This document shows positions 1 through 64,000 of a stretch of DNA of 64,000 nucleotides, piece after piece (the first letter of the stretch is position 1; each line of letters opens with the position of its first letter). The notes beneath the pieces are model-generated. The model saw nothing but the letters and a program-made list of their open reading frames with translations. It had not been told where the DNA came from and ran no database searches. Both the position numbers and the translations under genes were made by a program. This stretch comes from Acidobacteriota bacterium (GTDB lineage Bacteria > Acidobacteriota > Thermoanaerobaculia > UBA5066). The stretch spans positions 1 to 64,000 of the forward strand of contig JAKOVQ010000013.1 in assembly GCA_029781975.1 (NCBI GenBank), read 5' to 3'.

Positions 1-2499
1 CCGGGCCCACGACCCGTCGGGCGCCGTGTTCGTGCTCGCCGTCAGGCTCTCGAAGGTGCCGTTCGTCAGCCGCTCGGTCGGCGTCCCCCCGCCTCCGCCG
101 CACGTCGCCGTGAAGTTCTTCCCGGTGGCGTTCGGTCCCACCGTCACCGCCTGCGACGCCGGCGAGAAGGTGCAGCCCGTCTTCGACGGCGTCACCGTGT
201 AGGTGCCGGCGGAAAGGCCGCTGATGGTGTAGTTGCTCGAGGCGTCCGACGTGGCCGACTTCGACCCCGCGCTCACCGTCGCCCCGCTCGTCCCGGCGTT
301 GCCCGAGATCGAGTAGGTCGCCGTCGGCATCGTCACCGTCGCGGTGATGGTGTAGCTGCCCGCCGCGTAGCCGTTCACCCCGACCCACCAGGTCCCCGCG
401 GTCGGGTTCGTGGCAGTGCAGGTCTCGTTCCCCGAGGAGGAGTAGGGCCTGCAGACGTACGAGGTCGACGTCGGCTTGGCGTTGAGCTGGGTGTAGATGT
501 CGACGTCGCCCGTGGCGCCCGTCGTCTGGAAGACGAGGCTCGTCGCCCCCGACGGGACGGTGATGTAGTAGTAGTTCCACGCCCCCTTCGCCACGCTCTC
601 CCCGCTCAGCGGGACGCCGCTGGTCAGCTGCTTGTCGCCGCTCGTGCAGGTGGCGGTGAAGTTCTTCCCCGTGGCGTTCGGGCCGACCGTCACCGACTGG
701 GAGGCCGGCGAGAAGGTGCAGCCCGTCTTGGACGGCGTCACGGTGTAGGTCCCGGCGGAGAGGCCCGCGATGGAGTACGCGCCGGAGGTGTCGGACGTGG
801 CCGAGATCCCGCCCGCCGTCACCGTCGCCCCGTTGGTCCCGGCGCTGCCGGAGATCGAGTACGTCGTGGGGCCGCCGCACGACCAGGTGCCGGGGACGCC
901 GACCGCGTCCCACGCCTTCTGGACCGACTGCCACGTGGCCGAGCAGCTGCCGCCGTAGAGGTCGGCCGCGGCGTTCGCCGTGGCCGTCCGGGCGCCCTGG
1001 AACGTCGTGGACGAGGTCATGTAGGTGGAGAGGGCGCGGTACCAGATCTGCTGCGCGACCGTGATGCCGACGCCGGTCACCGAGACCGTCGTCTTGCCGC
1101 GCGGGTGGGTCCCGCCCTGCGAGAGGAGGAAGTAGAAGAGGTTCGCGATACCGCTGTTGGTATGGACGCCGCACTGGTCGTTGCTGTTCGACGGCGTGCA
1201 GCCCGAGGCGTAGTTCCGCGTCGGGTAGTAGTCCGCCGACTGGCCGTCCTTGGCCGGGTCGTACATGTAGCGGAGGGCGTCGCCGGAGGTCCCGGGCGTG
1301 TAGACGTCCGCCCCGATGGTCCAGCTCGTGGTCGTCGCCGGGTTGCCGTTCCCGGCCCAGAAGGCGGCGGAGCGGCCGAGGATGTCGGAGTTCGCCTCGT
1401 TGAGGGCTCCGGACTCCTTCTGGTAGGCGAGGTTCGCCGTGGACGCGCAGACGGCGTGGGTCAGCTCGTGGGAGGTGACGTCGAGGCCGTTCGCGAGGTT
1501 CGAGAAGGTGCTCCCGTCGCCGTCGCCGTAGACCATCTCGCTGTAGGGGGCGTCGAACCAGGCCGCGTTGTTCTTCGTGCAGCTGACGCCCGTGGAGAAC
1601 TGGCCGTGGACCGACGAGACGAGCTGGGCCCCCGCGTTGTTGTAGGAGTCGCGGTTGAAGATCGTCTTGTAGTAGTCGTACGTCGTCCCCGTCCCGTTGT
1701 AGGCGCCCATCGCGGCCGTGTCCGAGGAGGAGCCCCCCTCCTGGAAGAGGAGGGTCCCCGGCAGCTCGTTGCCGGTCGAGATGCAGGTCTGGTTGAGGGT
1801 GTAGATCTTCCGGCTCTTCGCCGTGTACATCCGGGAGAGCCTCCCGGCGACCGTCCCGTCGTGGACGTCGACGAAGACGTCGTCGAAGCGGAGCTCGTCG
1901 TTCCAGACGTAGAGGGCGCGGACCGGGATGGTGACGCGCGGCTCGGCGTCGCCGAGGGCCCAGACCGCCGGCTCGAGGACGTCGACGACCTGCGTGTTCG
2001 ACGCCCCGCCGGCGGCGAGGAAGGCGTCGGCCGCGGCGACGACCTGCGCCTGCGTCAGGTCGAGGCGCGTGTCGAGGGAGAGACCGCTCACGAACCGGCC
2101 GTTGATGCCGAGGATCGACTCGCCGTCGAGGTGGACGATCAGCTCGCCCCCGACCACCCGGATCCCGCGGTAGGTCTGGGTCATCCGGACGTGGGTCTGG
2201 CCGATCTGGTCCCGCTCGGTCAGCCGGGGCGCGAAGCCGTCGTCCGCGCCGCGGGCGAACGCCCCGCCGAACTCGTCGAGCGCCGACGTCGCGGCCTGAA
2301 TCGCGTCGCCGGCCGCGCGGTACGACGGGCGGGCGAACGCCCCGGTCCGGGCGTCACGGAAGCTCAGGTTGACCTCGTGCGCCACCACACCGGCGGCGGC
2401 GGGCTCTCCCCGGTCGACTGCGGCCTGTCCGGAACCCGTGACGAGGGTCGCCAGGCCTGCGACCGCGAGCGACAGCAGCACGTTGAGCCTTCGGTTCAT
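1..2499 (-). CDS. M4 (thermolysin-like) secreted zinc metalloprotease, C-terminus outside window
   Basis: Secreted endopeptidase; 833 residues are visible and the frame is open to the window edge. It starts at ATG 2499 behind a GAGGAGGAG ribosome site. A signal peptide covers about residues 1-27, followed by an FTP/PepSY-type propeptide to about 190. The catalytic domain shows HELTH (H344, E345, H348) and the third zinc ligand E368 in NEANSD, exactly 20 residues after the second His as in thermolysin, plus the proton-donor His446 in HTNSG. Next come a carboxypeptidase-regulatory-like (transthyretin-type) repeat, a PPC-type domain with GDVDIY, a second copy of the repeat, and a Gly-rich linker into a further domain that begins TNGTFESL. 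Family assignment is firm. The C-terminal carbohydrate-binding or sorting part cannot be seen. No neighbour in the window suggests a specific substrate. Confidence 0.93.
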   Translation of the reverse strand, partial: MNRRLNVLLSLAVAGLATLVTGSGQAAVDRGEPAAAGVVAHEVNLSFRDARTGAFARPSYRAAGDAIQAATSALDEFGGAFARGADDGFAPRLTERDQIGQTHVRMTQTYRGIRVVGGELIVHLDGESILGINGRFVSGLSLDTRLDLTQAQVVAAADAFLAAGGASNTQVVDVLEPAVWALGDAEPRVTIPVRALYVWNDELRFDDVFVDVHDGTVAGRLSRMYTAKSRKIYTLNQTCISTGNELPGTLLFQEGGSSSDTAAMGAYNGTGTTYDYYKTIFNRDSYNNAGAQLVSSVHGQFSTGVSCTKNNAAWFDAPYSEMVYGDGDGSTFSNLANGLDVTSHELTHAVCASTANLAYQKESGALNEANSDILGRSAAFWAGNGNPATTTSWTIGADVYTPGTSGDALRYMYDPAKDGQSADYYPTRNYASGCTPSNSNDQCGVHTNSGIANLFYFLLSQGGTHPRGKTTVSVTGVGITVAQQIWYRALSTYMTSSTTFQGARTATANAAADLYGGSCSATWQSVQKAWDAVGVPGTWSCGGPTTYSISGSAGTNGATVTAGGISATSDTSGAYSIAGLSAGTYTVTPSKTGCTFSPASQSVTVGPNATGKNFTATCTSGDKQLTSGVPLSGESVAKGAWNYYYITVPSGATSLVFQTTGATGDVDIYTQLNAKPTSTSYVCRPYSSSGNETCTATNPTAGTWWVGVNGYAAGSYTITATVTMPTATYSISGNAGTSGATVSAGSKSATSDASSNYTISGLSAGTYTVTPSKTGCTFSPASQAVTVGPNATGKNFTATCGGGGGTPTERLTNGTFESLTASTNTAPDGSWAR
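110..320 (-). repeat. Direct repeat copy 2 of 2 inside the M4 protease gene
   Basis: This 211-nt imperfect direct repeat matches 656-866 in the same frame. It encodes a carboxypeptidase-regulatory-like Ig module containing TYTVTPSKTGCTFSPASQ and VTVGPNATGKNFTA. It is an in-gene domain duplication, not a mobile element. Confidence 0.85.
656..866 (-). repeat. Direct repeat copy 1 of 2 inside the M4 protease gene
   Basis: Partner of the 211-nt repeat at 110-320. The conserved core is the segment encoding TGCTFSPASQ and VGPNATGKNF; the N-terminal half has diverged more. The two modules flank the PPC-type domain. Confidence 0.85.
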
Positions 2500-2797
2500 T
2501 TCTCCTCCTCGATCCGTTGGCGCCGATAGGGCGGTGTGAGTGAGACCACGCAACGCAACGCCCGTGCCGGAGCGAGGAGCTTTGGCTTCAAACGGAGACG
2601 ACACGGAAGAGTCTCTTCAAACCGTTGAAGCGCATTGGCTTGGCCGCGAGTCGAACCCCCGGTGTCTGGCTTCCGTCCGCGCCGCCGGGCTGGTTCTTGA
2701 CCAGCGAGACGGCTCAATCAACGCCCCGGGGTCAGGAACGGACCCGACAAGATGCGCTCGCGCAGGCTCCACCCGCTCCAACCGCCCGAGAGGGGAA
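2500..2797. other. Intergenic region between protease and arfB
   Basis: A 298-base stretch with no convincing gene. It must hold the promoter of the M4 protease, read leftwards, and the 3' end of arfB. A T-arm-like string on the minus strand near 2641-2665 resembles a tRNA end, but I could not fold a tRNA around it. I see no clear -35/-10 pair. Confidence 0.5.
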
Positions 2798-3229
2798 TCA
2801 GTCCTCCGGGTGAGCGGCTCCCCGTCGCCGCTTCGTATCGGCCAGGCGCCTCTTCTCCGAGAGGCGGGCCTCTCGGGAGGCCCTGCTGGGACGCGTCGGC
2901 CGCCGGGGGCGCGGGGGGACCAGGGCGCGCTCGACGAGCCGGGCCACCTTCTGGCGGGCCGTCTCGAGGTTCCGGCTCCGGTCCCGGCTCTCCTGCGCCG
3001 TCACACGCAACCGGCCCTCGGCGTCCCGGCGGTTCGCCGTCAGCGCGTCGAGGCGGCGGCGGGCTCCCTCGTCGAGGCCCTCGATGGCCGCGAGGTCGAC
3101 GAGGAGCTCGACGCGCGAGGCGACCTTGTTGACGTTCTGTCCCCCCGGGCCGGAGGCCCGGACGGAGCGCATCTCGAGGGCCGAGGCCGGCACGCGCACG
3201 CCCGGCGCGACGTCGATCGGGTCCGCCAT
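2798..3229 (-). CDS. arfB: Alternative ribosome-rescue factor ArfB (peptidyl-tRNA hydrolase, YaeJ type)
   Basis: Releases peptidyl-tRNA from ribosomes stalled without a stop codon. The 143 residues match the usual length (E. coli YaeJ is 140). The catalytic GGQ is at residues 29-31 inside RASGPGGQNVNK, the class-I release-factor signature, with no codon-recognition domain. The C-terminal 45 residues are rich in Arg/Lys, as expected for the tail that enters the empty mRNA channel. It is divergent from yciH with 32 bp between the starts. A TAAATT hexamer lies 9 nt before its ATG and there is no Shine-Dalgarno site, so the mRNA may be leaderless. Confidence 0.93.
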   Translation of the reverse strand: MADPIDVAPGVRVPASALEMRSVRASGPGGQNVNKVASRVELLVDLAAIEGLDEGARRRLDALTANRRDAEGRLRVTAQESRDRSRNLETARQKVARLVERALVPPRPRRPTRPSRASREARLSEKRRLADTKRRRGAAHPED

Positions 3230-3261
3230 GACGAGGGGAATTTACCCGTAACATCCGGCTC

Positions 3262-3603
3262 GTGGCGGGACGAATCGTCTGGTCGAGCGCCGTCGGGAGG
3301 GTCTGCCCCGGGTGCGGATGGCCGGTCGACGACTGTCGCTGCTCCCGGCGATCCGACGCCCCCGTCCCGTCGAAGGTGACGGCCAGGCTCCGGCTGGAGA
3401 AGAAGGGCCGCGGCGGCAAGAGCGTGACGGTCGTCGACGGGCTGCCCGAAAACGGCCCCTATCTCTCCGAGCTCGCCGGCGCGCTGAAGAAGGCGTGCGC
3501 CACGGGCGGGACCGTCCGGGGCGGCTCGATCGAGCTGTCGGGAGACGTCCGCGACAGGCTGCGCCCGCTCCTCCTCGCGCGCGGCCTCGTCGTCAAGGGA
3601 TAG
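3262..3603 (+). CDS. yciH: SUI1/eIF1-family protein YciH
   Basis: Bacterial homologue of eIF1, thought to act on the 30S subunit and to influence initiation fidelity. The 113 residues comprise a short N-terminal cysteine cluster (C15, C18, C25, C27 in CPGCGWPVDDCRC, a likely zinc knuckle) and then the SUI1 fold: KKGRGGKSVTVVDGL, then LKKACATGGTVRGG, then the ending LLLARGLVVKG. The start is GTG 3262. TAACAT at 3249-3254 ends 7 nt before it, with no ribosome site. The 3' end overlaps the convergent flavoprotein gene by 11 bp. Confidence 0.9.
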   Translation: MAGRIVWSSAVGRVCPGCGWPVDDCRCSRRSDAPVPSKVTARLRLEKKGRGGKSVTVVDGLPENGPYLSELAGALKKACATGGTVRGGSIELSGDVRDRLRPLLLARGLVVKG

Positions 3604-4852
3604 CGGTCCCCCGGGTCAGCGACCGCGCCGCGCCCGCTCCAGCCGTGGAGCCCGTCGCCCAGGCCCACTGGAAGTTGAACCCGCCGATCGGGCCGAAGGC
3701 GTCGAGGACCTCTCCCGCGAGGAAGAGGCCGGGGACGAGGCGGCTCTCGCCGCTCCCCGGGTCGACCTCCTCCAGCGCCACGCCCCCTCCGGTCACCTCG
3801 GCCGTCCGGTAGCCCTCGGTGCCGGTGACGGTGAGCTCGAGCGCCGTCACCGCCTCCACGAGCCGGCGGCGCGCCTCCCGGGCGAGGCGGTGGAGCGGCG
3901 CCCCGTCCGGCACCCGGGCCTCGCGGAGGAGGAGCTCGGCGAGCCGGTCCGGGAGGCGGCGCCGAAGATGGCTCCCGGCGGTCCCGCTGCCCGTCCGGAG
4001 CCCCTCGTCCCACTCCTCTCCGCTGCCGCCGAACGAGACGGTCACACGGATCGGACGGCCGGCCTCAACCGCCCGCGCCACGACGTGCGACACGTCGAGC
4101 GCGGCCGGCCCGCTGTACCCCCGGTGCGTGAAGAGGAACCCTCCGGAGGCCGCAGCCCGCTCCTCCCCGCTCGTTGCGACGACCCGCGCCGGCAGCGAGA
4201 CGCCCGCCAGCGCGGCGTGGGATGGGCTCGCGGCCGTCAGCGGCACCAGCGCGGGGTAGAGAGGACGGACGCGGTGGCCCATCCTCTCCGCCCAGCCGTA
4301 GCCCCCCGCGTCGGCTCCGGCCGGCAGGACCGACAGGCCCCCGGTCGAAAGGACGACGCGGCGCGCGCGGACGAGGTCCCCGTCGAGGCGGAGCTCGAAC
4401 GAGCCGCCCCCCGCCGCGACCCTCAGGTCGCGGACGGGGCTGGACGGAACGACCCGCGCGCCCGCCGCCGCCACCCAGCCGACGAGGGCAAGGCGCACGT
4501 CCCGCGCGCGATTCGACGGCGGGAAGAGCTTCGCCGTCTCCGCCTCCTCCCGCAGCGCGCCGCCGAGCAGGCCCTCGAAGAGCGACCGCTGGTGCGCCAG
4601 CGGGAAACGGTCGAGGAAACGGTCGACGAGGCGCCGGGGCGAGGCGGAGACGAACCGCTCCCGCGCGTCGCGGGCGGGGAGGACGTTGCACCGCCCGCCG
4701 CCCGACACGAGGATCTTCCGGCCCGGCTCCCGCGCCGCCTCGAGGACGACCACCCGCGCGGCGCGTCCCTCCCTTGCGGCCGCTTCCGCCGCCCGCGCGG
4801 CCGCCACGAGGCCGGCCGCCCCTCCTCCCACGACCGCGACGTCGGCTTCCAC
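3593..4852 (-). CDS. HI0933/YhiN-family FAD-dependent oxidoreductase
   Basis: Cytoplasmic flavoprotein of 419 residues, the normal size for the family. The N-terminal Rossmann motif is VAVVGGGAAGL (residues 5-15). The family-specific SGGGRCN lies near residue 50, and a second FAD-contact segment is TGGGVALEEVDP, followed by LFLAGEVLDAFGPIGGFN near the C-terminus. Members are annotated as NAD(P)/FAD-dependent oxidoreductases or BaiN-type enzymes; the physiological substrate is generally unknown and nothing here narrows it. It is transcribed towards yciH (tail to tail, 11-bp overlap) and divergently from the plsC-type gene. Confidence 0.88.
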   Translation of the reverse strand: MEADVAVVGGGAAGLVAAARAAEAAAREGRAARVVVLEAAREPGRKILVSGGGRCNVLPARDARERFVSASPRRLVDRFLDRFPLAHQRSLFEGLLGGALREEAETAKLFPPSNRARDVRLALVGWVAAAGARVVPSSPVRDLRVAAGGGSFELRLDGDLVRARRVVLSTGGLSVLPAGADAGGYGWAERMGHRVRPLYPALVPLTAASPSHAALAGVSLPARVVATSGEERAAASGGFLFTHRGYSGPAALDVSHVVARAVEAGRPIRVTVSFGGSGEEWDEGLRTGSGTAGSHLRRRLPDRLAELLLREARVPDGAPLHRLAREARRRLVEAVTALELTVTGTEGYRTAEVTGGGVALEEVDPGSGESRLVPGLFLAGEVLDAFGPIGGFNFQWAWATGSTAGAGAARSLTRGTAIP

Positions 4853-4971
4853 GGCGACGATGATGCCCCTCCTCCCGCCCGAGGACGCCGTCTGGGGCCT
4901 CTGCGGCGCGACGGGCTTCCGCGCCGTGCCGGTCGCCGGCGAGCCGAGCGCCCCACGGAGATAATCCGCCC

Positions 4972-5763
4972 GTGTCAGAGCCGTCCCCGCGAAGGACCGG
5001 GCCGCTCCTCCGCGGCGTCCGCCACCTCCACTTCCTCCTGGCGGCCGTCGTCGGCGCCCTCACCTTCCTCGTCCTCTCGGGGGTCGGGCTCCTCTACGTG
5101 GCCCTCTCGCCCACGCGCGCTAACGCGGCGGTCCTCCTCGCGCGGACGTTCCACGCGGTCATGACGTTCGTCGTCGGCTGGCGCGTCCGGGTCGAGGGGC
5201 GCGAGGTCCTCGCCGCGGGCGGGCCCGTCGTCTACATGGTCCGGCACCATTCGAACCTCGACATCGTCCTCTACGGGGGGATCTACCCGCGGCGGACCGT
5301 CGTCGTCGGGAAGAAGGAGGTCGGGAAGATCCCGGTCTTCGGGTGGTTCTTCCGGGCGACGGGAAACGTCCTCCTCGACCGGGGCGACCTCTCGCGCGCC
5401 ATCGACTCGATCCGCGCGGCGGCGGAGCGGGTCCGGCGGGAGGGGATCTCCGTCTGGGTCTTCCCCGAGGGGCACCGGAACGACGGCACGTCCCTCCTCC
5501 CCTTCAAGAAGGGGCCGTTCCACCTCGCCGTCGCCGCGCAGGTCCCGATCGTCCCGATCGTCAGCGACCGGCTCCGGGGCGTCCTCGACGGCCATCGGCT
5601 CCTCGTGCGGCCCGGCCGGATCCGCATCCGGGTCCTCCCGGCGATCGCCACGGAAGGGTTCGGTCCCGACGACGTCCCGAACCTGATGGAGTCCGTCCGC
5701 GCGCGGATGCAGGGCGCTCAGGACGCCCTGACGGCGGACGAAGGAGCTCCGGTCTCCGCCTGA
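4972..5763 (+). CDS. plsC: 1-acyl-sn-glycerol-3-phosphate acyltransferase (PlsC family)
   Basis: Transfers an acyl group to lysophosphatidic acid to make phosphatidic acid, at the inner membrane. In the 263 residues there is a hydrophobic N-terminal anchor at about 20-45, the catalytic HX4D motif HHSNLD (H92, D97), and the acceptor-phosphate motif FPEGHRN (164-170). Start GTG 4972 is preceded by GATAAT (4960-4965) 6 nt upstream with no Shine-Dalgarno site. The next gene is a fatty-acid desaturase, so both probably serve membrane lipid composition. Paralogues acylating other lysolipids cannot be excluded from sequence. Confidence 0.9.
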   Translation: MSEPSPRRTGPLLRGVRHLHFLLAAVVGALTFLVLSGVGLLYVALSPTRANAAVLLARTFHAVMTFVVGWRVRVEGREVLAAGGPVVYMVRHHSNLDIVLYGGIYPRRTVVVGKKEVGKIPVFGWFFRATGNVLLDRGDLSRAIDSIRAAAERVRREGISVWVFPEGHRNDGTSLLPFKKGPFHLAVAAQVPIVPIVSDRLRGVLDGHRLLVRPGRIRIRVLPAIATEGFGPDDVPNLMESVRARMQGAQDALTADEGAPVSA

Positions 5764-5868
5764 AGGAGGGCCCGGGCCGTCCGGGGAGTACGATGGTTCC
5801 TCACCGGGGCTGTCTACCCTGTCCTCGCCAGGCCGGGGCTCACATTCCCACCTCTCAAGGGAGCCCGT

Positions 5869-7104
5869 ATGAGCCAGACCCGCCCCGCGCCCCGCCCGCG
5901 CATCCGCCTCTCCGCCGCCCTCGGCTTCGCCCTCGTCCACCTGGCCGCCCTCGGCGTCCTCGCCGTCGGCTTCTCGTGGCAGGGAGCGGCCCTCTGCGTC
6001 GGGTCGTACTACCTCCGGATGTTCGCGATCACCGCGGGCTTCCACCGCTACTTCGCCCACCGGACCTACCGGATGAGCAGGTTCTGGCAGTTCGTCATGG
6101 CCTTCCTCGGCCAGACGGCGGCCCAGAAGGGGGTCCTCTGGTGGGCGGCGCACCATCGCCACCACCACCGCTTCTCGGACCAGCCCGAGGACATCCACAG
6201 CCCCGTCCAGCGCGGCTTCTGGTGGAGCCACATGGGGTGGATCCTCGCCGACGACTACGCCGAGAGCCGCCTCTACCAGATCCGCGATTTCGCGAAGCTC
6301 CCCGAGCTGGCGTGGCTGGACCGGAACCAGTTCCTCGCCCCGATCCTCTACGGCTTCCTCCTCTGGCTCCTCTTCTCCTGGACCGGCCTCTTCTACGGCT
6401 TCTTCCTCTCGACGGTCCTCCTCTGGCACGGGACGTTCGCCATCAACAGCGTCATGCACGTCTTCGGCAAGCGGGTCTTCGAGACGCGCGACACCAGCCG
6501 GAACAGCTTCCTGATGGCGGTCCTCACGATGGGCGAGGGGTGGCACAACAACCACCACCACTACCCCGGCTCCGCGCCGCAGGGGTTCCTCTGGTGGCAG
6601 GTGGACCTCAGCTACTACCTCCTCCTGGCCGGCGAGAGGCTCGGGCTGGTCCGCGACCTGAGGCGGGTCCCCGAGAAGGTCCGGGCCGTCGCGCGCGAGC
6701 GGGGCGCGTGGCACTTCTCGCGCCGTCCGTTCGAGCGGGCGCTCGCGTCGTTCGACGCGGCCCAGGCGGGCGTCGCCGCCCGGCTGGACGCGCTGGGCGC
6801 CGCGTGGGCGGACCGCCGCGACACCGCGCGCCTCTCGGCCGCCCTCGCGCTCGAGGAGCTCGAGTCCACCCGCGCGCGGACGGCCGAGCGGCTCGAGCGG
6901 CTCCAGGCCGACTACGCCGCCGCGCGCGCCGCGCTCGCCGAGGAGACGCGCCGCCGGAGGCAGCGCGCCGCCGCCCTCGCCGAGATCCGTCTCGAGGAGC
7001 TCCGGGCCGAGATCCAGCGGACCGCGCAGGCCCTGACCGAGACGCTCGAGCGGCTCGTGGCGGCCGCCGAGGGACGCCCCGTCCCGCCGGGCGCCCCGGC
7101 CTGA
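5869..7104 (+). CDS. Acyl-lipid/acyl-CoA fatty-acid desaturase with C-terminal coiled coil
   Basis: Membrane di-iron desaturase, probably delta-9 type, inserting a double bond in acyl chains. The three histidine boxes are complete: HRYFAH (59-64), HHRHHH (95-100) and HNNHHH (226-231). Hydrophobic segments lie at about 15-50, 70-90 and 155-195. The catalytic core ends near residue 270. After it come about 140 extra residues rich in Ala, Arg, Glu and Leu (275-400) with the heptad character of a long coiled coil, which desaturases normally lack. Start ATG 5869 follows AAGGGAG. It sits downstream of the acyltransferase, 105 bp away. Confidence 0.92.
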   Translation: MSQTRPAPRPRIRLSAALGFALVHLAALGVLAVGFSWQGAALCVGSYYLRMFAITAGFHRYFAHRTYRMSRFWQFVMAFLGQTAAQKGVLWWAAHHRHHHRFSDQPEDIHSPVQRGFWWSHMGWILADDYAESRLYQIRDFAKLPELAWLDRNQFLAPILYGFLLWLLFSWTGLFYGFFLSTVLLWHGTFAINSVMHVFGKRVFETRDTSRNSFLMAVLTMGEGWHNNHHHYPGSAPQGFLWWQVDLSYYLLLAGERLGLVRDLRRVPEKVRAVARERGAWHFSRRPFERALASFDAAQAGVAARLDALGAAWADRRDTARLSAALALEELESTRARTAERLERLQADYAAARAALAEETRRRRQRAAALAEIRLEELRAEIQRTAQALTETLERLVAAAEGRPVPPGAPA

Positions 7105-7159
7105 CCGCGCCCCCGGGCGCGGGGCGGGCGCGGCCGGGCGCGCGCTAACATCCCGGGCC

Positions 7160-8491
7160 ATGGACAGCGCGCTCTCCACGCTCTACCGCGAGCACGTCGA
7201 CGCCCGCTCCGCCGCCGCGGCGAGGGCCCTCTCGGCGACGGGGTTCGACCGGCTCCTCGTCCACTCGGGGAAGCCGTTCACCTACTTCGCCGACGACAAC
7301 GACGCCCCGTTCCGGTCGACGCCCCACTTCGCCCACTGGACGCCCCTGGAGGGGCCGGGGCACCTCCTCGACGTCGTCCCCGGACGGAGGCCGCGCGTCT
7401 TCCGCCTCGTCCCGCGCGACTTCTGGTACGAGCCGCCGCGCCCGGCCCCCTCGTTCGTCACCGACCTCTTCGACGTGACCGACGTCGCGACCCCGGAGGA
7501 GGCGTGGAAGGCGGCTGCCGCCTCCCACGGGGGACGGACGGCGTTCCTCGGCGAGGCGGCGGAGGAGGCCGAGGCGAACGGGATCCCTCGGGACGCGGTC
7601 AACCCGCCCCGCCTCGTCGCCCGCCTCGACTGGGACCGCGCCTGCAAGACGCCGTACGAGGTGGCGTGCCTCCTCGAGGCGAACGCCGTCGCCTCGCGCG
7701 GCTTCGCCGCCGCGCAGACGACCTTCCTCGCGGGGGGGACGGAGCTGGAGGCCCACCACGCCTTCCTCGCCGCCACGGGCGTCATGGAGGAGGCCCTCCC
7801 CTACCCCACCATCATCGGCTTCGACGAGCGCTCCGCCACGCTCCACTACCACGGCAAGAGGGGGCACGAGGCGGCGCCGGGCCGCGGGATGCTCGTCGAC
7901 GCCGGCGTCTCGGTGAGGGGGTACGGCTGCGACATCACCCGGACCTTCACGAGCCCGCGGACCGACCCGACCTTCCGCGCCCTCGTCGTCGGGATGGACG
8001 CCCTCCAGCGCCGCCTCGCGGACGAGCTCCGCCCGGAGCGCCCCTACCTCGAGGTCCACCTCGTCGCGCACCGGCTCATCGGCGAGCTCCTGCGCGAGAC
8101 CGGGATCCTGAAGGTCGGCGTCGACGAGGCGCTCGCGAGCGGGCTGACCCGCCCCTTCTTCCCGCACGGGCTCGGCCATTTCCTCGGCATCCAGGTCCAC
8201 GACGTCGGCGGGCGCCAGGAGCGCCCGGACGGGGGGACGAAGGCCCCGCCGGCCGAGCACCCGTTCCTCCGGACCACGCGGACGCTCGAGGAGGGGATGG
8301 TCATCACGAACGAGCCGGGCCTCTACTTCATCCCGATGCTCCTCGAGCCGGTCCGCGAGGGGGCGGGACGGGACGCGATCGACTGGAGGCTCGTCGACCG
8401 GCTGACGCCGTTCGGCGGGATCCGGATCGAGGACGACGTCGTCGTCGGGCGGGAGGGGAACCAGAACCTCACCCGCCCGCACGTGCCGTGA
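7160..8491 (+). CDS. pepQ: Xaa-Pro dipeptidase PepQ (M24B)
   Basis: Cytoplasmic two-metal peptidase that cleaves dipeptides with C-terminal proline. At 443 residues it has the same length as E. coli PepQ. All five metal ligands of the pita-bread fold are present: D247 (VDAGVS), D258 (CDITRT), H340 (HGLGHFLG), E385 (NEPGLY) and E424 (IRIEDD). The N-terminal domain (1-160) is the PepQ-type substrate-gating domain. The start is ATG 7160. TAACAT at 7146-7151 lies 8 nt upstream without a ribosome site. The same-strand downstream gene is aguA, 43 bp away. Confidence 0.95.
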   Translation: MDSALSTLYREHVDARSAAAARALSATGFDRLLVHSGKPFTYFADDNDAPFRSTPHFAHWTPLEGPGHLLDVVPGRRPRVFRLVPRDFWYEPPRPAPSFVTDLFDVTDVATPEEAWKAAAASHGGRTAFLGEAAEEAEANGIPRDAVNPPRLVARLDWDRACKTPYEVACLLEANAVASRGFAAAQTTFLAGGTELEAHHAFLAATGVMEEALPYPTIIGFDERSATLHYHGKRGHEAAPGRGMLVDAGVSVRGYGCDITRTFTSPRTDPTFRALVVGMDALQRRLADELRPERPYLEVHLVAHRLIGELLRETGILKVGVDEALASGLTRPFFPHGLGHFLGIQVHDVGGRQERPDGGTKAPPAEHPFLRTTRTLEEGMVITNEPGLYFIPMLLEPVREGAGRDAIDWRLVDRLTPFGGIRIEDDVVVGREGNQNLTRPHVP

Positions 8492-8534
8492 GCCGGCGAG
8501 CCCCGAGGGGGCAGGCGGGGGGAGGCGGCCGGCC

Positions 8535-9599
8535 GTGAGCGGCCCGTCCCCCCGCGCGGCCGGCTTCGCCCAGCCCGCCGAGTGGGCGAGGCACGAGGCC
8601 TGCTGGCTCGCGTGGCCGAGCCACGAGGAGCTCTGGCTCGACGCGCTCGCGCCCGTGCAGGACGCGTTCGTCGCCTTCGCCCGCGCGATCGCCGACCCCG
8701 ACCCGGCGACGGGCGCGCCCCGCGGCGAGCGGCTGGAGGTCCTCGTCCCGACGCCGGAGCGCGAGGCCGAGGCCCGCGCGCGCCTCGAGGGCCTGCCGGC
8801 CACCCTCCGGCGGCTCCCCTTCGGCGACATCTGGATGCGCGACATCGCCCCGGTCTTCACCACCTCCTCCACGGGAGAGGTCGCGGCGGTCTCCTTCGGC
8901 TTCAACGGCTGGGGGGGGAAGTACGTCCTCCCCGGGGACGCGGAGGTCTCCGGCCGCGTGGCCGCCCTCGCCGGGACCCGGACGTTCCGCGAGCCGTGGG
9001 TCCTCGAGGGGGGCTCGGTGGAGCCCGACGGCGAGGGGACGCTCCTCACCACGCGGCAGTGCCTCCTCAACCCGAACCGCAACCCCGGGCTCGACGAGCG
9101 CGAGATCGAGCGGAGGCTGCGCGAGGCCCTCGGGGCCGAGACGGTCCTCTGGCTGGGCGACGGCCTCCTCAACGACCACACCGACGGCCACGTCGACACG
9201 ATCGCGCGCTTCGTCGCGCCCGGCGTCGTCGTCTGCATGGAGCCGTCGCGCGCGGGCGACCCGAACGCCGCGGCGCTCGGGACGATCCTCCGCGACCTGG
9301 CGTCGATGCGCGACGCCCGAGGCCGCCGCCTCGAGGTGGTGACGGTCCCCTCTCCGGGCCTCGTCGCGGACGGCGAGGGCGAGCCGATGCCCGCGAGCTA
9401 CGTCAACTTCTACGTGGCCAACACCACGGTCACGGTCCCCGTCTATGGCGTCCCGCAGGACGGTCGCGCCGTCGAGGCGGTCGGGCGGCTCTTCCCGGGG
9501 CGGCGCGCGGTCGGCGTCCCCGCGCGCCAGCTCCTCGAGGGGGGCGGGGCGTTCCACTGCGTCAGCCAGCAGCAGCCGGCCGGGCGCGCCGCGGGCTGA
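8535..9599 (+). CDS. aguA: Agmatine deiminase
   Basis: Hydrolyses agmatine to N-carbamoylputrescine and ammonia, the first step of the deiminase route to putrescine. The 354 residues carry the pentein-fold signatures of the family: WMRDIAP (100-106), FGFNGWGGKY (121-130), LEGGS (157-161), the catalytic His219 in DHTDGHVD, and the nucleophile Cys342 in GGGAFHCVSQQQP. The start is GTG 8535. The partner enzyme aguB begins 20 bp after the stop, so the two form an operon. No arginine decarboxylase is in the window to make the agmatine. Confidence 0.95.
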   Translation: MSGPSPRAAGFAQPAEWARHEACWLAWPSHEELWLDALAPVQDAFVAFARAIADPDPATGAPRGERLEVLVPTPEREAEARARLEGLPATLRRLPFGDIWMRDIAPVFTTSSTGEVAAVSFGFNGWGGKYVLPGDAEVSGRVAALAGTRTFREPWVLEGGSVEPDGEGTLLTTRQCLLNPNRNPGLDEREIERRLREALGAETVLWLGDGLLNDHTDGHVDTIARFVAPGVVVCMEPSRAGDPNAAALGTILRDLASMRDARGRRLEVVTVPSPGLVADGEGEPMPASYVNFYVANTTVTVPVYGVPQDGRAVEAVGRLFPGRRAVGVPARQLLEGGGAFHCVSQQQPAGRAAG

Positions 9600-9619
9600 G
9601 CCGGGCGGGAGGAGGAGAG

Positions 9620-10483
9620 ATGGCGGGCGACACGCTCACGGTCGGGGTGGTCCAGTGCGCGCTCGGCGGGAGCCGCGAGGAGAACGTGACGCGGGTCCTG
9701 GGGCTCGTCCGCGGGGCGGCGGCGCGGGGCGCCGGGCTGGTCGTCACGCCCGAGCTCCTCGAGGGCCCCTACTTCTGCCGCCAGGAGAGCGACGCCTTCT
9801 TCGCGTGGGCGCACCCGGTCGAGGGTCACCCGACCCTGGCCCGATTCCAGGCGCTGGCGAAGGAGCTCGGCGTCGTCCTCCCCTTCTCCTTCTTCGAGCG
9901 GGCCGGGAACGCGTACTACAACAGCCTCGCGGTGGTCGACGCCGACGGCTCGCTCCTCGGCGTCTACCGGAAGAGCCACATCCCCGACGGGCCGGGCTAC
10001 GAGGAGAAGTTCTACTTCCGTCCCGGGGAGACCGGCTTCCGCGTCTTCGCCACCCGGGCGGGCGCCGCCGGCGCGGCGATCTGCTGGGACCAGTGGTTCC
10101 CCGAGTGCGCCCGCGCGCTCGTCCTCGCGGGCGCCGACGTCCTCCTCTACCCCACGGCGATCGGGTCCGAGCCGGGGAACCCCTCCCTCGACACGCGCGA
10201 CCGCTGGCGCCGCGCCATGGTCGGCCACGCCGTCTCGAACGTCGTCCCCGTCGCCGCGGCGAACCGGATCGGCGAGGAGGACGGGCAGCTCTTCTACGGA
10301 TCGTCCTTCGTCTGCGACCAGGCGGGGAACCTCCTCGTCGACCTCGGGAGGGACGAGGAGGGATTCGGGCTGGCGACCCTCGACCTCGCGGCGATCCGGC
10401 GCGAGCGGGCCTCGTGGGGCTTCTTCCGCGACCGGCGGCCCGACCTCTACGCGGCTCTCCTGACGGCCGACGGCCGGGTCTGA
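9620..10483 (+). CDS. aguB: N-carbamoylputrescine amidase
   Basis: Nitrilase-superfamily enzyme turning N-carbamoylputrescine into putrescine, CO2 and ammonia. The 287 residues have the catalytic triad E45 (TPELLEGPYF), K118 (YRKSHIPDGPG) and C155 (ICWDQWFPE). The segments YYNSLAVVD and YEEKFYF are typical of the AguB subgroup rather than of other nitrilases. ATG 9620 was chosen because it sits 6 nt after the strong ribosome site GGAGGAG, although the frame is open far upstream. It is co-directional with aguA and almost certainly co-transcribed. Confidence 0.95.
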   Translation: MAGDTLTVGVVQCALGGSREENVTRVLGLVRGAAARGAGLVVTPELLEGPYFCRQESDAFFAWAHPVEGHPTLARFQALAKELGVVLPFSFFERAGNAYYNSLAVVDADGSLLGVYRKSHIPDGPGYEEKFYFRPGETGFRVFATRAGAAGAAICWDQWFPECARALVLAGADVLLYPTAIGSEPGNPSLDTRDRWRRAMVGHAVSNVVPVAAANRIGEEDGQLFYGSSFVCDQAGNLLVDLGRDEEGFGLATLDLAAIRRERASWGFFRDRRPDLYAALLTADGRV

Positions 10484-10492
10484 CGCCGCGGC

Positions 10493-10512
10493 CGGCCCGC
10501 CTCCGCGGGCCG
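10493..10512. terminator. Hairpin between convergent aguB and ABC ATPase genes
   Basis: A perfect 8-bp stem (CGGCCCGC / GCGGGCCG) with a CTCC loop sits just after the aguB stop and before the convergent ATPase stop. There is no T tract on either strand, so it may stop or protect both transcripts without being a classical intrinsic terminator. Confidence 0.45.
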
Positions 10513-10535
10513 CCGGACCCCTCGGCCCGGCCCGG

Positions 10536-11885
10536 TCACTCGCCGTCGCGCTGCCGGCCCGAGAAGAGGCCCACCTCGTCGGCCCGCGCGTCGTAGTCGA
10601 GGAGCTGGGCGAAGCGCCCCCATCCGACGATGGTCTCGAAGAGCGGCTCGATCGCCTCCGAGGGGAGCCGCTCCGCCAGGGAGTCCCGCATCCGATCGCC
10701 GCGGATCGCGGCGTCCGGCTCGCGCGCCAGCTCGCGGACGAGCGTGGCGAAGAGGCCGAGCGTCAGGAGCCGCCGGCGGAAGAGGACCGGCTTCTCGTCC
10801 GGGGCGGCCGCCACGAACGCCTGCCCGGTCTCGGTCAGGATGACGCGGTTCTTCGGCGTGTCGACGAGGTCGAGGAGCTCGGCCGCCTTGACGACCGCGA
10901 TGGTCCGGCCGAAGTCCCACTCGGTCATGGCGTCGAGCTCGAACAGGTCCATCTCGCCCCCGCGGTCGGCGAGGATCTCCAGGAGTCCGAGGATCTCGCC
11001 GACGCGCGCCGCGGGGACGGGGACGAACGGCCCGGCGGCGGGACGGCCCGGGACGGTGACGGCCGGCGCAGGGGCCTCCTCCTCCTCAGGCAGGTGGACC
11101 CCGGTGACGACCTCGTGGACCCGCTCGACCATCCGGAGGAACTCCGGGTGGCGGTACTCGCGCGGGTGCGGGAGCGTGTTCGGGATCTCGCGCCGGACGG
11201 TGCCGGGGTTGGCCCCGAGGACGACGATCCGGTCGCCGAGGTAGACCGCCTCCTCGATGAGGTGGGTGATGAGGAGGACGGACGAGAGGCCCGTGCCGCC
11301 GTCCGACCAGAGGCGGTAGACCTCGGCCCGGAGGAGCTCGGCGGTCATGACGTCCAGGGCGGAGAACGGCTCGTCCATGCAGAGGAGCTCCGGCCCGCCG
11401 ACCAGGGCGCGGGCGATCCCGACCCGCTGCTTCATCCCCCCCGAGAGCTCCTTCGGCATGGCCCGCTCGTGTCCGGTGAGCCCCACCTTCACGAGCGCCT
11501 CCTTCACGCGCCTCGCCGCGTCGGCGTCGGAGACGTCGCGCCCGTTCAGGCCGACCCGGACGTTGTCCTCGACGCTGAGCCAGGGGAAGAGCGCGAAGTT
11601 CTGGAAGACCACGGCGGCCCCGGGATGGATCCCCTCGAGCGGCTCGCCGTTGGCGGACACGGTCCCCGCCGTCGGCGCGACGAGGCCGATCAGGATCCTG
11701 AGGAGGGTCGACTTGCCGCAGCCGGACGGGCCGAGGACGGCGACGACCTCGCCGCGGCGGACCTCGAAGTCGACGTCGGCGAGGACGAGCCGCTCGTGCC
11801 CCTCCTCGTCGCGGAATTGCTTGCGCACGCCGGAGACCGAGGCGAGCGGCGCGGGGGGCGGGGCGGATCCCGAGGCGCTCGCCAT
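10536..11885 (-). CDS. ABC importer ATPase (NitT/TauT-like) with AAA-associated C-terminal domain
   Basis: ATPase of a nitrate/sulfonate/taurine-type importer. It is 449 residues long. Walker A is GPSGCGKST (52-60); the Q-loop is QNFALFPW; the signature is LSGGMKQR; Walker B is LLCMDEPFSALD; the switch His is in ITHLIEEA. After about residue 265, a Pro/Ala linker leads to an extra domain of about 140 residues (roughly 300-440) that resembles the AAA-associated C-terminal domain found on some of these ATPases and probably senses a regulatory ligand. Its ATG overlaps the permease stop (TGATG). No substrate-binding protein gene is adjacent, so the substrate is unknown. Confidence 0.88.
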   Translation of the reverse strand: MASASGSAPPPAPLASVSGVRKQFRDEEGHERLVLADVDFEVRRGEVVAVLGPSGCGKSTLLRILIGLVAPTAGTVSANGEPLEGIHPGAAVVFQNFALFPWLSVEDNVRVGLNGRDVSDADAARRVKEALVKVGLTGHERAMPKELSGGMKQRVGIARALVGGPELLCMDEPFSALDVMTAELLRAEVYRLWSDGGTGLSSVLLITHLIEEAVYLGDRIVVLGANPGTVRREIPNTLPHPREYRHPEFLRMVERVHEVVTGVHLPEEEEAPAPAVTVPGRPAAGPFVPVPAARVGEILGLLEILADRGGEMDLFELDAMTEWDFGRTIAVVKAAELLDLVDTPKNRVILTETGQAFVAAAPDEKPVLFRRRLLTLGLFATLVRELAREPDAAIRGDRMRDSLAERLPSEAIEPLFETIVGWGRFAQLLDYDARADEVGLFSGRQRDGE

Positions 11886-13609
11886 CACCGGTTCAGGGCG
11901 AAACGCGTCGCCGCGAGGCGGTACATCCGCCGCCAGACGGTCCGGTTCAGGAGGACGAGGGCGAGGGACATCGTCAGGACTCCGGCGGCCAGGAGGGGGA
12001 AGTTCCCCTCGTGCGTCGCCTGCGTGATGAGGGAGCCGAGCCCGAACGTGCTGAGCTCGCCCCCCCGGTAGGTGATGGTCTCGGCCACGATGGAGGCGTT
12101 CCAGGCGCCCCCGGCGGCCGTGACGAGGCCCGTGACGAGGTAGGGGAAGACGGCCGGCAGGTAGAGCGTCCTCCACCGGGAGACCCCGGTGACCGCGTAG
12201 ACGTCCGCGGCCTCGCAGAGGTCTCCCGGAATCGCGGAGGCCCCGGCGAGGACGTTGAAGAGGACGTACCACTGCGCCCCGAGGACCATGAGGACCGCCG
12301 CGACGACGGTGAAGGGGACGCGTGCCCAGAGGAGGGCGCCCGTGACCAGCGGGTAGAGCATCGGTGCGGGGAACGACGCCAGGATCTGGACGACCGGCTG
12401 GAGCCGCCTCGACCAGGCCGGCGAGCGGCCCAGGAGGACCCCTACCGGCACGGTCCAGAGGACGGACGCCGCGAGCGCCCCCGCCGTCCTCAGGGTCGTG
12501 GCCCCGAGGGCCGCTCCCAGGGTCCCCCACTCGGCGGCGCGGACCCTCGCGAGGAGGAGGGCGATCTCGTAGCCGCCCCAGAGGGCCGCTCCGGAGACCG
12601 CGAGGAGGGCGACCGCCGCGAGCAGGCGGAGCCCGGCGCGCGCCGCGCCGGAGCCCGGCGTCGCGGGATGGATCGCCGCGCCGGCCGCCGCTTCGTCCCC
12701 GCCCCGGGCGCGCCGGCGCCTCAGGGCTCGCCGGAGCCTCCGAACGAGCCGCGAGCGCCCGACGAGCTCGACCACCCAGCTCTTCGGCGCCGGCTCGCCC
12801 GAGCGCTCCTCGGACCGGAACCGCTGCGACCAGACGACGAGCGGCCGCCAGAGGAGCTGGTCGACGGCGACGATCATCGCCACCATCGCCACGATCGCCC
12901 AGAGCATCGCCCGGACGTTCCCGCGCTCGATGGCGACCGCCATGTACGACCCGATCCCCGGCAGCCGGAAGTCGCGCCCCCCGAGCGTGAACGCCTCGTT
13001 CACCGTCAGGAAGAACCACCCTCCCGCCATCGACATCATCGAGTTCCAGACGAGTCCGATGACCGCCGAGGGGAGCTCGACCGTCCGGAACGTCTTCCAC
13101 CGGGAGAAGCGGTGGAGGCGCGACACCTCGTACAGCTCGGCCGGCACCCCCTTGAGCGACCCGTAGAACGAGAAGGCCATGTTCCAGACCTGCCCCGTGA
13201 AGATCATCACGATGCAGGCGAGCTCGAGCCCGACGTTCGTCCGCGGGAAGAGGGCCACCATGCCGAGGACCAGGCCCGGGAGGAACCCCAGGACCGGGAT
13301 CCCCTGTCCGACGTCGAGGAGGGGGATCAGGACCCGCTCGGCGGCTCGGGAGCGCGCGGCGGCGGTCCCGACCACCAGGGTGAAGGCCAGGGAGAGGAGG
13401 TACGCGGCGAAGCCCCGCGAGAGCGAAAGGAGGGTGTACCCGGGGAGGGCGGAGGGGGCGAGGTCGATCTCGACGGCTGCCCGGAGCGGGGCGCTCCATC
13501 GCTCGGCGAGGGCCACGAGCCCCACGACCGACGCGGCCAGGACGCCGAGGATCAGGACGTCCACCGCCGCTCGGAGAGGGCGGGGACCCGGCCGGGCTCG
13601 CTCCGTCAT
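11885..13609 (-). CDS. ABC importer permease, two fused permease domains
   Basis: Inner-membrane permease of 574 residues made of two binding-protein-dependent permease domains in tandem. The first EAA-type cytoplasmic loop is in EVSRLHRFSRWKTFRTVELP and the second in EAADVYAVTGVSRWRTLYLP. Between them lies an Arg-rich soluble linker (about residues 285-340). Since one chain supplies both halves of the pore, it would pair with two copies of the ATPase encoded immediately downstream, with which its stop codon overlaps. The upstream GNAT gene overlaps its ATG by 4 nt, so the genes are translationally coupled. Confidence 0.88.
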   Translation of the reverse strand: MTERARPGPRPLRAAVDVLILGVLAASVVGLVALAERWSAPLRAAVEIDLAPSALPGYTLLSLSRGFAAYLLSLAFTLVVGTAAARSRAAERVLIPLLDVGQGIPVLGFLPGLVLGMVALFPRTNVGLELACIVMIFTGQVWNMAFSFYGSLKGVPAELYEVSRLHRFSRWKTFRTVELPSAVIGLVWNSMMSMAGGWFFLTVNEAFTLGGRDFRLPGIGSYMAVAIERGNVRAMLWAIVAMVAMIVAVDQLLWRPLVVWSQRFRSEERSGEPAPKSWVVELVGRSRLVRRLRRALRRRRARGGDEAAAGAAIHPATPGSGAARAGLRLLAAVALLAVSGAALWGGYEIALLLARVRAAEWGTLGAALGATTLRTAGALAASVLWTVPVGVLLGRSPAWSRRLQPVVQILASFPAPMLYPLVTGALLWARVPFTVVAAVLMVLGAQWYVLFNVLAGASAIPGDLCEAADVYAVTGVSRWRTLYLPAVFPYLVTGLVTAAGGAWNASIVAETITYRGGELSTFGLGSLITQATHEGNFPLLAAGVLTMSLALVLLNRTVWRRMYRLAATRFALNR

Positions 13610-14424
13610 CGAGCGGGGAGCTCGCGGGAGAGGACGAGCTTCGTGTAGGCGACCCGGAAGCCGAGCCGCTCGACGTTCCGCTGGGACCCGCTCCCCGGGA
13701 GCGCGTAGCAGACGGCGAGGTCCGCCCCCGCCTCGGCCGCCCGGCGGAGCCGGGCCGCGAGGAGCGCCGTCTGGACGCCCATCCTCCGCCTGCCGGGAAC
13801 GGTGCTCGTGCCGAAAAGCGCTGCGAGCCCGTCCCGCAGCGTCAGGACGCCGCCGCCGGCCGGCTCGCCGCCGACCCGGGCGAGGAAGGGGACGGCCGAG
13901 GCCATCCGGAAGAGGGGCCTCGCCACCCGGGCGAGCTCCTCGATCCCCCCCTCGTCGCTGGCGAACCCCGCAGCCACCGTCCGGCTCCAGAGCTCCTCGT
14001 CCGCGTCGTGGGCCGGCGCGACCTCGACGTCCGGGGGGGGCTCCGGGAGCTCCTCTCCGGGCGGGAGGGGGCGCACGAGGACCGTGTTGAACTCCGCGAT
14101 CCTGTAGCCCCTCTCGGAGAGGCCTTCCAGGAGCGAGCGGTCGGCGAGGGGGCAGAGGTCGACCTGCGCCGGACCGCCCCGCTCGGCGTAGAACGCCTCC
14201 ACCCGGTCGAGGTCGGCGCTCCGGACCGGGAGCGTCATCCCGAGGCCCGCGGCCCGGCTGAGCGGCCCCCCGGCGCCGGCGAAGGCGAGGTACCCGCCCG
14301 CGAGCGGCTCCGAGCAGGCGCCCGACGACGGGTCGATCGCGGCGAGGGCGCGGGCGTACTCCACGCATCCCTGCGCCTCCGCGTGCTCCAGGCGGATCGC
14401 GATGGCGTGACCGGCGAAGGTCAT
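13606..14424 (-). CDS. GNAT-family N-acetyltransferase
   Basis: Predicted acetyltransferase of 272 residues. The N-terminal half (1-120) is a degenerate GNAT-like region. The C-terminal half (about 130-270) contains the acetyl-CoA-binding pattern: FGTSTVPGRRRMGVQTAL fits beta-4/alpha-3 with the R-x-x-G-V-Q loop, followed by YALPGSGSQRNVERLGF. The acceptor is unknown. ATG 14424 overlaps the stop of the methyltransferase gene and its stop overlaps the permease start, so it is embedded in a tightly coupled operon whose purpose is not evident. Confidence 0.78.
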   Translation of the reverse strand: MTFAGHAIAIRLEHAEAQGCVEYARALAAIDPSSGACSEPLAGGYLAFAGAGGPLSRAAGLGMTLPVRSADLDRVEAFYAERGGPAQVDLCPLADRSLLEGLSERGYRIAEFNTVLVRPLPPGEELPEPPPDVEVAPAHDADEELWSRTVAAGFASDEGGIEELARVARPLFRMASAVPFLARVGGEPAGGGVLTLRDGLAALFGTSTVPGRRRMGVQTALLAARLRRAAEAGADLAVCYALPGSGSQRNVERLGFRVAYTKLVLSRELPAR

Positions 14425-15185
14425 CGCTCGGGTCCGCCCCCCGGGGGGTCCTTCTCCGCCTCGCCGACGAACGGGACGAACCGGACGGGGAGGACGCTCC
14501 GCTCCGTGTAGCCGTTCGGCGTCCGCTCGATGACCTTGAGCTCCTGGTAGAACCCCCCGACCGGGATCACCATCCGGCCGCCGACGGCCAGCTGCGAAAG
14601 GAGCGGGGGCGGGATCCTCTCCGGGGCCGCCGTCACGAGGATCGCGTCGAACGGCGCCTCCTCGGGCCACCCCCGGTAGCCGTCCGCGGCGCGGATCTCG
14701 ACGTTCTTGAAGCCGAGGCTCGCGAGGCGGGCTCGGGCCCGGTCGGCCAGCTCGGAGCGGATCTCGACGGAGTAGACCCTGGCCGCCAGCTCGGCCAGGA
14801 CCGCCGTCTGGTAGCCCGAGCCCGTGCCGATCTCGAGGACCTTCTCCTTCCCCGTCAGCTGCAGCTGCTCGGTCATGAAGGCGACGACGTATGGCTGCGA
14901 GATCGTCTGTCCGCTGCCGATCGGGACGGGGTGGTCCTCGTAGGCCTCCGAGCGGAGCCCCTCGGGGACGAAGAGGTGCCGCGGGATCGTGCCCATCGCC
15001 CGGAGGACCCGGGGATCCTTGACCCCCCGGGCGGCGATCTGCGACGAGACCATGGCTTCCCGCGCCCGCGCCGTCGGGTCGGGGTCACCTCCGGGCGACG
15101 GACAGCCGCCGCCGAGGAGACCACCCAGAAGGAGGGCCGCCACGAGACCTCTCCTCAGGGCCGGAGCGCGTGCCGCTGCCACCAC
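14421..15185 (-). CDS. pcm: Protein-L-isoaspartate O-methyltransferase, probably exported lipoprotein
   Basis: Methylates L-isoaspartyl residues in damaged proteins so that they can revert to aspartate. In the 254 residues, SAM motif I is VLEIGTGSGYQTAVLAEL, preceded by the PIMT-specific IGSGQTISQPYVVAFMTE and followed by RVYSVEI. Unusually, residues 1-28 look like a signal peptide with two Arg, a hydrophobic Leu/Gly core and a Cys at position 28 (lipobox-like, imperfect at -3). The start is GTG 15185. If that is the true start, the enzyme acts outside the cytoplasm. A cytosolic form could arise from Met45 (AMVSSQ). Confidence 0.9.
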   Translation of the reverse strand: MVAAARAPALRRGLVAALLLGGLLGGGCPSPGGDPDPTARAREAMVSSQIAARGVKDPRVLRAMGTIPRHLFVPEGLRSEAYEDHPVPIGSGQTISQPYVVAFMTEQLQLTGKEKVLEIGTGSGYQTAVLAELAARVYSVEIRSELADRARARLASLGFKNVEIRAADGYRGWPEEAPFDAILVTAAPERIPPPLLSQLAVGGRMVIPVGGFYQELKVIERTPNGYTERSVLPVRFVPFVGEAEKDPPGGGPER

Positions 15186-15225
15186 ATCGAGTCATTCTAG
15201 CGAGCCGCGTGCCGCCGGGGGCGTC

Positions 15226-16629
15226 TCAAAATAGGGAGGGGGGGACGATCGGCGCGCCCGTCTCCTGGAGCTCCTGGGCCTTCAGGAACCGGTCGAGGGG
15301 GCGGTCGAGGCTCACGGTCATCGTGCTGAAGCGGACGGTCACGTCGAAGTTCGCGAGGAAGGAGCTCCCCAGGATGCCGTCCTCGAGCCCCTCCGCGTCC
15401 TCCTTCACCACGATGTCCGCGAACTGGACCATGTACTTCTCGACGCCCACCGTCACGTTCGAGAGCTTTCCCCAGGAGACGCGGCTCTTGCCGATCCCCT
15501 CGAGCGTCATCGGGTAGCTCGCCTCGCTCCCCTTCGTCGGGGCCCGCATCAGCCCCGACCGGGTGACGATGGTCGGCTCCGACCCGGTGTCGAGGAGGAA
15601 GAGGAACCAGGGGGTCTGGTTCAGGGAGGCCCGGACCATCGGCTTGAGGCGGCGGAAGAAGAGGTTCTGGTTCGGGCTCCCCCGCCGCAGCCCCTTCTCG
15701 AGGCGGACCCCCAGGATCCGCCTCTCCTGGTAGCGGAGGCTCCAGTCGAACTCCTTCAGGAGGTCCGCCCCCAGGACGCCGTCGAACCGGACCTGACCCG
15801 ACGCCTCGCTCCCGAACGTGAGGGCGCCGTCCGGGAGGATCCCGAACGGGACGTGCGTCAGGATCGCGGTCCCGATCCGGACGTTCTTCGCCCAGCCGAA
15901 GCCCATCTCGATCTCGACCCGGTGGAGGCCGTACGCGCCCGCCTTCGCGCCGGGGACCACCTCGATCCCGAGGCGCCTGGCGGCGCTCTCGGTCAGGAGC
16001 GAGATCGACGCCCCGGTGTCGAAGACCATCTGCTCGCTCTCGACGTCGTTGACCTTCACGGTCACGCGCGGCACGCGCGGCTTGGAGAAGGCCATCAGCT
16101 CGTTGATCCGCGTCCCGGCGACCGCGCCGCCGTAGATCGGCTCGGGCCCGGCCGACCGGAGGAACGCGAGCCAGCCGTCGGGGAGGATGAGGCCGTGCGA
16201 GCGGGCGACCTCGACCCACCGGGCCGACTCGGAGAAGTCGTCGAGCCAGTAGTGGGCCTGCGCGAGGAGCCACGCCACCTGCCCGCGCTCCGAGAACCGC
16301 CCCTCCTCGGCGAAGGCCCGCTCCAGGAGAGGGACGGCCGCCCGGGCATCTCCCTTCTCGAGAAGCGCCTGCCCGAGGACCTTGAGCGTCCGCGTCCGCT
16401 CGACCCCCTTGTCCGCCGTGCTGGCGAGGAAGGCGGCCACCTCGGGGACGTAGCCCAGCTTGAGCCGCTCCTCGAGGTTGAACGAGTTGACCCACCCCTG
16501 GGGAAGCGGCTTCATCAGGAGGTGGGAGCGGACGGTCACGTCGCGGGAGAAGGTGCAGGCGCCTCCGACGAAGGCGGCGAGGGCCGCCGCGGCGGCCGCC
16601 CTTCGGAACGCCTTCACGCGCCCTCTCAC
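15226..16629 (-). CDS. Retropepsin-like aspartic protease lipoprotein with two catalytic DTG motifs
   Basis: Predicted aspartyl protease of 467 residues. The N-terminus has a lipoprotein-like signal ending at Cys25 (VGGAC), then an alpha-helical TPR-like segment (about 75-160). Two retropepsin-type domains follow: the first has VFDTGAS (D204) and GVLGADLL (284-291), the second LLDTGSE (D347) and GILGSSFL (418-425). Classical retropepsins dimerise, one DTG per chain; here both could come from one polypeptide. GTG 16629 overlaps the upstream phosphatase stop (GTGA). Substrate unknown; the periplasmic side of the outer or inner membrane is the likely location. Confidence 0.82.
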   Translation of the reverse strand: MRGRVKAFRRAAAAAALAAFVGGACTFSRDVTVRSHLLMKPLPQGWVNSFNLEERLKLGYVPEVAAFLASTADKGVERTRTLKVLGQALLEKGDARAAVPLLERAFAEEGRFSERGQVAWLLAQAHYWLDDFSESARWVEVARSHGLILPDGWLAFLRSAGPEPIYGGAVAGTRINELMAFSKPRVPRVTVKVNDVESEQMVFDTGASISLLTESAARRLGIEVVPGAKAGAYGLHRVEIEMGFGWAKNVRIGTAILTHVPFGILPDGALTFGSEASGQVRFDGVLGADLLKEFDWSLRYQERRILGVRLEKGLRRGSPNQNLFFRRLKPMVRASLNQTPWFLFLLDTGSEPTIVTRSGLMRAPTKGSEASYPMTLEGIGKSRVSWGKLSNVTVGVEKYMVQFADIVVKEDAEGLEDGILGSSFLANFDVTVRFSTMTVSLDRPLDRFLKAQELQETGAPIVPPSLF

Positions 16630-18287
16630 ACCGGCCTGGCGACGAGGACCGTCTGGTCGTCGTACTGGGCGACGCCGCGGGTGAACTCGGCGACCGACAG
16701 GAAGATCCGGTCCTTCATCTCCGTCGGCTCCTCGCTCCGGCAGCCGCGCAGGACGGCCGTCAGGCGGTCCATCCCGAACTCCTCCTCCCGGGCGTCGATC
16801 GCCTCCGTGATCCCGTCGGAGTAGAGGAGGAGGACGTCGTCGGCCCCCAGCGTGGCCACGGCCTCGTCGTAGGTCGCCGTCGGGAACATGCCGATCGGGA
16901 GCCCCGTGCTCGGCAGGAGGTGCACCTCGGAGCCCGCCAGCCAGATCGCGGGGTTGTGGCCGGCGTTGACGTACCGCACCGAGCGGCTGGGCGGGTCGTA
17001 GACGGCGAGGAAGAGGGTGACGAACTTCCGCGCGGCGCTGAACTGGGTGAGGTGGGTGTTGATCCGCCGGACCAGCCTCGGGAGGTCCGAGGCGCCGGCC
17101 TCGATCAGGAGGTGGATGCAGGCGTGGACGGTGGAGACGAGGAGGGCCGCCGGGATCCCCTTCCCCGAGACGTCGGCCACGCAGAACGCCACGCGGCCGT
17201 CGGGGAGAGGGTGGACGTCGAAGAAGTCGCCGCCGACCTGGCGCGTCGGACGGTTCCCCGCCGCGATCCTGAGGCCCTCCAGGGGAGGGAGCGAGGCCGG
17301 GAGGATGGTGCGCTGGATCGACGCGGCGATCTCCACCTCGCGCTCCATCTTCTCCTTCTCCACCGCCTCCCGGTGGAGCCGCGCGTTCTCGAGCGCGATC
17401 GCCGCCTGGTTGGCGAAGAGCGAGAGGATCCGCGCGTCGGAAGGGCCGAAGTCGTCGATGCCGCCGGCCCGGTTCTCCTTGTCGGCCACGACGAGGAGAC
17501 CCAGGGGCGAGCCGTCCGAGACGATCGGGACGGCCAGGAGCTTCTCGGCGGGGGCCTGCGCGAGGCTCTCCGGGCGGGCGCTCCGCTGGTTGCAGATCAG
17601 CGGCGTCCCGAGCGCCTCCGGCGGGAGGAGCTCGGAGACCAGCGGCGGTCCGAAGCTCTTGACCAGGAGCGAGGCGTCCTCCGCGTCCTGCCGGACGAGG
17701 AGGGTCCCGGTCCTGGCGTTCAGCAGGGAGATCGACTTGAGGAGGATGTCGTCGGCGAGGGACTCGAGGTCGAGGGTCCCCGCGATCGACAGGCCGACGT
17801 CGTAGAGGCTCTCCAGCTCCCAGACGCGGTACCTCAGCTCGAAGTCCGCCTCCCTCACCTTCTCCGACATCCGGACCCAGGCCAGGATGGAGGCCGCGTG
17901 CGACGTGACCGATGCGAACGCGGCCGGGTCGACCAGCGGCTCGGGCAGCAGGACGACGGCGAGGAGCTCCTCGCCCGCGGTCAGCGGGATGACGCTGGCG
18001 CGTTCCGTCCCCTCGCCGAGGAGGGCCTCGGCCACCCGGGCCCTCACCTCGGGCTGCGGCATCCGGGCCCGCCGCAGGAGCGCGGTCGCCTGCGCCACCG
18101 CTGGTCCGGAGAGGGTCAGGCCCCGGGAGGCGGGACGGAGCCGGCCCGCGGGGTCGATCGCCGCTCCGCGCGACGCGCCGGCGGCGAGGAGGAGGGCGTC
18201 GAGGACCTGCTCGAGGAGGCCCGGGCCGGCCGCGAACGGCTCGATCGATGCGAGGTGCCGGTGGGCACCCGGGCCGTCCGCGACCAT
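16626..18287 (-). CDS. GAF-SpoIIE (RsbU-like) PP2C serine phosphatase
   Basis: Cytoplasmic phosphatase of 553 residues that probably dephosphorylates the STAS antagonist encoded just upstream. There is an N-terminal GAF-like region (about 20-140), a second, clearer GAF domain (about 160-305), a linker coiled coil (303-325) and a SpoIIE/PP2C domain (about 330-553). The metal-binding Asp residues are in VGGDFFDV (351-358) and ADVSGKGIPAAL (371-382), with further motifs NAGHNPA and LLYSDGITEA. It is the fourth gene of the partner-switching operon starting at 19340. Its GAF domains presumably set phosphatase activity in response to an unidentified ligand. Confidence 0.92.
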   Translation of the reverse strand: MVADGPGAHRHLASIEPFAAGPGLLEQVLDALLLAAGASRGAAIDPAGRLRPASRGLTLSGPAVAQATALLRRARMPQPEVRARVAEALLGEGTERASVIPLTAGEELLAVVLLPEPLVDPAAFASVTSHAASILAWVRMSEKVREADFELRYRVWELESLYDVGLSIAGTLDLESLADDILLKSISLLNARTGTLLVRQDAEDASLLVKSFGPPLVSELLPPEALGTPLICNQRSARPESLAQAPAEKLLAVPIVSDGSPLGLLVVADKENRAGGIDDFGPSDARILSLFANQAAIALENARLHREAVEKEKMEREVEIAASIQRTILPASLPPLEGLRIAAGNRPTRQVGGDFFDVHPLPDGRVAFCVADVSGKGIPAALLVSTVHACIHLLIEAGASDLPRLVRRINTHLTQFSAARKFVTLFLAVYDPPSRSVRYVNAGHNPAIWLAGSEVHLLPSTGLPIGMFPTATYDEAVATLGADDVLLLYSDGITEAIDAREEEFGMDRLTAVLRGCRSEEPTEMKDRIFLSVAEFTRGVAQYDDQTVLVARPV

Positions 18288-18297
18288 GCGGCCCTCC

Positions 18298-18660
18298 CTA
18301 CTCCGCTTCTCCCCGCAGCCAGGAGAGCGCCGGGTCGGGCGCCGGGAAGATCCGTGCGTACTGTGCCAGGCCCATGATCTGGAAGGTCTTCTCGATCGTC
18401 GGCGTGAGGTGGCAGAAGGCGAGGCGCCCGCCCTGGTCGAGGACCTTCTCGAGGATCTCGATCAGGATCGAGATCCCGATCGAGTTCACGATCTTGGTCT
18501 TCTCGAGGTCGAGGAGGAGCCGGACGGACCCCTCGTCGAGGAGCGCGTAGGCGCGCCGGGCGATCTCCTCGCCTCCCGTGTTGTTGATGTAGCCGTCCGT
18601 CCGGAGGATCGCCACGCTGGCGTCGGGCCTCTCCACCGTCACCTTGAGTGTCTCGCTCAT
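18298..18660 (-). CDS. STAS-domain anti-sigma-factor antagonist (SpoIIAA/RsbV-like)
   Basis: Partner-switching protein, 120 residues from ATG 18660 (a GTG 6 nt upstream is possible; the ATG has AAGGGTGG before it). The STAS core is recognisable. The phosphoacceptor region reads KTKIVNSIGISILIEI, where the Ser after Asn (Ser60 from this start) aligns with SpoIIAA Ser58, though the usual D-S-x-G is N-S-I-G here. It should be phosphorylated by the RsbW-like kinase just upstream and dephosphorylated by the SpoIIE phosphatase just downstream. No sigma factor gene is nearby, so the final target is open. Confidence 0.88.
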   Translation of the reverse strand: MSETLKVTVERPDASVAILRTDGYINNTGGEEIARRAYALLDEGSVRLLLDLEKTKIVNSIGISILIEILEKVLDQGGRLAFCHLTPTIEKTFQIMGLAQYARIFPAPDPALSWLRGEAE

Positions 18661-18669
18661 CGCCACCCT

Positions 18670-19110
18670 TCAGCGGTACTTGCGCATGACGATCGCCGTC
18701 CCGCGCTCGCCGCTCTCGATGCGGACGTCGTCCATGAGGCTCTGGATGATCTTGATCCCCCAGCCGCGCTTCTTGGGGGACCTGAGCTTCGAGTCGATCT
18801 CCGGAGCCTCGAGCCGGGACGGATCGAACCCGTGGCCGTTGTCGGTGACGTCGACCTCCAAGAACGCGCGCTTCTCGGGCCCCTCCTCGGTCCCGATCCG
18901 AAACGCGATGCTGACCCGGTGGTCCGGGGTCCCGCTGTGCTCGAAGGCGTTGATGCACGCCTCCACGACCGCCATCTTCACCTCGTCGATCTTGTCGCGG
19001 CCGAGCTCCATCCATTCCCCGAGCGCCGCCACCTGGGCGGTGGCGGCGATCTCCATCTCCGGGGCGACCGGGATGGTGAGGCGAACCTCTCGGGGTTCGA
19101 TGGACGACAT
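18670..19110 (-). CDS. Anti-sigma-factor serine kinase (RsbW-like HATPase)
   Basis: Serine/threonine kinase of the GHKL fold that can bind either a target such as a sigma factor or its STAS antagonist. The 146 residues carry an N-box VVEACINAFEHS (E50, N54), G1 box TDNGHGFD (89-96) and G2 box KKRGWGIKIIQSLMD (113-127). There is no sensor or transmembrane region. It is encoded immediately before the STAS protein (10-nt gap) and after the 69-aa membrane protein, all in one operon. Confidence 0.9.
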   Translation of the reverse strand: MSSIEPREVRLTIPVAPEMEIAATAQVAALGEWMELGRDKIDEVKMAVVEACINAFEHSGTPDHRVSIAFRIGTEEGPEKRAFLEVDVTDNGHGFDPSRLEAPEIDSKLRSPKKRGWGIKIIQSLMDDVRIESGERGTAIVMRKYR

Positions 19111-19130
19111 CGGCGGCGGCAGCCTCTCGC

Positions 19131-19340
19131 TCAGAGGGTCAGGAGCGCACGAAAGACCGTGAAAACGATCTCCGGCATGTTACCCGACGCGGAGAGGAGA
19201 GCGAAGGCTGCCGCCTCTGCGGCGAGAAGGGCGAGGAGCCGGACGGGAAGGTTGGCGACGTGCAGCCCGGGGGTGGCGACCGGGGCTCCCGCCAGCTCTC
19301 CTTCCTCGACATCCCGGATGGCGCGGATCGTCTCGTCCAT
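19131..19340 (-). CDS. Small single-pass membrane protein heading the partner-switching operon
   Basis: Unrecognised protein of 69 residues. ATG 19340 is chosen because GGGAGGAG lies 3 nt before it; a TTG at 19358 would add six residues. The N-terminal 30 residues are acidic and soluble, followed by a hydrophobic Ala/Leu-rich helix (about 34-52) and a short second hydrophobic stretch (about 57-69). It lies 20 bp before the RsbW-like gene and directly behind the sigma-54-type promoter at 19365-19379. A role as membrane tether or sensor of the kinase is inference from position only. Confidence 0.62.
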   Translation of the reverse strand: MDETIRAIRDVEEGELAGAPVATPGLHVANLPVRLLALLAAEAAAFALLSASGNMPEIVFTVFRALLTL

Positions 19341-19364
19341 CGGCTCCTCCCGCGACAAGTTGAC

Positions 19365-19379
19365 GCAAGAGGCGCGCCA
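19365..19379 (-). promoter_or_regulatory. Sigma-54-type -24/-12 promoter of the partner-switching operon
   Basis: Reading the minus strand, TGGCGCGCCTCTTGC matches the -24 GG and -12 GC doublets of the consensus TGGCACG-N4-TTGC with exact spacing. Only the A of the -24 box is replaced by G. The predicted start site near 19353 leaves a 13-nt leader that just contains the GGGAGGAG ribosome site before ATG 19340. An enhancer-binding-protein gene ends about 190 bp upstream. Confidence 0.6.
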
Positions 19380-19380
19380 G

Positions 19381-19566
19381 AACGACCCGTCCTCGACCGA
19401 TTAAGCTAACCCTTACCCACAGAGTGATTTGCAGTGTTGGCGACGGCTGAGGTCGGTGCAGGGAAAATGTGGCAAAACGGCACGACACCCTTGACCTAAC
19501 GCACAAGCAAGAGTTAAATCATTTTCACACATCATTTACGCATATGTGACAATTCTTCTCTATGGG
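19381..19566. promoter_or_regulatory. AT-rich intergenic island upstream of the partner-switching operon
   Basis: Stretch of markedly low GC (especially 19500-19566) in a 70% GC background and without an open frame. An 11-nt inverted repeat, AATGTGGCAAA at 19466-19476 and TTTGCCACATT at 19571-19581, brackets it; the right arm overlaps the 3' end of the enhancer-binding-protein gene. The position suits enhancer sites for the sigma-54 promoter at 19365-19379. I saw no clear sigma-70 promoter. Confidence 0.5.
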
Positions 19567-21054
19567 CTAATTTGCCACATTCTTCCGGTAGAGGGTGCGC
19601 CTGTTGATCCCCAGGATCCTTGCTGCTCTGCTCTTGTTCCCGCCCACCGAGGCGAGGACCCGGAGGATCTGCTCGCGCTCCAGCGAGGCGAGGTCCTGGC
19701 GGAGGTCTCCTCCCGTCTCTGAGGGGCCGGCGCCCCGGAGCTGGAGGTCGGCGGCCTCCACGACGCCCCCGGCGACCAGGGCCGTCGCCCCCTCGAGGAG
19801 GTTCTCGAGCTCGCGGACGTTGCCCGGGAACGGGTAGTCGAGGAGCTTGGCCACCGCGTCCCGGCTGAGGCTGAGGGGAGGGCGCCCCTCGCGCGCCGCG
19901 ATGCGCGAGAGGAAGTGGCCCGCCAGCCGGGGGATGTCCTCGCGGCGCTCGCGGAGGGGGGGAAGGACGATCTCGACGACGCGGATCCGGTAGTAGAGGT
20001 CCTCGCGGAACGACCTCTCCCTGATCCGCTCGTGGAGGTCGGCGTTGGTGGCCGAGACGACGCGGACGTCGACCGGGATCCTCTGCCGGCCGCCCACCCT
20101 CTCGATCTCCCTCTCCTGAAGGACCCTCAGGAGCTTGGCCTGGATCGCCAGGGGGGCGTCGGCGATCTCGTCGAGGAAGATGGTCCCGCCGTGCGCCAGC
20201 TCGAACTTCCCCGGGCGGGCGTCGACTCCGGTCGCGACGCCCCGTTCGATGCCGAAGAGCTCCGACTCGAGGAGGCTTTCCGGGACGGCGGCGCAGTTCA
20301 GGGCGAGGAAGGGCGCCGACCGCCGCGGCGAGCCCGCGTGGAGGAGCTTCGCGACGAGCTCCTTGCCCGTCCCGCTCTCCCCGCGGATCAGGACCCCTAC
20401 CCGGGAGGAGGCGGCGCGGACGACCATCTCCTTGACCCGCCGCATGGGGGGCGAGTCCCCGACCAGGATCTCGTCGACCTTGAGGGTCCCCTTGAGGGCC
20501 TGGTTCTCCTCCCGGAGGCGGTCGACGTCGGCCTCGAGGGCGCGGACGTGCCTCAGGGCGTCCAGGGCCGGCGCGGCGAGGGCTGCCAGGGAGCCGAGGA
20601 AGCGCCGGTCCTCCTCGTCGAACGTCGCCAGACCTCCACGCGCTTCCCGGTCGAGGACGAGGAGGACGCCGAGGACGCGGTCCCTGGCAACGAGCGCCGC
20701 CCCGGCGACGCTGTCCGCGGTCGAGGAGAGGACGCTCTCGGGGGAGCGGGAGATCGGTGTCCGGGCCCGGCAGACGTCGAGCACGAACGGGTCCGACGCC
20801 ACGTCGAGGGCGGAAGGCGGGCTCGCGAAGCCAACGGTGGCCATGGCCCCCGGCGCGTCGGGCTCCTCGAACCGGACGGCGAGGCCTCGGGCGGCATCCA
20901 GGACGCCGACCGCCCGCGCCAGGGCGTCTTCCAGGATCTCCTGCTCGCCGCGGGAGCCGTTGAGGGTCCGGCTCAGGTCGTAGAGCGCCTCGAGGCGCAG
21001 GACCTTCTTCTTCAGGCCGAACGACTCGGCGGAGCGGGGGTCGACGAGGGCCAC
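19567..21054 (-). CDS. GAF-AAA+-Fis enhancer-binding protein with altered GAFTGA loop
   Basis: Transcriptional activator of the NtrC class without a receiver domain, 495 residues. GAF domain about 20-170, a short coiled coil (170-190), AAA+ domain about 195-430 with Walker A GESGTGKE (225-232), Walker B GTIFLDE (290-296), and FREDLYYRIRV containing the arginine region; C-terminal Fis-type helix-turn-helix about 455-495 (NKSRAARILGINRRTLYRK). The loop that normally reads GAFTGA and contacts sigma-54 reads GVATGV (272-277). That change would usually impair sigma-54 contact, yet a sigma-54-type promoter lies just downstream. The upstream TPR gene is 13 bp away. Confidence 0.88.
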   Translation of the reverse strand: MALVDPRSAESFGLKKKVLRLEALYDLSRTLNGSRGEQEILEDALARAVGVLDAARGLAVRFEEPDAPGAMATVGFASPPSALDVASDPFVLDVCRARTPISRSPESVLSSTADSVAGAALVARDRVLGVLLVLDREARGGLATFDEEDRRFLGSLAALAAPALDALRHVRALEADVDRLREENQALKGTLKVDEILVGDSPPMRRVKEMVVRAASSRVGVLIRGESGTGKELVAKLLHAGSPRRSAPFLALNCAAVPESLLESELFGIERGVATGVDARPGKFELAHGGTIFLDEIADAPLAIQAKLLRVLQEREIERVGGRQRIPVDVRVVSATNADLHERIRERSFREDLYYRIRVVEIVLPPLRERREDIPRLAGHFLSRIAAREGRPPLSLSRDAVAKLLDYPFPGNVRELENLLEGATALVAGGVVEAADLQLRGAGPSETGGDLRQDLASLEREQILRVLASVGGNKSRAARILGINRRTLYRKNVAN

Positions 21055-21067
21055 CCGACCTCCCGGG

Positions 21068-22471
21068 TCAGTTCCGAGCGACGGAGGCCCCGTCCCCCTC
21101 CCGCCCGACCGAGGCGAGGAGGTCGACGGCGGGCTGGAACCGCGGGTTGACCTTCAGGATCGGCGCGAGGACCTGACGCTCCTCGTCGAACCTGCCGAGC
21201 TTCGAAAGGACCTTCGCCAGCGCGATCCGATCGCGGTTCGGGTAGTAGCCCTGCTCCATCCCGCGCTTCGCCCGTGCGTCGATGACCGCGCGGAGGATCT
21301 TCGCCGCGGATTCGAGGTCACCCGTCTGCCAGTCGATGACGGCCCGGACGAGGGTCCGCGCCTCCCCCGAGTCGTCCCCCTTGCCGCCCGGCGGCGCGGG
21401 CTCCTCGGGGGCCGCGGCCAGCTCGGTCTCGGCCTCCGGGACGCGGCCGACGACGGCCAGGAGGAGGGCCCGGTTGAGGGCCACCGCGGTGCTCAGCTTC
21501 TTCCGCAGCTCGGGGTCGACGGCCGGGAGGGTGGCGACGAGCCGATCGAACTCCGCCACCGCCTCCCCGGGCTCGCCCCCGTCCGCCAGCGCCAGCCCGG
21601 CCGAGAAGGCGAACTGGATCCGGTCGCCGAGCGCCTCGGTCATCTGCGCGGCGCGGGCGAACTGCTCCGAGGCCTCCCTGTAGCGCCCCTGGGAGTAGAA
21701 GGTCGTCCCCAGGTGCCCCACCGACGGGAAGAAGTCGGGCTTGATCTCGAGCGCCTTCTTCAGGCTCGCCTCGGCCTCCCCGTACCGCCCGCGGCTGGTG
21801 TAGAGCTCCCCGAGCGAGTCGTAGGGATTGGCCTGGTCCGGGGCGAGGTAGCGATAGCGCTTGAAGTTGTCCTCGGCCTTGACGGCGTCGCCCCGCTGCA
21901 TCCAGAAGTAGCCCAGCATGTTGTAGGCCGAAGCGAAGTTCGGGTCGATGCGGAGGAGCCGCTCGTACTCGCGGACCGCCTCGTCCTGCTTCCCCTGCCA
22001 GAGGAGCATCGAGCCGCGGCGGTGGATCCCCTCGGGATCCTGCGGGAACCGCTTGACGTAGTCGTCGAGGAGGGCCGCGACCCGAGCGCGGTCGTGGGCC
22101 ACCAGGTCGGCCTTGTAGATCTCGGCCAGCGCCTTCTCCCGATCCGTCAGCCCGTCGAGCCTCTGCGTGGCGCAGGTGACGAGGGAGCGCGCCCGCTCCG
22201 GATCCCTCCCGGAGAGGAGGGCCGCGAGCCGGAGCGAGGCCATGACGAAGTGGGGGTCCTGGGCGAGGGCCGCGGCGTAGGCCGAGATCGCCTCCCGCGG
22301 GTACATCTTCCGCTCGTTCTCGACCCCGAGCCGGTAGAGCCGGTAGGCCTCGGCCGAGGAGGTCGTCACGTCGCGCCCGGTGCGGAGGAGGAAGGCGGCC
22401 GCGGTCCCCGCGGCGACGAGACCGACGAGGAGCGCGACGTAGACGACCTTCAGGGCGGCGTTCTTCCTCAA
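21068..22471 (-). CDS. Membrane-anchored TPR protein
   Basis: 467 residues: an N-terminal transmembrane anchor (about 8-28), then repeated TPR motifs over most of the chain, for example AVREYERLLRIDPNFASAYN, AEDNFKRYRYLAPDQANPYD and AEASLKKALEIKPDFFPSVG (about 165-265), with a further set near 400-450. The TPR part should be periplasmic or cytoplasmic depending on anchor topology; the basic N-terminus suggests a periplasmic tail. No catalytic motif. It lies between the PDZ-SpoIIE phosphatase (42 bp) and the enhancer-binding protein (13 bp), so it may be an adaptor in the same signalling route. Confidence 0.82.
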   Translation of the reverse strand: MRKNAALKVVYVALLVGLVAAGTAAAFLLRTGRDVTTSSAEAYRLYRLGVENERKMYPREAISAYAAALAQDPHFVMASLRLAALLSGRDPERARSLVTCATQRLDGLTDREKALAEIYKADLVAHDRARVAALLDDYVKRFPQDPEGIHRRGSMLLWQGKQDEAVREYERLLRIDPNFASAYNMLGYFWMQRGDAVKAEDNFKRYRYLAPDQANPYDSLGELYTSRGRYGEAEASLKKALEIKPDFFPSVGHLGTTFYSQGRYREASEQFARAAQMTEALGDRIQFAFSAGLALADGGEPGEAVAEFDRLVATLPAVDPELRKKLSTAVALNRALLLAVVGRVPEAETELAAAPEEPAPPGGKGDDSGEARTLVRAVIDWQTGDLESAAKILRAVIDARAKRGMEQGYYPNRDRIALAKVLSKLGRFDEERQVLAPILKVNPRFQPAVDLLASVGREGDGASVARN

Positions 22472-22513
22472 CCGGCAGGCTCCAGAGAGGGGACCCGGGT
22501 CCCCTCCTTCCGA

Positions 22514-25099
22514 CTATACGCGGCGCGGGGGCGCCGGGTTCTCCCCGACGACGCGCATCAGGACGAAGGTCTGGTCGTCCGACTGCTCGGCTCCGTAGGT
22601 GAACTGCCTGATGTCCTCCAGGAGCTCGTCCGCGAGCTCTCCCAGGGGGGCTTCCGCGTGCCTCACGAGGGAAGCCTTGAGGCGCTCGTCCCCGAAGAAG
22701 TCCTGCTCCACCGACATCGCCTCGTTGAGGCCGTCGGTGTAGAAGAGGAGGAGGTCGCCCCTCCGGAGGAAGAGCGTCCTCGAATCGTACGAGGTGTCCT
22801 TCAGCGCGCCGAGCGGCAGCCGGTTCTCGGGCGCCGGGACCTCGGAGGCCTCCGCGGCCCCGGCCCGGACCAGGAGAGGGGTCGGCTGCCCTCCCATCGA
22901 GTAATGAAGGGTCAGCGCGTCGGGGTCGAGGAGGAAGTAGCCGAGGGAGACGAACATCCGGCGCTTGATCTCGTAGATGCGCCGGTTCGACTCCCGGAAG
23001 ACCGTGGCCGGGTCGGGATCGGCCATCGCCTTGGCGTAGACGATCTCCTTGGCGGCGACCATCAGGAGCGACGCGGGGATCGACTTGCCCGAGACGTCCC
23101 CGACGACGAGGGCCAGGCGGCCGGTCCCGCTTCCGTCCACGTGGAGGAAGTCGTAGAAGTCGCCCCCCACGACCTTCGCCGGCCGGCTGACGCCGAGGAG
23201 CTCGATGCCCGGGATCCGGGGGAGCTCCCGGGGAAAGAGGCTGACCTGGATGTCCCGGGCGATCTCGAGGTCGCGTTCCACCTCGGCCCGGCGCGTCAGC
23301 TGCTCGTGGAGCGCCGCTGCCTCGAGCCCGAGCGCCCCCTGGTTTGCGATCGTCGTCAGGTGGTCGAGGTCCTCCCGGCTGAGCTCCGCCTCCGACAGCT
23401 TCCCCCCCACGGCCAGGAGGCCCAAGAGGCGGCCCCGTGTCGCGACCGGGACCAGGAGCTTCGTCCCTCGCTGCCGCTGGGTGGCGAGGAACTCGCGGGA
23501 GACGGCGTCGAGCGTCCAGACGTCGAGGTCCGCGAGGGGGACCGGCTGGCCGCGCTCGATGACGAGCCGCGCGAGGCTCGCCCCGACCGGGAGCGCGACC
23601 GGCGAGCCGCCCCCCCGGGAGGGGACGAGGGAGCCGTCCTCGGACCGCGGGGTCAGGAGGTCGACGCGGGAGAGGCGGAGGAGCTCCGACGTCCGAGACG
23701 TCAGGAGGGCCTCCAGCTTGGGCCTCTCCAGCTGAGAGACGAGGTCCCGGCTCATGTCGAGGAGCGCCTTCTGGAAGTCGCCCCGGTCGCGGAAGAAGAG
23801 CCTGTCGACCGTCCCCTGCATCCGGCGCCGAAGCGGGTCGAACAGGAGGACGACGAGGAGGCCGAAGGAGAGCGCGATCAGGGGCGAGGAGAGGGGCGCC
23901 CGGGCCGAGACGACGGCGTTCCCCAGGACGACGGCCAGGGCGTAGAGCCCGGTCACCACGGCCGTCAGGAGGCCGTAGACGATGGAGCGCGAGACGATGA
24001 CGCGGACCTCGAACAGCCGGTACCTGACGATGGCGTACGCGAACGTGAGCGGGACGAGACCCATCGGGACGACGCCCCAGGCGAGGTACCTCTCGTTCCG
24101 GAAGAGCGCCGGGAAGTAGACCGCGAAGAGGACGAACGGCACGGTCCCCCCCAGCGTCCCGAGGAGGAGCGCGAGGACCGGACGCCTCACGTTTCGGTCC
24201 TCCGCCGTCCACCAGGAGTGCGCCAGGGCGAGGAGCCCCAGGACGAGGTAGTCGGCCAGGAGGATCCAGTTCGCGCGCGGCGCGCCGTAGACGAGGCCGG
24301 TGCGGTCCTTCGAGGCGGTGAGCGCCGTCATCTGGATGACGTAGAAGACCGGCGGGAGGGTGTAGAGGAGGACGAAGAGGAGGGGCGAACCGTTCAGGAA
24401 CCTCTGCAGGAGGACGAGCGGCCGCGCCGGCGGCTCCTCGCCGGGCCGCGGGTCGGCGAAGCGGAAGACCTTCGGGGCCGGGAAGAGGAGGAAGAAGTGG
24501 AGGAAGACGGCGGGGAGGAGGAAGAGGGCGAGAGCCCCCGCCACCTGGACGAAGTAGTCGATCCAGTAGTAGCTCGAGGGCCGGAGCCGGCAGACGAAGA
24601 GGAGCATGAAGAGGACGCAGAGGAGGAAGAAGACCTCCACCGCCGCGTCGCCCGACCGCCGCGAGTAGACGAACGCCCCCAGCGCGAGGAAGAGGAAGCC
24701 GAGGAGGGCGTAGGTGAGGTAGGCGAACGTCCCGAGCCGCGTGGGGCTCAGGACGACGTCCGTCTCGAAGACGTCGTCGCCGCGACGGACGAGGTAGCGG
24801 ACCGGCTCCCCCACGTTGTGCTGGCGGAGCTCCGCGGGGGCCTCCACCGGCGAGTTGAGCATCCGGTGGCCGATCCCGAGGATCGTGTCCCCCACCCGGA
24901 GCCCGGCCCGGTCGGCGGGCCCTCCGGGGACGAGGTCGCGGACCGCGATCCCGCCCGAGGAGTACGGATCGGGGACGACCCCGTCATACGGCCGCGGGAT
25001 GAACATGTCCACGACGGACATCCCCGCGATCAGGACCCCCAGGATCCCGACGGCGAGGATCAGCCCCCGGCGCGCCTTCGGTGAGAGCTCCCGCGTCAC
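22514..25099 (-). CDS. PDZ-multispan membrane-GAF-SpoIIE phosphatase
   Basis: Membrane-bound PP2C-type phosphatase, 861 residues from GTG 25099, chosen because GAGGAG precedes it by 5 nt; the frame is open upstream but collides with tmk. A first TM (10-32) is followed by a periplasmic PDZ domain (about 48-118, GGPADRAGLRVGDTILGI). About eight more hydrophobic segments run from 125 to 425, with the conserved RYRLFEV (359-365). A GAF domain (about 445-600), a coiled linker and the SpoIIE domain follow, with GGDFYD (645-650), GDVSGKS and FYTDGLNEA. The phosphatase target may be the STAS protein encoded 4 kb downstream. The same front end is found on the histidine kinase at 59530. Confidence 0.88.
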   Translation of the reverse strand: MTRELSPKARRGLILAVGILGVLIAGMSVVDMFIPRPYDGVVPDPYSSGGIAVRDLVPGGPADRAGLRVGDTILGIGHRMLNSPVEAPAELRQHNVGEPVRYLVRRGDDVFETDVVLSPTRLGTFAYLTYALLGFLFLALGAFVYSRRSGDAAVEVFFLLCVLFMLLFVCRLRPSSYYWIDYFVQVAGALALFLLPAVFLHFFLLFPAPKVFRFADPRPGEEPPARPLVLLQRFLNGSPLLFVLLYTLPPVFYVIQMTALTASKDRTGLVYGAPRANWILLADYLVLGLLALAHSWWTAEDRNVRRPVLALLLGTLGGTVPFVLFAVYFPALFRNERYLAWGVVPMGLVPLTFAYAIVRYRLFEVRVIVSRSIVYGLLTAVVTGLYALAVVLGNAVVSARAPLSSPLIALSFGLLVVLLFDPLRRRMQGTVDRLFFRDRGDFQKALLDMSRDLVSQLERPKLEALLTSRTSELLRLSRVDLLTPRSEDGSLVPSRGGGSPVALPVGASLARLVIERGQPVPLADLDVWTLDAVSREFLATQRQRGTKLLVPVATRGRLLGLLAVGGKLSEAELSREDLDHLTTIANQGALGLEAAALHEQLTRRAEVERDLEIARDIQVSLFPRELPRIPGIELLGVSRPAKVVGGDFYDFLHVDGSGTGRLALVVGDVSGKSIPASLLMVAAKEIVYAKAMADPDPATVFRESNRRIYEIKRRMFVSLGYFLLDPDALTLHYSMGGQPTPLLVRAGAAEASEVPAPENRLPLGALKDTSYDSRTLFLRRGDLLLFYTDGLNEAMSVEQDFFGDERLKASLVRHAEAPLGELADELLEDIRQFTYGAEQSDDQTFVLMRVVGENPAPPRRV

Positions 25100-25192
25100 C
25101 CGCTCCTCGTCGGGGCCGACCGGACCCGGCAGCCCCCTGATCCTCGCATTCTCCAGTATACGGGCGGCCGCCCCGGCGAGGTCCGGACGTGC

Positions 25193-25840
25193 ATGCGAGA
25201 ATCGCGCCCCGTGTCGCGGCGCGGACTCTTCCTGACGTTCGAAGGGATCGAGGGCTCGGGCAAGACGACCCAGCTCCGCCGCCTCGCGCGGACGCTCCGC
25301 CGCCTCGGCCTGCCCCTCCTCGTCACGCGCCAGCCCGGCGGGACGGCCGTCGGCCGGCGGCTCCGCCGCCTCCTCCTCGCCCCGGGCGCGCCGATCGACC
25401 CCCGGACGGAGCTCCTCCTGATGTTCGCGGACAGGAGGCAGCACCTGACCGAGACGATCGAGCCGGCGCTCGCCGCCGGGGTCCACGTCCTGTGCGATCG
25501 CTACACCGACGCCTCCCGGGCCTACCAGGGGGCGGGACGCCGGCTCGGCGTCGCGACGGTGGACCTCCTCCACGACACGTTCTGCAGGCGCGCCCCCGAC
25601 CGGACCTACCTCTTCGACTGCCCCGTCCCGACCGCCCTGGCGCGGATCGGCAGGCGGAAGGAGGGGCCGGACCGGATCGAGAGCGAGCGGGCCGCGTTCC
25701 ACCGCCGCGTCCGGCGGGCCTACCTCGACGGGGCGGCCGCCGAGCCGGAGCGGATCCTCGTCGTCGACGCCGCGCGGCCCGAGCGCGAGGTCGCCGAGGA
25801 GGTGCTGGCCGACGCGAGGCGCCTCCTGGCCCTCTCATGA
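25193..25840 (+). CDS. tmk: Thymidylate kinase
   Basis: Phosphorylates dTMP to dTDP. In 215 residues: P-loop FEGIEGSGKTTQ (16-27), the DR motif CDRYTDASRAYQGAGR with substrate contacts, and a LID region RRKEGPDRIE. The start is ATG 25193 (GTG 25211 is an alternative). It overlaps holB by ATGA at its 3' end, a pairing seen in many bacteria. It is divergent from the PDZ-SpoIIE phosphatase with 93 bp between the starts. Confidence 0.94.
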   Translation: MRESRPVSRRGLFLTFEGIEGSGKTTQLRRLARTLRRLGLPLLVTRQPGGTAVGRRLRRLLLAPGAPIDPRTELLLMFADRRQHLTETIEPALAAGVHVLCDRYTDASRAYQGAGRRLGVATVDLLHDTFCRRAPDRTYLFDCPVPTALARIGRRKEGPDRIESERAAFHRRVRRAYLDGAAAEPERILVVDAARPEREVAEEVLADARRLLALS

Positions 25841-26817
25841 CCGGGCTCGACTCCCCCGTCGTCCTCCTCGCCGGGCGGGGCTCCCGCCGTCTGGAGGCGG
25901 CCGCCCTCGACTCCGCCGCCGCGCTCCTCTGCCGCACCGGGCGAAGGGGAGCCGACTGCCCCGACTGCCGGCGGGTCGCCTCCCGCGAGCACCCCGACCT
26001 CCTCGTCGCCGCGCCCGAGCGGCGGCGCCGAGCCCACGTGCCGGAGTTCGACGAGTCGTCCGACAGCAAGGAGACGACCCTTCCGGCCGCGCTGGTCCGC
26101 GCCGTCGCGGCCGAGGCCTCCCGGCTCCCTTACGAGGCCGAGAGGCGGGTCCTCGTCCTCCTCGACGTCGACCGGACCGAGCCGGCCGCCTTCAGCGCCC
26201 TCCTCAAGGTGCTGGAGGAGCCGCCGCGGAAGGCGCGCTTCCTCCTGACGGCGACCCGGCCCCGCCTCCTCCCTCCGACGATCCTCTCGCGCGTCGTCCT
26301 CCGGAAGCTGCCGTCGCCCACGCGGGCCGATCTCGCCGCGGCCCTCGAGGTGGCCGGGCTCCCCGCCGAGGAGGCGGAGGCCCGCGCCGCGTTCGGCGCG
26401 GCCGACGCGGACGAGGCCCGGGGGATCGACCTGGCCGCCGCGCGCGCCCTGCGGGACGGGCTCCTCGAGGCCGCCTCGGGGCTCCTGCTCGGGCGGTCCC
26501 CCGGCTGGGCCCTCGTCCTGGCGGCCCGCCTCGCGGGCGAGGACGCGGCCGAGACCTCCGAGAGGCTCGACCTCCTCGCGCAGCTCCTGCGGGACGCCGC
26601 CGCGGCGACGGTCGACCCCGCCGGCCTCTCCCTTCGTCACCGGGAGCGGTTCCGCGACCTCCACCGTCTCGGCGAGGCCGGGGCCGAGGCGCTCCTCGGC
26701 GCCGCGGAGTCCGCGCTGAGGGATTCGGCCGACCTTACGGACTCGCGGCGGAACGCGCGCCTCGCGGCCGAGGCCTACGCCCTCCGCCTGGCGCGGACGC
26801 TCGCTCGTCCCGCCTGA
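25837..26817 (+). CDS. holB: DNA polymerase III delta-prime subunit
   Basis: Clamp-loader subunit of 326 residues. The segment LLDVDRTEPAAFSALLKVLEEPP and then LLTATRPRLLPPTILSRVV are hallmark delta-prime/gamma sequences (sensor region and SRC-like motif, here LSRVV). The P-loop is degenerate (LAGRGSRRLEAA), as in delta-prime, which does not hydrolyse ATP. The zinc motif C-x8-C-x2-C-x2-C is incomplete: C33, C42 and C45 are present but the fourth position is Val. ATG 25837 overlaps the tmk stop. Confidence 0.85.
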   Translation: MTGLDSPVVLLAGRGSRRLEAAALDSAAALLCRTGRRGADCPDCRRVASREHPDLLVAAPERRRRAHVPEFDESSDSKETTLPAALVRAVAAEASRLPYEAERRVLVLLDVDRTEPAAFSALLKVLEEPPRKARFLLTATRPRLLPPTILSRVVLRKLPSPTRADLAAALEVAGLPAEEAEARAAFGAADADEARGIDLAAARALRDGLLEAASGLLLGRSPGWALVLAARLAGEDAAETSERLDLLAQLLRDAAAATVDPAGLSLRHRERFRDLHRLGEAGAEALLGAAESALRDSADLTDSRRNARLAAEAYALRLARTLARPA

Positions 26818-26845
26818 GCGCAGGCCGTCCGCCGCCGCGCCCGCG

Positions 26846-28024
26846 TCACTCCTTCTCGAGCCAGATCTCCACGTCGGCCGCCTTCCCCTCCTCGACCTCC
26901 ACCTCCTTGGTCTGCGGCTCGAACCCCGGCCGCGTGACGGAGACGGTGTGCTTGCCGGGACGGACGGGGACCCCGCGCCGGCTGCTCACCTCGTCGGCCG
27001 TCCCGACGTAGCGGTCATCCACGTAGACCGCGGCATCGTCCGGGGTGACGTCGAGGCGAAGCCGCGAGGCGGAGGCCGGCGCCATCCGCGCGCTCCGGTC
27101 GTCTCCCTCGCCCCGTGTCTCGCCCCGGGTCTCGTCCCGGCGAACGTCGGTGCGCGGCCGGTCGTCGTCGGCGCTTTCGTCGTCCCAGCGGCCCACCCGG
27201 TCGTCCGCGCGTTCCCGGGCGGGGGGAGGGGGCGGAACCGCGCCGGGCCCGAACACGCGGCCGAGGGGCGTTCCGGTCTCCGGCGGGTCGAAGGAGCTGA
27301 GCTTCCCCTTCCCCGGAAGGAGGGTCATCTCGTTGTCGAGCGTCACCTCCTGCCCCCGCTTGACCTCGAGGTCGATCGACAGGGGCTGGTAGATGGGGTG
27401 CTTGAACTCCAGCTTGTACTTGCCGGGGAGGAGGTAGAGGGCGTCCGGGTAACCGTCGAAGTCGTCGGCCTGGCCGATCAGCTTCCCGTCGAGGTAGACC
27501 TGTGCCGAATCGGGCTCGACGTCGGTCTCCACGCGCGCGAAGCGCGAGGCGTACGGGCGCTCGGCCCCGTAGACGCGGGAGTAGACGACGCTCGGGCCCC
27601 AGTACCAGGGGTATCCCCAGCCCCAGGGGTAGCCCCAGCCCCAGCCGCCGTACCAGCCGACGGAAACGCGCGGGCCGTAGTAGGAGCGGTGACCGTAGTA
27701 AGACCCTCCCCCGTGGTAGGAGCCCCCGCCGCGATAGGAGCCGCCGCCGCGATAGGAGCCGCCGCCGTGGGAGGTGCCACCCCCGTGGAAGACGCCCCCG
27801 CCGCGGCCGGAGCTCCCGCCGTGGCTGGCGCCACCTCCGCCGCTGCCGCCTCCGTGGCTCCCCCCACCGCTCCCGCCGCGCTCCCCTCCTCCGCCCCGCT
27901 GGGCAAGGAGGGAGGGGGCGGGAAGGATGAGCGCAGCGCAGGCGAGAAGGATCGCCGCGGACCGCAGCCGACGCCGGCGGGGCTCGCTGCCGGACCGATC
28001 CGAGGAGATGGAAGTCAGCTGCAT
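26846..28024 (-). CDS. Exported PEGA-domain protein with Gly/Ser/Tyr/His repeats
   Basis: 392 residues. An N-terminal basic region and hydrophobic segment (about 21-41) form a signal peptide ending near LLAQR. Residues 42-115 are a low-complexity Gly/Ser tract with repeated GGGSYRGGGSYRGGGSYHGG units, followed by an aromatic Trp/Tyr/Gly segment (118-150). Two PEGA domains follow: about 163-240 (DSAQVYLDGKLIGQ) and about 325-392 (DDAAVYVDDRYVGTADE), linked by an acidic/Arg-rich stretch. Likely cell-surface or periplasmic, with no enzymatic motif. GGGAGG precedes ATG 28024. It is convergent with holB. Confidence 0.85.
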   Translation of the reverse strand: MQLTSISSDRSGSEPRRRRLRSAAILLACAALILPAPSLLAQRGGGGERGGSGGGSHGGGSGGGGASHGGSSGRGGGVFHGGGTSHGGGSYRGGGSYRGGGSYHGGGSYYGHRSYYGPRVSVGWYGGWGWGYPWGWGYPWYWGPSVVYSRVYGAERPYASRFARVETDVEPDSAQVYLDGKLIGQADDFDGYPDALYLLPGKYKLEFKHPIYQPLSIDLEVKRGQEVTLDNEMTLLPGKGKLSSFDPPETGTPLGRVFGPGAVPPPPPARERADDRVGRWDDESADDDRPRTDVRRDETRGETRGEGDDRSARMAPASASRLRLDVTPDDAAVYVDDRYVGTADEVSSRRGVPVRPGKHTVSVTRPGFEPQTKEVEVEEGKAADVEIWLEKE

Positions 28025-28147
28025 GGAAACCTCCCGGAGCCGGACGACCGGCCCCCGCAGGGGACCCCGGAGAATCCCGGGGAGCTTCGTTGCAAGCGTC
28101 CTGCCGGCCCCGCGCGACGACCGCGCGTCTCCGCGAGCGGACGTCCC

Positions 28148-31100
28148 TCAGGCAGGCGCACGACGTGCCCCCTGGTAGAACGCGTGGTTGAGGAGGTCGT
28201 CGTAGAGCCTGCCCGGGAGGGGGATCCCGGCCCGGTCGCAGGCCGCCGCGACCGGGCCAAGGGCGGAGTAGAGCGGCCCGAGCTTCCGGAAGCGCCAGCG
28301 GGGCGACTCGGAAGGGAGGAACGGGTTGCCCGCGAGCTCCGGCTGAAGGCGATAGAGCACGCCGATCGCCCCTCCGACGTGCCGCTGCCGTCGCAGGAAC
28401 CCCCCGAGGGTCTGGGGGTGGACGTGGCGGGTCGACGCGGCCTTCCGGTAGACGATCGGAATCCCCTGCCGGGAGAGCCGGTAGCCGAGCTCGATGTCCT
28501 CCCAGCCGTACGACGTGAAGGCCCCGTCGAACGGGTTCGCGGCCGCCACGTCCCGCGGGAGGGAGACGTTGGACGTGTAGAGGTTCGTGAAGGGGGCCTC
28601 CCGCCCGTCGGCGAGGAGGTCGAAGGAGAACTGCGCGCCGCGCCCGTTCACGAACTCCAGGAAGGGGGTGACGCGCATCCGCTCGCGGTGCCAGTCGGTG
28701 AACCCGATCACGGCGCACGGCGCGCCTTCCTGCCGGTGCGCCGCGACGTGCTCCTCGACGCAGCGGGGGTCGGGGATCGTGTCGTCCCCGAGGAAGAGGA
28801 CGAGGTCGCCGGTCGCGCGCGTCACGCCGAGGTTCCGCGCCTTCCCCTGCTTCTGGTTCGTCTGGTGAAGGGGGAGGAGGCTCAGCTCCGGGTGGGCATC
28901 GCGGTACTCGAGGAGCCTCTCGGTGGTGCCGTCGGTCGAGCCGTCGTCGACGACGACGACCTCGAGGTCGCGGTGGGTCTGCGCCCGGAGGGCGTCGAGC
29001 GTCTCGCGGAGGACCTCCCAGCGGTTGAAGGTCGGGATGACGACCGACACCCGTGAAGGGACCTTCCCGGGCGCCTCCTTCTCCGCGGGCCCGGGCCCGT
29101 CGACGAACCGGATCGAGCGGACGGCCGCTCCGAGGTGCCGGAAATCCCAGTTCCCGATCGCGCCGTGCGGGACCCCCGCGGGAGAATCGATCCGGAGGTC
29201 GAGGAGGCCGTCCTCCCCCGACGCCGCGCCGATCTCGACCGTGGTCCACGCCTCTCCCTCGATCGCCTGGACCGCTTCGCGTCCCCCGCAGGTGAGCCGG
29301 ACCTCTCCGGCCGGACGGGCGCAGGAGAGCTTCACCTCGCAGCGGAGGAGACCGGAGCGGGAGGGGCCGACCCGGAGGACGCAGCGAGCCCTCCCCGCCG
29401 TCCAGCGGAACGGACCCGCCCCGTCGTCGTCCCTCCCGTACCAGCCCCATCCGAGGCGGCTCTCCCCCGAGAACTCGCCCGGCAGGAGGAGCGGCGAGGG
29501 GAGCCACGTCTCCGGCGGCTCCCCGCCGCGGTACCGCGGCGGCTCGGGCGGCGCCGCCGGGTAGAGCGCGGGGGAGACGAGGCCGCGAGCCCTCAGCTCC
29601 CGGGGGCTCCGGACGCGGCGCCGGGCGAGCGCGCGCCTCTCGCGGAGGGTCCCGGGGAGCCGGCCGAGGTTCCAGAGGGCGGCGTGCGCGAGGAGCCGCC
29701 ACGCCCCGGCCCGGGCGAGAGTCTGAACGTGCCACCTCAGGACCTTGGCCAGCTCCAGCGGCTCCTCGTGCTTGAGGGCCGAGCGGATGCAGTGTCTCAG
29801 CCCCAGCTTCGCCCGCCACTCGAGCCCCTTCTCCTTCCTGGACGTCCCGAGGAACGCGTGGCGGACGACCGAGTCGCGGCAGACGACGACCCGCTTCCCG
29901 AGGAGCCAGAGCCGCCACCCGAGGTCGACGTCCTCGTGGTACATGAAGAAGGCCGGGTCGAAGCCGCCGAGCGAGAGGAAGTCCGCCTTTCGCATCGCCA
30001 TCGCGGCGGCCGTCGGGAAGAGGACCTCCTCGCAGCGCGGCCGGGGGTCGCCGGGTCCGTACGGGACGAACGGGAAGCGGAACCGGTGGTCCCAGGCGTA
30101 CCCGAGCCGCGTCATCCCGCCCCCTTCCCCGTTGAGGAGCTCGGGAAGGGCCAGGAGCCGGAGCGTCGAGCAGGTCGCGGCCACGTCGCCCTCCTCGCGG
30201 AGGGGGCGGAGGAGGGCGGGGAGCCAGCCGGGCTCGACGACCGTATCGGAGTTGAGGAGGACGACGAAGGCCCCCTTCGCCCTCTCGATCCCCACCCGGT
30301 TCGCCCCGCCGAACCCGAGGTTGGCGCCGGTCTCGACGATCGTCACCGAGGGGTGGTTCGCCCGCGTCCAGGCGACGCTGTCGTCGGACGAGCCGTTGTC
30401 GACGAGGATCACCTCCCCCGCGGAGGGCGGGCAGGCCTCGAGCGACGGGAGGCACTTCTCCAGGTGGTGCCTCCCGTTGAAGTTGACGATCACGACCGAC
30501 GCCAGCTCCGCCTCCCGTCCCTCGGCGGCGGTCCGCTCCACGGCGGACCGGATCCCTTCCACCGTCCCCGACGCCCGCTCCGCCTCGACGCGGACCTCCC
30601 GCGGGAGGTAGACGCCCTTGACGTGGGCCAGGAGCCGGGCGAGCGTCTCCGGCCCGTACCGGTGCGCGTGCTTCTCGAGGACCGCCACGCGGTGCCGGTG
30701 CTGTGCCGCCGCGCCGTCCGGGTCGTCGATGAACGACCCCGGGAAGAGCCGGTACTCCGCGACCGGGACGTCGACGAGCCGGAACGGCAGCTCGTCCGAG
30801 AGCCTCAGGAAGAGGTCCCAGTCCTCGAACCTCTCGAGCCCCGGGTCCATCCCGCCCGCGCGTCGGAGCGCCTCGAGCGGGAAGAGGGCCGCGTTGAGGG
30901 GGATGAAGTTCTCGAGGAGAAGCCCCTCGGACGAGAACGGCTCGGCGAACGAGCGGAACGGGGTCCGCGTCCGCCCCTCCCCTTCGCGCAGGTACCGGGA
31001 CGCCTCGACGCGCCCGTAGACCACTTCGTCCGGGCGGGCTTCCGCGACGAGCGCCGCGAGGCCGCCGGGAAGGAGGAGGTCGTCGTCGTCGAGGAAGTGG

Positions 31101-32224
31101 ACCCAGGCCCCGCGGGCCGCGGCGATCCCCTCGTTCGCCGCGGCCGACCGCCCCCGGCCCGGCTGGAGGTCGACGAGCCGGACGGCGATGCGGGAGCGGA
31201 ACGGGTCCACGATCCCCTCGACGTCCGCCCCTCCGTCGTTGACGACGACGACCTCGAGCGCGGGAGCCTCCTGCGCCGCCACGCTCGCGAGCGCCTCCCG
31301 GAGGAGCCCCGGCCGGTCCTTGGTCCGGACGACGACGGAGACGGCGGGCGCCTCCAATGGCGTCGCGACGGGCGCGCCGCCGGACGCTGCGGGGGCGGGA
31401 CGAGCCCCTGCCGCCGGCGCCGGCGCCCGGAGCACCTCGTCGGGGCTCAGCGTCGGGCCGATCGCCCGGGCGAGCCGCACGGGGTCGATCCCGGGAAGGT
31501 CCCCGACCGGGACGAGGAAGAAGGCCTCCGCGGAGACGACGCTTCGCGGGAGGCTCATCCGGCGGTAGGCGCCGAGAGCGCGCATGAGGGCGGGGTAGTC
31601 GTGTCCGCCGAGCTGCGACACGAACGCCTCGACGGCCTTCTCCTTCCGCGCGACGGTGGCCGAGACGTCCACGAGGACGGTCGGCCGGATCGGGTGAGAG
31701 ACCTCGTAGAACGCCGCCCGCGCACCGCCCGGCAACGCGAGGGCGAGACGCCGCCCCGCCTCGCCGGCCCAGAGCGAGAGGAACGCCTCCGCGACGGCGC
31801 GATGGTCCGGGTGGACCTCTGCCGGCGACGGGACGAAGACGAGGTCGGGGAGCCCTTCGAGAAGCGCCCCCTCGAGGAGCTCGCGGAGATCGCCCCCGCG
31901 CGAGGCCAGACCCCGGTCGGGAAGGAAGGCGCAGCGCGCCGCGCCGCCACCGAGACGCACGAGCGCCTCCCGGGTCTCCGCGAGGCGGAGCTCTCCCGTC
32001 GCGTGCCGCCTCTTCGGGTCGGGCTCGTCCGCCGCGCCGTCGGTGACGACGAGGACGTCGAGCCGGGCGCCGTCCGCGAGGAGCGACGCGAGGGTCCCCC
32101 CGCAGCCGAACGTCTCGTCGTCCGCGTGCGGCGCGACGACGAGGACCCGCCGCGCGGCGAGCCTCGTGGCCTCGTAAGGAAGGAGTCTTCTCTCGGGGGA
32201 GGGGTCCTCTGAGCCGGAAGCCAA
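28148..32224 (-). CDS. Four-module fusion: PIG-L deacetylase plus three GT2 glycosyltransferases
   Basis: 1358 residues. Module 1 (about 20-240) is a PIG-L/LmbE zinc N-deacetylase: APHADDETFG (31-40) with HPDH (138-141). Module 2 (about 293-535) is GT2: VVVNDGG and FLDDDDLLLPGG. Module 3 (about 575-830) is GT2: VNFNGRHHLEKCLPSL, NSDTVVEPGW and HEDVDLGWRLW. A beta-rich domain of unknown type follows (about 905-1045), then module 4 (about 1056-1300), GT2: VVIPTFNRWE, VVDDGSTDGT, FLGDDT and YGWEDIELGYRL. There is no transmembrane segment. The start TTG 32224 has TAGAAT 8 nt upstream. It probably builds a surface glycan using the transferases and exporter nearby. Confidence 0.88.
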   Translation of the reverse strand: MASGSEDPSPERRLLPYEATRLAARRVLVVAPHADDETFGCGGTLASLLADGARLDVLVVTDGAADEPDPKRRHATGELRLAETREALVRLGGGAARCAFLPDRGLASRGGDLRELLEGALLEGLPDLVFVPSPAEVHPDHRAVAEAFLSLWAGEAGRRLALALPGGARAAFYEVSHPIRPTVLVDVSATVARKEKAVEAFVSQLGGHDYPALMRALGAYRRMSLPRSVVSAEAFFLVPVGDLPGIDPVRLARAIGPTLSPDEVLRAPAPAAGARPAPAASGGAPVATPLEAPAVSVVVRTKDRPGLLREALASVAAQEAPALEVVVVNDGGADVEGIVDPFRSRIAVRLVDLQPGRGRSAAANEGIAAARGAWVHFLDDDDLLLPGGLAALVAEARPDEVVYGRVEASRYLREGEGRTRTPFRSFAEPFSSEGLLLENFIPLNAALFPLEALRRAGGMDPGLERFEDWDLFLRLSDELPFRLVDVPVAEYRLFPGSFIDDPDGAAAQHRHRVAVLEKHAHRYGPETLARLLAHVKGVYLPREVRVEAERASGTVEGIRSAVERTAAEGREAELASVVIVNFNGRHHLEKCLPSLEACPPSAGEVILVDNGSSDDSVAWTRANHPSVTIVETGANLGFGGANRVGIERAKGAFVVLLNSDTVVEPGWLPALLRPLREEGDVAATCSTLRLLALPELLNGEGGGMTRLGYAWDHRFRFPFVPYGPGDPRPRCEEVLFPTAAAMAMRKADFLSLGGFDPAFFMYHEDVDLGWRLWLLGKRVVVCRDSVVRHAFLGTSRKEKGLEWRAKLGLRHCIRSALKHEEPLELAKVLRWHVQTLARAGAWRLLAHAALWNLGRLPGTLRERRALARRRVRSPRELRARGLVSPALYPAAPPEPPRYRGGEPPETWLPSPLLLPGEFSGESRLGWGWYGRDDDGAGPFRWTAGRARCVLRVGPSRSGLLRCEVKLSCARPAGEVRLTCGGREAVQAIEGEAWTTVEIGAASGEDGLLDLRIDSPAGVPHGAIGNWDFRHLGAAVRSIRFVDGPGPAEKEAPGKVPSRVSVVIPTFNRWEVLRETLDALRAQTHRDLEVVVVDDGSTDGTTERLLEYRDAHPELSLLPLHQTNQKQGKARNLGVTRATGDLVLFLGDDTIPDPRCVEEHVAAHRQEGAPCAVIGFTDWHRERMRVTPFLEFVNGRGAQFSFDLLADGREAPFTNLYTSNVSLPRDVAAANPFDGAFTSYGWEDIELGYRLSRQGIPIVYRKAASTRHVHPQTLGGFLRRQRHVGGAIGVLYRLQPELAGNPFLPSESPRWRFRKLGPLYSALGPVAAACDRAGIPLPGRLYDDLLNHAFYQGARRAPA

Positions 32225-32266
32225 GCCGGGTGATTCTAAACGCCGGTCACGGCTCCGCCCGCCGCG

Positions 32267-33331
32267 TCAGCGGCCGTCGAAGCGCCCCTCGGCGAGGACC
32301 GCGCCCGTCTCCCGCGCGAAGACGCGCACCCAGAGGGTCTCCCCGCTGTGGGCCCGGGCGAGGTCGTCCGGCAGGCGCCAGCTCCGGGCACCGACGGGGA
32401 CGAGCGCCAGAGCGAAGGGCTGGAAGTGCGGGTACGGGGAGACGGCGGCGGCGGCCGCCGCCGGGAGGTCCCAGGCGAGGCTCGTGACGGCGGGGACCTC
32501 GGGCCCCTCCCAGGGCGCGAGCGCCGCGAGCCGCGCGAGGCCCCGCACGCCGGCTTCGCCGAAGTGCTTCTCGTAGTACCGGGCCTCGGACTCGGCGAAC
32601 CACGCCGCGGCGCGAGGCTCGGTCCGGGTGCTCTGCGCGAAGAGGTGGACCACGTGGGCGGCGCCGACGAAGAGGAGGCGGCCGCCACGGAGCAGCAGCC
32701 TCCTCTGCCAGTCGTTCTCCTCGTAGTACAGGCGGTACCCTTCGTCGAAGGGCCCGACGGCCTCGAGCGTCTTTCGCGAGAGGACGATCAGCGCCCCCGA
32801 AAGGCCCCGGACCTCGACGGTCTCCCCGGCGGCCGCTCGCTCCGCCTGGGCCGCCGCACGGCGCGCCTCGCGCCTGAAGACCCGCGCGCTCCGCGCCGGG
32901 TCGACGGCGAGCGCCTTCCGGGCGAGCTCCTCCGGGCGCGCCTCCTCCTCGGGCGGCATCAGGACCGTCCTCGCGCCGTCCGCGAAGAGCGCCGGACCCG
33001 CCGCGACGAGCCCGGCGGAGCCGACCGCCCGGACGAGCGCGTCCACCGAGCCCTCTCCGAAGACGAGGTCCGGGTTCGCGAGGAAGAGCGCCTCGCCGCG
33101 CGAGGCGGCGATCCCGGCGTTCAGCCCGCCGGCGAAGCCGAGGTTCCGCTCCGGCAGGAGAACGGTGTCGGCGTGCGCCTCGAGCGCCGCGCGTTCCCGC
33201 GCGTCCTCCGAGTTGACGACGGCGACCACTTCCGCCTCCAGGCCGGCCCGGCGAGCGTCCTCCCGGAACGTCGCGATCGCACGGACCGCGAGCGCCGCCG
33301 AACGGTAGGAGACGAAGACGGCCGAGATCAT
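32267..33331 (-). CDS. GT2 glycosyltransferase (rhamnosyltransferase-like)
   Basis: 354 residues. An N-terminal GT-A fold with VFVSYRSAALAVRAI, the RNLGFAGGLNAGIAASRG nucleotide-sugar segment (62-79), NPDLVFG in place of a strict DXD (85-91), and the acceptor-side ENDWQRRLLLRGGR (about 205-218). The last 80 residues (275-354) form an extra beta-rich tail. Its family often transfers rhamnose or similar sugars in O-antigen and exopolysaccharide assembly. It is encoded 42 bp before the PIG-L/GT2 fusion in the same direction, and its start region lies next to that of the divergent GNAT gene. Confidence 0.87.
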   Translation of the reverse strand: MISAVFVSYRSAALAVRAIATFREDARRAGLEAEVVAVVNSEDARERAALEAHADTVLLPERNLGFAGGLNAGIAASRGEALFLANPDLVFGEGSVDALVRAVGSAGLVAAGPALFADGARTVLMPPEEEARPEELARKALAVDPARSARVFRREARRAAAQAERAAAGETVEVRGLSGALIVLSRKTLEAVGPFDEGYRLYYEENDWQRRLLLRGGRLLFVGAAHVVHLFAQSTRTEPRAAAWFAESEARYYEKHFGEAGVRGLARLAALAPWEGPEVPAVTSLAWDLPAAAAAAVSPYPHFQPFALALVPVGARSWRLPDDLARAHSGETLWVRVFARETGAVLAEGRFDGR

Positions 33332-33354
33332 CAGGTGATACCCTTCCCCGCGCC

Positions 33355-34320
33355 GTGGCGATCGAGTTCCGACCGGCCGGGAAGCGCGATCGGCCCGCCA
33401 TCTTGGAGCTCTTCGAGGTCGCGTTCAAGACCGGGGCGAGCGCCGACGACCTCGCCTGGAAGTACGACGCCAACCCTCACCCGGCGCTCTCCGCCCTCGC
33501 GATCGAGGACGGCCGGGCGCTCGGATTCATCGGTGCTCTCGGGACCCGCTACCGGGGCGCGGAGATCGACCAGAGGGGGAACACCGTCGTCGACGTGATG
33601 ACGCGTCCCGACACGCGGTCCCTCGGGCACGCCGGCCTGTTCAAGCGGCTGGGCGACGTCTTCCGCCGGATCAACGCCGACGCCGGGACCCTCTTCGACT
33701 TCGGCTTTCCGCACGAGCGGGCGCGGAAGATCGAGGAGCGCCTCTTCGGTTGCAGGATGGCGGAGCCCTGCGGCGAGCGGGGACGGCCGCTCGACGCGCC
33801 GCCGCTCCTCGGGAGGCTCCGGCGACGCCTCCTCCGCCTGCGGGAGGGCGAGCCGTTCGGCCGGGCGCAGGAGGGCCTCGCCGAGGTCCTCCACGCGCGC
33901 TCCGGCTGGCGGACCGACCGCTCTCCCCGCACGCTGGCGTGGCGCTTCTCCCGGCCCGGCTTCGCCTACCGGACGTTCCAGCTGCTCGACGTGAGGGGCC
34001 GCTCGCGCGGCTACGCCGTCGTCTCGATCCGCGATCGGAAGGCCCTCCTCGTCGACCTCCAGGTCCGCTCCGAGACCGACGGCTCCCTCGCCGACCTCCT
34101 CGCAGGGGTCCAGGAGCGCCTGGCGGGGGCCGACGCGGTCAGGATGGTCCTCCGCTCGCCGCTCGAGGGGCTCCTCGGGCGGCGTCTCGTCGACGAGCTC
34201 GGCTTCGCCCCCGAGCCTTCCGACACCGTCCTCCTGATGCACCCGATCGCGGACGGATTCGACTTCCTCGCGCCCGGCCGCACCTTCGACTATCGCTTCT
34301 CCGACCACGACGTCTTCTGA
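33355..34320 (+). CDS. GNAT-like acetyltransferase within the glycan cluster
   Basis: 321 residues, start GTG 33355. The N-terminal part (1-135) resembles GNAT enzymes: EFRPAGKRDRPAILELF, then ALGFIGALGTRYRG, then VDVMTRPDTRSLGHAGLFKRL as the beta-4/alpha-3 acetyl-CoA loop. The C-terminal half (about 185-300) may be a second, degenerate GNAT domain (RGYAVVSIRDRKALLVDLQV). It could acetylate a sugar amine exposed by the neighbouring PIG-L deacetylase; that link is inference. It is the only plus-strand gene between 26.8 and 49.1 kb. Confidence 0.65.
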   Translation: MAIEFRPAGKRDRPAILELFEVAFKTGASADDLAWKYDANPHPALSALAIEDGRALGFIGALGTRYRGAEIDQRGNTVVDVMTRPDTRSLGHAGLFKRLGDVFRRINADAGTLFDFGFPHERARKIEERLFGCRMAEPCGERGRPLDAPPLLGRLRRRLLRLREGEPFGRAQEGLAEVLHARSGWRTDRSPRTLAWRFSRPGFAYRTFQLLDVRGRSRGYAVVSIRDRKALLVDLQVRSETDGSLADLLAGVQERLAGADAVRMVLRSPLEGLLGRRLVDELGFAPEPSDTVLLMHPIADGFDFLAPGRTFDYRFSDHDVF

Positions 34321-34351
34321 AGGCGGGGACGCCGTCGAGCGCGTCGCGGCC

Positions 34352-35389
34352 TCAACGCCCGGGAGACGGCCGCCCGTCGCGTTCCGAGAGCGCGGACCGG
34401 AACTCGTCGAGGAGCTCTTCGCCCGTCCTCTTCGGCGCGTACTTCAGGGCGATCTCGCGCCCGCCCCGGCCGAGGCGTGCCCGGAGCGCCGCGTCGGACG
34501 CGAGGGCGCGAACGGCCGTCCGCAGCGCCTCCCCGTCCCGATCCGGAACCCGGATCGAGGCGTGAAGACCGGGGTCCATGCACCGGTGGGCGCCGATGTC
34601 CGTCAGGACGCAGGGCACCTCGGACGCCATCGCCTCCAGCGCGGGGAGCCCGAAACCCTCGGCCTCGCTCGAGGGGCCGACGAAGAGATCGACCCCGCGG
34701 AAGATCTCCGGCACGCGGGCCGGGACCACCGCGACGTGCCGCTCCGCGTCGGGCCAGGCCTCGATCTCCTCGCGCGGCGCGTCCTGGGACAGCCTGACGA
34801 GGCGCAGCCCGGGGAGCTCCGCGCGGAGGGGCCCGAGCGCCTCGAGCGCCCACCGGACCCCCTTCACCGGGACCTCCCACTGTCCGGCCAGGAGGACGCG
34901 GAAGCTCCCGCCGTCCTGCGTCCGGGCTGCGGAAGGGCGGAAGAGCCCGGTGTCGAGCGGCTGCGGGATGAGGCGCGCGCGCTGGCCGAAGCGGTCGGCG
35001 ATGAGCTCCACGAGGTGAGGCGACACGACGAGCTTCCGGGTCGGGAGCGCGTAGATCGCCTCGATCTCGGGCCAGCGGGCCCGGGCCGGCTCGTAGAGCC
35101 CTTCGTACCCCTGGCAGAGGTGGTACGGGATCGCCCCCGGGACGGCCGCGGCGGCGGGCACGGTGGTGACGAGGGTCCCGACGGCGACGTCCGCCCTTCC
35201 GAGCTCCTCGGGGACGAGCGCGCGGACGCGGCGGAAGAAGGAGTGCGACTCGGGGGCCCAGTCGCTCGGGGGGCCGGTGCTGACCACCTCGGCGTCGACC
35301 CCGAGGCCCCGGAGCAGGGCGGCGTGCGCGTAGACGACGCGGACTCCCCCGCTCAGCGTCGTTCCGGAGAGGACGTAGAGGACCTTCAC
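34352..35389 (-). CDS. GT4 (GT-B fold) glycosyltransferase
   Basis: 345 residues, start GTG 35389. The N-terminal domain begins VLYVLSGTTLSGGVRVV, the usual Gly-rich acceptor loop. The C-terminal domain has the E-x7-E signature in SEAEGFGLPALEAMASE (about 239-255), with VPVKGVRWALEAL near 175-187. It retains or inverts sugar transfer from an NDP-sugar; the sugar cannot be told. It is the last gene of the operon that runs from the radical SAM genes through the Wzt ATPase (25-bp gap). Confidence 0.88.
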   Translation of the reverse strand: MKVLYVLSGTTLSGGVRVVYAHAALLRGLGVDAEVVSTGPPSDWAPESHSFFRRVRALVPEELGRADVAVGTLVTTVPAAAAVPGAIPYHLCQGYEGLYEPARARWPEIEAIYALPTRKLVVSPHLVELIADRFGQRARLIPQPLDTGLFRPSAARTQDGGSFRVLLAGQWEVPVKGVRWALEALGPLRAELPGLRLVRLSQDAPREEIEAWPDAERHVAVVPARVPEIFRGVDLFVGPSSEAEGFGLPALEAMASEVPCVLTDIGAHRCMDPGLHASIRVPDRDGEALRTAVRALASDAALRARLGRGGREIALKYAPKRTGEELLDEFRSALSERDGRPSPGR

Positions 35390-35414
35390 CGCGGCTCGCG
35401 TCCCGGGCGGCCCC

Positions 35415-36614
35415 TCAACCGGAGGCGTCCCATGCGGCCGGGACGCTCAGGAGGCCGCTCGTCCACCGGTCCGACTCGACGCGGAAGCGGAGGTCGCTCC
35501 GGGAGTCGTACAGCGCGAGCCCCTTCTCGTCGCCGAGGAAGGCGACGACCTGGAACTCCCCTTTCGCGAGGGGCATGGCGTCGACCCGGATCCGGATCCG
35601 GTGCCGTGCGCGGCCGACGAACGGACCGACGCCGGCGACTTTCGAGTCGGTCACGAAGCAGGTGACCTGGTCCGGCGTGATGACGGCGACGTGGACGTGG
35701 AGCGGCCGGTCGGGAGAGTCGCCCGCCGCCTCCAGCTCCAGGACCCACGGGTCGCCCGTCCGGAAGACCGTCGACTCGCATCCCGCCCCGTCGAGGAGAC
35801 GCGCCGCGAGGAACCGCCCGAGCGTGTCGGACGGCACCGGCTGGGGCTGGCTCCGCCGCGCACCGTCCCTGGCGGCGAGGTACTCCTCGTAGGCGAGGAC
35901 GACCTTCTGCGCGTCTCCGTCTGCCGCGACCGCTCCCTCCTTCAGCCAGATGGCCCGGTCGCAGAGGGTGGAGACGTAGTAGAGGGCGTGGCTGCAGAAG
36001 AGGATCGTCTTGCCCTGCGCCTTCAGGTCGTAGATCCGGTCCACGCACCGCTTCTGGAAGCGCGCGTCGCCGACCGCGAGGGCCTCGTCGAGGATCACGA
36101 CCTCGGGAAGGACCTGCGTGGCCACCGCGAACGCGAGCCGCATCTGCATCCCGGACGAGTACGTCTTCACCGGCCGGTCGAAGAAGTCCCCCAGCTCGGC
36201 GAACTCCTCGATCAGGGGGAGCGCGGCGTCCAGCTCCCCCTTCGTGAGGCCGGTCAGCGCGGCCTGGAGGACGGCGTTCCGCCGTCCGGTCACCTCCGGG
36301 TGGAACGCGGACCCCAGCTCCAGGATCGCCGCCACCCGGCCCGAGACGTGGACCTTCCCCGCCGTCGGAGAGGTCGTCCCGGCCAGGATCTTCAGCAGCG
36401 TGCTCTTCCCGGAGCCGTTCTCCCCGATCACGCCGACGACCGCGCCTCGGGGGACGGCGCAGGAGACGCCGCGGAGGGCGTGGATCTCCGAGTGCAGGAC
36501 GCGGCCGGTCACAGCCTCGACGAACCGGTCGCGCGGCCTGGCGAAGAGCCTGTAGACCTTGCTCAGCCCCTCGACGGCGAGGGCGGGGGCGGCGGCCGGC
36601 GCGTCAGGCGACAT
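35415..36614 (-). CDS. wzt: Polysaccharide ABC exporter ATPase with Wzt C-terminal domain
   Basis: ATPase for export of a polysaccharide, such as O-antigen, across the inner membrane. 399 residues: Walker A GENGSGKST (64-72), ILELGSAFHPEVTGRRN (typical of Wzt/TagH), signature YSSGMQMRLAFAVA, and Walker B VVILDEALAVGD. From about residue 255 a beta-sandwich Wzt_C-type domain follows, which in O9a-type systems recognises the chain terminus. The matching Wzm-type permease is not adjacent but at 48310-49077. The ATG overlaps the end of the SPASM radical SAM gene by 11 nt. Confidence 0.92.
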   Translation of the reverse strand: MSPDAPAAAPALAVEGLSKVYRLFARPRDRFVEAVTGRVLHSEIHALRGVSCAVPRGAVVGVIGENGSGKSTLLKILAGTTSPTAGKVHVSGRVAAILELGSAFHPEVTGRRNAVLQAALTGLTKGELDAALPLIEEFAELGDFFDRPVKTYSSGMQMRLAFAVATQVLPEVVILDEALAVGDARFQKRCVDRIYDLKAQGKTILFCSHALYYVSTLCDRAIWLKEGAVAADGDAQKVVLAYEEYLAARDGARRSQPQPVPSDTLGRFLAARLLDGAGCESTVFRTGDPWVLELEAAGDSPDRPLHVHVAVITPDQVTCFVTDSKVAGVGPFVGRARHRIRIRVDAMPLAKGEFQVVAFLGDEKGLALYDSRSDLRFRVESDRWTSGLLSVPAAWDASG

Positions 36615-37722
36615 CCGTCCGCGCGAAGACGCACGTGCGGCAGATGAAGTCCGCGGGCGCCTCCTCCACCCCGTAGCTGAAGCGGCGAAGGCGGGCGAGC
36701 TCGGGTCCCTCCAGGACCTCGCGCACCGACTGGCGCGTCAGGTCGCCCACCACGTAGCGCTCGTCGTAGTCCTCGCAGCAGAAGACGCAGCGCCCCTGCG
36801 GCGTGACGTGGAGGTGCTGGAGCGGGCGGGAGCCGACGTTGTCGCAGCCCCTGAGCCTCGCGTGCGGGCGGTCGGGGCGGAGGCCGACGGGGAGGTAGCC
36901 CGCCCGGTCCATGATCTCGAACGGCTGGACCCGGAACCGGCTCCCGGCGAAGCGCTCGGCGACGGCCTCGTGCGCCCGGCGGTGCGCCTCGTCCTTCTGG
37001 CCGAGGACGACGAGGTCCATCTCCTGCGCCACGGCCCGGTCCTTCGCGTAGTCGAGGTTGCGGAGCACCGCGTCGAGCTGGTCGACCCCCCGGTCGCGCC
37101 GGTACGCCTCCCGGTCGAGCGTCGAGATGTTGACCGAGAGATAGCGGAGCCCCCCGAGCGCGAGGATGGCGTCGATCCGGTCCGGCGTGAGGCCGGAGCC
37201 GTTCGTCAGGACGGCGGGAGGGAGCCCCGCGGCCTTCAGCGTCGCCACCTGCTGGACGAACCGGCGGTCGACCGTCGGCTCGTTGTAGTTGATCATGCAG
37301 ACGCCGTCGATCGTGTCGCGGAACGCCGAGAGCTCCGCCACGATCCGCTCGTAGAGCTCCGTCGGCATGAAGTAGGGCTTGCGGGGGTCGACCGAGACCG
37401 GGCAGAAGTAGCACGCCTGGTTGCAGACGGTGTGGGCCTCGAGCGACACCACCTTCAGCCGGAACCGCCGCGCCAGGTCCTCGCCGTCCGGAACCGCCCA
37501 GAGCCCCTCCCGGAGCTCCCTGCGCAGCGCCTCGGTCAGGCCCTCCTCGCGACCCGCGCGCAGGGCGCCGAGCGCCGCGTACGTGGGCTCGCCCGCGGCC
37601 AGGGAGCGGTCCGTCAGCGGGTTGTAGACCCGCCCCGCCTCGACGTGGAGGTACGGGCTCGGGCGGAGCCGCTCCCCCGCGTTCGGCGAACGCTCCGTGG
37701 AGGAGGGGGCCTCCACGCTCAC
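36604..37722 (-). CDS. Radical SAM/SPASM protein with PqqD-like N-terminal region
   Basis: 372 residues from GTG 37722, which overlaps the upstream stop (GTGA). Residues 22-95 look like a small PqqD/winged-helix-type domain (HVEAGRVYNPLTDRSLAAG). The radical SAM core starts with CNQACYFC (C100, C104, C107) binding the 4Fe-4S cluster. The C-terminus has a SPASM-like cysteine set (CDN, CVFCCEDYDERYVVGDL, CRTCVFAR) for auxiliary clusters. The closest styles are SPASM enzymes that modify peptides or carbohydrates. Its substrate is unknown; the exporter and glycosyltransferase downstream argue for a surface product. Confidence 0.87.
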   Translation of the reverse strand: MSVEAPSSTERSPNAGERLRPSPYLHVEAGRVYNPLTDRSLAAGEPTYAALGALRAGREEGLTEALRRELREGLWAVPDGEDLARRFRLKVVSLEAHTVCNQACYFCPVSVDPRKPYFMPTELYERIVAELSAFRDTIDGVCMINYNEPTVDRRFVQQVATLKAAGLPPAVLTNGSGLTPDRIDAILALGGLRYLSVNISTLDREAYRRDRGVDQLDAVLRNLDYAKDRAVAQEMDLVVLGQKDEAHRRAHEAVAERFAGSRFRVQPFEIMDRAGYLPVGLRPDRPHARLRGCDNVGSRPLQHLHVTPQGRCVFCCEDYDERYVVGDLTRQSVREVLEGPELARLRRFSYGVEEAPADFICRTCVFARTDVA

Positions 37723-38645
37723 TTCGCCCCCTGCGGCCCGGCGGCGATGACGGGAAGCGACCGCGCCTCCTCGGGGAACCCCATCTTGCCGAGCTGGACG
37801 AGGTCGTGGCAATCGCAGAACCGAGGCGTCCGGCAGACGAAGGGCGTCGGCCGGCGAAGGAGGCGGCGCTCCTTCACGTTGCCGAGGTCGGCGAGCTCCG
37901 GGATCCAGGGGCACCCCTGGACGCGGCCGTCGTTCCAGATCCGGAAGTAGTCCCGGCCGGCGGGGCACGAGACCCAGTCGTACCCCGAGAAGTCCGCCGC
38001 GAAGTCGTCGCGATGCTCCTTCTCGACCATCTCGCCGAAACGTGACTTCAGCCGCGCGAAGAGCTCTTCCTGGGCCGGGTCGAAGGGGCGGTCGCAGTCC
38101 CGGATGAGCCAGACCTTCCGCCCGGTCTGCCGGAAGACCTCCCGCTCGTAGAACGCGAGCCCTTCCTCCCACAGGTCGGACAAGAGCGGCGACAGGATGG
38201 TCCCGAGGATCAGCTCTCCGCGGTGTCTCTCCAGGAGCGCCCGCGCGTTCGACGCCCAGGGCTTCTCGACCCGCTTCTCCTTGACCTGCTTGTAGTGAAG
38301 CGTCAGGTTGACCGCCCGGACCTTCTCCAGCTTCTCGGGGGGAAGCTCCGGGTACTCGTTCAGGAGGACCCCGTTGACGTCGAGGGCCACCTCGACGTCG
38401 TGGTCGAGGAGGCGCTCGAGGAAGCGGTCCCGCTTCGGGTAGCCGGCGAAGAAGTCCCCCTTGCCGGAGAAGATCAGGAAGACCCGCCCCCCGACCTCGT
38501 CGAGGAAGAACCGGACGTCCTCGTACGTGAGCGAGGGCTCCCGCTTCACGACGGGGTGGATGATGCAGTACTCGCAGTCGAGCTGGCAGTGGCCCGCGGA
38601 CGAGCAGAAGACCACCGTGTCGCAGGTCGTCTTCAGCTGCGCCAT
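37719..38645 (-). CDS. Radical SAM protein with C-terminal cysteine cluster
   Basis: 308 residues from ATG 38645 (GGAGAG upstream); an upstream start would run into repeat DNA. The core motif CQLDCEYC (C20, C24, C27) is near the N-terminus, with IFSGKGDFF as the GGE-like strand-2 element. The C-terminal cysteines (SCPAGRDYFRIWNDGRVQGC and FCDCHD) suggest a SPASM or twitch auxiliary cluster. It is the first gene of the operon rSAM-rSAM-wzt-GT4. Pairs of radical SAM enzymes acting in sequence are known in peptide and sugar modification. No obvious precursor peptide is seen here. Confidence 0.85.
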   Translation of the reverse strand: MAQLKTTCDTVVFCSSAGHCQLDCEYCIIHPVVKREPSLTYEDVRFFLDEVGGRVFLIFSGKGDFFAGYPKRDRFLERLLDHDVEVALDVNGVLLNEYPELPPEKLEKVRAVNLTLHYKQVKEKRVEKPWASNARALLERHRGELILGTILSPLLSDLWEEGLAFYEREVFRQTGRKVWLIRDCDRPFDPAQEELFARLKSRFGEMVEKEHRDDFAADFSGYDWVSCPAGRDYFRIWNDGRVQGCPWIPELADLGNVKERRLLRRPTPFVCRTPRFCDCHDLVQLGKMGFPEEARSLPVIAAGPQGAK

Positions 38646-38702
38646 CCCGATGCTCTCCGCGGGGCTCGGCGGCTCGGATCCTTCATACGGCGGGGATGCT
38701 AC

Positions 38703-38736
38703 GCCGGGGCGGATCCTTCGAAGGATCCGCCCCGGC
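38703..38736. repeat. 34-bp perfect palindrome centred on TTCGAA
   Basis: Perfect inverted repeat GCCGGGGCGGATCCTTC / GAAGGATCCGCCCCGGC with no loop. The half-element GGATCCTTC occurs once more in direct orientation at about 38676-38684. It lies in the gap between the terminator of the PKD-protein gene and the start of the radical SAM operon, so it could be an operator, a back-up transcription stop or a REP-like element. Confidence 0.7.
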
Positions 38737-38745
38737 CGTGATTCG

Positions 38746-38775
38746 AAAAAGGGGCCCGGGCACGAGGCCCGGGCC
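38746..38775 (-). terminator. Intrinsic terminator of the PKD-protein gene
   Basis: Read on the minus strand: 8-bp GC stem GGCCCGGG / CCCGGGCC with a 7-nt loop, followed by CCTTTTT. It lies 55 bp after the stop of the 38830-44265 gene. Confidence 0.75.
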
Positions 38776-38829
38776 AAAGTGAGGGGTGAGCCCGACGTTC
38801 TCGAGCTCGGGGAAGCTTGTTCAGATCGG

Positions 38830-41800
38830 TCAGGGGGCCGGCTCCGCGGGCGTCAGCGTGGAGCCTCCCGACTGGTTGTCGATGACCGTCGCGTAGCCCG
38901 CAACGAGGGACGGACCGTCGAACCGGTCGACGATCATCGTCATGCTCGATTTGGCCTCCGGAGCTGCGTTCTTCACGAAGTCGAGGGAGTCGACGGAGAA
39001 CTGGACGAAGGGCTGGAAGGGGCTGACCTGGAAGGCCACCTCGCCCAGCTTGACGCCGTTCGCGCCGTAGATCGCCGCCGTCGCGCCGACCTTGGAGAAC
39101 GAGGAGGCCTCGGGGTCCGTCAGGAAGAAGGCGACGTTCGAGCGGTAGCTGTCGTCCGAGCGGAGACCGGCGAGGATGAGAGAGTGGTTCGACGTGGTCG
39201 TCGAGACGCCGTCGGTCGCCCCGAAGCCGGGGACACCGAGGCCGACCTTGCCCGTGGGCTGGTCGTTGTAGGCCTGGGCGGTCACGACGATCGGGTCGCT
39301 GTTCGAATCGGCCGGGACGAAGTCGAGGAACGAGTTGTAGTAGCCCTGCGTGTCCCCCGCGGAGAGGCCCAGCCAGTAGGCGACGAAGTCGTCGATCGAC
39401 AGCGTCTCGCCCGCACGGATCGGGACGATCTGAGAGATCGTCCGCCACGACTGGGGCGCGGAAGACGTGGTGTAGGTGTAGCTCACGTCGAGGTACCGGT
39501 CCCGGGTCGACGTGTTGAAGACGGTGACGGAGCTCTTCCAGACGGTGTCGTTGATTCCCGGGGTCCGGATCACCGCCGGGACGCGGTAGGCCGGCTCCGG
39601 TGTGGTGGGCGGGGTGAGCAGGGAAGGGGCCTTCGACGTCCGGTCGATGACCGAGGCGTAAGGGAAGAGCGACGTCCCCGCCGTCAGCTGGACCGACGCG
39701 CGGAAGACGTGGGCCGAGCCCGCATAGCCGGCGCCGGCGGGGGGAGGCGCTTCCAGGACGTTCGAGAGGTTCTTGACGCCGTACGGGTTGAGCTGGATCG
39801 TGACCGGGGCGCCGAGCTGGGCTCCCGAGGGATCCCGGAACCTCACCTCCGCCGTGACGTAGTCGGAGCCGAGGTTCGCGAAGCCGAGGTTCGTGTAGCT
39901 CCGGTCGTCCTGGCTCAGGCCGACCAGGTGGTAAACGCCGCTCAGGGCTTCGGGCTGCGGTCGGAGGCCACCCGGCCCCGCGCCACCGCCCGGCCCGCCG
40001 CTCCCCGACGACGAGGAGCCACCGAGCGAGACGATCGAGAGCGAGAGACCCACCGTCCCGCTCGCCCCTCGGCTCGAGTCGTAGGTCCGCCCGCTCATCA
40101 CGGGCAGCGTCGCCGGCGCGAACTCCTTGTGCTGGATCAGGATGCTCCCGGCGGACCCCTTCGGCAGGCCGAAGAGGCTCGAGAGGACGTTGCGGTACGG
40201 GAGCGTCGCGTGCGGCGGGAGGCTGACGTCCTTCCACTTCCCGTCGAGCTGGTCGAGCTTCGTGATCGTCCCGTCGAGGAACGCGGCCCTCAGGTTCATC
40301 GTCGCGTTGCCGGGGTTGAAGATCGAGAGATCCGACTGCCAGATGGCGCCGTTCTGCCCGTCGACGAAGGCGGCGCCGGGGACCATCCACATCGGCGGGA
40401 CGGGAGGCGCGACGATCGAGACGTAGAGGGTCGCCGTCTTGGTCGTTCCGTTCGAGTCCGTCACCTTGCACGACACGGGATACGAACCGATGGAGGCATA
40501 GGTGTGGGTCGCCGGAAGCGTTGCCTGAGAGACGACGGGAGTGTTGTCACCGAAGTTCCACTCGAACGAGGTGTATGTGCCCGAGCCGCTCCCGACCTGA
40601 CCGTTGAAAGCGACGGCGTTCCCGGGATAGCCCGGGTTGGGCGTCGCGCTGATCACGAGCGTCGGCGCCGGCGGCCCGCCCTGGGTGATCGTCCCCGTGA
40701 CGGTCGCCGTGGCGGGCGACCCGCCCGGAGGCGTGTATGTCAACGTCACCTGGACGTTGCCGGCCGCCGTGTACCTGAAGCTCGCCGAGGAAGAGGTGGC
40801 CGTCGCCGGGTTCGCCCCCGTCCCGAAGTTCCACTGGAACGACCCTGAGCTCAGCGCATAGCCGGTCGACTTGTTGAACGCGTAGGCCGTCAAGACGTCG
40901 TCGTTCGACCTCGCGTTGAAGTAAGAGTAGCTGCAGCTGCCGCCCCCCGTCCCTCCGCCGCCCGGGCCGCCGCCTCCCGAGCCGGCGCAGGGGTCGGCCC
41001 CATTGACCCAGACGTGGATTTCCGGAGTCACGGTCGTGCCACCGCCGGAGGTGACGGTCACGTAGGCCGAGGCTTGCCGTGTCGTCTGCTGCGAGTCCCG
41101 GACGGTGCAGGTGCCGTTGTAGTTTCCGGCGGTCGAGAACGACTTCGAGACGCTCTGGCCCGTCGCCGACCCCCCGTCGCTGAACGACCACGAGTAGGAG
41201 TACCCGCCCGTCCCCCCGCTCGCGGAGCAGCTGAAGGAGATGGCCTGATTCACGGCGGCCGACGACGGGTTCGCCGACGCCGAGGCCGAGAGCGCCGGGG
41301 CGTTCGTGGTGACGGTGCCGTTCACGGAGAGGGTGAGCGGCCCCTGGCCCGCCGGCGTGAAGGAGAGCTGTACGGTCTTGTTGCCGTACTGCGAATACGA
41401 GAAGCTGGCGCCGTTCACGCTCCCGCTCGCGGGGCTCGCGTTGGCGCCGAAGTTCCAGGAGAAGGTCCCGGCGCTGGCCGGGATCGCGCTGAGGGTCGCC
41501 GCGTCGTACGCCCACGCGGTCAGGGTGTCGCCCACCATCGCCGAGAAGCCGTCACACGTGCCGCCACCCCCCGGCCCGGCCCCGCCCGCGCACGGGTCGG
41601 CACCGTTCACGAAGATCCGGATCTGCGGGTTCCAGGTGATGTCGGTGACGTTGATCGCATAGGCGCGCCCCTGAGGATCGGGCGAGCTGGTCGGGAGCCA
41701 GTTCTGGGTCCTGGGGGACGTACAGCTCGCGTCGTAGGCGTAGGTGTACTTGATCCGGAGCCAGAACGTCGCTGGATAGCTCCCCGAAGCGGGGGCTGGG

Positions 41801-44265
41801 AGGTTCACCGAGGCCGTGCCACCCGTGAAGCCCTTCCCGGTCCCGCCCGTGAACGTCAGCGGCCCCGACCCCGTGCCGGGCCCCGTCGCACCGGTCGGAC
41901 ACGACCCCGAGGCGGTGGCGTCGCAGATCTCGTAGCTGAATCCCGAGGACGTGGAGGGGCAGGCGTAGACGCCGTTCGCGACGTCTGAAGCGCTCGTCAC
42001 CGTGACGCTCGTGCTCGTCTTGTTGACCGAGGAGGGCACGGTGAAGTCGAGCACCGCGTCGGTCACGGAGATGGCGGGCAGGGGTGACGCGATGGTCTGG
42101 AAGCTCTGGGAGCATTCGACCTTCCCGGTCCCCCCGTTCAACGCTGCGCCCGGGCAATCCTGCGAGACGTAGCCGTTCCGGTAGGGGACCGTGAGCCAGT
42201 AGTCGTAGCTCCCCTGCTGCGAGAAGGTGTGGACGCAGGTGGGCCCGGTACACGTCGTGTCGAGGACGAGGGGTGCCGCGCTCGCAGGCGTGTTGGGTGT
42301 GCCGGCGAAGTACCACTTGTAGCCTGTCGTCGCCGGCTTCCCCTCGGAGCCGTCGACGAGCGTGACGGTGCCCGTCTTCACCTGCGGGACCTTCACCTTG
42401 ACCCGCGGGACCGTCCACCTCACGGTGAACTGTGCGAGGTTCGCCGACCCCAGCTGGTTCGCGGCCTCGAACCCGAGCCCGAGGGCCTGTGACGTCCCCT
42501 CCGAAGCCTTCGGGATCTCGAGGTTCAGGAAGTCCGGGGCGCCGCCGGTCGAGGTGTTGCCGACGACGGACGCCCAGCACCCGGTGCCGTCCCCCGGGGT
42601 GGGCTGGCCGTTCCGGGGGTCGCACGGGCCGAGGAGCGGGAGCGCCGCCGGAGGAGTCGATCCGCTCCCGCCGGCCTGGTCGGCGCTCACGAGGCGCGGG
42701 TAGCTCCCGACCGTCTCGGAAGCGTGGAGGTCGTAGTCGAACCGCCAGCCCGAGAGCTGGGTCGCCTGCCCCGCGACGGGCGCGGGAGAGACCCCGAGCT
42801 TGACCTTCAGCTTGTCGCCGATGAACACCGCCGGGGTGACCTGCCCGTCCGAGATCGTCTCGGTGCAGGTCGCGTCATTCGCCGGATCGGAGCATCGGAC
42901 GACCGAAAGGCTGGCCGCGGTGGCCGTCGGCGCCTGCGCGCAGGAGGCCGCGATCGAGTAGACGTGCAGCCCCTGGCCGATGTAGAGGTACGTGGTCGAG
43001 CCGCTCTGCAGCCCGACCATCTTCTCCGGCGTCCGGAAGCCGCCGTAGTCGTTGACGGCCGCGTCGACGAGAGGGGGACCGACGCTCGGCCAGGTCAGCG
43101 CCGACCCTCCCCAGAGGCGGTAGCGGCTCGTGGTGGAGTCCTGCCCCCAGACGAAGAAGGCGACGTCGTTGTTCCCGGTGACCGCGCCGGCGGAGGCGAG
43201 CGCGTACGTTCCGGGACCGGAGTAGGGATAGCCGGGAACGAAGAGCGGATGCGTTCCGCCGGCGTTCAAGACCGGGCTCCCGCTCGAGAAGTCCACGTCC
43301 ACGATGCCGAACCCCTGGAGCGTCGTGCCGGAGGCCAGGACGCCGACGAGCCAGAGCTTCTGTGGATTGCCCGGGTCGAGCGCACCGGCGACCCCCGCCA
43401 CGGTCATGGCGGAGTTCCCCCCGAACTGCGTCGCCCCGACGCTCGTCGTCGTGAGGTTGGAGAAGAGGGTCGCCCCTGATCCCAGCGCGAACCCGTCCGC
43501 GTTGAAGAGCTGGACCTCTCCGCCCGAAAGGAAGAAGACGAAGGTCCCCGCCCTCTGAAGGCCGCTGGCGGGAGCGCTGACCGAAGCTCCCGTCACCCGC
43601 GCGGAAGGGATACTGTTCGCCTCGATGGCATGGTTCGGGTTCGTGGACGAGTAGGGGTAGACCCCGTTGTTGGGGACGAGCGTCGTGATGTCGGCGCCGT
43701 ACAGGCCGTAGCCGTAGAGGGAGAAGCCGAGGTACTTCCCGTCGGAGCCTCGCTTGACCACGGCGACGCCGCCCGTCGCCCGATAGGAGCCGTAGTCCCC
43801 GCCGTAGTTGTAGACACCCCCGGACGGCCCCATCGTGAAGTTTCCGTTCAGCGCGTCGTACCAGTTCACGACCGCGCGCCCCCCGTCGGGAGCGATCCCG
43901 AGCGACGTCACCGTGAACTGTCCGTCGCCCCGCTTCGGGATCTCGTTGAGCATGTTGTGCCACCCGATGACTCGGGGCGCCCCGGGGTTCGAGAGGGTGT
44001 ACGTGCTGTAGCCGAAGCTTTCCCGCACGAGGAGGCGGTTGTCACCCTGATAGTTGTAGAGGCTTATGTCGCCCCATCTCCCCGTGAGGAAGGCCGGAGG
44101 GGGAGTCCCTTGCGGGACGAACGCCGTCGGGCCGCTCTGGAGCGTGCACTGGGCCAGCCCCGTGTGGGCGGATCCAACCGCCAGGGCGAGGATGCCGAGA
44201 AGTCCGAACGCCGGAACGAGACGGCCCGCGCGCGCCGCGGACGGGGTAGGCCTCAGGTCTGTCAT
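38830..44265 (-). CDS. Large secreted PKD-domain protein (1811 aa)
   Basis: A signal peptide of about 38 residues ends near LAQC. Residues about 45-450 look like a WD/beta-propeller-type region. After cysteine-containing beta domains (about 450-900), a duplicated module appears twice: IFVNGADPCAG with FSWNFGANASPAS, and VWVNGADPCAG with FQWNFGTGANPAT, each followed by a PKD domain (SYSWSFSDGG; SFEWNFGDN). The C-terminal 450 residues hold about four beta-sandwich repeats with motifs such as WQSDLSIFNPGNA, WKSSVTVFNTSTR and YRSNVAFFLTDPE. No catalytic motif was seen. It is probably a surface structural or adhesive protein, and it has its own promoter and terminator. Confidence 0.85.
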   Translation of the reverse strand: MTDLRPTPSAARAGRLVPAFGLLGILALAVGSAHTGLAQCTLQSGPTAFVPQGTPPPAFLTGRWGDISLYNYQGDNRLLVRESFGYSTYTLSNPGAPRVIGWHNMLNEIPKRGDGQFTVTSLGIAPDGGRAVVNWYDALNGNFTMGPSGGVYNYGGDYGSYRATGGVAVVKRGSDGKYLGFSLYGYGLYGADITTLVPNNGVYPYSSTNPNHAIEANSIPSARVTGASVSAPASGLQRAGTFVFFLSGGEVQLFNADGFALGSGATLFSNLTTTSVGATQFGGNSAMTVAGVAGALDPGNPQKLWLVGVLASGTTLQGFGIVDVDFSSGSPVLNAGGTHPLFVPGYPYSGPGTYALASAGAVTGNNDVAFFVWGQDSTTSRYRLWGGSALTWPSVGPPLVDAAVNDYGGFRTPEKMVGLQSGSTTYLYIGQGLHVYSIAASCAQAPTATAASLSVVRCSDPANDATCTETISDGQVTPAVFIGDKLKVKLGVSPAPVAGQATQLSGWRFDYDLHASETVGSYPRLVSADQAGGSGSTPPAALPLLGPCDPRNGQPTPGDGTGCWASVVGNTSTGGAPDFLNLEIPKASEGTSQALGLGFEAANQLGSANLAQFTVRWTVPRVKVKVPQVKTGTVTLVDGSEGKPATTGYKWYFAGTPNTPASAAPLVLDTTCTGPTCVHTFSQQGSYDYWLTVPYRNGYVSQDCPGAALNGGTGKVECSQSFQTIASPLPAISVTDAVLDFTVPSSVNKTSTSVTVTSASDVANGVYACPSTSSGFSYEICDATASGSCPTGATGPGTGSGPLTFTGGTGKGFTGGTASVNLPAPASGSYPATFWLRIKYTYAYDASCTSPRTQNWLPTSSPDPQGRAYAINVTDITWNPQIRIFVNGADPCAGGAGPGGGGTCDGFSAMVGDTLTAWAYDAATLSAIPASAGTFSWNFGANASPASGSVNGASFSYSQYGNKTVQLSFTPAGQGPLTLSVNGTVTTNAPALSASASANPSSAAVNQAISFSCSASGGTGGYSYSWSFSDGGSATGQSVSKSFSTAGNYNGTCTVRDSQQTTRQASAYVTVTSGGGTTVTPEIHVWVNGADPCAGSGGGGPGGGGTGGGSCSYSYFNARSNDDVLTAYAFNKSTGYALSSGSFQWNFGTGANPATATSSSASFRYTAAGNVQVTLTYTPPGGSPATATVTGTITQGGPPAPTLVISATPNPGYPGNAVAFNGQVGSGSGTYTSFEWNFGDNTPVVSQATLPATHTYASIGSYPVSCKVTDSNGTTKTATLYVSIVAPPVPPMWMVPGAAFVDGQNGAIWQSDLSIFNPGNATMNLRAAFLDGTITKLDQLDGKWKDVSLPPHATLPYRNVLSSLFGLPKGSAGSILIQHKEFAPATLPVMSGRTYDSSRGASGTVGLSLSIVSLGGSSSSGSGGPGGGAGPGGLRPQPEALSGVYHLVGLSQDDRSYTNLGFANLGSDYVTAEVRFRDPSGAQLGAPVTIQLNPYGVKNLSNVLEAPPPAGAGYAGSAHVFRASVQLTAGTSLFPYASVIDRTSKAPSLLTPPTTPEPAYRVPAVIRTPGINDTVWKSSVTVFNTSTRDRYLDVSYTYTTSSAPQSWRTISQIVPIRAGETLSIDDFVAYWLGLSAGDTQGYYNSFLDFVPADSNSDPIVVTAQAYNDQPTGKVGLGVPGFGATDGVSTTTSNHSLILAGLRSDDSYRSNVAFFLTDPEASSFSKVGATAAIYGANGVKLGEVAFQVSPFQPFVQFSVDSLDFVKNAAPEAKSSMTMIVDRFDGPSLVAGYATVIDNQSGGSTLTPAEPAP

Positions 44266-44582
44266 GGGGACCCCCTCACGAGTAAGAGAAAATCAAGGAG
44301 CCCTGCCTGCTTCGCGCAGGGGGGCCCGGAGCGATACCGGCGGGATTGTAACGCCTGTCACGGTTCACGGGCAACGCGGGAGCTCGCCCGGAACGGCGGG
44401 CCCTCTCCCCCGGACACCTGAGGGGCGCGCGCTGTTCCCCTTCATGCGCGGAGTAGTGAGAGTTCGCGGGCCGATCTTTCGGTCGGCGCCTTCGCGGCTG
44501 GCTCGGCCCCCATCCGCGTCCGGACGTCGAGACCGCGTCTCGGACGACGACTCCCCGGGCGGATTCAAGCCCTGAACGAAAG
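44266..44582. other. Intergenic region upstream of the PKD-protein gene
   Basis: Non-coding stretch of about 320 bases. It contains the promoter at 44345-44374 and, in the transcribed leader, a small inverted repeat (CCCTGC...GCAGGG near 44302-44325). The rest shows nothing I can name. Confidence 0.5.
44345..44374 (-). promoter_or_regulatory. Sigma-70-type promoter of the PKD-protein gene
   Basis: On the minus strand, TTGCCC (44374-44369), an 18-bp spacer and TACAAT (44350-44345). The -10 matches 5 of 6 consensus bases. The leader to ATG 44265 would be about 72 nt. Confidence 0.55.
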
Positions 44583-44612
44583 AAAAGAGCGGGCGGCCCG
44601 AAGGCCGCCCGC
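44581..44612 (-). terminator. Intrinsic terminator with UUCG tetraloop
   Basis: On the minus strand a perfect 10-bp stem GCGGGCGGCC / GGCCGCCCGC closes a TTCG loop (an extra-stable C(UUCG)G tetraloop in RNA), followed by TCTTTTCT. It terminates the 44643-46292 gene. Confidence 0.85.
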
Positions 44613-44642
44613 CCCTCACCGTGTCAGATCTTCAGGCCAGAG

Positions 44643-46292
44643 TTACAGGCCGGAGTTGGTCGGAACGCGCCCGGCGAGCGGCTTGCTGGGGTTGATGCCG
44701 TCGAGGTTCGGGTTGATGAAGGTGCTGTTCTGCGGGTAGCAGAGAGAGCCGCCGTCGAGAACGGTGGCGCTGTGGCCGACGCTCACGAACTGGCCCTGGG
44801 CGGAGTGCTGCACGCCGACGAAGCCCTGGTTCCAGTAGTTGTCGGTGATCCCATTGTAGAGGGTCATGTCAACCCAGCCGAAGGGGTAGCCGGACGGGTT
44901 GAACTCCGTGTTGCCGGCGAGCGCGATCCGGGACGACTCGAGGAAGATGTAGAGGTCGTTCGGATTCGAGACGCAGTTCGGATCGCCCGAAGGGCAGCCC
45001 TGGCCGGACGGAGCGAAGAGGTTCTCGTCCTCGTCGTAGGTGAAGACAACGAGCTTGTGCGGGTCGTCCCAGAGGCCGTAGCCCTGCTCGGGGCCGTTGT
45101 ACCACCAGTCGCAGAGGTTGTACTGGTTGTAGAGGTCGGTGGCGATCTCCTTGTAGAGGCTGCTCCGCCACACGATGATCCAGGACTGCGCCGCGGGGGC
45201 GCTGTTCATGAAGCGGAAGCCGTAGTGCTCGGCGAGGGGCTCGCGGCCGTCGCCGCCGAAGCGGAAGGAGGCCGGAACGGCCGGGTTCTGCTCGCCCGCC
45301 GCCGTCTGCTCGGCGACCGTGGTCTGGTTGTAGACGTACCGTCCGTAGAAGGTCTTCGGCGGGTTGACCGGATCCCAGGCGAGACGCTCGTCGTACTCGA
45401 CGTGGACCATCGGATCGCCGGAGATGTTGCCGCCGGAGGCCGCGGAGTCGACGTAGAACACGTCGCCGATGAGGGCGTTCGGCGTGTAGCCGTAGGGGCG
45501 CCAGCCGCGGGTCGCGATGGCGTCCTCGTTATAGAAGAGCGGGTTGTCGGGGAACCAGTTGGTGCAGAAGTTGACGACGTCGATCGTGACGTAGCCGGTG
45601 AAGGCGGCGCCGCTGACCGGACGGGGCGACCCCGCCGTGACGCAGGCCGGGTTCGCCGCGTCGATCACGTTCCCCGCGCTCGGCGAGCTGAAGGACGTGA
45701 CGTTGCCGGACTCGTCGAGGGAGTCCCACACGCGCGGGCGGAAGGCGCCCGTGCCGAACGCCTGGGCGGCGTAGATCGAGATCGAGCGGGCGTAGTCGGT
45801 GTTGAAGTCGACCTGGCCGCCCGTGTAGTCGGGGTGGGTGAACCGGATGTAGGTGGTCTTCCCGAAGCCGATGGTCGGCGTGAAGGAAGCCGGCGCGCTC
45901 AGCTTGATGCCGCAAAGGTCCTTCGTGACCTTGGCGGGATCCTGCGTGAGCCCGTTGACGTTGAGCTTGCCGTTGAGCAGGTCGCTCATCCGGAACGTCA
46001 CGACGTCGTACCCGGACATCGGGACGTTGAAGTCGAAGACCGGCGCGGAATACTTGTTCCACACCGTCACGTGAGCGATGAGGCCCGTGCCGGAGACGTT
46101 CGTGACCGCGCACAGCGTGTCGACCGACGGGCTGGCGATGTTTCCAGTGGCCGGGTCGATCGAGGCGGCGACGCGGAAGTGCGGCACCAGGAGGGTCGCG
46201 GCCGGCACGTTGTCCTGCGAGCAGGTAACAGCGTAGCCCGTCCCCGCAACCGCCAGGAGCGCGAGGGCGCCAAAGACCGAAAGCTTCTTCAC
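44643..46292 (-). CDS. Secreted protein of unknown function (549 aa)
   Basis: The start is GTG 46292, preceded by AGGAGAAGAG; the frame is open further up without a ribosome site. Residues 1-21 form a clean signal peptide (KKLSVFGALALLAVAGTGYA). The mature protein begins with VTCSQDNVPAATLLVPHF and is rich in aromatic and Asn residues with scattered Cys pairs (for example CPSGDPNC); it looks all-beta. No recognised catalytic motif. GC content is visibly lower than in the neighbours. It has its own promoter (46484-46512) and a strong terminator, which suggests high, independent expression as a major extracellular or outer-surface protein. I do not recognise the family. Confidence 0.75.
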   Translation of the reverse strand: MKKLSVFGALALLAVAGTGYAVTCSQDNVPAATLLVPHFRVAASIDPATGNIASPSVDTLCAVTNVSGTGLIAHVTVWNKYSAPVFDFNVPMSGYDVVTFRMSDLLNGKLNVNGLTQDPAKVTKDLCGIKLSAPASFTPTIGFGKTTYIRFTHPDYTGGQVDFNTDYARSISIYAAQAFGTGAFRPRVWDSLDESGNVTSFSSPSAGNVIDAANPACVTAGSPRPVSGAAFTGYVTIDVVNFCTNWFPDNPLFYNEDAIATRGWRPYGYTPNALIGDVFYVDSAASGGNISGDPMVHVEYDERLAWDPVNPPKTFYGRYVYNQTTVAEQTAAGEQNPAVPASFRFGGDGREPLAEHYGFRFMNSAPAAQSWIIVWRSSLYKEIATDLYNQYNLCDWWYNGPEQGYGLWDDPHKLVVFTYDEDENLFAPSGQGCPSGDPNCVSNPNDLYIFLESSRIALAGNTEFNPSGYPFGWVDMTLYNGITDNYWNQGFVGVQHSAQGQFVSVGHSATVLDGGSLCYPQNSTFINPNLDGINPSKPLAGRVPTNSGL

Positions 46293-46483
46293 TATCTCTT
46301 CTCCTACCAGTTGAATGAATGGGATGGAATGATTACGACGCGGCGGCACTTGGACAGCCTTCCGGACCCTGGATCACCTCCCGTTTCAGGCGTTTGTCCC
46401 AGGACACGGGACCGCTCACGGAAGTTGTCGCCGTGGCGGGCCCCAACAGTCAAAAGGGCTGATCGACACATGATCGCACGCGG

Positions 46484-46512
46484 AATCTAGAGTCGCTATT
46501 CGGAAAAGTCAA
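46484..46512 (-). promoter_or_regulatory. Sigma-70-type promoter of the 549-aa secreted protein
   Basis: On the minus strand TTGACT (46512-46507), a 17-bp spacer, and TAGATT (46489-46484). It sits in a locally AT-rich 257-bp gap. The leader is about 185 nt, long enough to hold regulatory structure, though I could not define one. Confidence 0.6.
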
Positions 46513-46549
46513 GGCCCAGCGAGAAAAATATGTCGTAACCGCATGGGCG

Positions 46550-48238
46550 CTATGGCCGATTCAGGAACGCCCGAAAGCCCCCGGACCGCGTCGGATCCCC
46601 GGTGCGGTACTCGTACATCATGACCACGTCGAGCCGACCATCCCCGTCCAGGTCCGAAAGGCGAATATTGGTCGGATGATTGACGAAGGTGGGTTCCCTG
46701 GCGGGGTTCAACTCCTGGAACTCCCCGTCAGGCATCTGAAAGAGGATCCTCATCCGACCGGAGACTTCATCCGCGAAGACGATGTCGTCCAGTCCGTCCC
46801 CGTCGAGGTCCCCGACGGCCAGGGCCGTCGAGTCGTTCCGCTTTTCGGCGATTCGCTTTTCGACCCGCTTGCGCTTCCAGACCCCGCCTTCCTCGTAGTA
46901 GATGGAGACACCGTCACCGGTGATCCGGCGGACGCCGCCGCTCGGCCCCACCTTGAGGTAGGTCACGAAGAGAGCCGGGTGGCCGCGGTATCGGCCGGTC
47001 GCGGCCCCCATCGTCGCCGCGTACCCCTCGACGACCGAGAGGTCGATCCCTCGAAACTCCTTGTCCTTCCGATCGAACGAATAGGCGACCGCTCGGACTC
47101 CCGGGGATCGGCAGGATCCGATGTAGAGGGGCGACTCCCCCTTCGCCCCGACGGGCGGGAGCCAGAGCGCGAGCGAGTAGCCCCAGCAGGCCGAGGCGAG
47201 CCCCTTGGTGACCTCGTGGAACTCGCCGCCGCTCCACAGGTAGGCTCGGGCGTTGAATCCCTTCCGATAGGTCACCTTCGAGTCGGGCGGTAGCGGCTTG
47301 ATGAGGGCGTCGATCTGCTCCTGGGTCATCCCGGTCTTCTCCGGGGTCTCGGCGAGGGCCATCAGGTCGAGGTTGCCGTCGCCGTCGAGGTCCCCGAGCT
47401 CCACGGCGCGCGCGGCCATCTCGCGTGGGAGCCCCCGGCTCTCGAGCTTGTACCTGAGGCCGCCCAGGCCATGGGCGAAGGTGAGCCCTCCCGAGTGCGT
47501 TCCGTAGACGAGGTCGAGGATTCCATCCCCGTCGACGTCCCCGACGTCGATTCCGCCGAAGCCGAACCCGAGGTTGGAAGGGTCCTCGAAGGTCAGCGGG
47601 AGCGACGACCACTTCCGGGCGGCCGGGTCGAAGGTGAACGCCTGGATCTGGTCCGAGGAGAGCCTGGGGGGAGTCGACACGATGTCGGGCCGGCCGTCGC
47701 CGTTGAGATCCTTGAGCGCGAAGTTCTCCCGCCATTGCCCCATCGTCGGGAGGCCGTCGGAGACCTCGTCGAGCGTGACCGATCGGCTGCCTTTCTTCAC
47801 CGCGACGACCTCCCCCTCGATCTCGGGAACGTCGACGACGGGGGGGAGGTCCGGCATCGCCGCCTCGTCGGCGCGTTCCTTCGCGGCGGCCGTTCGCGGG
47901 TCAGGAGGCGCCTCCAGGTACCACGCCGCCTCGTCCTGCCGGATGATCGGAAGGCCGACCTTGCCGCTGATGACCACGTTGTAGAGGAGACCGTCCTTCT
48001 CGAAGTACTGGTTCGATTTCTCGACCCTGACGAGCTTCACTCCCGTCTTCGGGTCAGTCACGAACTGGTCCGCCTCCCCGGGGCTCGATGCGGTACCGGG
48101 GTTATGGGTCAGGAGCTGGGCGGCCTCCTCGACCTTCTTTGCCCTCTCGTCCTGGGAATCGGACGGCTTAGGGGCGGTGCTGCACGCGGTGACGAGGGCC
48201 GCGGAGAGGAGGGCGGAGATCAGGGTCGGTCGGGTCAA
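46550..48238 (-). CDS. FG-GAP/VCBS repeat lipoprotein
   Basis: 562 residues from TTG 48238, which lies 7 nt after AAAGGAG; the frame is open far upstream but lacks other signals. The signal peptide ends with lipobox LVTAC (Cys19). Residues about 25-180 form an N-terminal domain of unknown type. Calcium-binding FG-GAP motifs of the DxDGDGxxD type recur: DLNGDGRPDIV, DVDGDGILDLVYG, DLDGDGNLDLM, DLDGDGLDDIVF and DLDGDGRLDVVMM, which predict a beta-propeller. Likely displayed at the cell envelope, possibly in adhesion. It lies between the secreted protein and the Wzm permease. Confidence 0.87.
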   Translation of the reverse strand: MTRPTLISALLSAALVTACSTAPKPSDSQDERAKKVEEAAQLLTHNPGTASSPGEADQFVTDPKTGVKLVRVEKSNQYFEKDGLLYNVVISGKVGLPIIRQDEAAWYLEAPPDPRTAAAKERADEAAMPDLPPVVDVPEIEGEVVAVKKGSRSVTLDEVSDGLPTMGQWRENFALKDLNGDGRPDIVSTPPRLSSDQIQAFTFDPAARKWSSLPLTFEDPSNLGFGFGGIDVGDVDGDGILDLVYGTHSGGLTFAHGLGGLRYKLESRGLPREMAARAVELGDLDGDGNLDLMALAETPEKTGMTQEQIDALIKPLPPDSKVTYRKGFNARAYLWSGGEFHEVTKGLASACWGYSLALWLPPVGAKGESPLYIGSCRSPGVRAVAYSFDRKDKEFRGIDLSVVEGYAATMGAATGRYRGHPALFVTYLKVGPSGGVRRITGDGVSIYYEEGGVWKRKRVEKRIAEKRNDSTALAVGDLDGDGLDDIVFADEVSGRMRILFQMPDGEFQELNPAREPTFVNHPTNIRLSDLDGDGRLDVVMMYEYRTGDPTRSGGFRAFLNRP

Positions 48239-48309
48239 GCGAGGTCTCCTTTCGACGCCACGAGACGGGGCTTTGGGCGCGCGGCAGGGGGCCGGCGCCT
48301 GAATTCGGC

Positions 48310-49077
48310 TCAGAGGAGGTCGGCGAACGAGGGCCGCATCCGGCGGAACGTCATCCTCCCCGCTGCGCCCGCGGCGACGGCAGCCGCCGCCCATCCGAGA
48401 AGCCGCGCAACGGGCGGGACGGGCGAGCCGAAGAGGGCCGACCGGAACAGGGCGACGAGGTCGCCGATGGGGTTCAGGGCAACGAGAGGTCGGAACCGGT
48501 CGGGAACCATCGTCTCCGGGTAGATCACGGGGGTCAGGTAGAAGACCACCGTCAGGACGGGCCCCAGGATCTGGGGAAGGTCGCGAAAGAAGACGTTCAA
48601 CGACGCGAGGGCGAGGACCGGCCCCACGAGGAAGAGCACCTCGAGCCCGAAGGCGGCGGCGAGGAGCGGAACCGACGGCCAGGAGCGGCCCGTGACGCCG
48701 ACGAAGCCAAAAAGGAGCACGAGGCCGATCGCTTGCAAGAAGAGTGCCGAAACCACGCTGGAGCCGATCAGGATCTCGATCGGGAAGCTGACCTTCTTGA
48801 CGACGTGGGCGTAGTCGACGACCGACGTCGTTCCGCGGACGACCGCCTCCTGAAAACCCAGCCAGGGGAGGAGCCCTCCCAGGAGAAAGAGGGCATACCC
48901 TCCCCGGAAGCCGGGCGGAGGCGGGACCCGGATGATGGCCCCGAAGACCAGCCCGTAGAGGACGCACAGGAAGAGCGGATTCGCGATCGCCCAGGCGGCG
49001 CCCCCGAAGCTGCCCGCGAACCTCGAAGCCAGGTCCCTCCGGACCAGCTCGGAGAGGAGGAAGAATCGTTGCGTCAT
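48310..49077 (-). CDS. wzm: ABC-2 polysaccharide export permease (Wzm-like)
   Basis: Inner-membrane permease of 255 residues with six predicted helices. The family features are the N-terminal amphipathic segment (ELVRRDLASRFAGSFGGAAWAIANPL), FVGP-like LVGPVLALASLNVFFRDLPQ, and the C-terminal YLTPVIYPETMVPDRFRPLVALNPIG typical of Wzm/TagG. The partner ATPase Wzt is at 35415-36614 on the same strand, 12 kb downstream, separated by the exported-protein genes. It is divergent from the XRE regulator (60 bp). Confidence 0.9.
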   Translation of the reverse strand: MTQRFFLLSELVRRDLASRFAGSFGGAAWAIANPLFLCVLYGLVFGAIIRVPPPPGFRGGYALFLLGGLLPWLGFQEAVVRGTTSVVDYAHVVKKVSFPIEILIGSSVVSALFLQAIGLVLLFGFVGVTGRSWPSVPLLAAAFGLEVLFLVGPVLALASLNVFFRDLPQILGPVLTVVFYLTPVIYPETMVPDRFRPLVALNPIGDLVALFRSALFGSPVPPVARLLGWAAAAVAAGAAGRMTFRRMRPSFADLL

Positions 49078-49092
49078 CTGGGACGATCGCGC

Positions 49093-49120
49093 TTGACAGG
49101 GGCTCCCGGAAAGCTACCCT
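49093..49120 (+). promoter_or_regulatory. Sigma-70-type promoter of the XRE-TPR operon
   Basis: Perfect -35 TTGACA (49093-49098), a 16-bp spacer, and TACCCT (49115-49120) as a weaker -10. The start codon follows 17 nt after the -10, leaving a leader of about 10 nt without a clear ribosome site. Confidence 0.5.
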
Positions 49121-49137
49121 TGTACCCGGGACTTCGT

Positions 49138-49584
49138 ATGGCTGCCTCTGCGCGATCCGGCCAGATTCTGCTCGTCGGGCAGAAGATCCGTCAAATACGG
49201 AAGAGCCGCCGGCTGACCCAGGCCGAGCTCGCCGGGCGGATCGGCGTGACGCAGTCGGACCTCTCCCGGATGGAGAGCGGCGAGTACAAGGTCGGCCTCG
49301 ACACCCTCTTCAAGATCCTCCAGGTCTTCGAGCTCCCGATGAGCCGCTTCTTCGAGGAGCCCCTCGAGGAGCCGCGGGAGCGGCCGGAGCCGGGCCCCGA
49401 CGCCGGCGACGACGAGCAGCAGATCCTGCGCGACCTCATGGCGCTCCCGGAGGAGGCGCGCCTGGAGGTTCGCGAGTTCATCGCGTTCAAGAAGATGCAG
49501 GTGGAATCGCGCCGGCCGCGGTGGAAGGACGAGGACGTCTCACCGGCGGCCGGCCCCGACGACGGTTCCGGGGAAAGGGAATGA
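49138..49584 (+). CDS. XRE-family transcriptional regulator
   Basis: 148 residues. A lambda-repressor-type helix-turn-helix at about 13-67 (IRQIRKSRRLTQAELAGRIG, TQSDLSRMESGEYKV, ILQVFELPMSRFFEE). A Glu/Pro-rich linker (70-92) is followed by a short C-terminal helical part with DLMALPEEARLEVREFIAF, typical of regulators that sense through a small helical domain. It is the first gene of a three-gene operon; its stop overlaps the TPR start (ATGA). It may autoregulate from the promoter at 49093. Confidence 0.87.
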   Translation: MAASARSGQILLVGQKIRQIRKSRRLTQAELAGRIGVTQSDLSRMESGEYKVGLDTLFKILQVFELPMSRFFEEPLEEPRERPEPGPDAGDDEQQILRDLMALPEEARLEVREFIAFKKMQVESRRPRWKDEDVSPAAGPDDGSGERE

Positions 49585-50513
49585 CGGCGCCGACTATGCC
49601 TACCTCGCCTGCCCCGCCCGCCCGCCTCGCGGCCGAAAGGTTCCGCGACGCGGCCCTCGCGCTCCTCGACCAGGGCGACTTCGAAGGAGCCCTGGCCGAG
49701 TACGACTCGGCCCTCGCCGCCGCCCGGGAGACGGCGGACCCGTCGTTCGTCGACTGGATCTTCGCCTGCCGCGCCACCGCCGTCGCCGAGCTCGGAAGGG
49801 CCGACGGCGACCTCGTCGAGCTGAAGCGAATCCTCCTCAGGGCGCAGGACCCGCAGACCGGCTTCCGCGCCGCGTACACGAGCGCCCGCATCTACGAGCT
49901 CCGGAACGACTCGAAGAAGGCGCTCTTCTACGGACGCATCGCGCGGACGCACGCCGAGCGGATCGGCGACCCGCAGCTCGTGGGCCACTCCGAGAACCAG
50001 CTCGGCAACCTCCTCGCCGCCGACAGCTCGTTCGCCGAGGCCGAGGCCGCGTACCGGCGGGCCCTCGCGGCCGTCGAGGAAGTCCCCGGTTTCTCCGACC
50101 TCTTCCGGGCCGTCTGGCGCGACAACCTCGGCTACTGCCTCCTGGCCCTCGACCGCGTGGCGGACGGTCTCTCCCTCGTGCACGAGGCGTTCGAGACCCT
50201 CGAGGCGCGAGGCGCCAGGGGCTTCACGGTCTATCCCCTGATGGACCTCTGCTACGGGTACTCGAAGCTCGACCGGTGGGCCGAGGCCCGCTACTTCGGA
50301 GAGGCCGGGCTCGAGAGGCTGGACCTGACCTCCGACGCCGGGGTCGAGAAGAACCTCCTCTACCTCCTCGGCGAGGTCTGCCACCTCGCCGGCGACGACG
50401 ACGCGGCGGCCGCCTACTTCGACCGGCTCGCCGCCCATTACCCCGAGTTCCGAAACCTCCGGGCGTACCTCGACGTCTTCGACTTCCGGAACGTCATCAA
50501 CCTCCGGGCGTGA
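49581..50513 (+). CDS. Cytoplasmic TPR protein
   Basis: 310 residues without a signal peptide. TPR-like helix pairs run from about residue 20 to 295: LLDQGDFEGALAEYDSALA, NSxKKALFYGRIARTHAE-like segments, LLAADSSFAEAEAAYRRALA, and VCHLAGDDDAAAAYFDRLA near the end. It is translationally coupled to the XRE regulator upstream (4-nt overlap). Some XRE-TPR pairs act as peptide-responsive regulator and receptor; whether that applies here is unknown. Confidence 0.8.
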   Translation: MTAPTMPTSPAPPARLAAERFRDAALALLDQGDFEGALAEYDSALAAARETADPSFVDWIFACRATAVAELGRADGDLVELKRILLRAQDPQTGFRAAYTSARIYELRNDSKKALFYGRIARTHAERIGDPQLVGHSENQLGNLLAADSSFAEAEAAYRRALAAVEEVPGFSDLFRAVWRDNLGYCLLALDRVADGLSLVHEAFETLEARGARGFTVYPLMDLCYGYSKLDRWAEARYFGEAGLERLDLTSDAGVEKNLLYLLGEVCHLAGDDDAAAAYFDRLAAHYPEFRNLRAYLDVFDFRNVINLRA

Positions 50514-50524
50514 GGACAGGCACC

Positions 50525-51640
50525 ATGACGCGCACCTTCTCCCTCTCCACCCTCCCCCGAGCGGGACGACTTCTCGCGGGCCTGATCCTCGCCCTCGCGG
50601 CGCTCGGCGCGGGCGTGGCCCGAGCCGACACCTCGGTCCTCACGAAGGACGGCACCCTTTACGAGGTCTTCACCGCGCGGCAGGCAGACGTCGCCCCCGC
50701 GGAGCTCGGCTCGCGCGACAACCCGGTCCTCGCCCTCCGCACGACGCGACCGGACGGGACGCAGAGCGTCGAGGTCATCCCCGAGACCGCGGACGCCGAC
50801 TTCGAGCTCCCGGGCGACATCGAGTACGAGGAGTCGACTCGGACGGTCTTCACCGTCTACACCAAGTTCCAGGGGATCCAGTCCGACGTCCGCTTCGCCC
50901 TCCACCGCGGAGGGGCCTGGGAGGAGAAGTCGCTCGTCCCGAGCATCGGCTTCTACTTCTCCCTGAACCCCCGCATCCTCGTGACGCGGCAGCAGTACGT
51001 CGATGCGGACGCCGACGGCAACCCGGTCCAGAAGTGGCGGTCGATCCTCTCCCTCGTCTGGTGGGAGGAGACGAGCGTCTCGCAGGCCCGGTACGCGGCC
51101 GTCTTCGTCGAGGACGGCGTCCTCGCGCTCGATTCGATCACGCCGTACGACCTCAACGAGATGACCGGGAGCGCCGGGGCCACCGACAGCACGGGCCTCC
51201 CCCTCTCGGCCTACACGTACCCGACGGTCCACTCCGACCCCTCGACGAACGGCGGCGTCCGCGTCTGCTTCGCGAACCTCGTCGACCAGCAGCAGCACGT
51301 CCTCCAGCTGACGTTTCCCGACGACCTGACGAAGCTCACGCCGCCGCCCGGCGGGACGAGCGCCCCTGCCGGCGACCCGTCGTTCGCGCGCGGGCACACC
51401 CCGGTCGGCAGGCAGGTCGGCGCCTTCCCGATCGACCGCGACATCCAGACCCCCTCTCCCGTCGAGACGGCGCTCTCCCGCGTCGGCGTCCCGACCTTCT
51501 ACTGGGGCGACGGCGACAAGATCCGCTACATCCGGAGCGACGCCCCGGCGGGGACCCCGCCCTCCACGCTCTCTCTCCGCCCCGACCTTCCCGTCGAGAG
51601 GGCCAGGTCTCTCGTGAGGGACATGGCAGCCCGCGACTAG
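50525..51640 (+). CDS. Secreted protein of unknown function (371 aa)
   Basis: Starts at ATG 50525, 11 bp after the TPR gene. The signal peptide spans about 1-35 (LAGLILALAALGAGVARAD). The mature part is acidic and beta-rich, with a repeated pattern of short strands and aromatic residues (FALHRGGAWEEKSLVP, SIGFYFSLNPRILVTRQQYV, ILSLVWWEE). There is a single Cys and no catalytic motif. The hairpin at 51671-51696 ends the operon. I do not recognise the family; operon position suggests that it is the output controlled by the XRE regulator. Confidence 0.75.
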   Translation: MTRTFSLSTLPRAGRLLAGLILALAALGAGVARADTSVLTKDGTLYEVFTARQADVAPAELGSRDNPVLALRTTRPDGTQSVEVIPETADADFELPGDIEYEESTRTVFTVYTKFQGIQSDVRFALHRGGAWEEKSLVPSIGFYFSLNPRILVTRQQYVDADADGNPVQKWRSILSLVWWEETSVSQARYAAVFVEDGVLALDSITPYDLNEMTGSAGATDSTGLPLSAYTYPTVHSDPSTNGGVRVCFANLVDQQQHVLQLTFPDDLTKLTPPPGGTSAPAGDPSFARGHTPVGRQVGAFPIDRDIQTPSPVETALSRVGVPTFYWGDGDKIRYIRSDAPAGTPPSTLSLRPDLPVERARSLVRDMAARD

Positions 51641-51670
51641 GACGGGAGACGAGCTCCTCCTGCTCCGACG

Positions 51671-51696
51671 AAGGGGCCCGCGCTCGCGGGCCCCTT
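51671..51696 (+). terminator. Hairpin terminator after the XRE-TPR-secreted-protein operon
   Basis: Stem AAGGGGCCCG / CGGGCCCCTT around CGCTCG, followed by TCGCTTTC. It is near-symmetrical and lies between convergent genes, so it may serve both, but the T tracts are weak. Confidence 0.6.
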
Positions 51697-51728
51697 TCGC
51701 TTTCGGAGCGGCGCAGCCGGGACGCTTC

Positions 51729-52712
51729 TCAGAGCCGCGTCGGGAGCTTGGCCCGGGGATTCTGGCGGTAGAGGCCCGCGAAGGCCTCGGCCAGCTCCCG
51801 CCCTTCGGGAGCCACCGTCTCGGGCATGACGACCCGGACGCGGTAGTAGTGGTCGCCCGTGGTCCCGAGCCGGGCGTTCTCGATCCCCCGTCCCTTCAGA
51901 CGGAACCTCTGCCCCGCCTGGGTCCCCTCGGGGATCCGGGCGCGAACCGGACCCCGGATGGTCGGGACGTCCACCTCCGCCCCGAGGTAGGCCTCCGAAA
52001 CGGTCACGGGCACCTCGGCGAGGATGTCGTCGCCCTGCCGGCCGAAGTACGGGTGGGGCTCGACGGTGATGGAGAGGTAGAGGTCCCCGCCTTCCGTCCT
52101 TCCCTTTCCCGGCAGGCGGATCTTCGACCCCGTGTCGACCCCGGCCGGGATCCGGACCGACAACGTCTCGGACTCCACCACCGACCCGGCCCCGTGGCAC
52201 GCGGGGCAGGCCGACTTGCCCGAGCGCCCGGTGCCGCGGCAGCGGGAGCACCGGCGCGGGATCCGCGTGCTGAAGGTCACGGTCCCTCCCAGGACGGCGT
52301 CCCGGAAGGAGACCGTCAGGGCGGCCGCCGCGTCCTCCTCCTCCGGGAACGGGCTGCCGGCGAACCCTCCCCCTCCCGAGAAGATGTCGGAGAAGAGGTC
52401 GCCGAGGTCCCCCGACCAGCGGAAGCCCGCGCCCGGCCGGGAGCCGCCGTACGGCGGGGGCGCCCCCGGGGGCGGCGCTTCCCCGCGGGCGTCCCCGAGG
52501 TCTCCGAAGCGGTCGTACCGGGCCCGCCGCTCCGGGTCCTTGAGGATCTCGTACGCCGCCGCGATCTCCTGGAACTTCTTGTGCGCGGCCGGATCCCCCG
52601 GGTTGACGTCCGGGTGGTTCTTCCGGGCCATCCGGCGGTACGCCTTCTTGACGTCCGCGTCCGAGGCGTTCCTCGGGACGCCCAAGACCTCGTACGGATC
52701 CATCGTCGGCAT
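51729..52712 (-). CDS. DnaJ-family co-chaperone with one zinc centre
   Basis: Hsp40 of 327 residues from ATG 52712 (ATG 52703 is also possible). The J domain (1-70) carries HPD at 33-35. A Gly/Phe/Pro-rich linker runs to 130. Then the substrate domains with VSFRDAVLGGTV and only two of the usual four zinc motifs: CSRCRGTG (C155, C158) and CPACHGAG (C169, C172). The C-terminal domains include LPGKGRTEGGDLYL and LKGRGIENA. It is therefore intermediate between DnaJ (four motifs) and CbpA (none). No dnaK or grpE is adjacent. TATCGT lies 6 nt before the start, with no ribosome site. Confidence 0.88.
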   Translation of the reverse strand: MPTMDPYEVLGVPRNASDADVKKAYRRMARKNHPDVNPGDPAAHKKFQEIAAAYEILKDPERRARYDRFGDLGDARGEAPPPGAPPPYGGSRPGAGFRWSGDLGDLFSDIFSGGGGFAGSPFPEEEDAAAALTVSFRDAVLGGTVTFSTRIPRRCSRCRGTGRSGKSACPACHGAGSVVESETLSVRIPAGVDTGSKIRLPGKGRTEGGDLYLSITVEPHPYFGRQGDDILAEVPVTVSEAYLGAEVDVPTIRGPVRARIPEGTQAGQRFRLKGRGIENARLGTTGDHYYRVRVVMPETVAPEGRELAEAFAGLYRQNPRAKLPTRL

Positions 52713-52761
52713 GGCGGAACGATAGCGGATCGCGAGCTTAGAATCGCGGAAAGGCGTTGGC

Positions 52762-54009
52762 GTGAAGATCCTGCAGCACCGCGACGTCCTCTCGATCGTC
52801 CTGGCGGGCGGCATGGGCGAGCGTCTCTTCCCCCTCACGCGCGACCGCGCCAAGCCGGCGGTCCCGTTCGGCGGGCGCTACCGGATCGTCGACTTCGTCC
52901 TCAACAACCTCGTGAACTCCGGCCTGATGAAGATCAAGGTCCTGACGCAGTTCAAGTCGAACTCCCTGATCGAGCACCTCATCCGCGTCTGGAGGCTCAA
53001 CTCCGAGATCGGCCAGTTCGTCGACCCGGTGCCGGCGCAGATGCGCCGCGGGCCGCACTGGTTCCGGGGGACGGCGGACGCCGTCTACCAGAACCTCGAC
53101 CTGATCTTCGACGAGCAGCCCGCGCAGGTCTGCGTCTTCGGCGGCGACCACATCTACATGATGGACGTCAACCCGATGCTCGCGCTGCACGAGGAGGGGG
53201 ACCACGACCTGACGATCGCGGCGTTCCCGGTCCCCGCCGACGAGGCGCGCCGGTTCGGCGTCCTCGAGGTCGACGGGGCCTGGCGCGTGACGGGGTTCGA
53301 GGAGAAGCCGCAGGTCCCGAAGGAGCTCCCCGGCCTCCCCGGCATGGCCCTCGCCTCGATGGGGAACTACATCTTCAAGCCGTCCGTCCTGATCGAGGCG
53401 CTCGAGGAGGACGCGCTCCAGGACACGACCCACGACTTCGGGAAGACGATCATCCCGCAGCTCCTCGCCGACGGGGCGCGGGTCTTCGCCTACGACTTCA
53501 CCTCCAGCCGGCTCCCGGGCGACGAGGAGATCGACCCGTACTGGCGCGACATCGGGACCGTCGACTCCTACTGGGAGGCGTCGATGGACCTGATCAGCGT
53601 CTCCCCCCCGCTGAACCTCTACAACCCGCGCTGGCCGCTGAAGACGCTCTCGCCGCAGCTCCCCCCGGCGAAGTTCGTCTTCGCCGACTCGGCCGCGCAG
53701 CGGATCGGGATCGCCACGGACTCCATGGTGGCGGACGGCTGCATCATCTCCGGAGGGACGATCGACAGGTCGATCCTCTTCCCGCGCGTCCGCGTCAACT
53801 CGTATTCCCACATCGAGGAATGCGTCCTGATGGACGGCGTGGACGTCGGCCGGTACGCCCGCCTCCGGCGCGTCATCGCCGACAAGGGAATCCGGATCCC
53901 GCCCCGGACGGAGATCGGGTTCGACCTCGAGCGGGACCGGAAGCGCTTCGACGTCTCCGACGGCGGCGTCGTCGTCCTGCCGAAAGGGACCGAGATACCG
54001 GTGGACTGA
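52762..54009 (+). CDS. glgC: Glucose-1-phosphate adenylyltransferase
   Basis: Makes ADP-glucose from ATP and glucose-1-phosphate for glycogen synthesis. At 415 residues it has the usual length. The nucleotidyltransferase signature is LAGGMGERLFPLTRDRAKPAVPFGG (split here as LAGGMGERLFPLT and RAKPAVPFGG, residues 14-37), with WFRGTADAVYQN, FGGDHIYMMD and VTGFEEKP. The C-terminal third is a left-handed beta-helix with the allosteric and tetramer parts (VADGCIISGG, SILFPRVRVNSYS). The start is GTG 52762 with GGAAAGG upstream, and a TAGAAT hexamer lies at 52739-52744. No other glycogen gene is in the window. Confidence 0.95.
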   Translation: MKILQHRDVLSIVLAGGMGERLFPLTRDRAKPAVPFGGRYRIVDFVLNNLVNSGLMKIKVLTQFKSNSLIEHLIRVWRLNSEIGQFVDPVPAQMRRGPHWFRGTADAVYQNLDLIFDEQPAQVCVFGGDHIYMMDVNPMLALHEEGDHDLTIAAFPVPADEARRFGVLEVDGAWRVTGFEEKPQVPKELPGLPGMALASMGNYIFKPSVLIEALEEDALQDTTHDFGKTIIPQLLADGARVFAYDFTSSRLPGDEEIDPYWRDIGTVDSYWEASMDLISVSPPLNLYNPRWPLKTLSPQLPPAKFVFADSAAQRIGIATDSMVADGCIISGGTIDRSILFPRVRVNSYSHIEECVLMDGVDVGRYARLRRVIADKGIRIPPRTEIGFDLERDRKRFDVSDGGVVVLPKGTEIPVD

Positions 54010-54063
54010 CCGGCTGGAGAGGGCCCCGGCGCAACGAAGCGCTTGCGCGCCGAATGGCCTCCA

Positions 54064-54069
54064 TATAAA
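54064..54069 (+). promoter_or_regulatory. Likely -10 element of the Lrp-type regulator
   Basis: TATAAA at 54064-54069, with TTGCGC at 54043-54048 as a possible -35 (15-bp spacer, short). GGAGGA at 54074-54079 follows. That site is badly placed for ATG 54103 but well placed for an in-frame CTG at 54082. Confidence 0.4.
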
Positions 54070-54102
54070 GTTCGGAGGAACCTGGCTTCCATCGAATTTC
54101 AT

Positions 54103-54552
54103 ATGGACGAGATCGACAGGCAGATCCTCGACATGCTCCAGCGGGACGGGAAGGTCTCGCAGGCTCGGATCGCCGAGTCGGTCGGGCTCGCGACCCCTTC
54201 CGTCAACGAGAGGATCAAGAAGCTCGAGACGCGCGGCTTCATCCGCCGGTTCACCGCGCTCCTCGACCCGAGGCTCCTCGGGGTCCCGCAGGTGGCCCAC
54301 GTCGACGTCCAGCTGGAGCACCCCAGGTTCGAGCGTCCCTTCCTCGACGAGATCGAGACCCTCGCCGAGGTCCAGGAGTGTCACGCGATCTCGGGCGACT
54401 TCGGGTACCGCCTCAAGGTCCGGGCTCGCGACGTGGAGAACCTGGAGTCGGTCCTCCGGGAGAGGATTCAGACGATCCGGGGCGTCCTCCGGACGCGCGT
54501 GGAGCTCTCGCTCTCGATCAAGAAGGACTCGACGCTCCTCCCCCTCTCCTGA
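54103..54552 (+). CDS. Lrp/AsnC-family transcriptional regulator
   Basis: 149 residues from ATG 54103. The N-terminal winged helix-turn-helix spans about 1-60: MDEIDRQILDMLQRDGKVSQ, RIAESVGLATPSVNERIKKLE. The RAM ligand-binding and oligomerisation domain spans about 65-145, with VAHVDVQLEH and VQECHAISGDFGYRLKVRA. The target is probably amino-acid metabolism genes. An in-frame CTG at 54082 behind GGAGGA could add seven residues. It is downstream of glgC (93 bp) but appears to have its own promoter. Confidence 0.9.
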   Translation: MDEIDRQILDMLQRDGKVSQARIAESVGLATPSVNERIKKLETRGFIRRFTALLDPRLLGVPQVAHVDVQLEHPRFERPFLDEIETLAEVQECHAISGDFGYRLKVRARDVENLESVLRERIQTIRGVLRTRVELSLSIKKDSTLLPLS

Positions 54553-54740
54553 CGCCTCCGTCCGCCGAGCCATTTTGGTGTCTCGCCATGCCGAAATGGG
54601 GCACCGACGGGACCCCGGGGGGACGGTCGGCGCCAGGCCTGTCGTTCGGCCTTCAGGCTGGAAGCCGTTCTCCCGAAAGAATTTGCGAAAGACAGGCGAA
54701 TCCGGGGCGGCGGGAGAAAACTCCAGGCACGTACGTTGCG

Positions 54741-54930
54741 TATAAGTGGGCAGGAGATCGGAACAACCCAGCGAACCTGGGACGCGATCTTTGAGACCCA
54801 CCTCAAGAGAGCCCTGCCGGCCTTCGGCAGGCGCGCCAGACCAGACCCACCACTTCAAGCCTCACCAAGGAACCCCACCGCCGCCATTCCCGCCCGGCCC
54901 CGAGCCGGGCGGGAAGCCCGCCTTTCTCTC
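54741..54930 (+). ncRNA. Candidate structured RNA in the lrp-barrel intergenic region
   Basis: The 458-bp gap 54553-55010 has no gene. Within it TATAAG (54741-54746, -10-like, no good -35) precedes a long imperfect stem: GTGGG/CCCAC, then AGATCG/CGATCT, then CCCAG/CTGGG around a CGAAC loop (54747-54800). A second hairpin CCTGCCG/CGGCAGG (about 54813-54831) and a perfect 10-bp stem CCCGCCCGGC/GCCGGGCGGG (54889-54913) follow, then a further GC inverted repeat running into TTTCTCTC. This resembles a small RNA of about 185 nt with a terminator, but nothing identifies a known family. It is a hypothesis. Confidence 0.35.
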
Positions 54931-55010
54931 GGAGCGCTCTCGCGGGCCCCAGGAGGAGACGGAACGGAACGGGGACGCGGCTCGGGCCGGCCCGGGCGAC
55001 CCCGGAACGG

Positions 55011-55568
55011 TCAGAACCGGTAGCTGGCGCTGACGGAGAGCATGACGGGCTTGCGGGACGTCTCGTTCCGGATCAGGTGTCCCATCGCCTCGAGCCTCAG
55101 GTCGAACCGTCGCGAGAGCTGGAAGACGGTCAGGAGGCCGCCGGTCCACCCGAAGACGGTCTCGTCCTTCTCGGCCACGACCTGCCCTTCGTCCGGCGAC
55201 TTGGGCCTCACGTGATAGCCCCCGCCGCCGAGGACGAAGCCGCCGCTCCACCAGTCGCTCTTGAAGAGGTATGCGACGGTGAGGGTCCCGGCGTCGACGG
55301 CGAGGCTCGGAGAGCCCGACACGGCCGCCGGGAGCGTGAACCGCGAGTAACGGCCCTGCAGGAGGACTCCTTCGTCGAGGACGACCTCGCCGTACACGAA
55401 GCCCCCCCCCGTCCCGAAGGACTTCAGGTTCTCCGCGGAGCCCGTGTCGTTCACGACGCCTCCGCCTGCCCCGACGGCGTAGGACTGGGCGCTGGCGGGC
55501 GCGGCCGCCGCGAGGACGGCCGCGAGGACGTACGGGACGAGCGTGACGGGGCGTCGAGGGCGTCGCAT
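55011..55568 (-). CDS. Small outer-membrane beta-barrel protein
   Basis: 185 residues: a signal peptide (1-27, ending PASAQS), then alternating beta-strand patterns with Gly/aromatic residues (AVGAGGGVVND, GFVYGEVVLDEGVLLQGRYSR, FVLGGGGYHVRP, FDLRLEAMGHLI) and a C-terminal SYRF, the aromatic end used for barrel insertion. Probably an eight-stranded porin-like barrel of unknown role. ATG 55568 has no ribosome site but TATGCT 8 nt upstream, and the divergent comF has the same arrangement. Confidence 0.75.
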   Translation of the reverse strand: MRRPRRPVTLVPYVLAAVLAAAAPASAQSYAVGAGGGVVNDTGSAENLKSFGTGGGFVYGEVVLDEGVLLQGRYSRFTLPAAVSGSPSLAVDAGTLTVAYLFKSDWWSGGFVLGGGGYHVRPKSPDEGQVVAEKDETVFGWTGGLLTVFQLSRRFDLRLEAMGHLIRNETSRKPVMLSVSASYRF

Positions 55569-55644
55569 GAAGGGGCAGCATAGAAGGCCGCCGCGCGGAC
55601 CGTCAATCCGCGCGTCCGCCCGTTCGCGGACTAGAATCCACGGC

Positions 55645-56412
55645 GTGGCGGGCGCTCTCGCCCCGGGGCGCGGAACGGCCGGCGCCGTCTCGCGCGGGGG
55701 TCTCCTCCTCGGCCTCCTCCTTCCCACGCATTGCACCGTTTGCGGCGCCCCGCGCGCCGGGTTCGGCGGCGGGGGCGTCTGCGACGCCTGCTGGGACGCC
55801 CTCCCCACGATCGAGCCGGCGGCCGCGTGCCCGACGTGCGCCCTCCCCGGCGACGGGAGCCGCTGCGCCGGCTGCCGCCGGGAGGCCCCTCCCGTCGCGG
55901 CCGCCTGCGCGCTCGGGCTCTACGCCGGACGGCTGAAGCGCCTCGTCGGCGCCTTCAAGTTCGCAGGGCACGACGTCCTGGCGCCGGCCGCCGCGCGGAG
56001 GCTCGCCGGCCGTCTCCGTCAGGCCGGGCCCGTCGTCGCGGAGGCCGTCGTCCCGGTCCCGTCGACCCGTTCCCGCAACCGCGAGCGCGGCTACGACCCG
56101 GGCGCCGAGCTCGGGCGCGCCCTGGCGGCCGAGCTCCGGCTTCCGTGCCGCCGCCTCCTCGCCCGGACCCGCGACGGGGCGCCGCAGTCGTCGCTGCCGG
56201 CGGCCCGCCGGCGCGCGAACGTGGCCGGCGTCTTCCGCGCGTCCCCGGGGGCGCGGGGAAAGCGGCTCCTCCTGGTGGACGACGTCCTCACGACCGGTGC
56301 GACGGCCTTCGAGGCCGCCCGAACCCTTCTCGCCGCCGGGGCCTCCCGCGTCGACCTCGCGGTCCTCGCCCGGACGCCCGAGCCCGGCGAAGAACCTGCG
56401 GAGAGTGCATGA
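55645..56412 (+). CDS. comF: ComF-family phosphoribosyltransferase-like protein
   Basis: 255 residues from GTG 55645; the frame is open 34 codons further up but that would overlap the divergent barrel gene. N-terminal zinc cysteines: C30, C33, C46, C49 and C62, C65, C74, C77 in CxxC pairs. The C-terminal PRTase domain has ERGYDPGAELGRALA and the PRPP-binding LLLVDDVLTTGATAFEA. ComF is needed for DNA uptake in competent bacteria, and its enzymatic reaction is unsettled. TAGAAT lies 7 nt before the start. It overlaps the proline dehydrogenase start by 4 nt. Confidence 0.9.
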   Translation: MAGALAPGRGTAGAVSRGGLLLGLLLPTHCTVCGAPRAGFGGGGVCDACWDALPTIEPAAACPTCALPGDGSRCAGCRREAPPVAAACALGLYAGRLKRLVGAFKFAGHDVLAPAAARRLAGRLRQAGPVVAEAVVPVPSTRSRNRERGYDPGAELGRALAAELRLPCRRLLARTRDGAPQSSLPAARRRANVAGVFRASPGARGKRLLLVDDVLTTGATAFEAARTLLAAGASRVDLAVLARTPEPGEEPAESA

Positions 56413-57323
56413 GCTCGCTGTTCGATCGCCTCGTCGTCACGACCCTTCCGTTCGTCCCGAAGCCGCTGGTCCACCGCGTCGCGTCCCGGTACGTCGCGGG
56501 GGAGACGCTCGACGACGCGGTCCGCGTGGTCCGCTCCCTCGAGGCCGAGGGAGCGACGGCGACCATCGACGTCCTCGGCGAGAGCGTCACCAGCCGCGAG
56601 CAGACCGTGCGGACGCGCGACGCCTACCTGGAGGTGCTCGAGACGATCTCCCGCCACGCCCTCCCGGCGAACGTCTCGATCAAGCCGACCGCCGTCGGAC
56701 TCTCGATCGACCCCGCGCTCGTCCGCGAGAACTGCCGCGCGATCTGCACGCGCGCCGCCGAGCTGGGGACCTTCGTCCGCCTCGACATGGAGGACTCCCC
56801 GTACACGGAGAGCACCCTCGCTCTCGCGCTCGAGCTGAAGAAGGAGTTCCCGAACGTCGGCGTCGTCCTCCAGGCCTACCTCCGCCGCTCCCTGCGCGAC
56901 CTCGACCCGCTGATCGCCGCCCGGATGAACGTCCGGATCTGCAAGGGGATCTACGTCGAGCCGCGAGAGATCGCCTACAAGGACCGCAGGGTCGTCGTCG
57001 AGAGCTACGCCGCGATGGTCGAGAAGCACCTCGCCGCCGGCTGCTACGCGGCCATCGCCACCCACGACGAGGCCTGCGTCCAGAGGGCCCTGGCGACGAT
57101 CGACCGCCTGAAGCTGACCCCGGACCGGTACGAGTTCCAGATGCTCCTCGGGGTCGACCCCGTCCTTCGGAAGGTCCTTCTGGGGGCAGGGCATCGCCTT
57201 CGGGTCTACGTCCCGTTCGGGAAGGACTGGTACGCCTACTCGGTCCGGCGGCTCAAGGAGAACCCTGCCATCTCCCGCCACATCATCCGGGCGTTCCTCG
57301 GTCTTCCGCCGGCTCAGGGCTGA
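56409..57323 (+). CDS. Proline dehydrogenase
   Basis: FAD enzyme oxidising proline to pyrroline-5-carboxylate. 304 residues, the size of stand-alone bacterial PRODH. Recognisable segments of the TIM barrel: DVLGESVTSREQ, ISIKPTAVGLS-like VSIKPTAVGLSID, VRLDMEDSPYTESTL, VGVVLQAYLRRS, VRICKGIYVEP, ATHDEACVQRAL, and RVYVPFGKDWYAYSVRRLKENP, which contains the catalytic Tyr/Arg pair (YxxRR). ATG 56409 overlaps the comF stop (ATGA). The P5C dehydrogenase partner is not in the window. Confidence 0.94.
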   Translation: MSSLFDRLVVTTLPFVPKPLVHRVASRYVAGETLDDAVRVVRSLEAEGATATIDVLGESVTSREQTVRTRDAYLEVLETISRHALPANVSIKPTAVGLSIDPALVRENCRAICTRAAELGTFVRLDMEDSPYTESTLALALELKKEFPNVGVVLQAYLRRSLRDLDPLIAARMNVRICKGIYVEPREIAYKDRRVVVESYAAMVEKHLAAGCYAAIATHDEACVQRALATIDRLKLTPDRYEFQMLLGVDPVLRKVLLGAGHRLRVYVPFGKDWYAYSVRRLKENPAISRHIIRAFLGLPPAQG

Positions 57324-57403
57324 CCCGCGGCCCCCGGCGGAGGCGGCCCCCGAACGCCGGGATCGGGGAGGGGCCTCCGATCCCTCCGGCGAGGGGAAAC
57401 GGG

Positions 57404-57432
57404 TTGACGGCCGCCTTCCCCCGTCCCATGAT
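57404..57432 (+). promoter_or_regulatory. Sigma-70-type promoter of the barrel protein at 57457
   Basis: TTGACG (57404-57409), a 17-bp spacer, and CATGAT (57427-57432). The start codon ATG 57457 follows a short GATCGGGG leader. Confidence 0.55.
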
Positions 57433-57456
57433 TCCCCCGAGGTCCCGATCGGGGCG

Positions 57457-59364
57457 ATGCGTCCTTTCTCGAGAGGTCCCCTCGACGCGTTCCGTGTCGG
57501 CCTCCTGCTGGGGGCCGTGGGGCTGAGCGCAGCCTCGCCGGCCTTCGGCTCCCCGATTCCCAGGGACGTCGGGTCGACCGACACCGCGCCGCTCGCAGGG
57601 GTCCTCCGCGGGAACGGCGCTCCCCTCGCCGGAGTCACGCTGGTGATCCGTCGCCTCTCCGGCGCCACGTCGTCTCTCGTCCGGCTCGTCAAGACGGAGG
57701 CCGACGGGACCTTCTGCTGGAGCGACGCCCCCGCGGGTGTCTACTCGATCTTCTCGACCGCCCCTGGCTTCCGTCCCTCCGTCCGCCAGGTCCTCCACCG
57801 GAGCGGGCGAGATGCCGTCTCCTTCGTCGGCATGGACCTCGAGCGCGACCGCCGCGGGGTCCTCCCCTCCGGTCCCGGCGGAACACTGGATCCCTGGGCG
57901 GCCCGGGCCGCCGTCGAGGGGGACGTCCTCCGCGACCTCTCCCCGGCCGCCGCCCCCGCGACGACCTCGCCCGCGCCCGACGCTCCCGGCCCGTCCGTCC
58001 TCGCCCAGCGCGAGCAGACGACGAAGCTCCCCGTGACAGCGTCGGTCCGCTCGGTCCACGGTTTCGGCGCCGAGGGCGAACGGAGCGTGACGCAGACGGC
58101 CCTCGACGTGGAAGGGACCGTCGCCGGCTCGGTCCGATGGGGGATTGCGGGGGCCTACAACAGGATCACGTCTCCCGAAGGGAACCTGGTGGGGGACGCC
58201 TCCAACATCGCGATCGACGTGACCCCGGGATCGAGCCAGCGGTTCCACGCCTCGTCGCGCCTCCAGTCGCTCGAAGGGGGCGCCCCCGACGAGTCGAGCT
58301 TCGGGACACACGCCGTCGGCTGGAGCGGGAGCACCGGGGAGCGCTCCCGCGCCTCGGTCCTCGCGCGCGTCGTCTCGCAGCGCAACCTCGACCCCGCGAG
58401 CCCCGCGGTCGGCGTCGCGCTCCGTCCGTCGAGCGCGTTCGAGGTGGCGGCGGACTACCAGACGGACCTCGATCCCGGCCGCTTCGTCCGCTTCGTCGTG
58501 GGCTACCGCGCCGAGGACGATCGGGGGCCGGGGGCACCCCAGCTCCGGCCGCTCCGCGAGACGCGCGTCGGCGGCGTGGCGGGTCTCCGGGTCGTCGACG
58601 GGGTCTTCCTGGAAGGAGGCGGGACCGGGGACTTCTCCGACCGTTCGCGCGGCGTGACGCCCGAGCTGACCGTGCGGCTCACCGGCTCGGCCCTCACCCT
58701 CTACGGGTTCGCCTCGCGCCGGTTCGAGAGCCGGCTGGACGACGGGATCGCTCCCCTGTACGTCGGGATCGACGCGGCCGACCTGACGCGAGCGACCCAG
58801 TCGCTCTACCGGGCGGGGCTCCGGATGGGCGACCGCGGGTCCACGTCCGTCGACGTCGAGGGGAGCCGCCGCGAGCTCCGGGAGAACGTCCAGCTCGTCC
58901 TGAACCCCGACTTCATCGACCGCGTCGACGCCCTCTACCTGTTCGCCGGGGACGTCGCGGACGAGGTGGCCGGCAGGGCGACGTTCCGGATCGCGGAGGG
59001 CGTCCCTGCCCGGCTCGCGATCCAGTACGGCCGGATCGAGGGGGACGGCGTCGGTCTCGGCATCCTCCACACCGCGAACTACGTCATCTCCAGCGGGAGC
59101 GTGGAGGTCGGCCCGACCGGCACGTCGCTCCTCGTCCGCTACCGTCTCCTCGACCAGCAGCTCTCGGGCAGCGAGAGGCCGTGGGCCTCGGCCATCCAGG
59201 CCGTCGACTTCTCCGTCGCCCAGGACCTGCCGATCCCCGCCCTCGCGGCCCTGGGATCGCGCTGGCGAGCGCTCTTCTCCCTCGAGCTCGGGACGAGGCA
59301 GGAGGGGATGGACGAGAACCGGACGAACCGGCGCATGGCCGGAGGCCTCTCGGTCAGTTTCTGA
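57457..59364 (+). CDS. Outer-membrane protein with N-terminal carboxypeptidase-regulatory-like domain
   Basis: 635 residues. The signal peptide is about 1-31 (LLLGAVGLSAASPAFG). An Ig-like regulatory domain (about 45-115: LAGVLRGNGAPLAGVTLVIRR, TEADGTFCWSDAPAGVYSI) is followed by a Pro/Ala linker and about 440 residues of alternating beta strands ending in GGLSVSF, the barrel C-terminal signature. The layout resembles a TonB-dependent transporter without a recognisable plug domain or TonB box. It could be a porin or surface scaffold. The HK-NtrC operon follows after 165 bp. Confidence 0.78.
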   Translation: MRPFSRGPLDAFRVGLLLGAVGLSAASPAFGSPIPRDVGSTDTAPLAGVLRGNGAPLAGVTLVIRRLSGATSSLVRLVKTEADGTFCWSDAPAGVYSIFSTAPGFRPSVRQVLHRSGRDAVSFVGMDLERDRRGVLPSGPGGTLDPWAARAAVEGDVLRDLSPAAAPATTSPAPDAPGPSVLAQREQTTKLPVTASVRSVHGFGAEGERSVTQTALDVEGTVAGSVRWGIAGAYNRITSPEGNLVGDASNIAIDVTPGSSQRFHASSRLQSLEGGAPDESSFGTHAVGWSGSTGERSRASVLARVVSQRNLDPASPAVGVALRPSSAFEVAADYQTDLDPGRFVRFVVGYRAEDDRGPGAPQLRPLRETRVGGVAGLRVVDGVFLEGGGTGDFSDRSRGVTPELTVRLTGSALTLYGFASRRFESRLDDGIAPLYVGIDAADLTRATQSLYRAGLRMGDRGSTSVDVEGSRRELRENVQLVLNPDFIDRVDALYLFAGDVADEVAGRATFRIAEGVPARLAIQYGRIEGDGVGLGILHTANYVISSGSVEVGPTGTSLLVRYRLLDQQLSGSERPWASAIQAVDFSVAQDLPIPALAALGSRWRALFSLELGTRQEGMDENRTNRRMAGGLSVSF

Positions 59365-59418
59365 CTGCTCGCCCCTCGTCGCGTCCCGGTTCTTGGATAT
59401 CAATCCATCAGGACATCT

Positions 59419-59437
59419 GACGCGACGACATCGCGTC
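59419..59437. promoter_or_regulatory. Inverted repeat upstream of the sigma-54 promoter (possible enhancer site)
   Basis: GACGCGA-CGACA-TCGCGTC, 7-bp perfect arms with a 5-nt spacer, about 65 bp upstream of the -24/-12 element at 59500. The position and dyad shape suit an NtrC-type binding site. It could instead be a weak stop for the preceding gene. Confidence 0.4.
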
Positions 59438-59499
59438 GAAACCCCATTCGCAAATGCCTCATAACACGATAGTTAGGTGTCTCCAATATTTCGAACGGA

Positions 59500-59514
59500 T
59501 GGCACCTGCTTTGC
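59500..59514 (+). promoter_or_regulatory. Sigma-54-type -24/-12 promoter of the HK-NtrC operon
   Basis: TGGCACCTGCTTTGC matches TGGCACG-N4-TTGC at 14 of the 15 positions counted with N free; GG (59501-59502) and GC (59513-59514) have the exact spacing. The predicted start site near 59526 is only about 4 nt before ATG 59530, so the kinase mRNA would be essentially leaderless. Confidence 0.7.
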
Positions 59515-59529
59515 CTGTCCGAAAACGGA

Positions 59530-62280
59530 ATGCGTGCGGCGTCGCAGCGAACGGCGGCGATCGTGAGGAGAGTTCTGCTGGTCCTCCTCGTGGCGCTGCT
59601 CGTCCCTCTGGGGGCCAGCGCCGTCCGGAAATTCCGGACGGCAGGAAAGTCCGGACTCCTCCTCACCTCGGAGCCGAGCGGCTGGCGGGTCGTGTCGGAG
59701 GGAGTCTCCTCCGGGAGGACGGGCCTCCGGCCGGGTGACCTCCTCCTCATGGTCGACGGCCGGGAGGCGCGTGAGCTGCGCGATCCGGTCGGGATCCTCG
59801 AGGAGATGCCCCGCGACGTGACCCTCCTCCGGGACGGCGCCCTCGTCCGCGTCCGGACCGACACGGCCCCCGTTCCGCTCGACGCCCGGTACGTCGTCCT
59901 GCTGGCGGTGGGCGCGGCGTTCCTGGCCGCGGCCGGCGCCGCCCTCCGCGGCTCGACCCTCGAGCCTGAGCCGGGCCCCTTCCTCCTCTTCGCGGGCTTC
60001 TCCCTCTGCGCCGCGACCGTCCTCGTCGTGACCCCGGTGCCGCCGTTCGACCGCCTGTACCGCGCCTCCGTCCTCCTCGAGGACGCCGCGCGCGCCTTCC
60101 TGCCTGCCTTCCTCCTCGCGTTCGTCCTCCGCTTCCCGCGGCGGGCGCGCCGAGCTCCGCTCGCCCCGTTGTTCGTCGCGGCGGCCGGGCTCGCCGCCGC
60201 GTCGTTCGCGACCTACCTGATCCCCCCTCCCCCGGGCGTCGACGCCACCGCGCGCATCGTCCGGCTCGACGGCGTCCAGGAGATCTGGCTCGCCGCCGGC
60301 ATCCTCGCAGCGGGGGCGCGCGTCGTGCTCCTCGCACGCCGCCGGACGGACCTCGTCGCGGAGAAGCAGTGCCGCTTCCTCCTCGCCGGCACCGTGGGGG
60401 GCCTCTTCCCGGTGGCTCTCCTCGACCTCGTCCCGCGCTTCTTCGGCGGCCACGTCCCGGTCCTGTCGACGCTCTCCATCCTCCCGCTCCTCCTCGTGCC
60501 GGTCGCCTTCACAGCGGCCCTGACGCGGTACCGGCTCTGGGACGTCGAGATCCTCGCCCGCGAGACGGGCGCCCTGCTCGGCGCCGGGTTCCTCGCCGCG
60601 GCGATCTTCGCCGGCGCGCAGCTCCTCGACCTCGGCGCCCTCGCCCCCGGCGTCCCCTACGGCCGCGGGCTCGTCGAGACCGCGGCCGGCCTCGTCCTGG
60701 CGCTGACCTTCCTTCCGGTGCGCCGGGGCCTTTCCGGCGCCCTGGCGCGTTGGCAGTACGGCGACGGCTGGGCCGAGCGCGAGAGCCTCCTCGCGCTCGT
60801 GCGCGAGCTCTCCGAGCCGCGACGCCTCGCGGAGGTCGGACCGCTCCTCGTCGACCGCGTCTCGCGGGGCCTCGCCGTCCCGCGCGCCGCCCTCCTCCTT
60901 TCGACCGGCGACGGAGCGGTGGACGGGCAGGCGGTCGACGGCGGGGGCCCGATCGCGCTCGACGAGCTCCCGGCGGGCGCCGGCCGGGGGCCGGTCCGTC
61001 TCTCCCGCCTCGCGTTCGCGTCCGAGCCGACCGCCGGCGTGGCGCGCCTCAGGCAGGCCGGATTCCGGACCCTGGCGCCGCTCGCCCTCTCCGGGCGTCT
61101 CCTCGGCCTCCTGGCGATCGCGGACAGGCACGGGCGCGAGCCCCTGTCGGTGGAGGACCTCGCGCTCCTCCAGACCGTCCTCGCCTCGGCGGCCCTCGCG
61201 ATCGACCATGCGCGGCTCTACGAGCAGCTCGAGGAGCGCGCGACGGAGTACCGCCGGCTCAAGGAGTTTCACGAGGACGTCGTCGCCGGGTCGGCCGCGG
61301 CGATCGCGGCGACGGACGACGGGGGCGTCCTGACCACGGTGAACCCCGCCTTCGAGAAGCTCTTCGGGAACGGGACTCCTCTCGTCGGGAGGAGGGTCGA
61401 GGAGGTCCTGCCCGCCGCGGTCCGCTCGGCCTCGCCGGCCGGGAGGGTCGAGACGGAGGTGGGCGAGGCTCGCCGCGTCCTCGACGTCGCGGTCTCGCCG
61501 TTCCCGGGAGCGCCCGAAGGATCTCCCGCGCGGGTCTTCGTCGTCTCCGACGCCACCGAGCTGACCCGCCTGGAGAGGACGGTCGCCGAGCGGGACCGGC
61601 TCGAGGCGCTGAGCCACCTCTCGGCCGGGATGGCGCACGAGGTGAATACGCCCCTGACGGGGGTGGCGAGCTTCGCCCGGCTCCTCCTCGACGAGACCCC
61701 GGCCGACGACCCCCGCCGGCCCATGGTGGAGAAGATCGAGCAGCAGGCGTTCCGCGCCGCGAGGCTCGTCGGGAGCCTCCTCGACCTGGCGCGCGGCCGG
61801 CCCCGCCAGATGACGCCGCTCGACCCGGCCGAGCTCGTCCGCGAGGCGTGCCGCGCCCTGTCGGACGAGATCGACGGACGCGGCGTCGCCCTCGAGCTGA
61901 GGATCCCGCCCGGCCTTCCCGTGATCCGCGGGCACGGCGACGCGCTCGTGCAGGTCCTCGTGAACCTCCTGAAGAACGCGGTGGAGGCGGTGTCGGCGCC
62001 CGGGAGCGGGCGCGCGGGCCCCGGACACGTCCGCGTGGCGGCGGTGCAGGCGGCCGACACGGTCGACCTGAGCGTCGAGGACGACGGGCCCGGGCTCTCC
62101 GCGGAGGAGGCCGAGAAGGTCTTCCGCCCCTTCACGTCCACGAAGACCTCCCAGGGGGGCGTCGGCCTGGGGCTCGCGATCGCGAGGGATATCATCCGCG
62201 CGCATGGAGGGACCCTCTCCGTCGATTCCGCCCCCGGCGGCGGGGCACGATTCACGGTGAGGCTGCCGGTCGGCGCATGA
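59530..62280 (+). CDS. PDZ-multispan membrane-GAF-PAS sensor histidine kinase
   Basis: 916 residues. A TM (13-31), a periplasmic PDZ-like domain (about 45-112, SGRTGLRPGDLLLMVDG), multiple TM helices (about 120-390) with RYRLWDV at 333-339, a GAF domain (about 425-565), a PAS domain (about 585-690), then HisKA with the phosphoacceptor H703 in SAGMAHEVNTPLTG. The HATPase domain has NLLKNAVEAV (N-box), EDDGPGLS (G1) and GGVGLGLAIARDI (G2). It partners the NtrC-type regulator that it overlaps (ATGA). The front end is the same kind as on the SpoIIE phosphatase at 22514-25099. GTG 59563 is an alternative start. Confidence 0.92.
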   Translation: MRAASQRTAAIVRRVLLVLLVALLVPLGASAVRKFRTAGKSGLLLTSEPSGWRVVSEGVSSGRTGLRPGDLLLMVDGREARELRDPVGILEEMPRDVTLLRDGALVRVRTDTAPVPLDARYVVLLAVGAAFLAAAGAALRGSTLEPEPGPFLLFAGFSLCAATVLVVTPVPPFDRLYRASVLLEDAARAFLPAFLLAFVLRFPRRARRAPLAPLFVAAAGLAAASFATYLIPPPPGVDATARIVRLDGVQEIWLAAGILAAGARVVLLARRRTDLVAEKQCRFLLAGTVGGLFPVALLDLVPRFFGGHVPVLSTLSILPLLLVPVAFTAALTRYRLWDVEILARETGALLGAGFLAAAIFAGAQLLDLGALAPGVPYGRGLVETAAGLVLALTFLPVRRGLSGALARWQYGDGWAERESLLALVRELSEPRRLAEVGPLLVDRVSRGLAVPRAALLLSTGDGAVDGQAVDGGGPIALDELPAGAGRGPVRLSRLAFASEPTAGVARLRQAGFRTLAPLALSGRLLGLLAIADRHGREPLSVEDLALLQTVLASAALAIDHARLYEQLEERATEYRRLKEFHEDVVAGSAAAIAATDDGGVLTTVNPAFEKLFGNGTPLVGRRVEEVLPAAVRSASPAGRVETEVGEARRVLDVAVSPFPGAPEGSPARVFVVSDATELTRLERTVAERDRLEALSHLSAGMAHEVNTPLTGVASFARLLLDETPADDPRRPMVEKIEQQAFRAARLVGSLLDLARGRPRQMTPLDPAELVREACRALSDEIDGRGVALELRIPPGLPVIRGHGDALVQVLVNLLKNAVEAVSAPGSGRAGPGHVRVAAVQAADTVDLSVEDDGPGLSAEEAEKVFRPFTSTKTSQGGVGLGLAIARDIIRAHGGTLSVDSAPGGGARFTVRLPVGA

Positions 62281-63674
62281 ACGTCCTGGTGGTGGACGAC
62301 GAGCCCGTCGTCCGAGACGTCCTGCGGACCGTCCTGGGACGCGCCGGCTTCCGGACGCGCGAGGCGGCGACGGCGGCCGAGGGGCTCGCGCGGGTGGAGC
62401 AGGAGCCCTTCGACGTGGTCCTCCTCGACCTCATGCTTCCCGACCGGCCGGGCCTCGAGGTTCTGACGGAGCTCCACCTGACGCATCCCGAGCTGCCCGT
62501 CGTCGTCATCACCGCCTACTCCTCCGTCGAGAGCGCGATCGCCGCGATGAAGGAGGGGGCGTTCCACTACGTCCCGAAGCCGTTCCGGAACGAGGAGGTC
62601 GTCCACCTCGTCCGGCAGGCGGTCGAGAAGCGGCGGCTCGTCGCGGAGAACAAGGTCCTGAAGGCCCGCCTGACCGGGCTCTCCGGCGACATGGGCGAGA
62701 TCGTGGGCCGCTCGGCCGTGATGGAGCAGGTCTTCACGACCATCCGGCAGGCGGCCTCGGCCCGTTCCACCGTCCTCGTGATGGGGGAGAGCGGCACCGG
62801 GAAGGAGCTCGTCGCGCGAGCCCTCCACCGGCTCTCGCCGCGCTCGGCCGGCGCGTTCGTCACCGTCCACTCGGGGGCGCTCCCGCCGGACCTCCTCGAG
62901 TCGAACCTGTTCGGCCACGTGAAGGGGTCCTTCACGGGAGCGGTGTCGGACAAGCGGGGGCTCTTCAAGGTGGCCGACGGCGGCACGATCTTCTTCGACG
63001 AGATCGGGACCGTCCCGCTGGAGACCCAGGCGAAGCTCCTCCGCGTCCTCCAGGAGCGGGAGTTCCTCCCGGTGGGCGCCGTGGAGCCGATCCGCTCGGA
63101 CGTGCGGGTCGTCGCCGCCACCAACGCCGACCTGGGCCGCATGGTGGCCGAGGGACGCTTCCGGGAGGACCTCTACTACCGCCTCCGGGTGATCGAGATC
63201 CCCCTCCCGCCGCTCCGGGAGCGGAAGGAGGACATCCCCCTCCTGATCGAGGCGCTGATCGCGCGGGCCGCTGCGGAGAACGGCCGGCCCGTCCCCTCGG
63301 TCACCCCCGCGGCGATGAAGGCGCTCCTCGACTACGACTGGCCGGGGAACGTCCGCGAGCTGGAGAACGTCCTCGAGCGCGCGCTCGTCCTGGGCAACGG
63401 CGTCATCGGGCCGGAGCAGCTGCCGGACACGGTGAGGAGGCCGATCCCCCGGGCCGTCGCCCTGCCGGCCGACGGCCTGTCGTTCCACGACGCCGTGGCC
63501 GCGTACGAGCGCTCGCTCCTCGTCGCCGCCCTCAGCAGGACCGGCGGCGTGCAGAAGCGGGCCGCCGAGGTGCTCCGGCTCAAGCCGACGACCCTCAACG
63601 AGATGCTGAAGCGGCACGGGATGCTCGCCCGGGACTCGGGGTCGCGCGCGGGAGGGTCGGAGCCCCCCGCGTGA
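62277..63674 (+). CDS. NtrC-family sigma-54 response regulator
   Basis: 465 residues. Receiver domain 1-120: acidic pocket D7-D8, phosphoacceptor D51 (LLDLMLP), T79 and K101. The AAA+ domain (about 140-375) has Walker A GESGTGKE (170-177), the sigma-54 loop GSFTGA (217-222, an accepted GAFTGA variant), Walker B GTIFFDEI, and FREDLYYRLRV. The C-terminal Fis-type DNA-binding helix is KRAAEVLRLKPTTLNEMLKR. It should activate sigma-54 promoters when phosphorylated by the upstream kinase, including the one at 59500. The stop overlaps the next gene (GTGA). Confidence 0.94.
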   Translation: MNVLVVDDEPVVRDVLRTVLGRAGFRTREAATAAEGLARVEQEPFDVVLLDLMLPDRPGLEVLTELHLTHPELPVVVITAYSSVESAIAAMKEGAFHYVPKPFRNEEVVHLVRQAVEKRRLVAENKVLKARLTGLSGDMGEIVGRSAVMEQVFTTIRQAASARSTVLVMGESGTGKELVARALHRLSPRSAGAFVTVHSGALPPDLLESNLFGHVKGSFTGAVSDKRGLFKVADGGTIFFDEIGTVPLETQAKLLRVLQEREFLPVGAVEPIRSDVRVVAATNADLGRMVAEGRFREDLYYRLRVIEIPLPPLRERKEDIPLLIEALIARAAAENGRPVPSVTPAAMKALLDYDWPGNVRELENVLERALVLGNGVIGPEQLPDTVRRPIPRAVALPADGLSFHDAVAAYERSLLVAALSRTGGVQKRAAEVLRLKPTTLNEMLKRHGMLARDSGSRAGGSEPPA

Positions 63675-64000
63675 GCGGCCCCCTGCGGGCCGTGCGCGCG
63701 GCGACCGTCCTCCTCGCGGCCGGCGCGCTGCTCGCGGCGGCTCCGGTGCGGGGCGACGCAGGAGGCCGGCCGGACGGCTCGCCGGACGACCCCGTCTTCT
63801 CCACGACCGGGATCCCGTCCGGGTTCTCGCTTCCCGAGGCCGCGCGGGACCCCGACGTCCCCCCTCCCGCCGCCGTGGTCGGCCACCGGATCGGGGACGC
63901 CCTCACCCCGGGCGAGGACGTGGTCCGCTACGCGCGGGCCGTCGAGGGCGCGACGCCCCGGGTCCGCGTGAGCCGCTACGGCCTCACGCCCGAGGGGCGC
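63671..64000 (+). CDS. Exported protein, probable M14 zinc carboxypeptidase N-terminus (partial)
   Basis: GTG 63671 overlaps the NtrC stop; 110 residues are visible and the frame runs off the window. The signal peptide is about 1-28 (ATVLLAAGALLAAAPVRGDA). A Pro/Asp-rich stretch is followed by VVGHRIGDALTPGEDVVRYA and then VEGATPRVRVSRYGLTPEGR. That layout matches the start of M14 metallocarboxypeptidases (a conserved G-x4-L...RV-x-x-x-x-G-x-x-x-EGR pattern just before the zinc site). The zinc ligands lie outside the window, so the call is tentative. Its place in the operon makes it a likely downstream output or accessory of the two-component system. Confidence 0.5.
   Translation, partial: MSGPLRAVRAATVLLAAGALLAAAPVRGDAGGRPDGSPDDPVFSTTGIPSGFSLPEAARDPDVPPPAAVVGHRIGDALTPGEDVVRYARAVEGATPRVRVSRYGLTPEGR

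Follow-up and report, generated by a model that had tools for sequence, protein, structure and literature searches.

A conserved candidate sigma-54 promoter, adjoining the gene of a likely GVATGV-loop activator, precedes a serine-kinase partner-switching operon in Acidobacteriota

Sigma-54 and partner switching are already known to meet in the syp locus of Vibrio fischeri, where the sigma-54-dependent regulator SypG drives genes that include those for the SypE kinase/phosphatase and the STAS protein SypA (PMC4517449, PMC3843225). The Acidobacteriota locus described here resembles syp in the predicted sigma-54-dependent activation of STAS and serine kinase/phosphatase genes. The preliminary description of this locus noted that partner-switching modules are usually run by SigB/SigF-like or housekeeping factors and that control by sigma-54 would join two regulatory layers; sigma-54 control of the operon is upheld below, but the union itself has a precedent because SypG drives the syp locus. 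The two arrangements differ in several respects. SypG is a two-component response regulator, whereas the bEBP here is a GAF-containing one-component protein, and SypE carries kinase and phosphatase domains in one polypeptide, whereas the RsbW-like and SpoIIE-like proteins here are separate. Unlike in syp, a small membrane protein is encoded first, and no polysaccharide genes are seen adjoining.

Other described systems share parts of this locus. The kinase, STAS and PP2C families, together with key kinase and STAS residues, are those of the Bacillus RsbU/RsbV/RsbW-SigB and SpoIIE/SpoIIAA/SpoIIAB-SigF systems; unlike in Bacillus, the proteins here score under the NCBIfam equivalog cut-offs, and no SigB/SigF-type sigma factor was found. 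The GAF - AAA+ - DNA-binding layout of the bEBP is that of NorR and NifA, whose sigma-54 contact loop is GAFTGA and not GVATGV as here. The GVATGV loop is shared with DVUA0100 of Desulfovibrio vulgaris, whose predicted targets are sigma-54 promoters of type III secretion genes adjoining its own gene (PMC4641369); the evidence for DVUA0100 is predictive, its link is to type III secretion and its N-terminal region is unassigned, whereas the protein here begins with a GAF domain. A literature search, partial in its coverage, for Acidobacteriota, sigma-54 and RsbW together found no paper. What appears to be new is the gene arrangement and how deeply it is conserved in a class of Acidobacteriota, together with the link to a GVATGV bEBP and the leading small membrane protein. 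The features of the window (the whole 64,000-nt stretch of DNA analysed) are as follows.

15226-16629, minus strand: retropepsin-like aspartyl protease, its gene overlapping the phosphatase gene by 4 nt; syntenic in several relatives
16626-18287, minus strand: GAF-SpoIIE (PP2C) phosphatase, from domain matches
18298-18666, minus strand: STAS antagonist (RsbV/SpoIIAA-like), retaining the serine (NSIG) that corresponds to the phosphorylation position of SpoIIAA
18670-19110, minus strand: RsbW-like serine kinase (HATPase_c_2), retaining the N-box residues (E and N) and DxGxG
19131-19340, minus strand: small hydrophobic membrane protein (69 aa), encoded immediately after the promoter; most relatives compared have a small hydrophobic ORF at this place
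19365-19379, minus strand: predicted -24/-12 sigma-54 promoter TGGC-GCGCCTC-TTGC, kept in 62/63 distinct loci
19469-19483, unstranded: predicted enhancer dyad 1 (-104), GTGCCGTTTTGCCAC, top-scoring match (12.3) of a matrix from which the window was left out
19546-19560, unstranded: predicted enhancer dyad 2 (-181), GAGAAGAATTGTCAC, with one strong half-site (score 8.6); relatives have a dyad at about -180
19564-19578, unstranded: predicted enhancer dyad 3 (-199), GTGGCAAATTAGCCC, overlapping the bEBP stop codon (score 11.4)
19567-21054, minus strand: bEBP with GAF, sigma-54 AAA+ (GVATGV loop) and HTH_8 domains, the likely activator, from domain matches and loop alignment
21068-22471, minus strand: TPR protein, encoded upstream of the bEBP, with synteny retained in the nearest families
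22514-25234, minus strand: phosphatase of PDZ - membrane - GAF - SpoIIE layout, its start codon uncertain; this second PP2C lies upstream of the bEBP

Read on the minus strand, positions 19379-19365 are TGGCGCGCCTCTTGC, a TGGC-N7-TTGC element with the GG-N10-GC doublets in place. The element lies 24 nt before the ATG at 19340 of the 69-aa membrane ORF, so that the exactly spaced element of the preliminary description stands and its gap of 25 nt does not. Transcription would start near 19353, judging by the -24/-12 position, and the resulting leader of 13 nt would contain the ribosome-binding site GGGAGGAG. By itself the GG-N10-GC motif is no better than chance in the window or the genome: a looser scan of the 64-kb window gives 92 matches against 89.5 expected, and the strict pattern, with 96 matches genome-wide against 160 for a reversed control, is rarer than that control. 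The significance of the promoter therefore rests on conservation.

Orthologs of RsbW were gathered from 101 genomes and a named collection, in which the named close relatives are Acidobacteriota, several of them labelled Thermoanaerobaculia. Upstream of RsbW and before a small ORF, the strict TGGC-N7-TTGC pattern occurs at 35 of 37 distinct loci, TGGT taking the place of TGGC in the remaining two. When many genera and families are taken together, more distant families included, a site stands at the matching place in 62 of 63 distinct orthologous loci, as compared with a mean of 3.7 (maximum 9) after shuffling and one on the opposite strand; this count leaves out a match that sits at the RsbW start in one locus (L208), the raw count being 63. 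The check proposed at the outset, conservation of GG-N10-GC in related genomes, thus comes out clearly in favour of the site. The element columns themselves are rich in information, in part because the search pattern imposes it. The columns that flank and separate the two elements carry 0.0-0.6 bits, mostly <0.35, across the aligned distinct loci, and the site is therefore not kept by general conservation of the region. The distance from the site to the start codon of the small ORF is 20-37 nt (45 loci), which leaves room for the +1 position and a ribosome-binding site. By sequence comparison, the predicted site stands before this signalling operon across an entire class of Acidobacteriota.

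The site also goes with a particular neighbour. Where the bEBP gene lies directly upstream, the strict site is found in 32 of 33 loci, and the remaining one (L073) retains GG-N10-GC as TGGCACGATCTCTGC; where RsbW loci have no such gene, mostly in other phyla, it is found in none of 43. In three loci of one genus (L032, L034 and L036) the site is present, the bEBP gene being about 2.6 kb off or beyond the contig. Of 20 regions from more distant families, 19 combine bEBP gene and site, and L208 has neither at that place. The putative -24/-12 element is thus retained with this bEBP and missing without it, a kind of support that is evolutionary, not biochemical. A functionless chance match, for which one may cite the unremarkable frequency of the motif in window and genome, has next to no probability against this co-occurrence and a conservation so far above the shuffles.

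The bEBP gene directly upstream, and the loop of its product, were absent from the preliminary description. The protein has a PF00158 AAA+ domain with Walker A and B intact and a DNA-binding HTH, and falls well short of the NifA and NorR equivalog cut-offs. Its sigma-54 contact loop is GVATGV instead of GAFTGA, one residue shorter than in GAFTGA proteins; this is neither GAFTGA nor one of the variants known to be accepted, and in this respect the protein is bEBP-like by context only. GVATGV is present in the window and in every ortholog with a readable loop (in one ortholog a run of N covers the loop). Roughly 30 canonical bEBPs are encoded in the genome, many with GAFTGA, and among those with a readable loop the protein described here is the sole one without GxFTGA or GxYTGA. 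In PspF, the phenylalanine of the loop is replaceable only by tyrosine (PMC2941729). The type VI secretion activators Sfa2 and Sfa3, considered as sharers of the variant loop, were ruled out, as the papers describe GAFTGA for them.

The missing aromatic residue invites the reading that the sigma-54 site is real but is activated by one of the roughly 30 canonical bEBPs, the GVATGV protein being a repressor or a sigma-70 regulator. The abundance of GAFTGA proteins in the genome would allow this, and loop-less bEBPs such as the NtrC and VspR proteins can act at sigma-70 promoters (PMC10274813). Yet the -24/-12 element is retained with the GVATGV protein and missing without it, the Walker motifs of that protein are intact, the candidate binding sites lie just past its own gene, DVUA0100 with the same loop is likewise predicted for sigma-54 promoters, and no further strongly conserved column is seen near the -24/-12 site in the column information across loci. 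We therefore regard activation by a canonical bEBP as improbable. The association suggests instead that the GVATGV variant serves sigma-54 promoters, and the co-occurrence seen here is independent support of the same kind as the DVUA0100 prediction.

The stretch from the bEBP gene to the promoter contains copies of a dyad, GNGRCA-N3-TGYCNC, at conserved spacing, which we take as the predicted enhancer. At least one dyad with no more than one mismatch is found in 30 of 36 regions, as against 2.5 in shuffles. The commonest layout in relatives has three copies near -215, -197 and -115, and the family of the window has its dyads near -180 and -100, at times with a third near -200. The three dyads of the window have two mismatches each and are more degenerate than in most relatives. 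With the matrix built without the window, they are nonetheless its three best sites and stand at the expected positions; their summed score is reached by none of 2000 shuffles, and the score of the weakest is equalled by only four positions in 64 kb. At -104, -181 and -199 they fall at the distance of about 80-200 bp upstream at which activator sites are sought. In L036, a large opposite-strand gene (5073-7334, isocitrate lyase/malate synthase-like) separates the bEBP gene from the promoter. A dyad at about -117 remains there beside the promoter.

Downstream of the promoter, the domain matches agree with the operon content first given: a small membrane protein, an RsbW-like kinase, a STAS protein and a SpoIIE phosphatase. 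The tight spacing suggests that these genes form one transcript, of which the aspartyl protease gene is a probable further member. Of 46 loci compared, 45 have a small hydrophobic ORF after the site. Across the wider class, the product of this ORF ends in a conserved segment, MLxSxRRxxAxPxxPxxxxxxxGTVxSFxWLLxxDxIHPxxVYLLQLYLxF, with the last phenylalanine invariant. No Pfam family scores above cut-off for the small protein, and the wider-class profile stays above E 0.1 for most members of the window's own family, so that kinship between the groups rests on position and C-terminal likeness. A low-confidence model (pLDDT 63) suggests a helical hairpin. On the other side of the bEBP gene, the second PP2C (22514-25234) has a weak PrsK sensor kinase match over its membrane-GAF part, and its synteny beside the bEBP is limited to the window's nearest families.

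The leading position of this small ORF, together with its conserved C-terminal segment, raises the question of whether the promoter is chiefly for the small membrane protein or a small RNA, with the partner-switch genes expressed mainly from other promoters; RsbW-STAS loci of other phyla, which lack the site, are in keeping with this. Such a division sits poorly with the short gap between the small ORF and RsbW, 20 nt in the window and 7-47 nt in most relatives, and with the STAS and, as a rule, PP2C genes close behind RsbW in relatives, and we consider it quite improbable. A promoter for the partner-switch operon as a whole is the preferred reading.

The genome encodes one RpoN (PF04552, E 1.1e-64, one match). 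At about 96% completeness, it yields RpoD and one RpoD-like factor as the sole sigma-70 proteins with region 3, the latter falling far short of the cut-offs of the SigB/F/G and FliA models, and about 19 further region-2 matches that are presumably ECF factors; a SigB/SigF-type sigma factor was not found. The RsbW-like protein has the HATPase_c_2 domain of RsbW/SpoIIAB kinases, with the N-box residues (E and N) and DxGxG in place, and scores 55.5 bits against the RsbW equivalog cut-off of 145 and 50.7 bits against the SpoIIAB cut-off of 135. With no SigB/SigF-type factor found in the genome, the term "anti-sigma" is to be read as a domain label: the partner-switch domains named in the preliminary description are there, and the anti-sigma output it attached to them is not borne out. 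It is conceivable, though rather unlikely, that the switch feeds back on the GVATGV bEBP, via its GAF domain or the small membrane protein, and not on a sigma-70-type factor, which would give a closed sigma-54/partner-switch loop with GVATGV engaging sigma-54 without the aromatic residue.

In sum, sigma-54 control of the operon, as originally proposed, is strongly supported by the presence of rpoN, the conserved -24/-12 element, the adjoining bEBP gene and the conserved enhancer array, all read from sequence. Very probably this is a genuine sigma-54 promoter, with the adjoining bEBP as its activator and the partner-switch operon as its target. The dyad array lies just past the bEBP gene; some 100 bp after its last dyad comes the -24/-12 element, and the operon begins 24 nt further on. 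We infer that sigma-54 polymerase transcribes the operon and that the bEBP activates it in the following way. The GAF domain would receive a signal, whereupon the protein would bind the dyads, oligomerise and spend ATP in remodelling sigma-54 polymerase at 19379-19365. Transcription from near 19353 would then lead to the joint production of the small membrane protein and the three partner-switch proteins (RsbW-like, STAS and SpoIIE). How much of the partner-switch module is made would depend on sigma-54, and the state of the module on RsbW, which would phosphorylate the STAS protein, and on the PP2C, which would remove the phosphate.

Other candidate sigma-54 sites were seen in the same genome. 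In the window, positions 59500-59514 of the plus strand (TGGCACCTGCTTTGC) form a second candidate promoter, 15 nt before the ATG at 59530, which is a short gap for such a promoter; the gene that follows encodes a membrane sensor histidine kinase (59530-62280) and the next an NtrC-type regulator with GSFTGA. On contig C15 of the genome (about 473-525 kb, L225-L228), at least about a dozen TGGC-N7-TTGC sites occur in 52 kb, compared with 96 in 5.4 Mb. Some of them lie 26-30 nt before ORFs, one of which encodes a protein with two BON-like repeats. The cluster is likely a sigma-54 regulon, perhaps of envelope stress genes.

One recent survey of sigma-54 regulons retained GAFTGA proteins only (PMC12316311), and GVATGV-type activators would therefore be missed by such a filter. 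Throughout an entire class of bacteria that has been little studied, the locus described here would place a serine-kinase partner switch under sigma-54. In addition, a GVATGV bEBP maintained alongside a predicted sigma-54 promoter offers natural evidence that bears on what is required of the GAFTGA loop.
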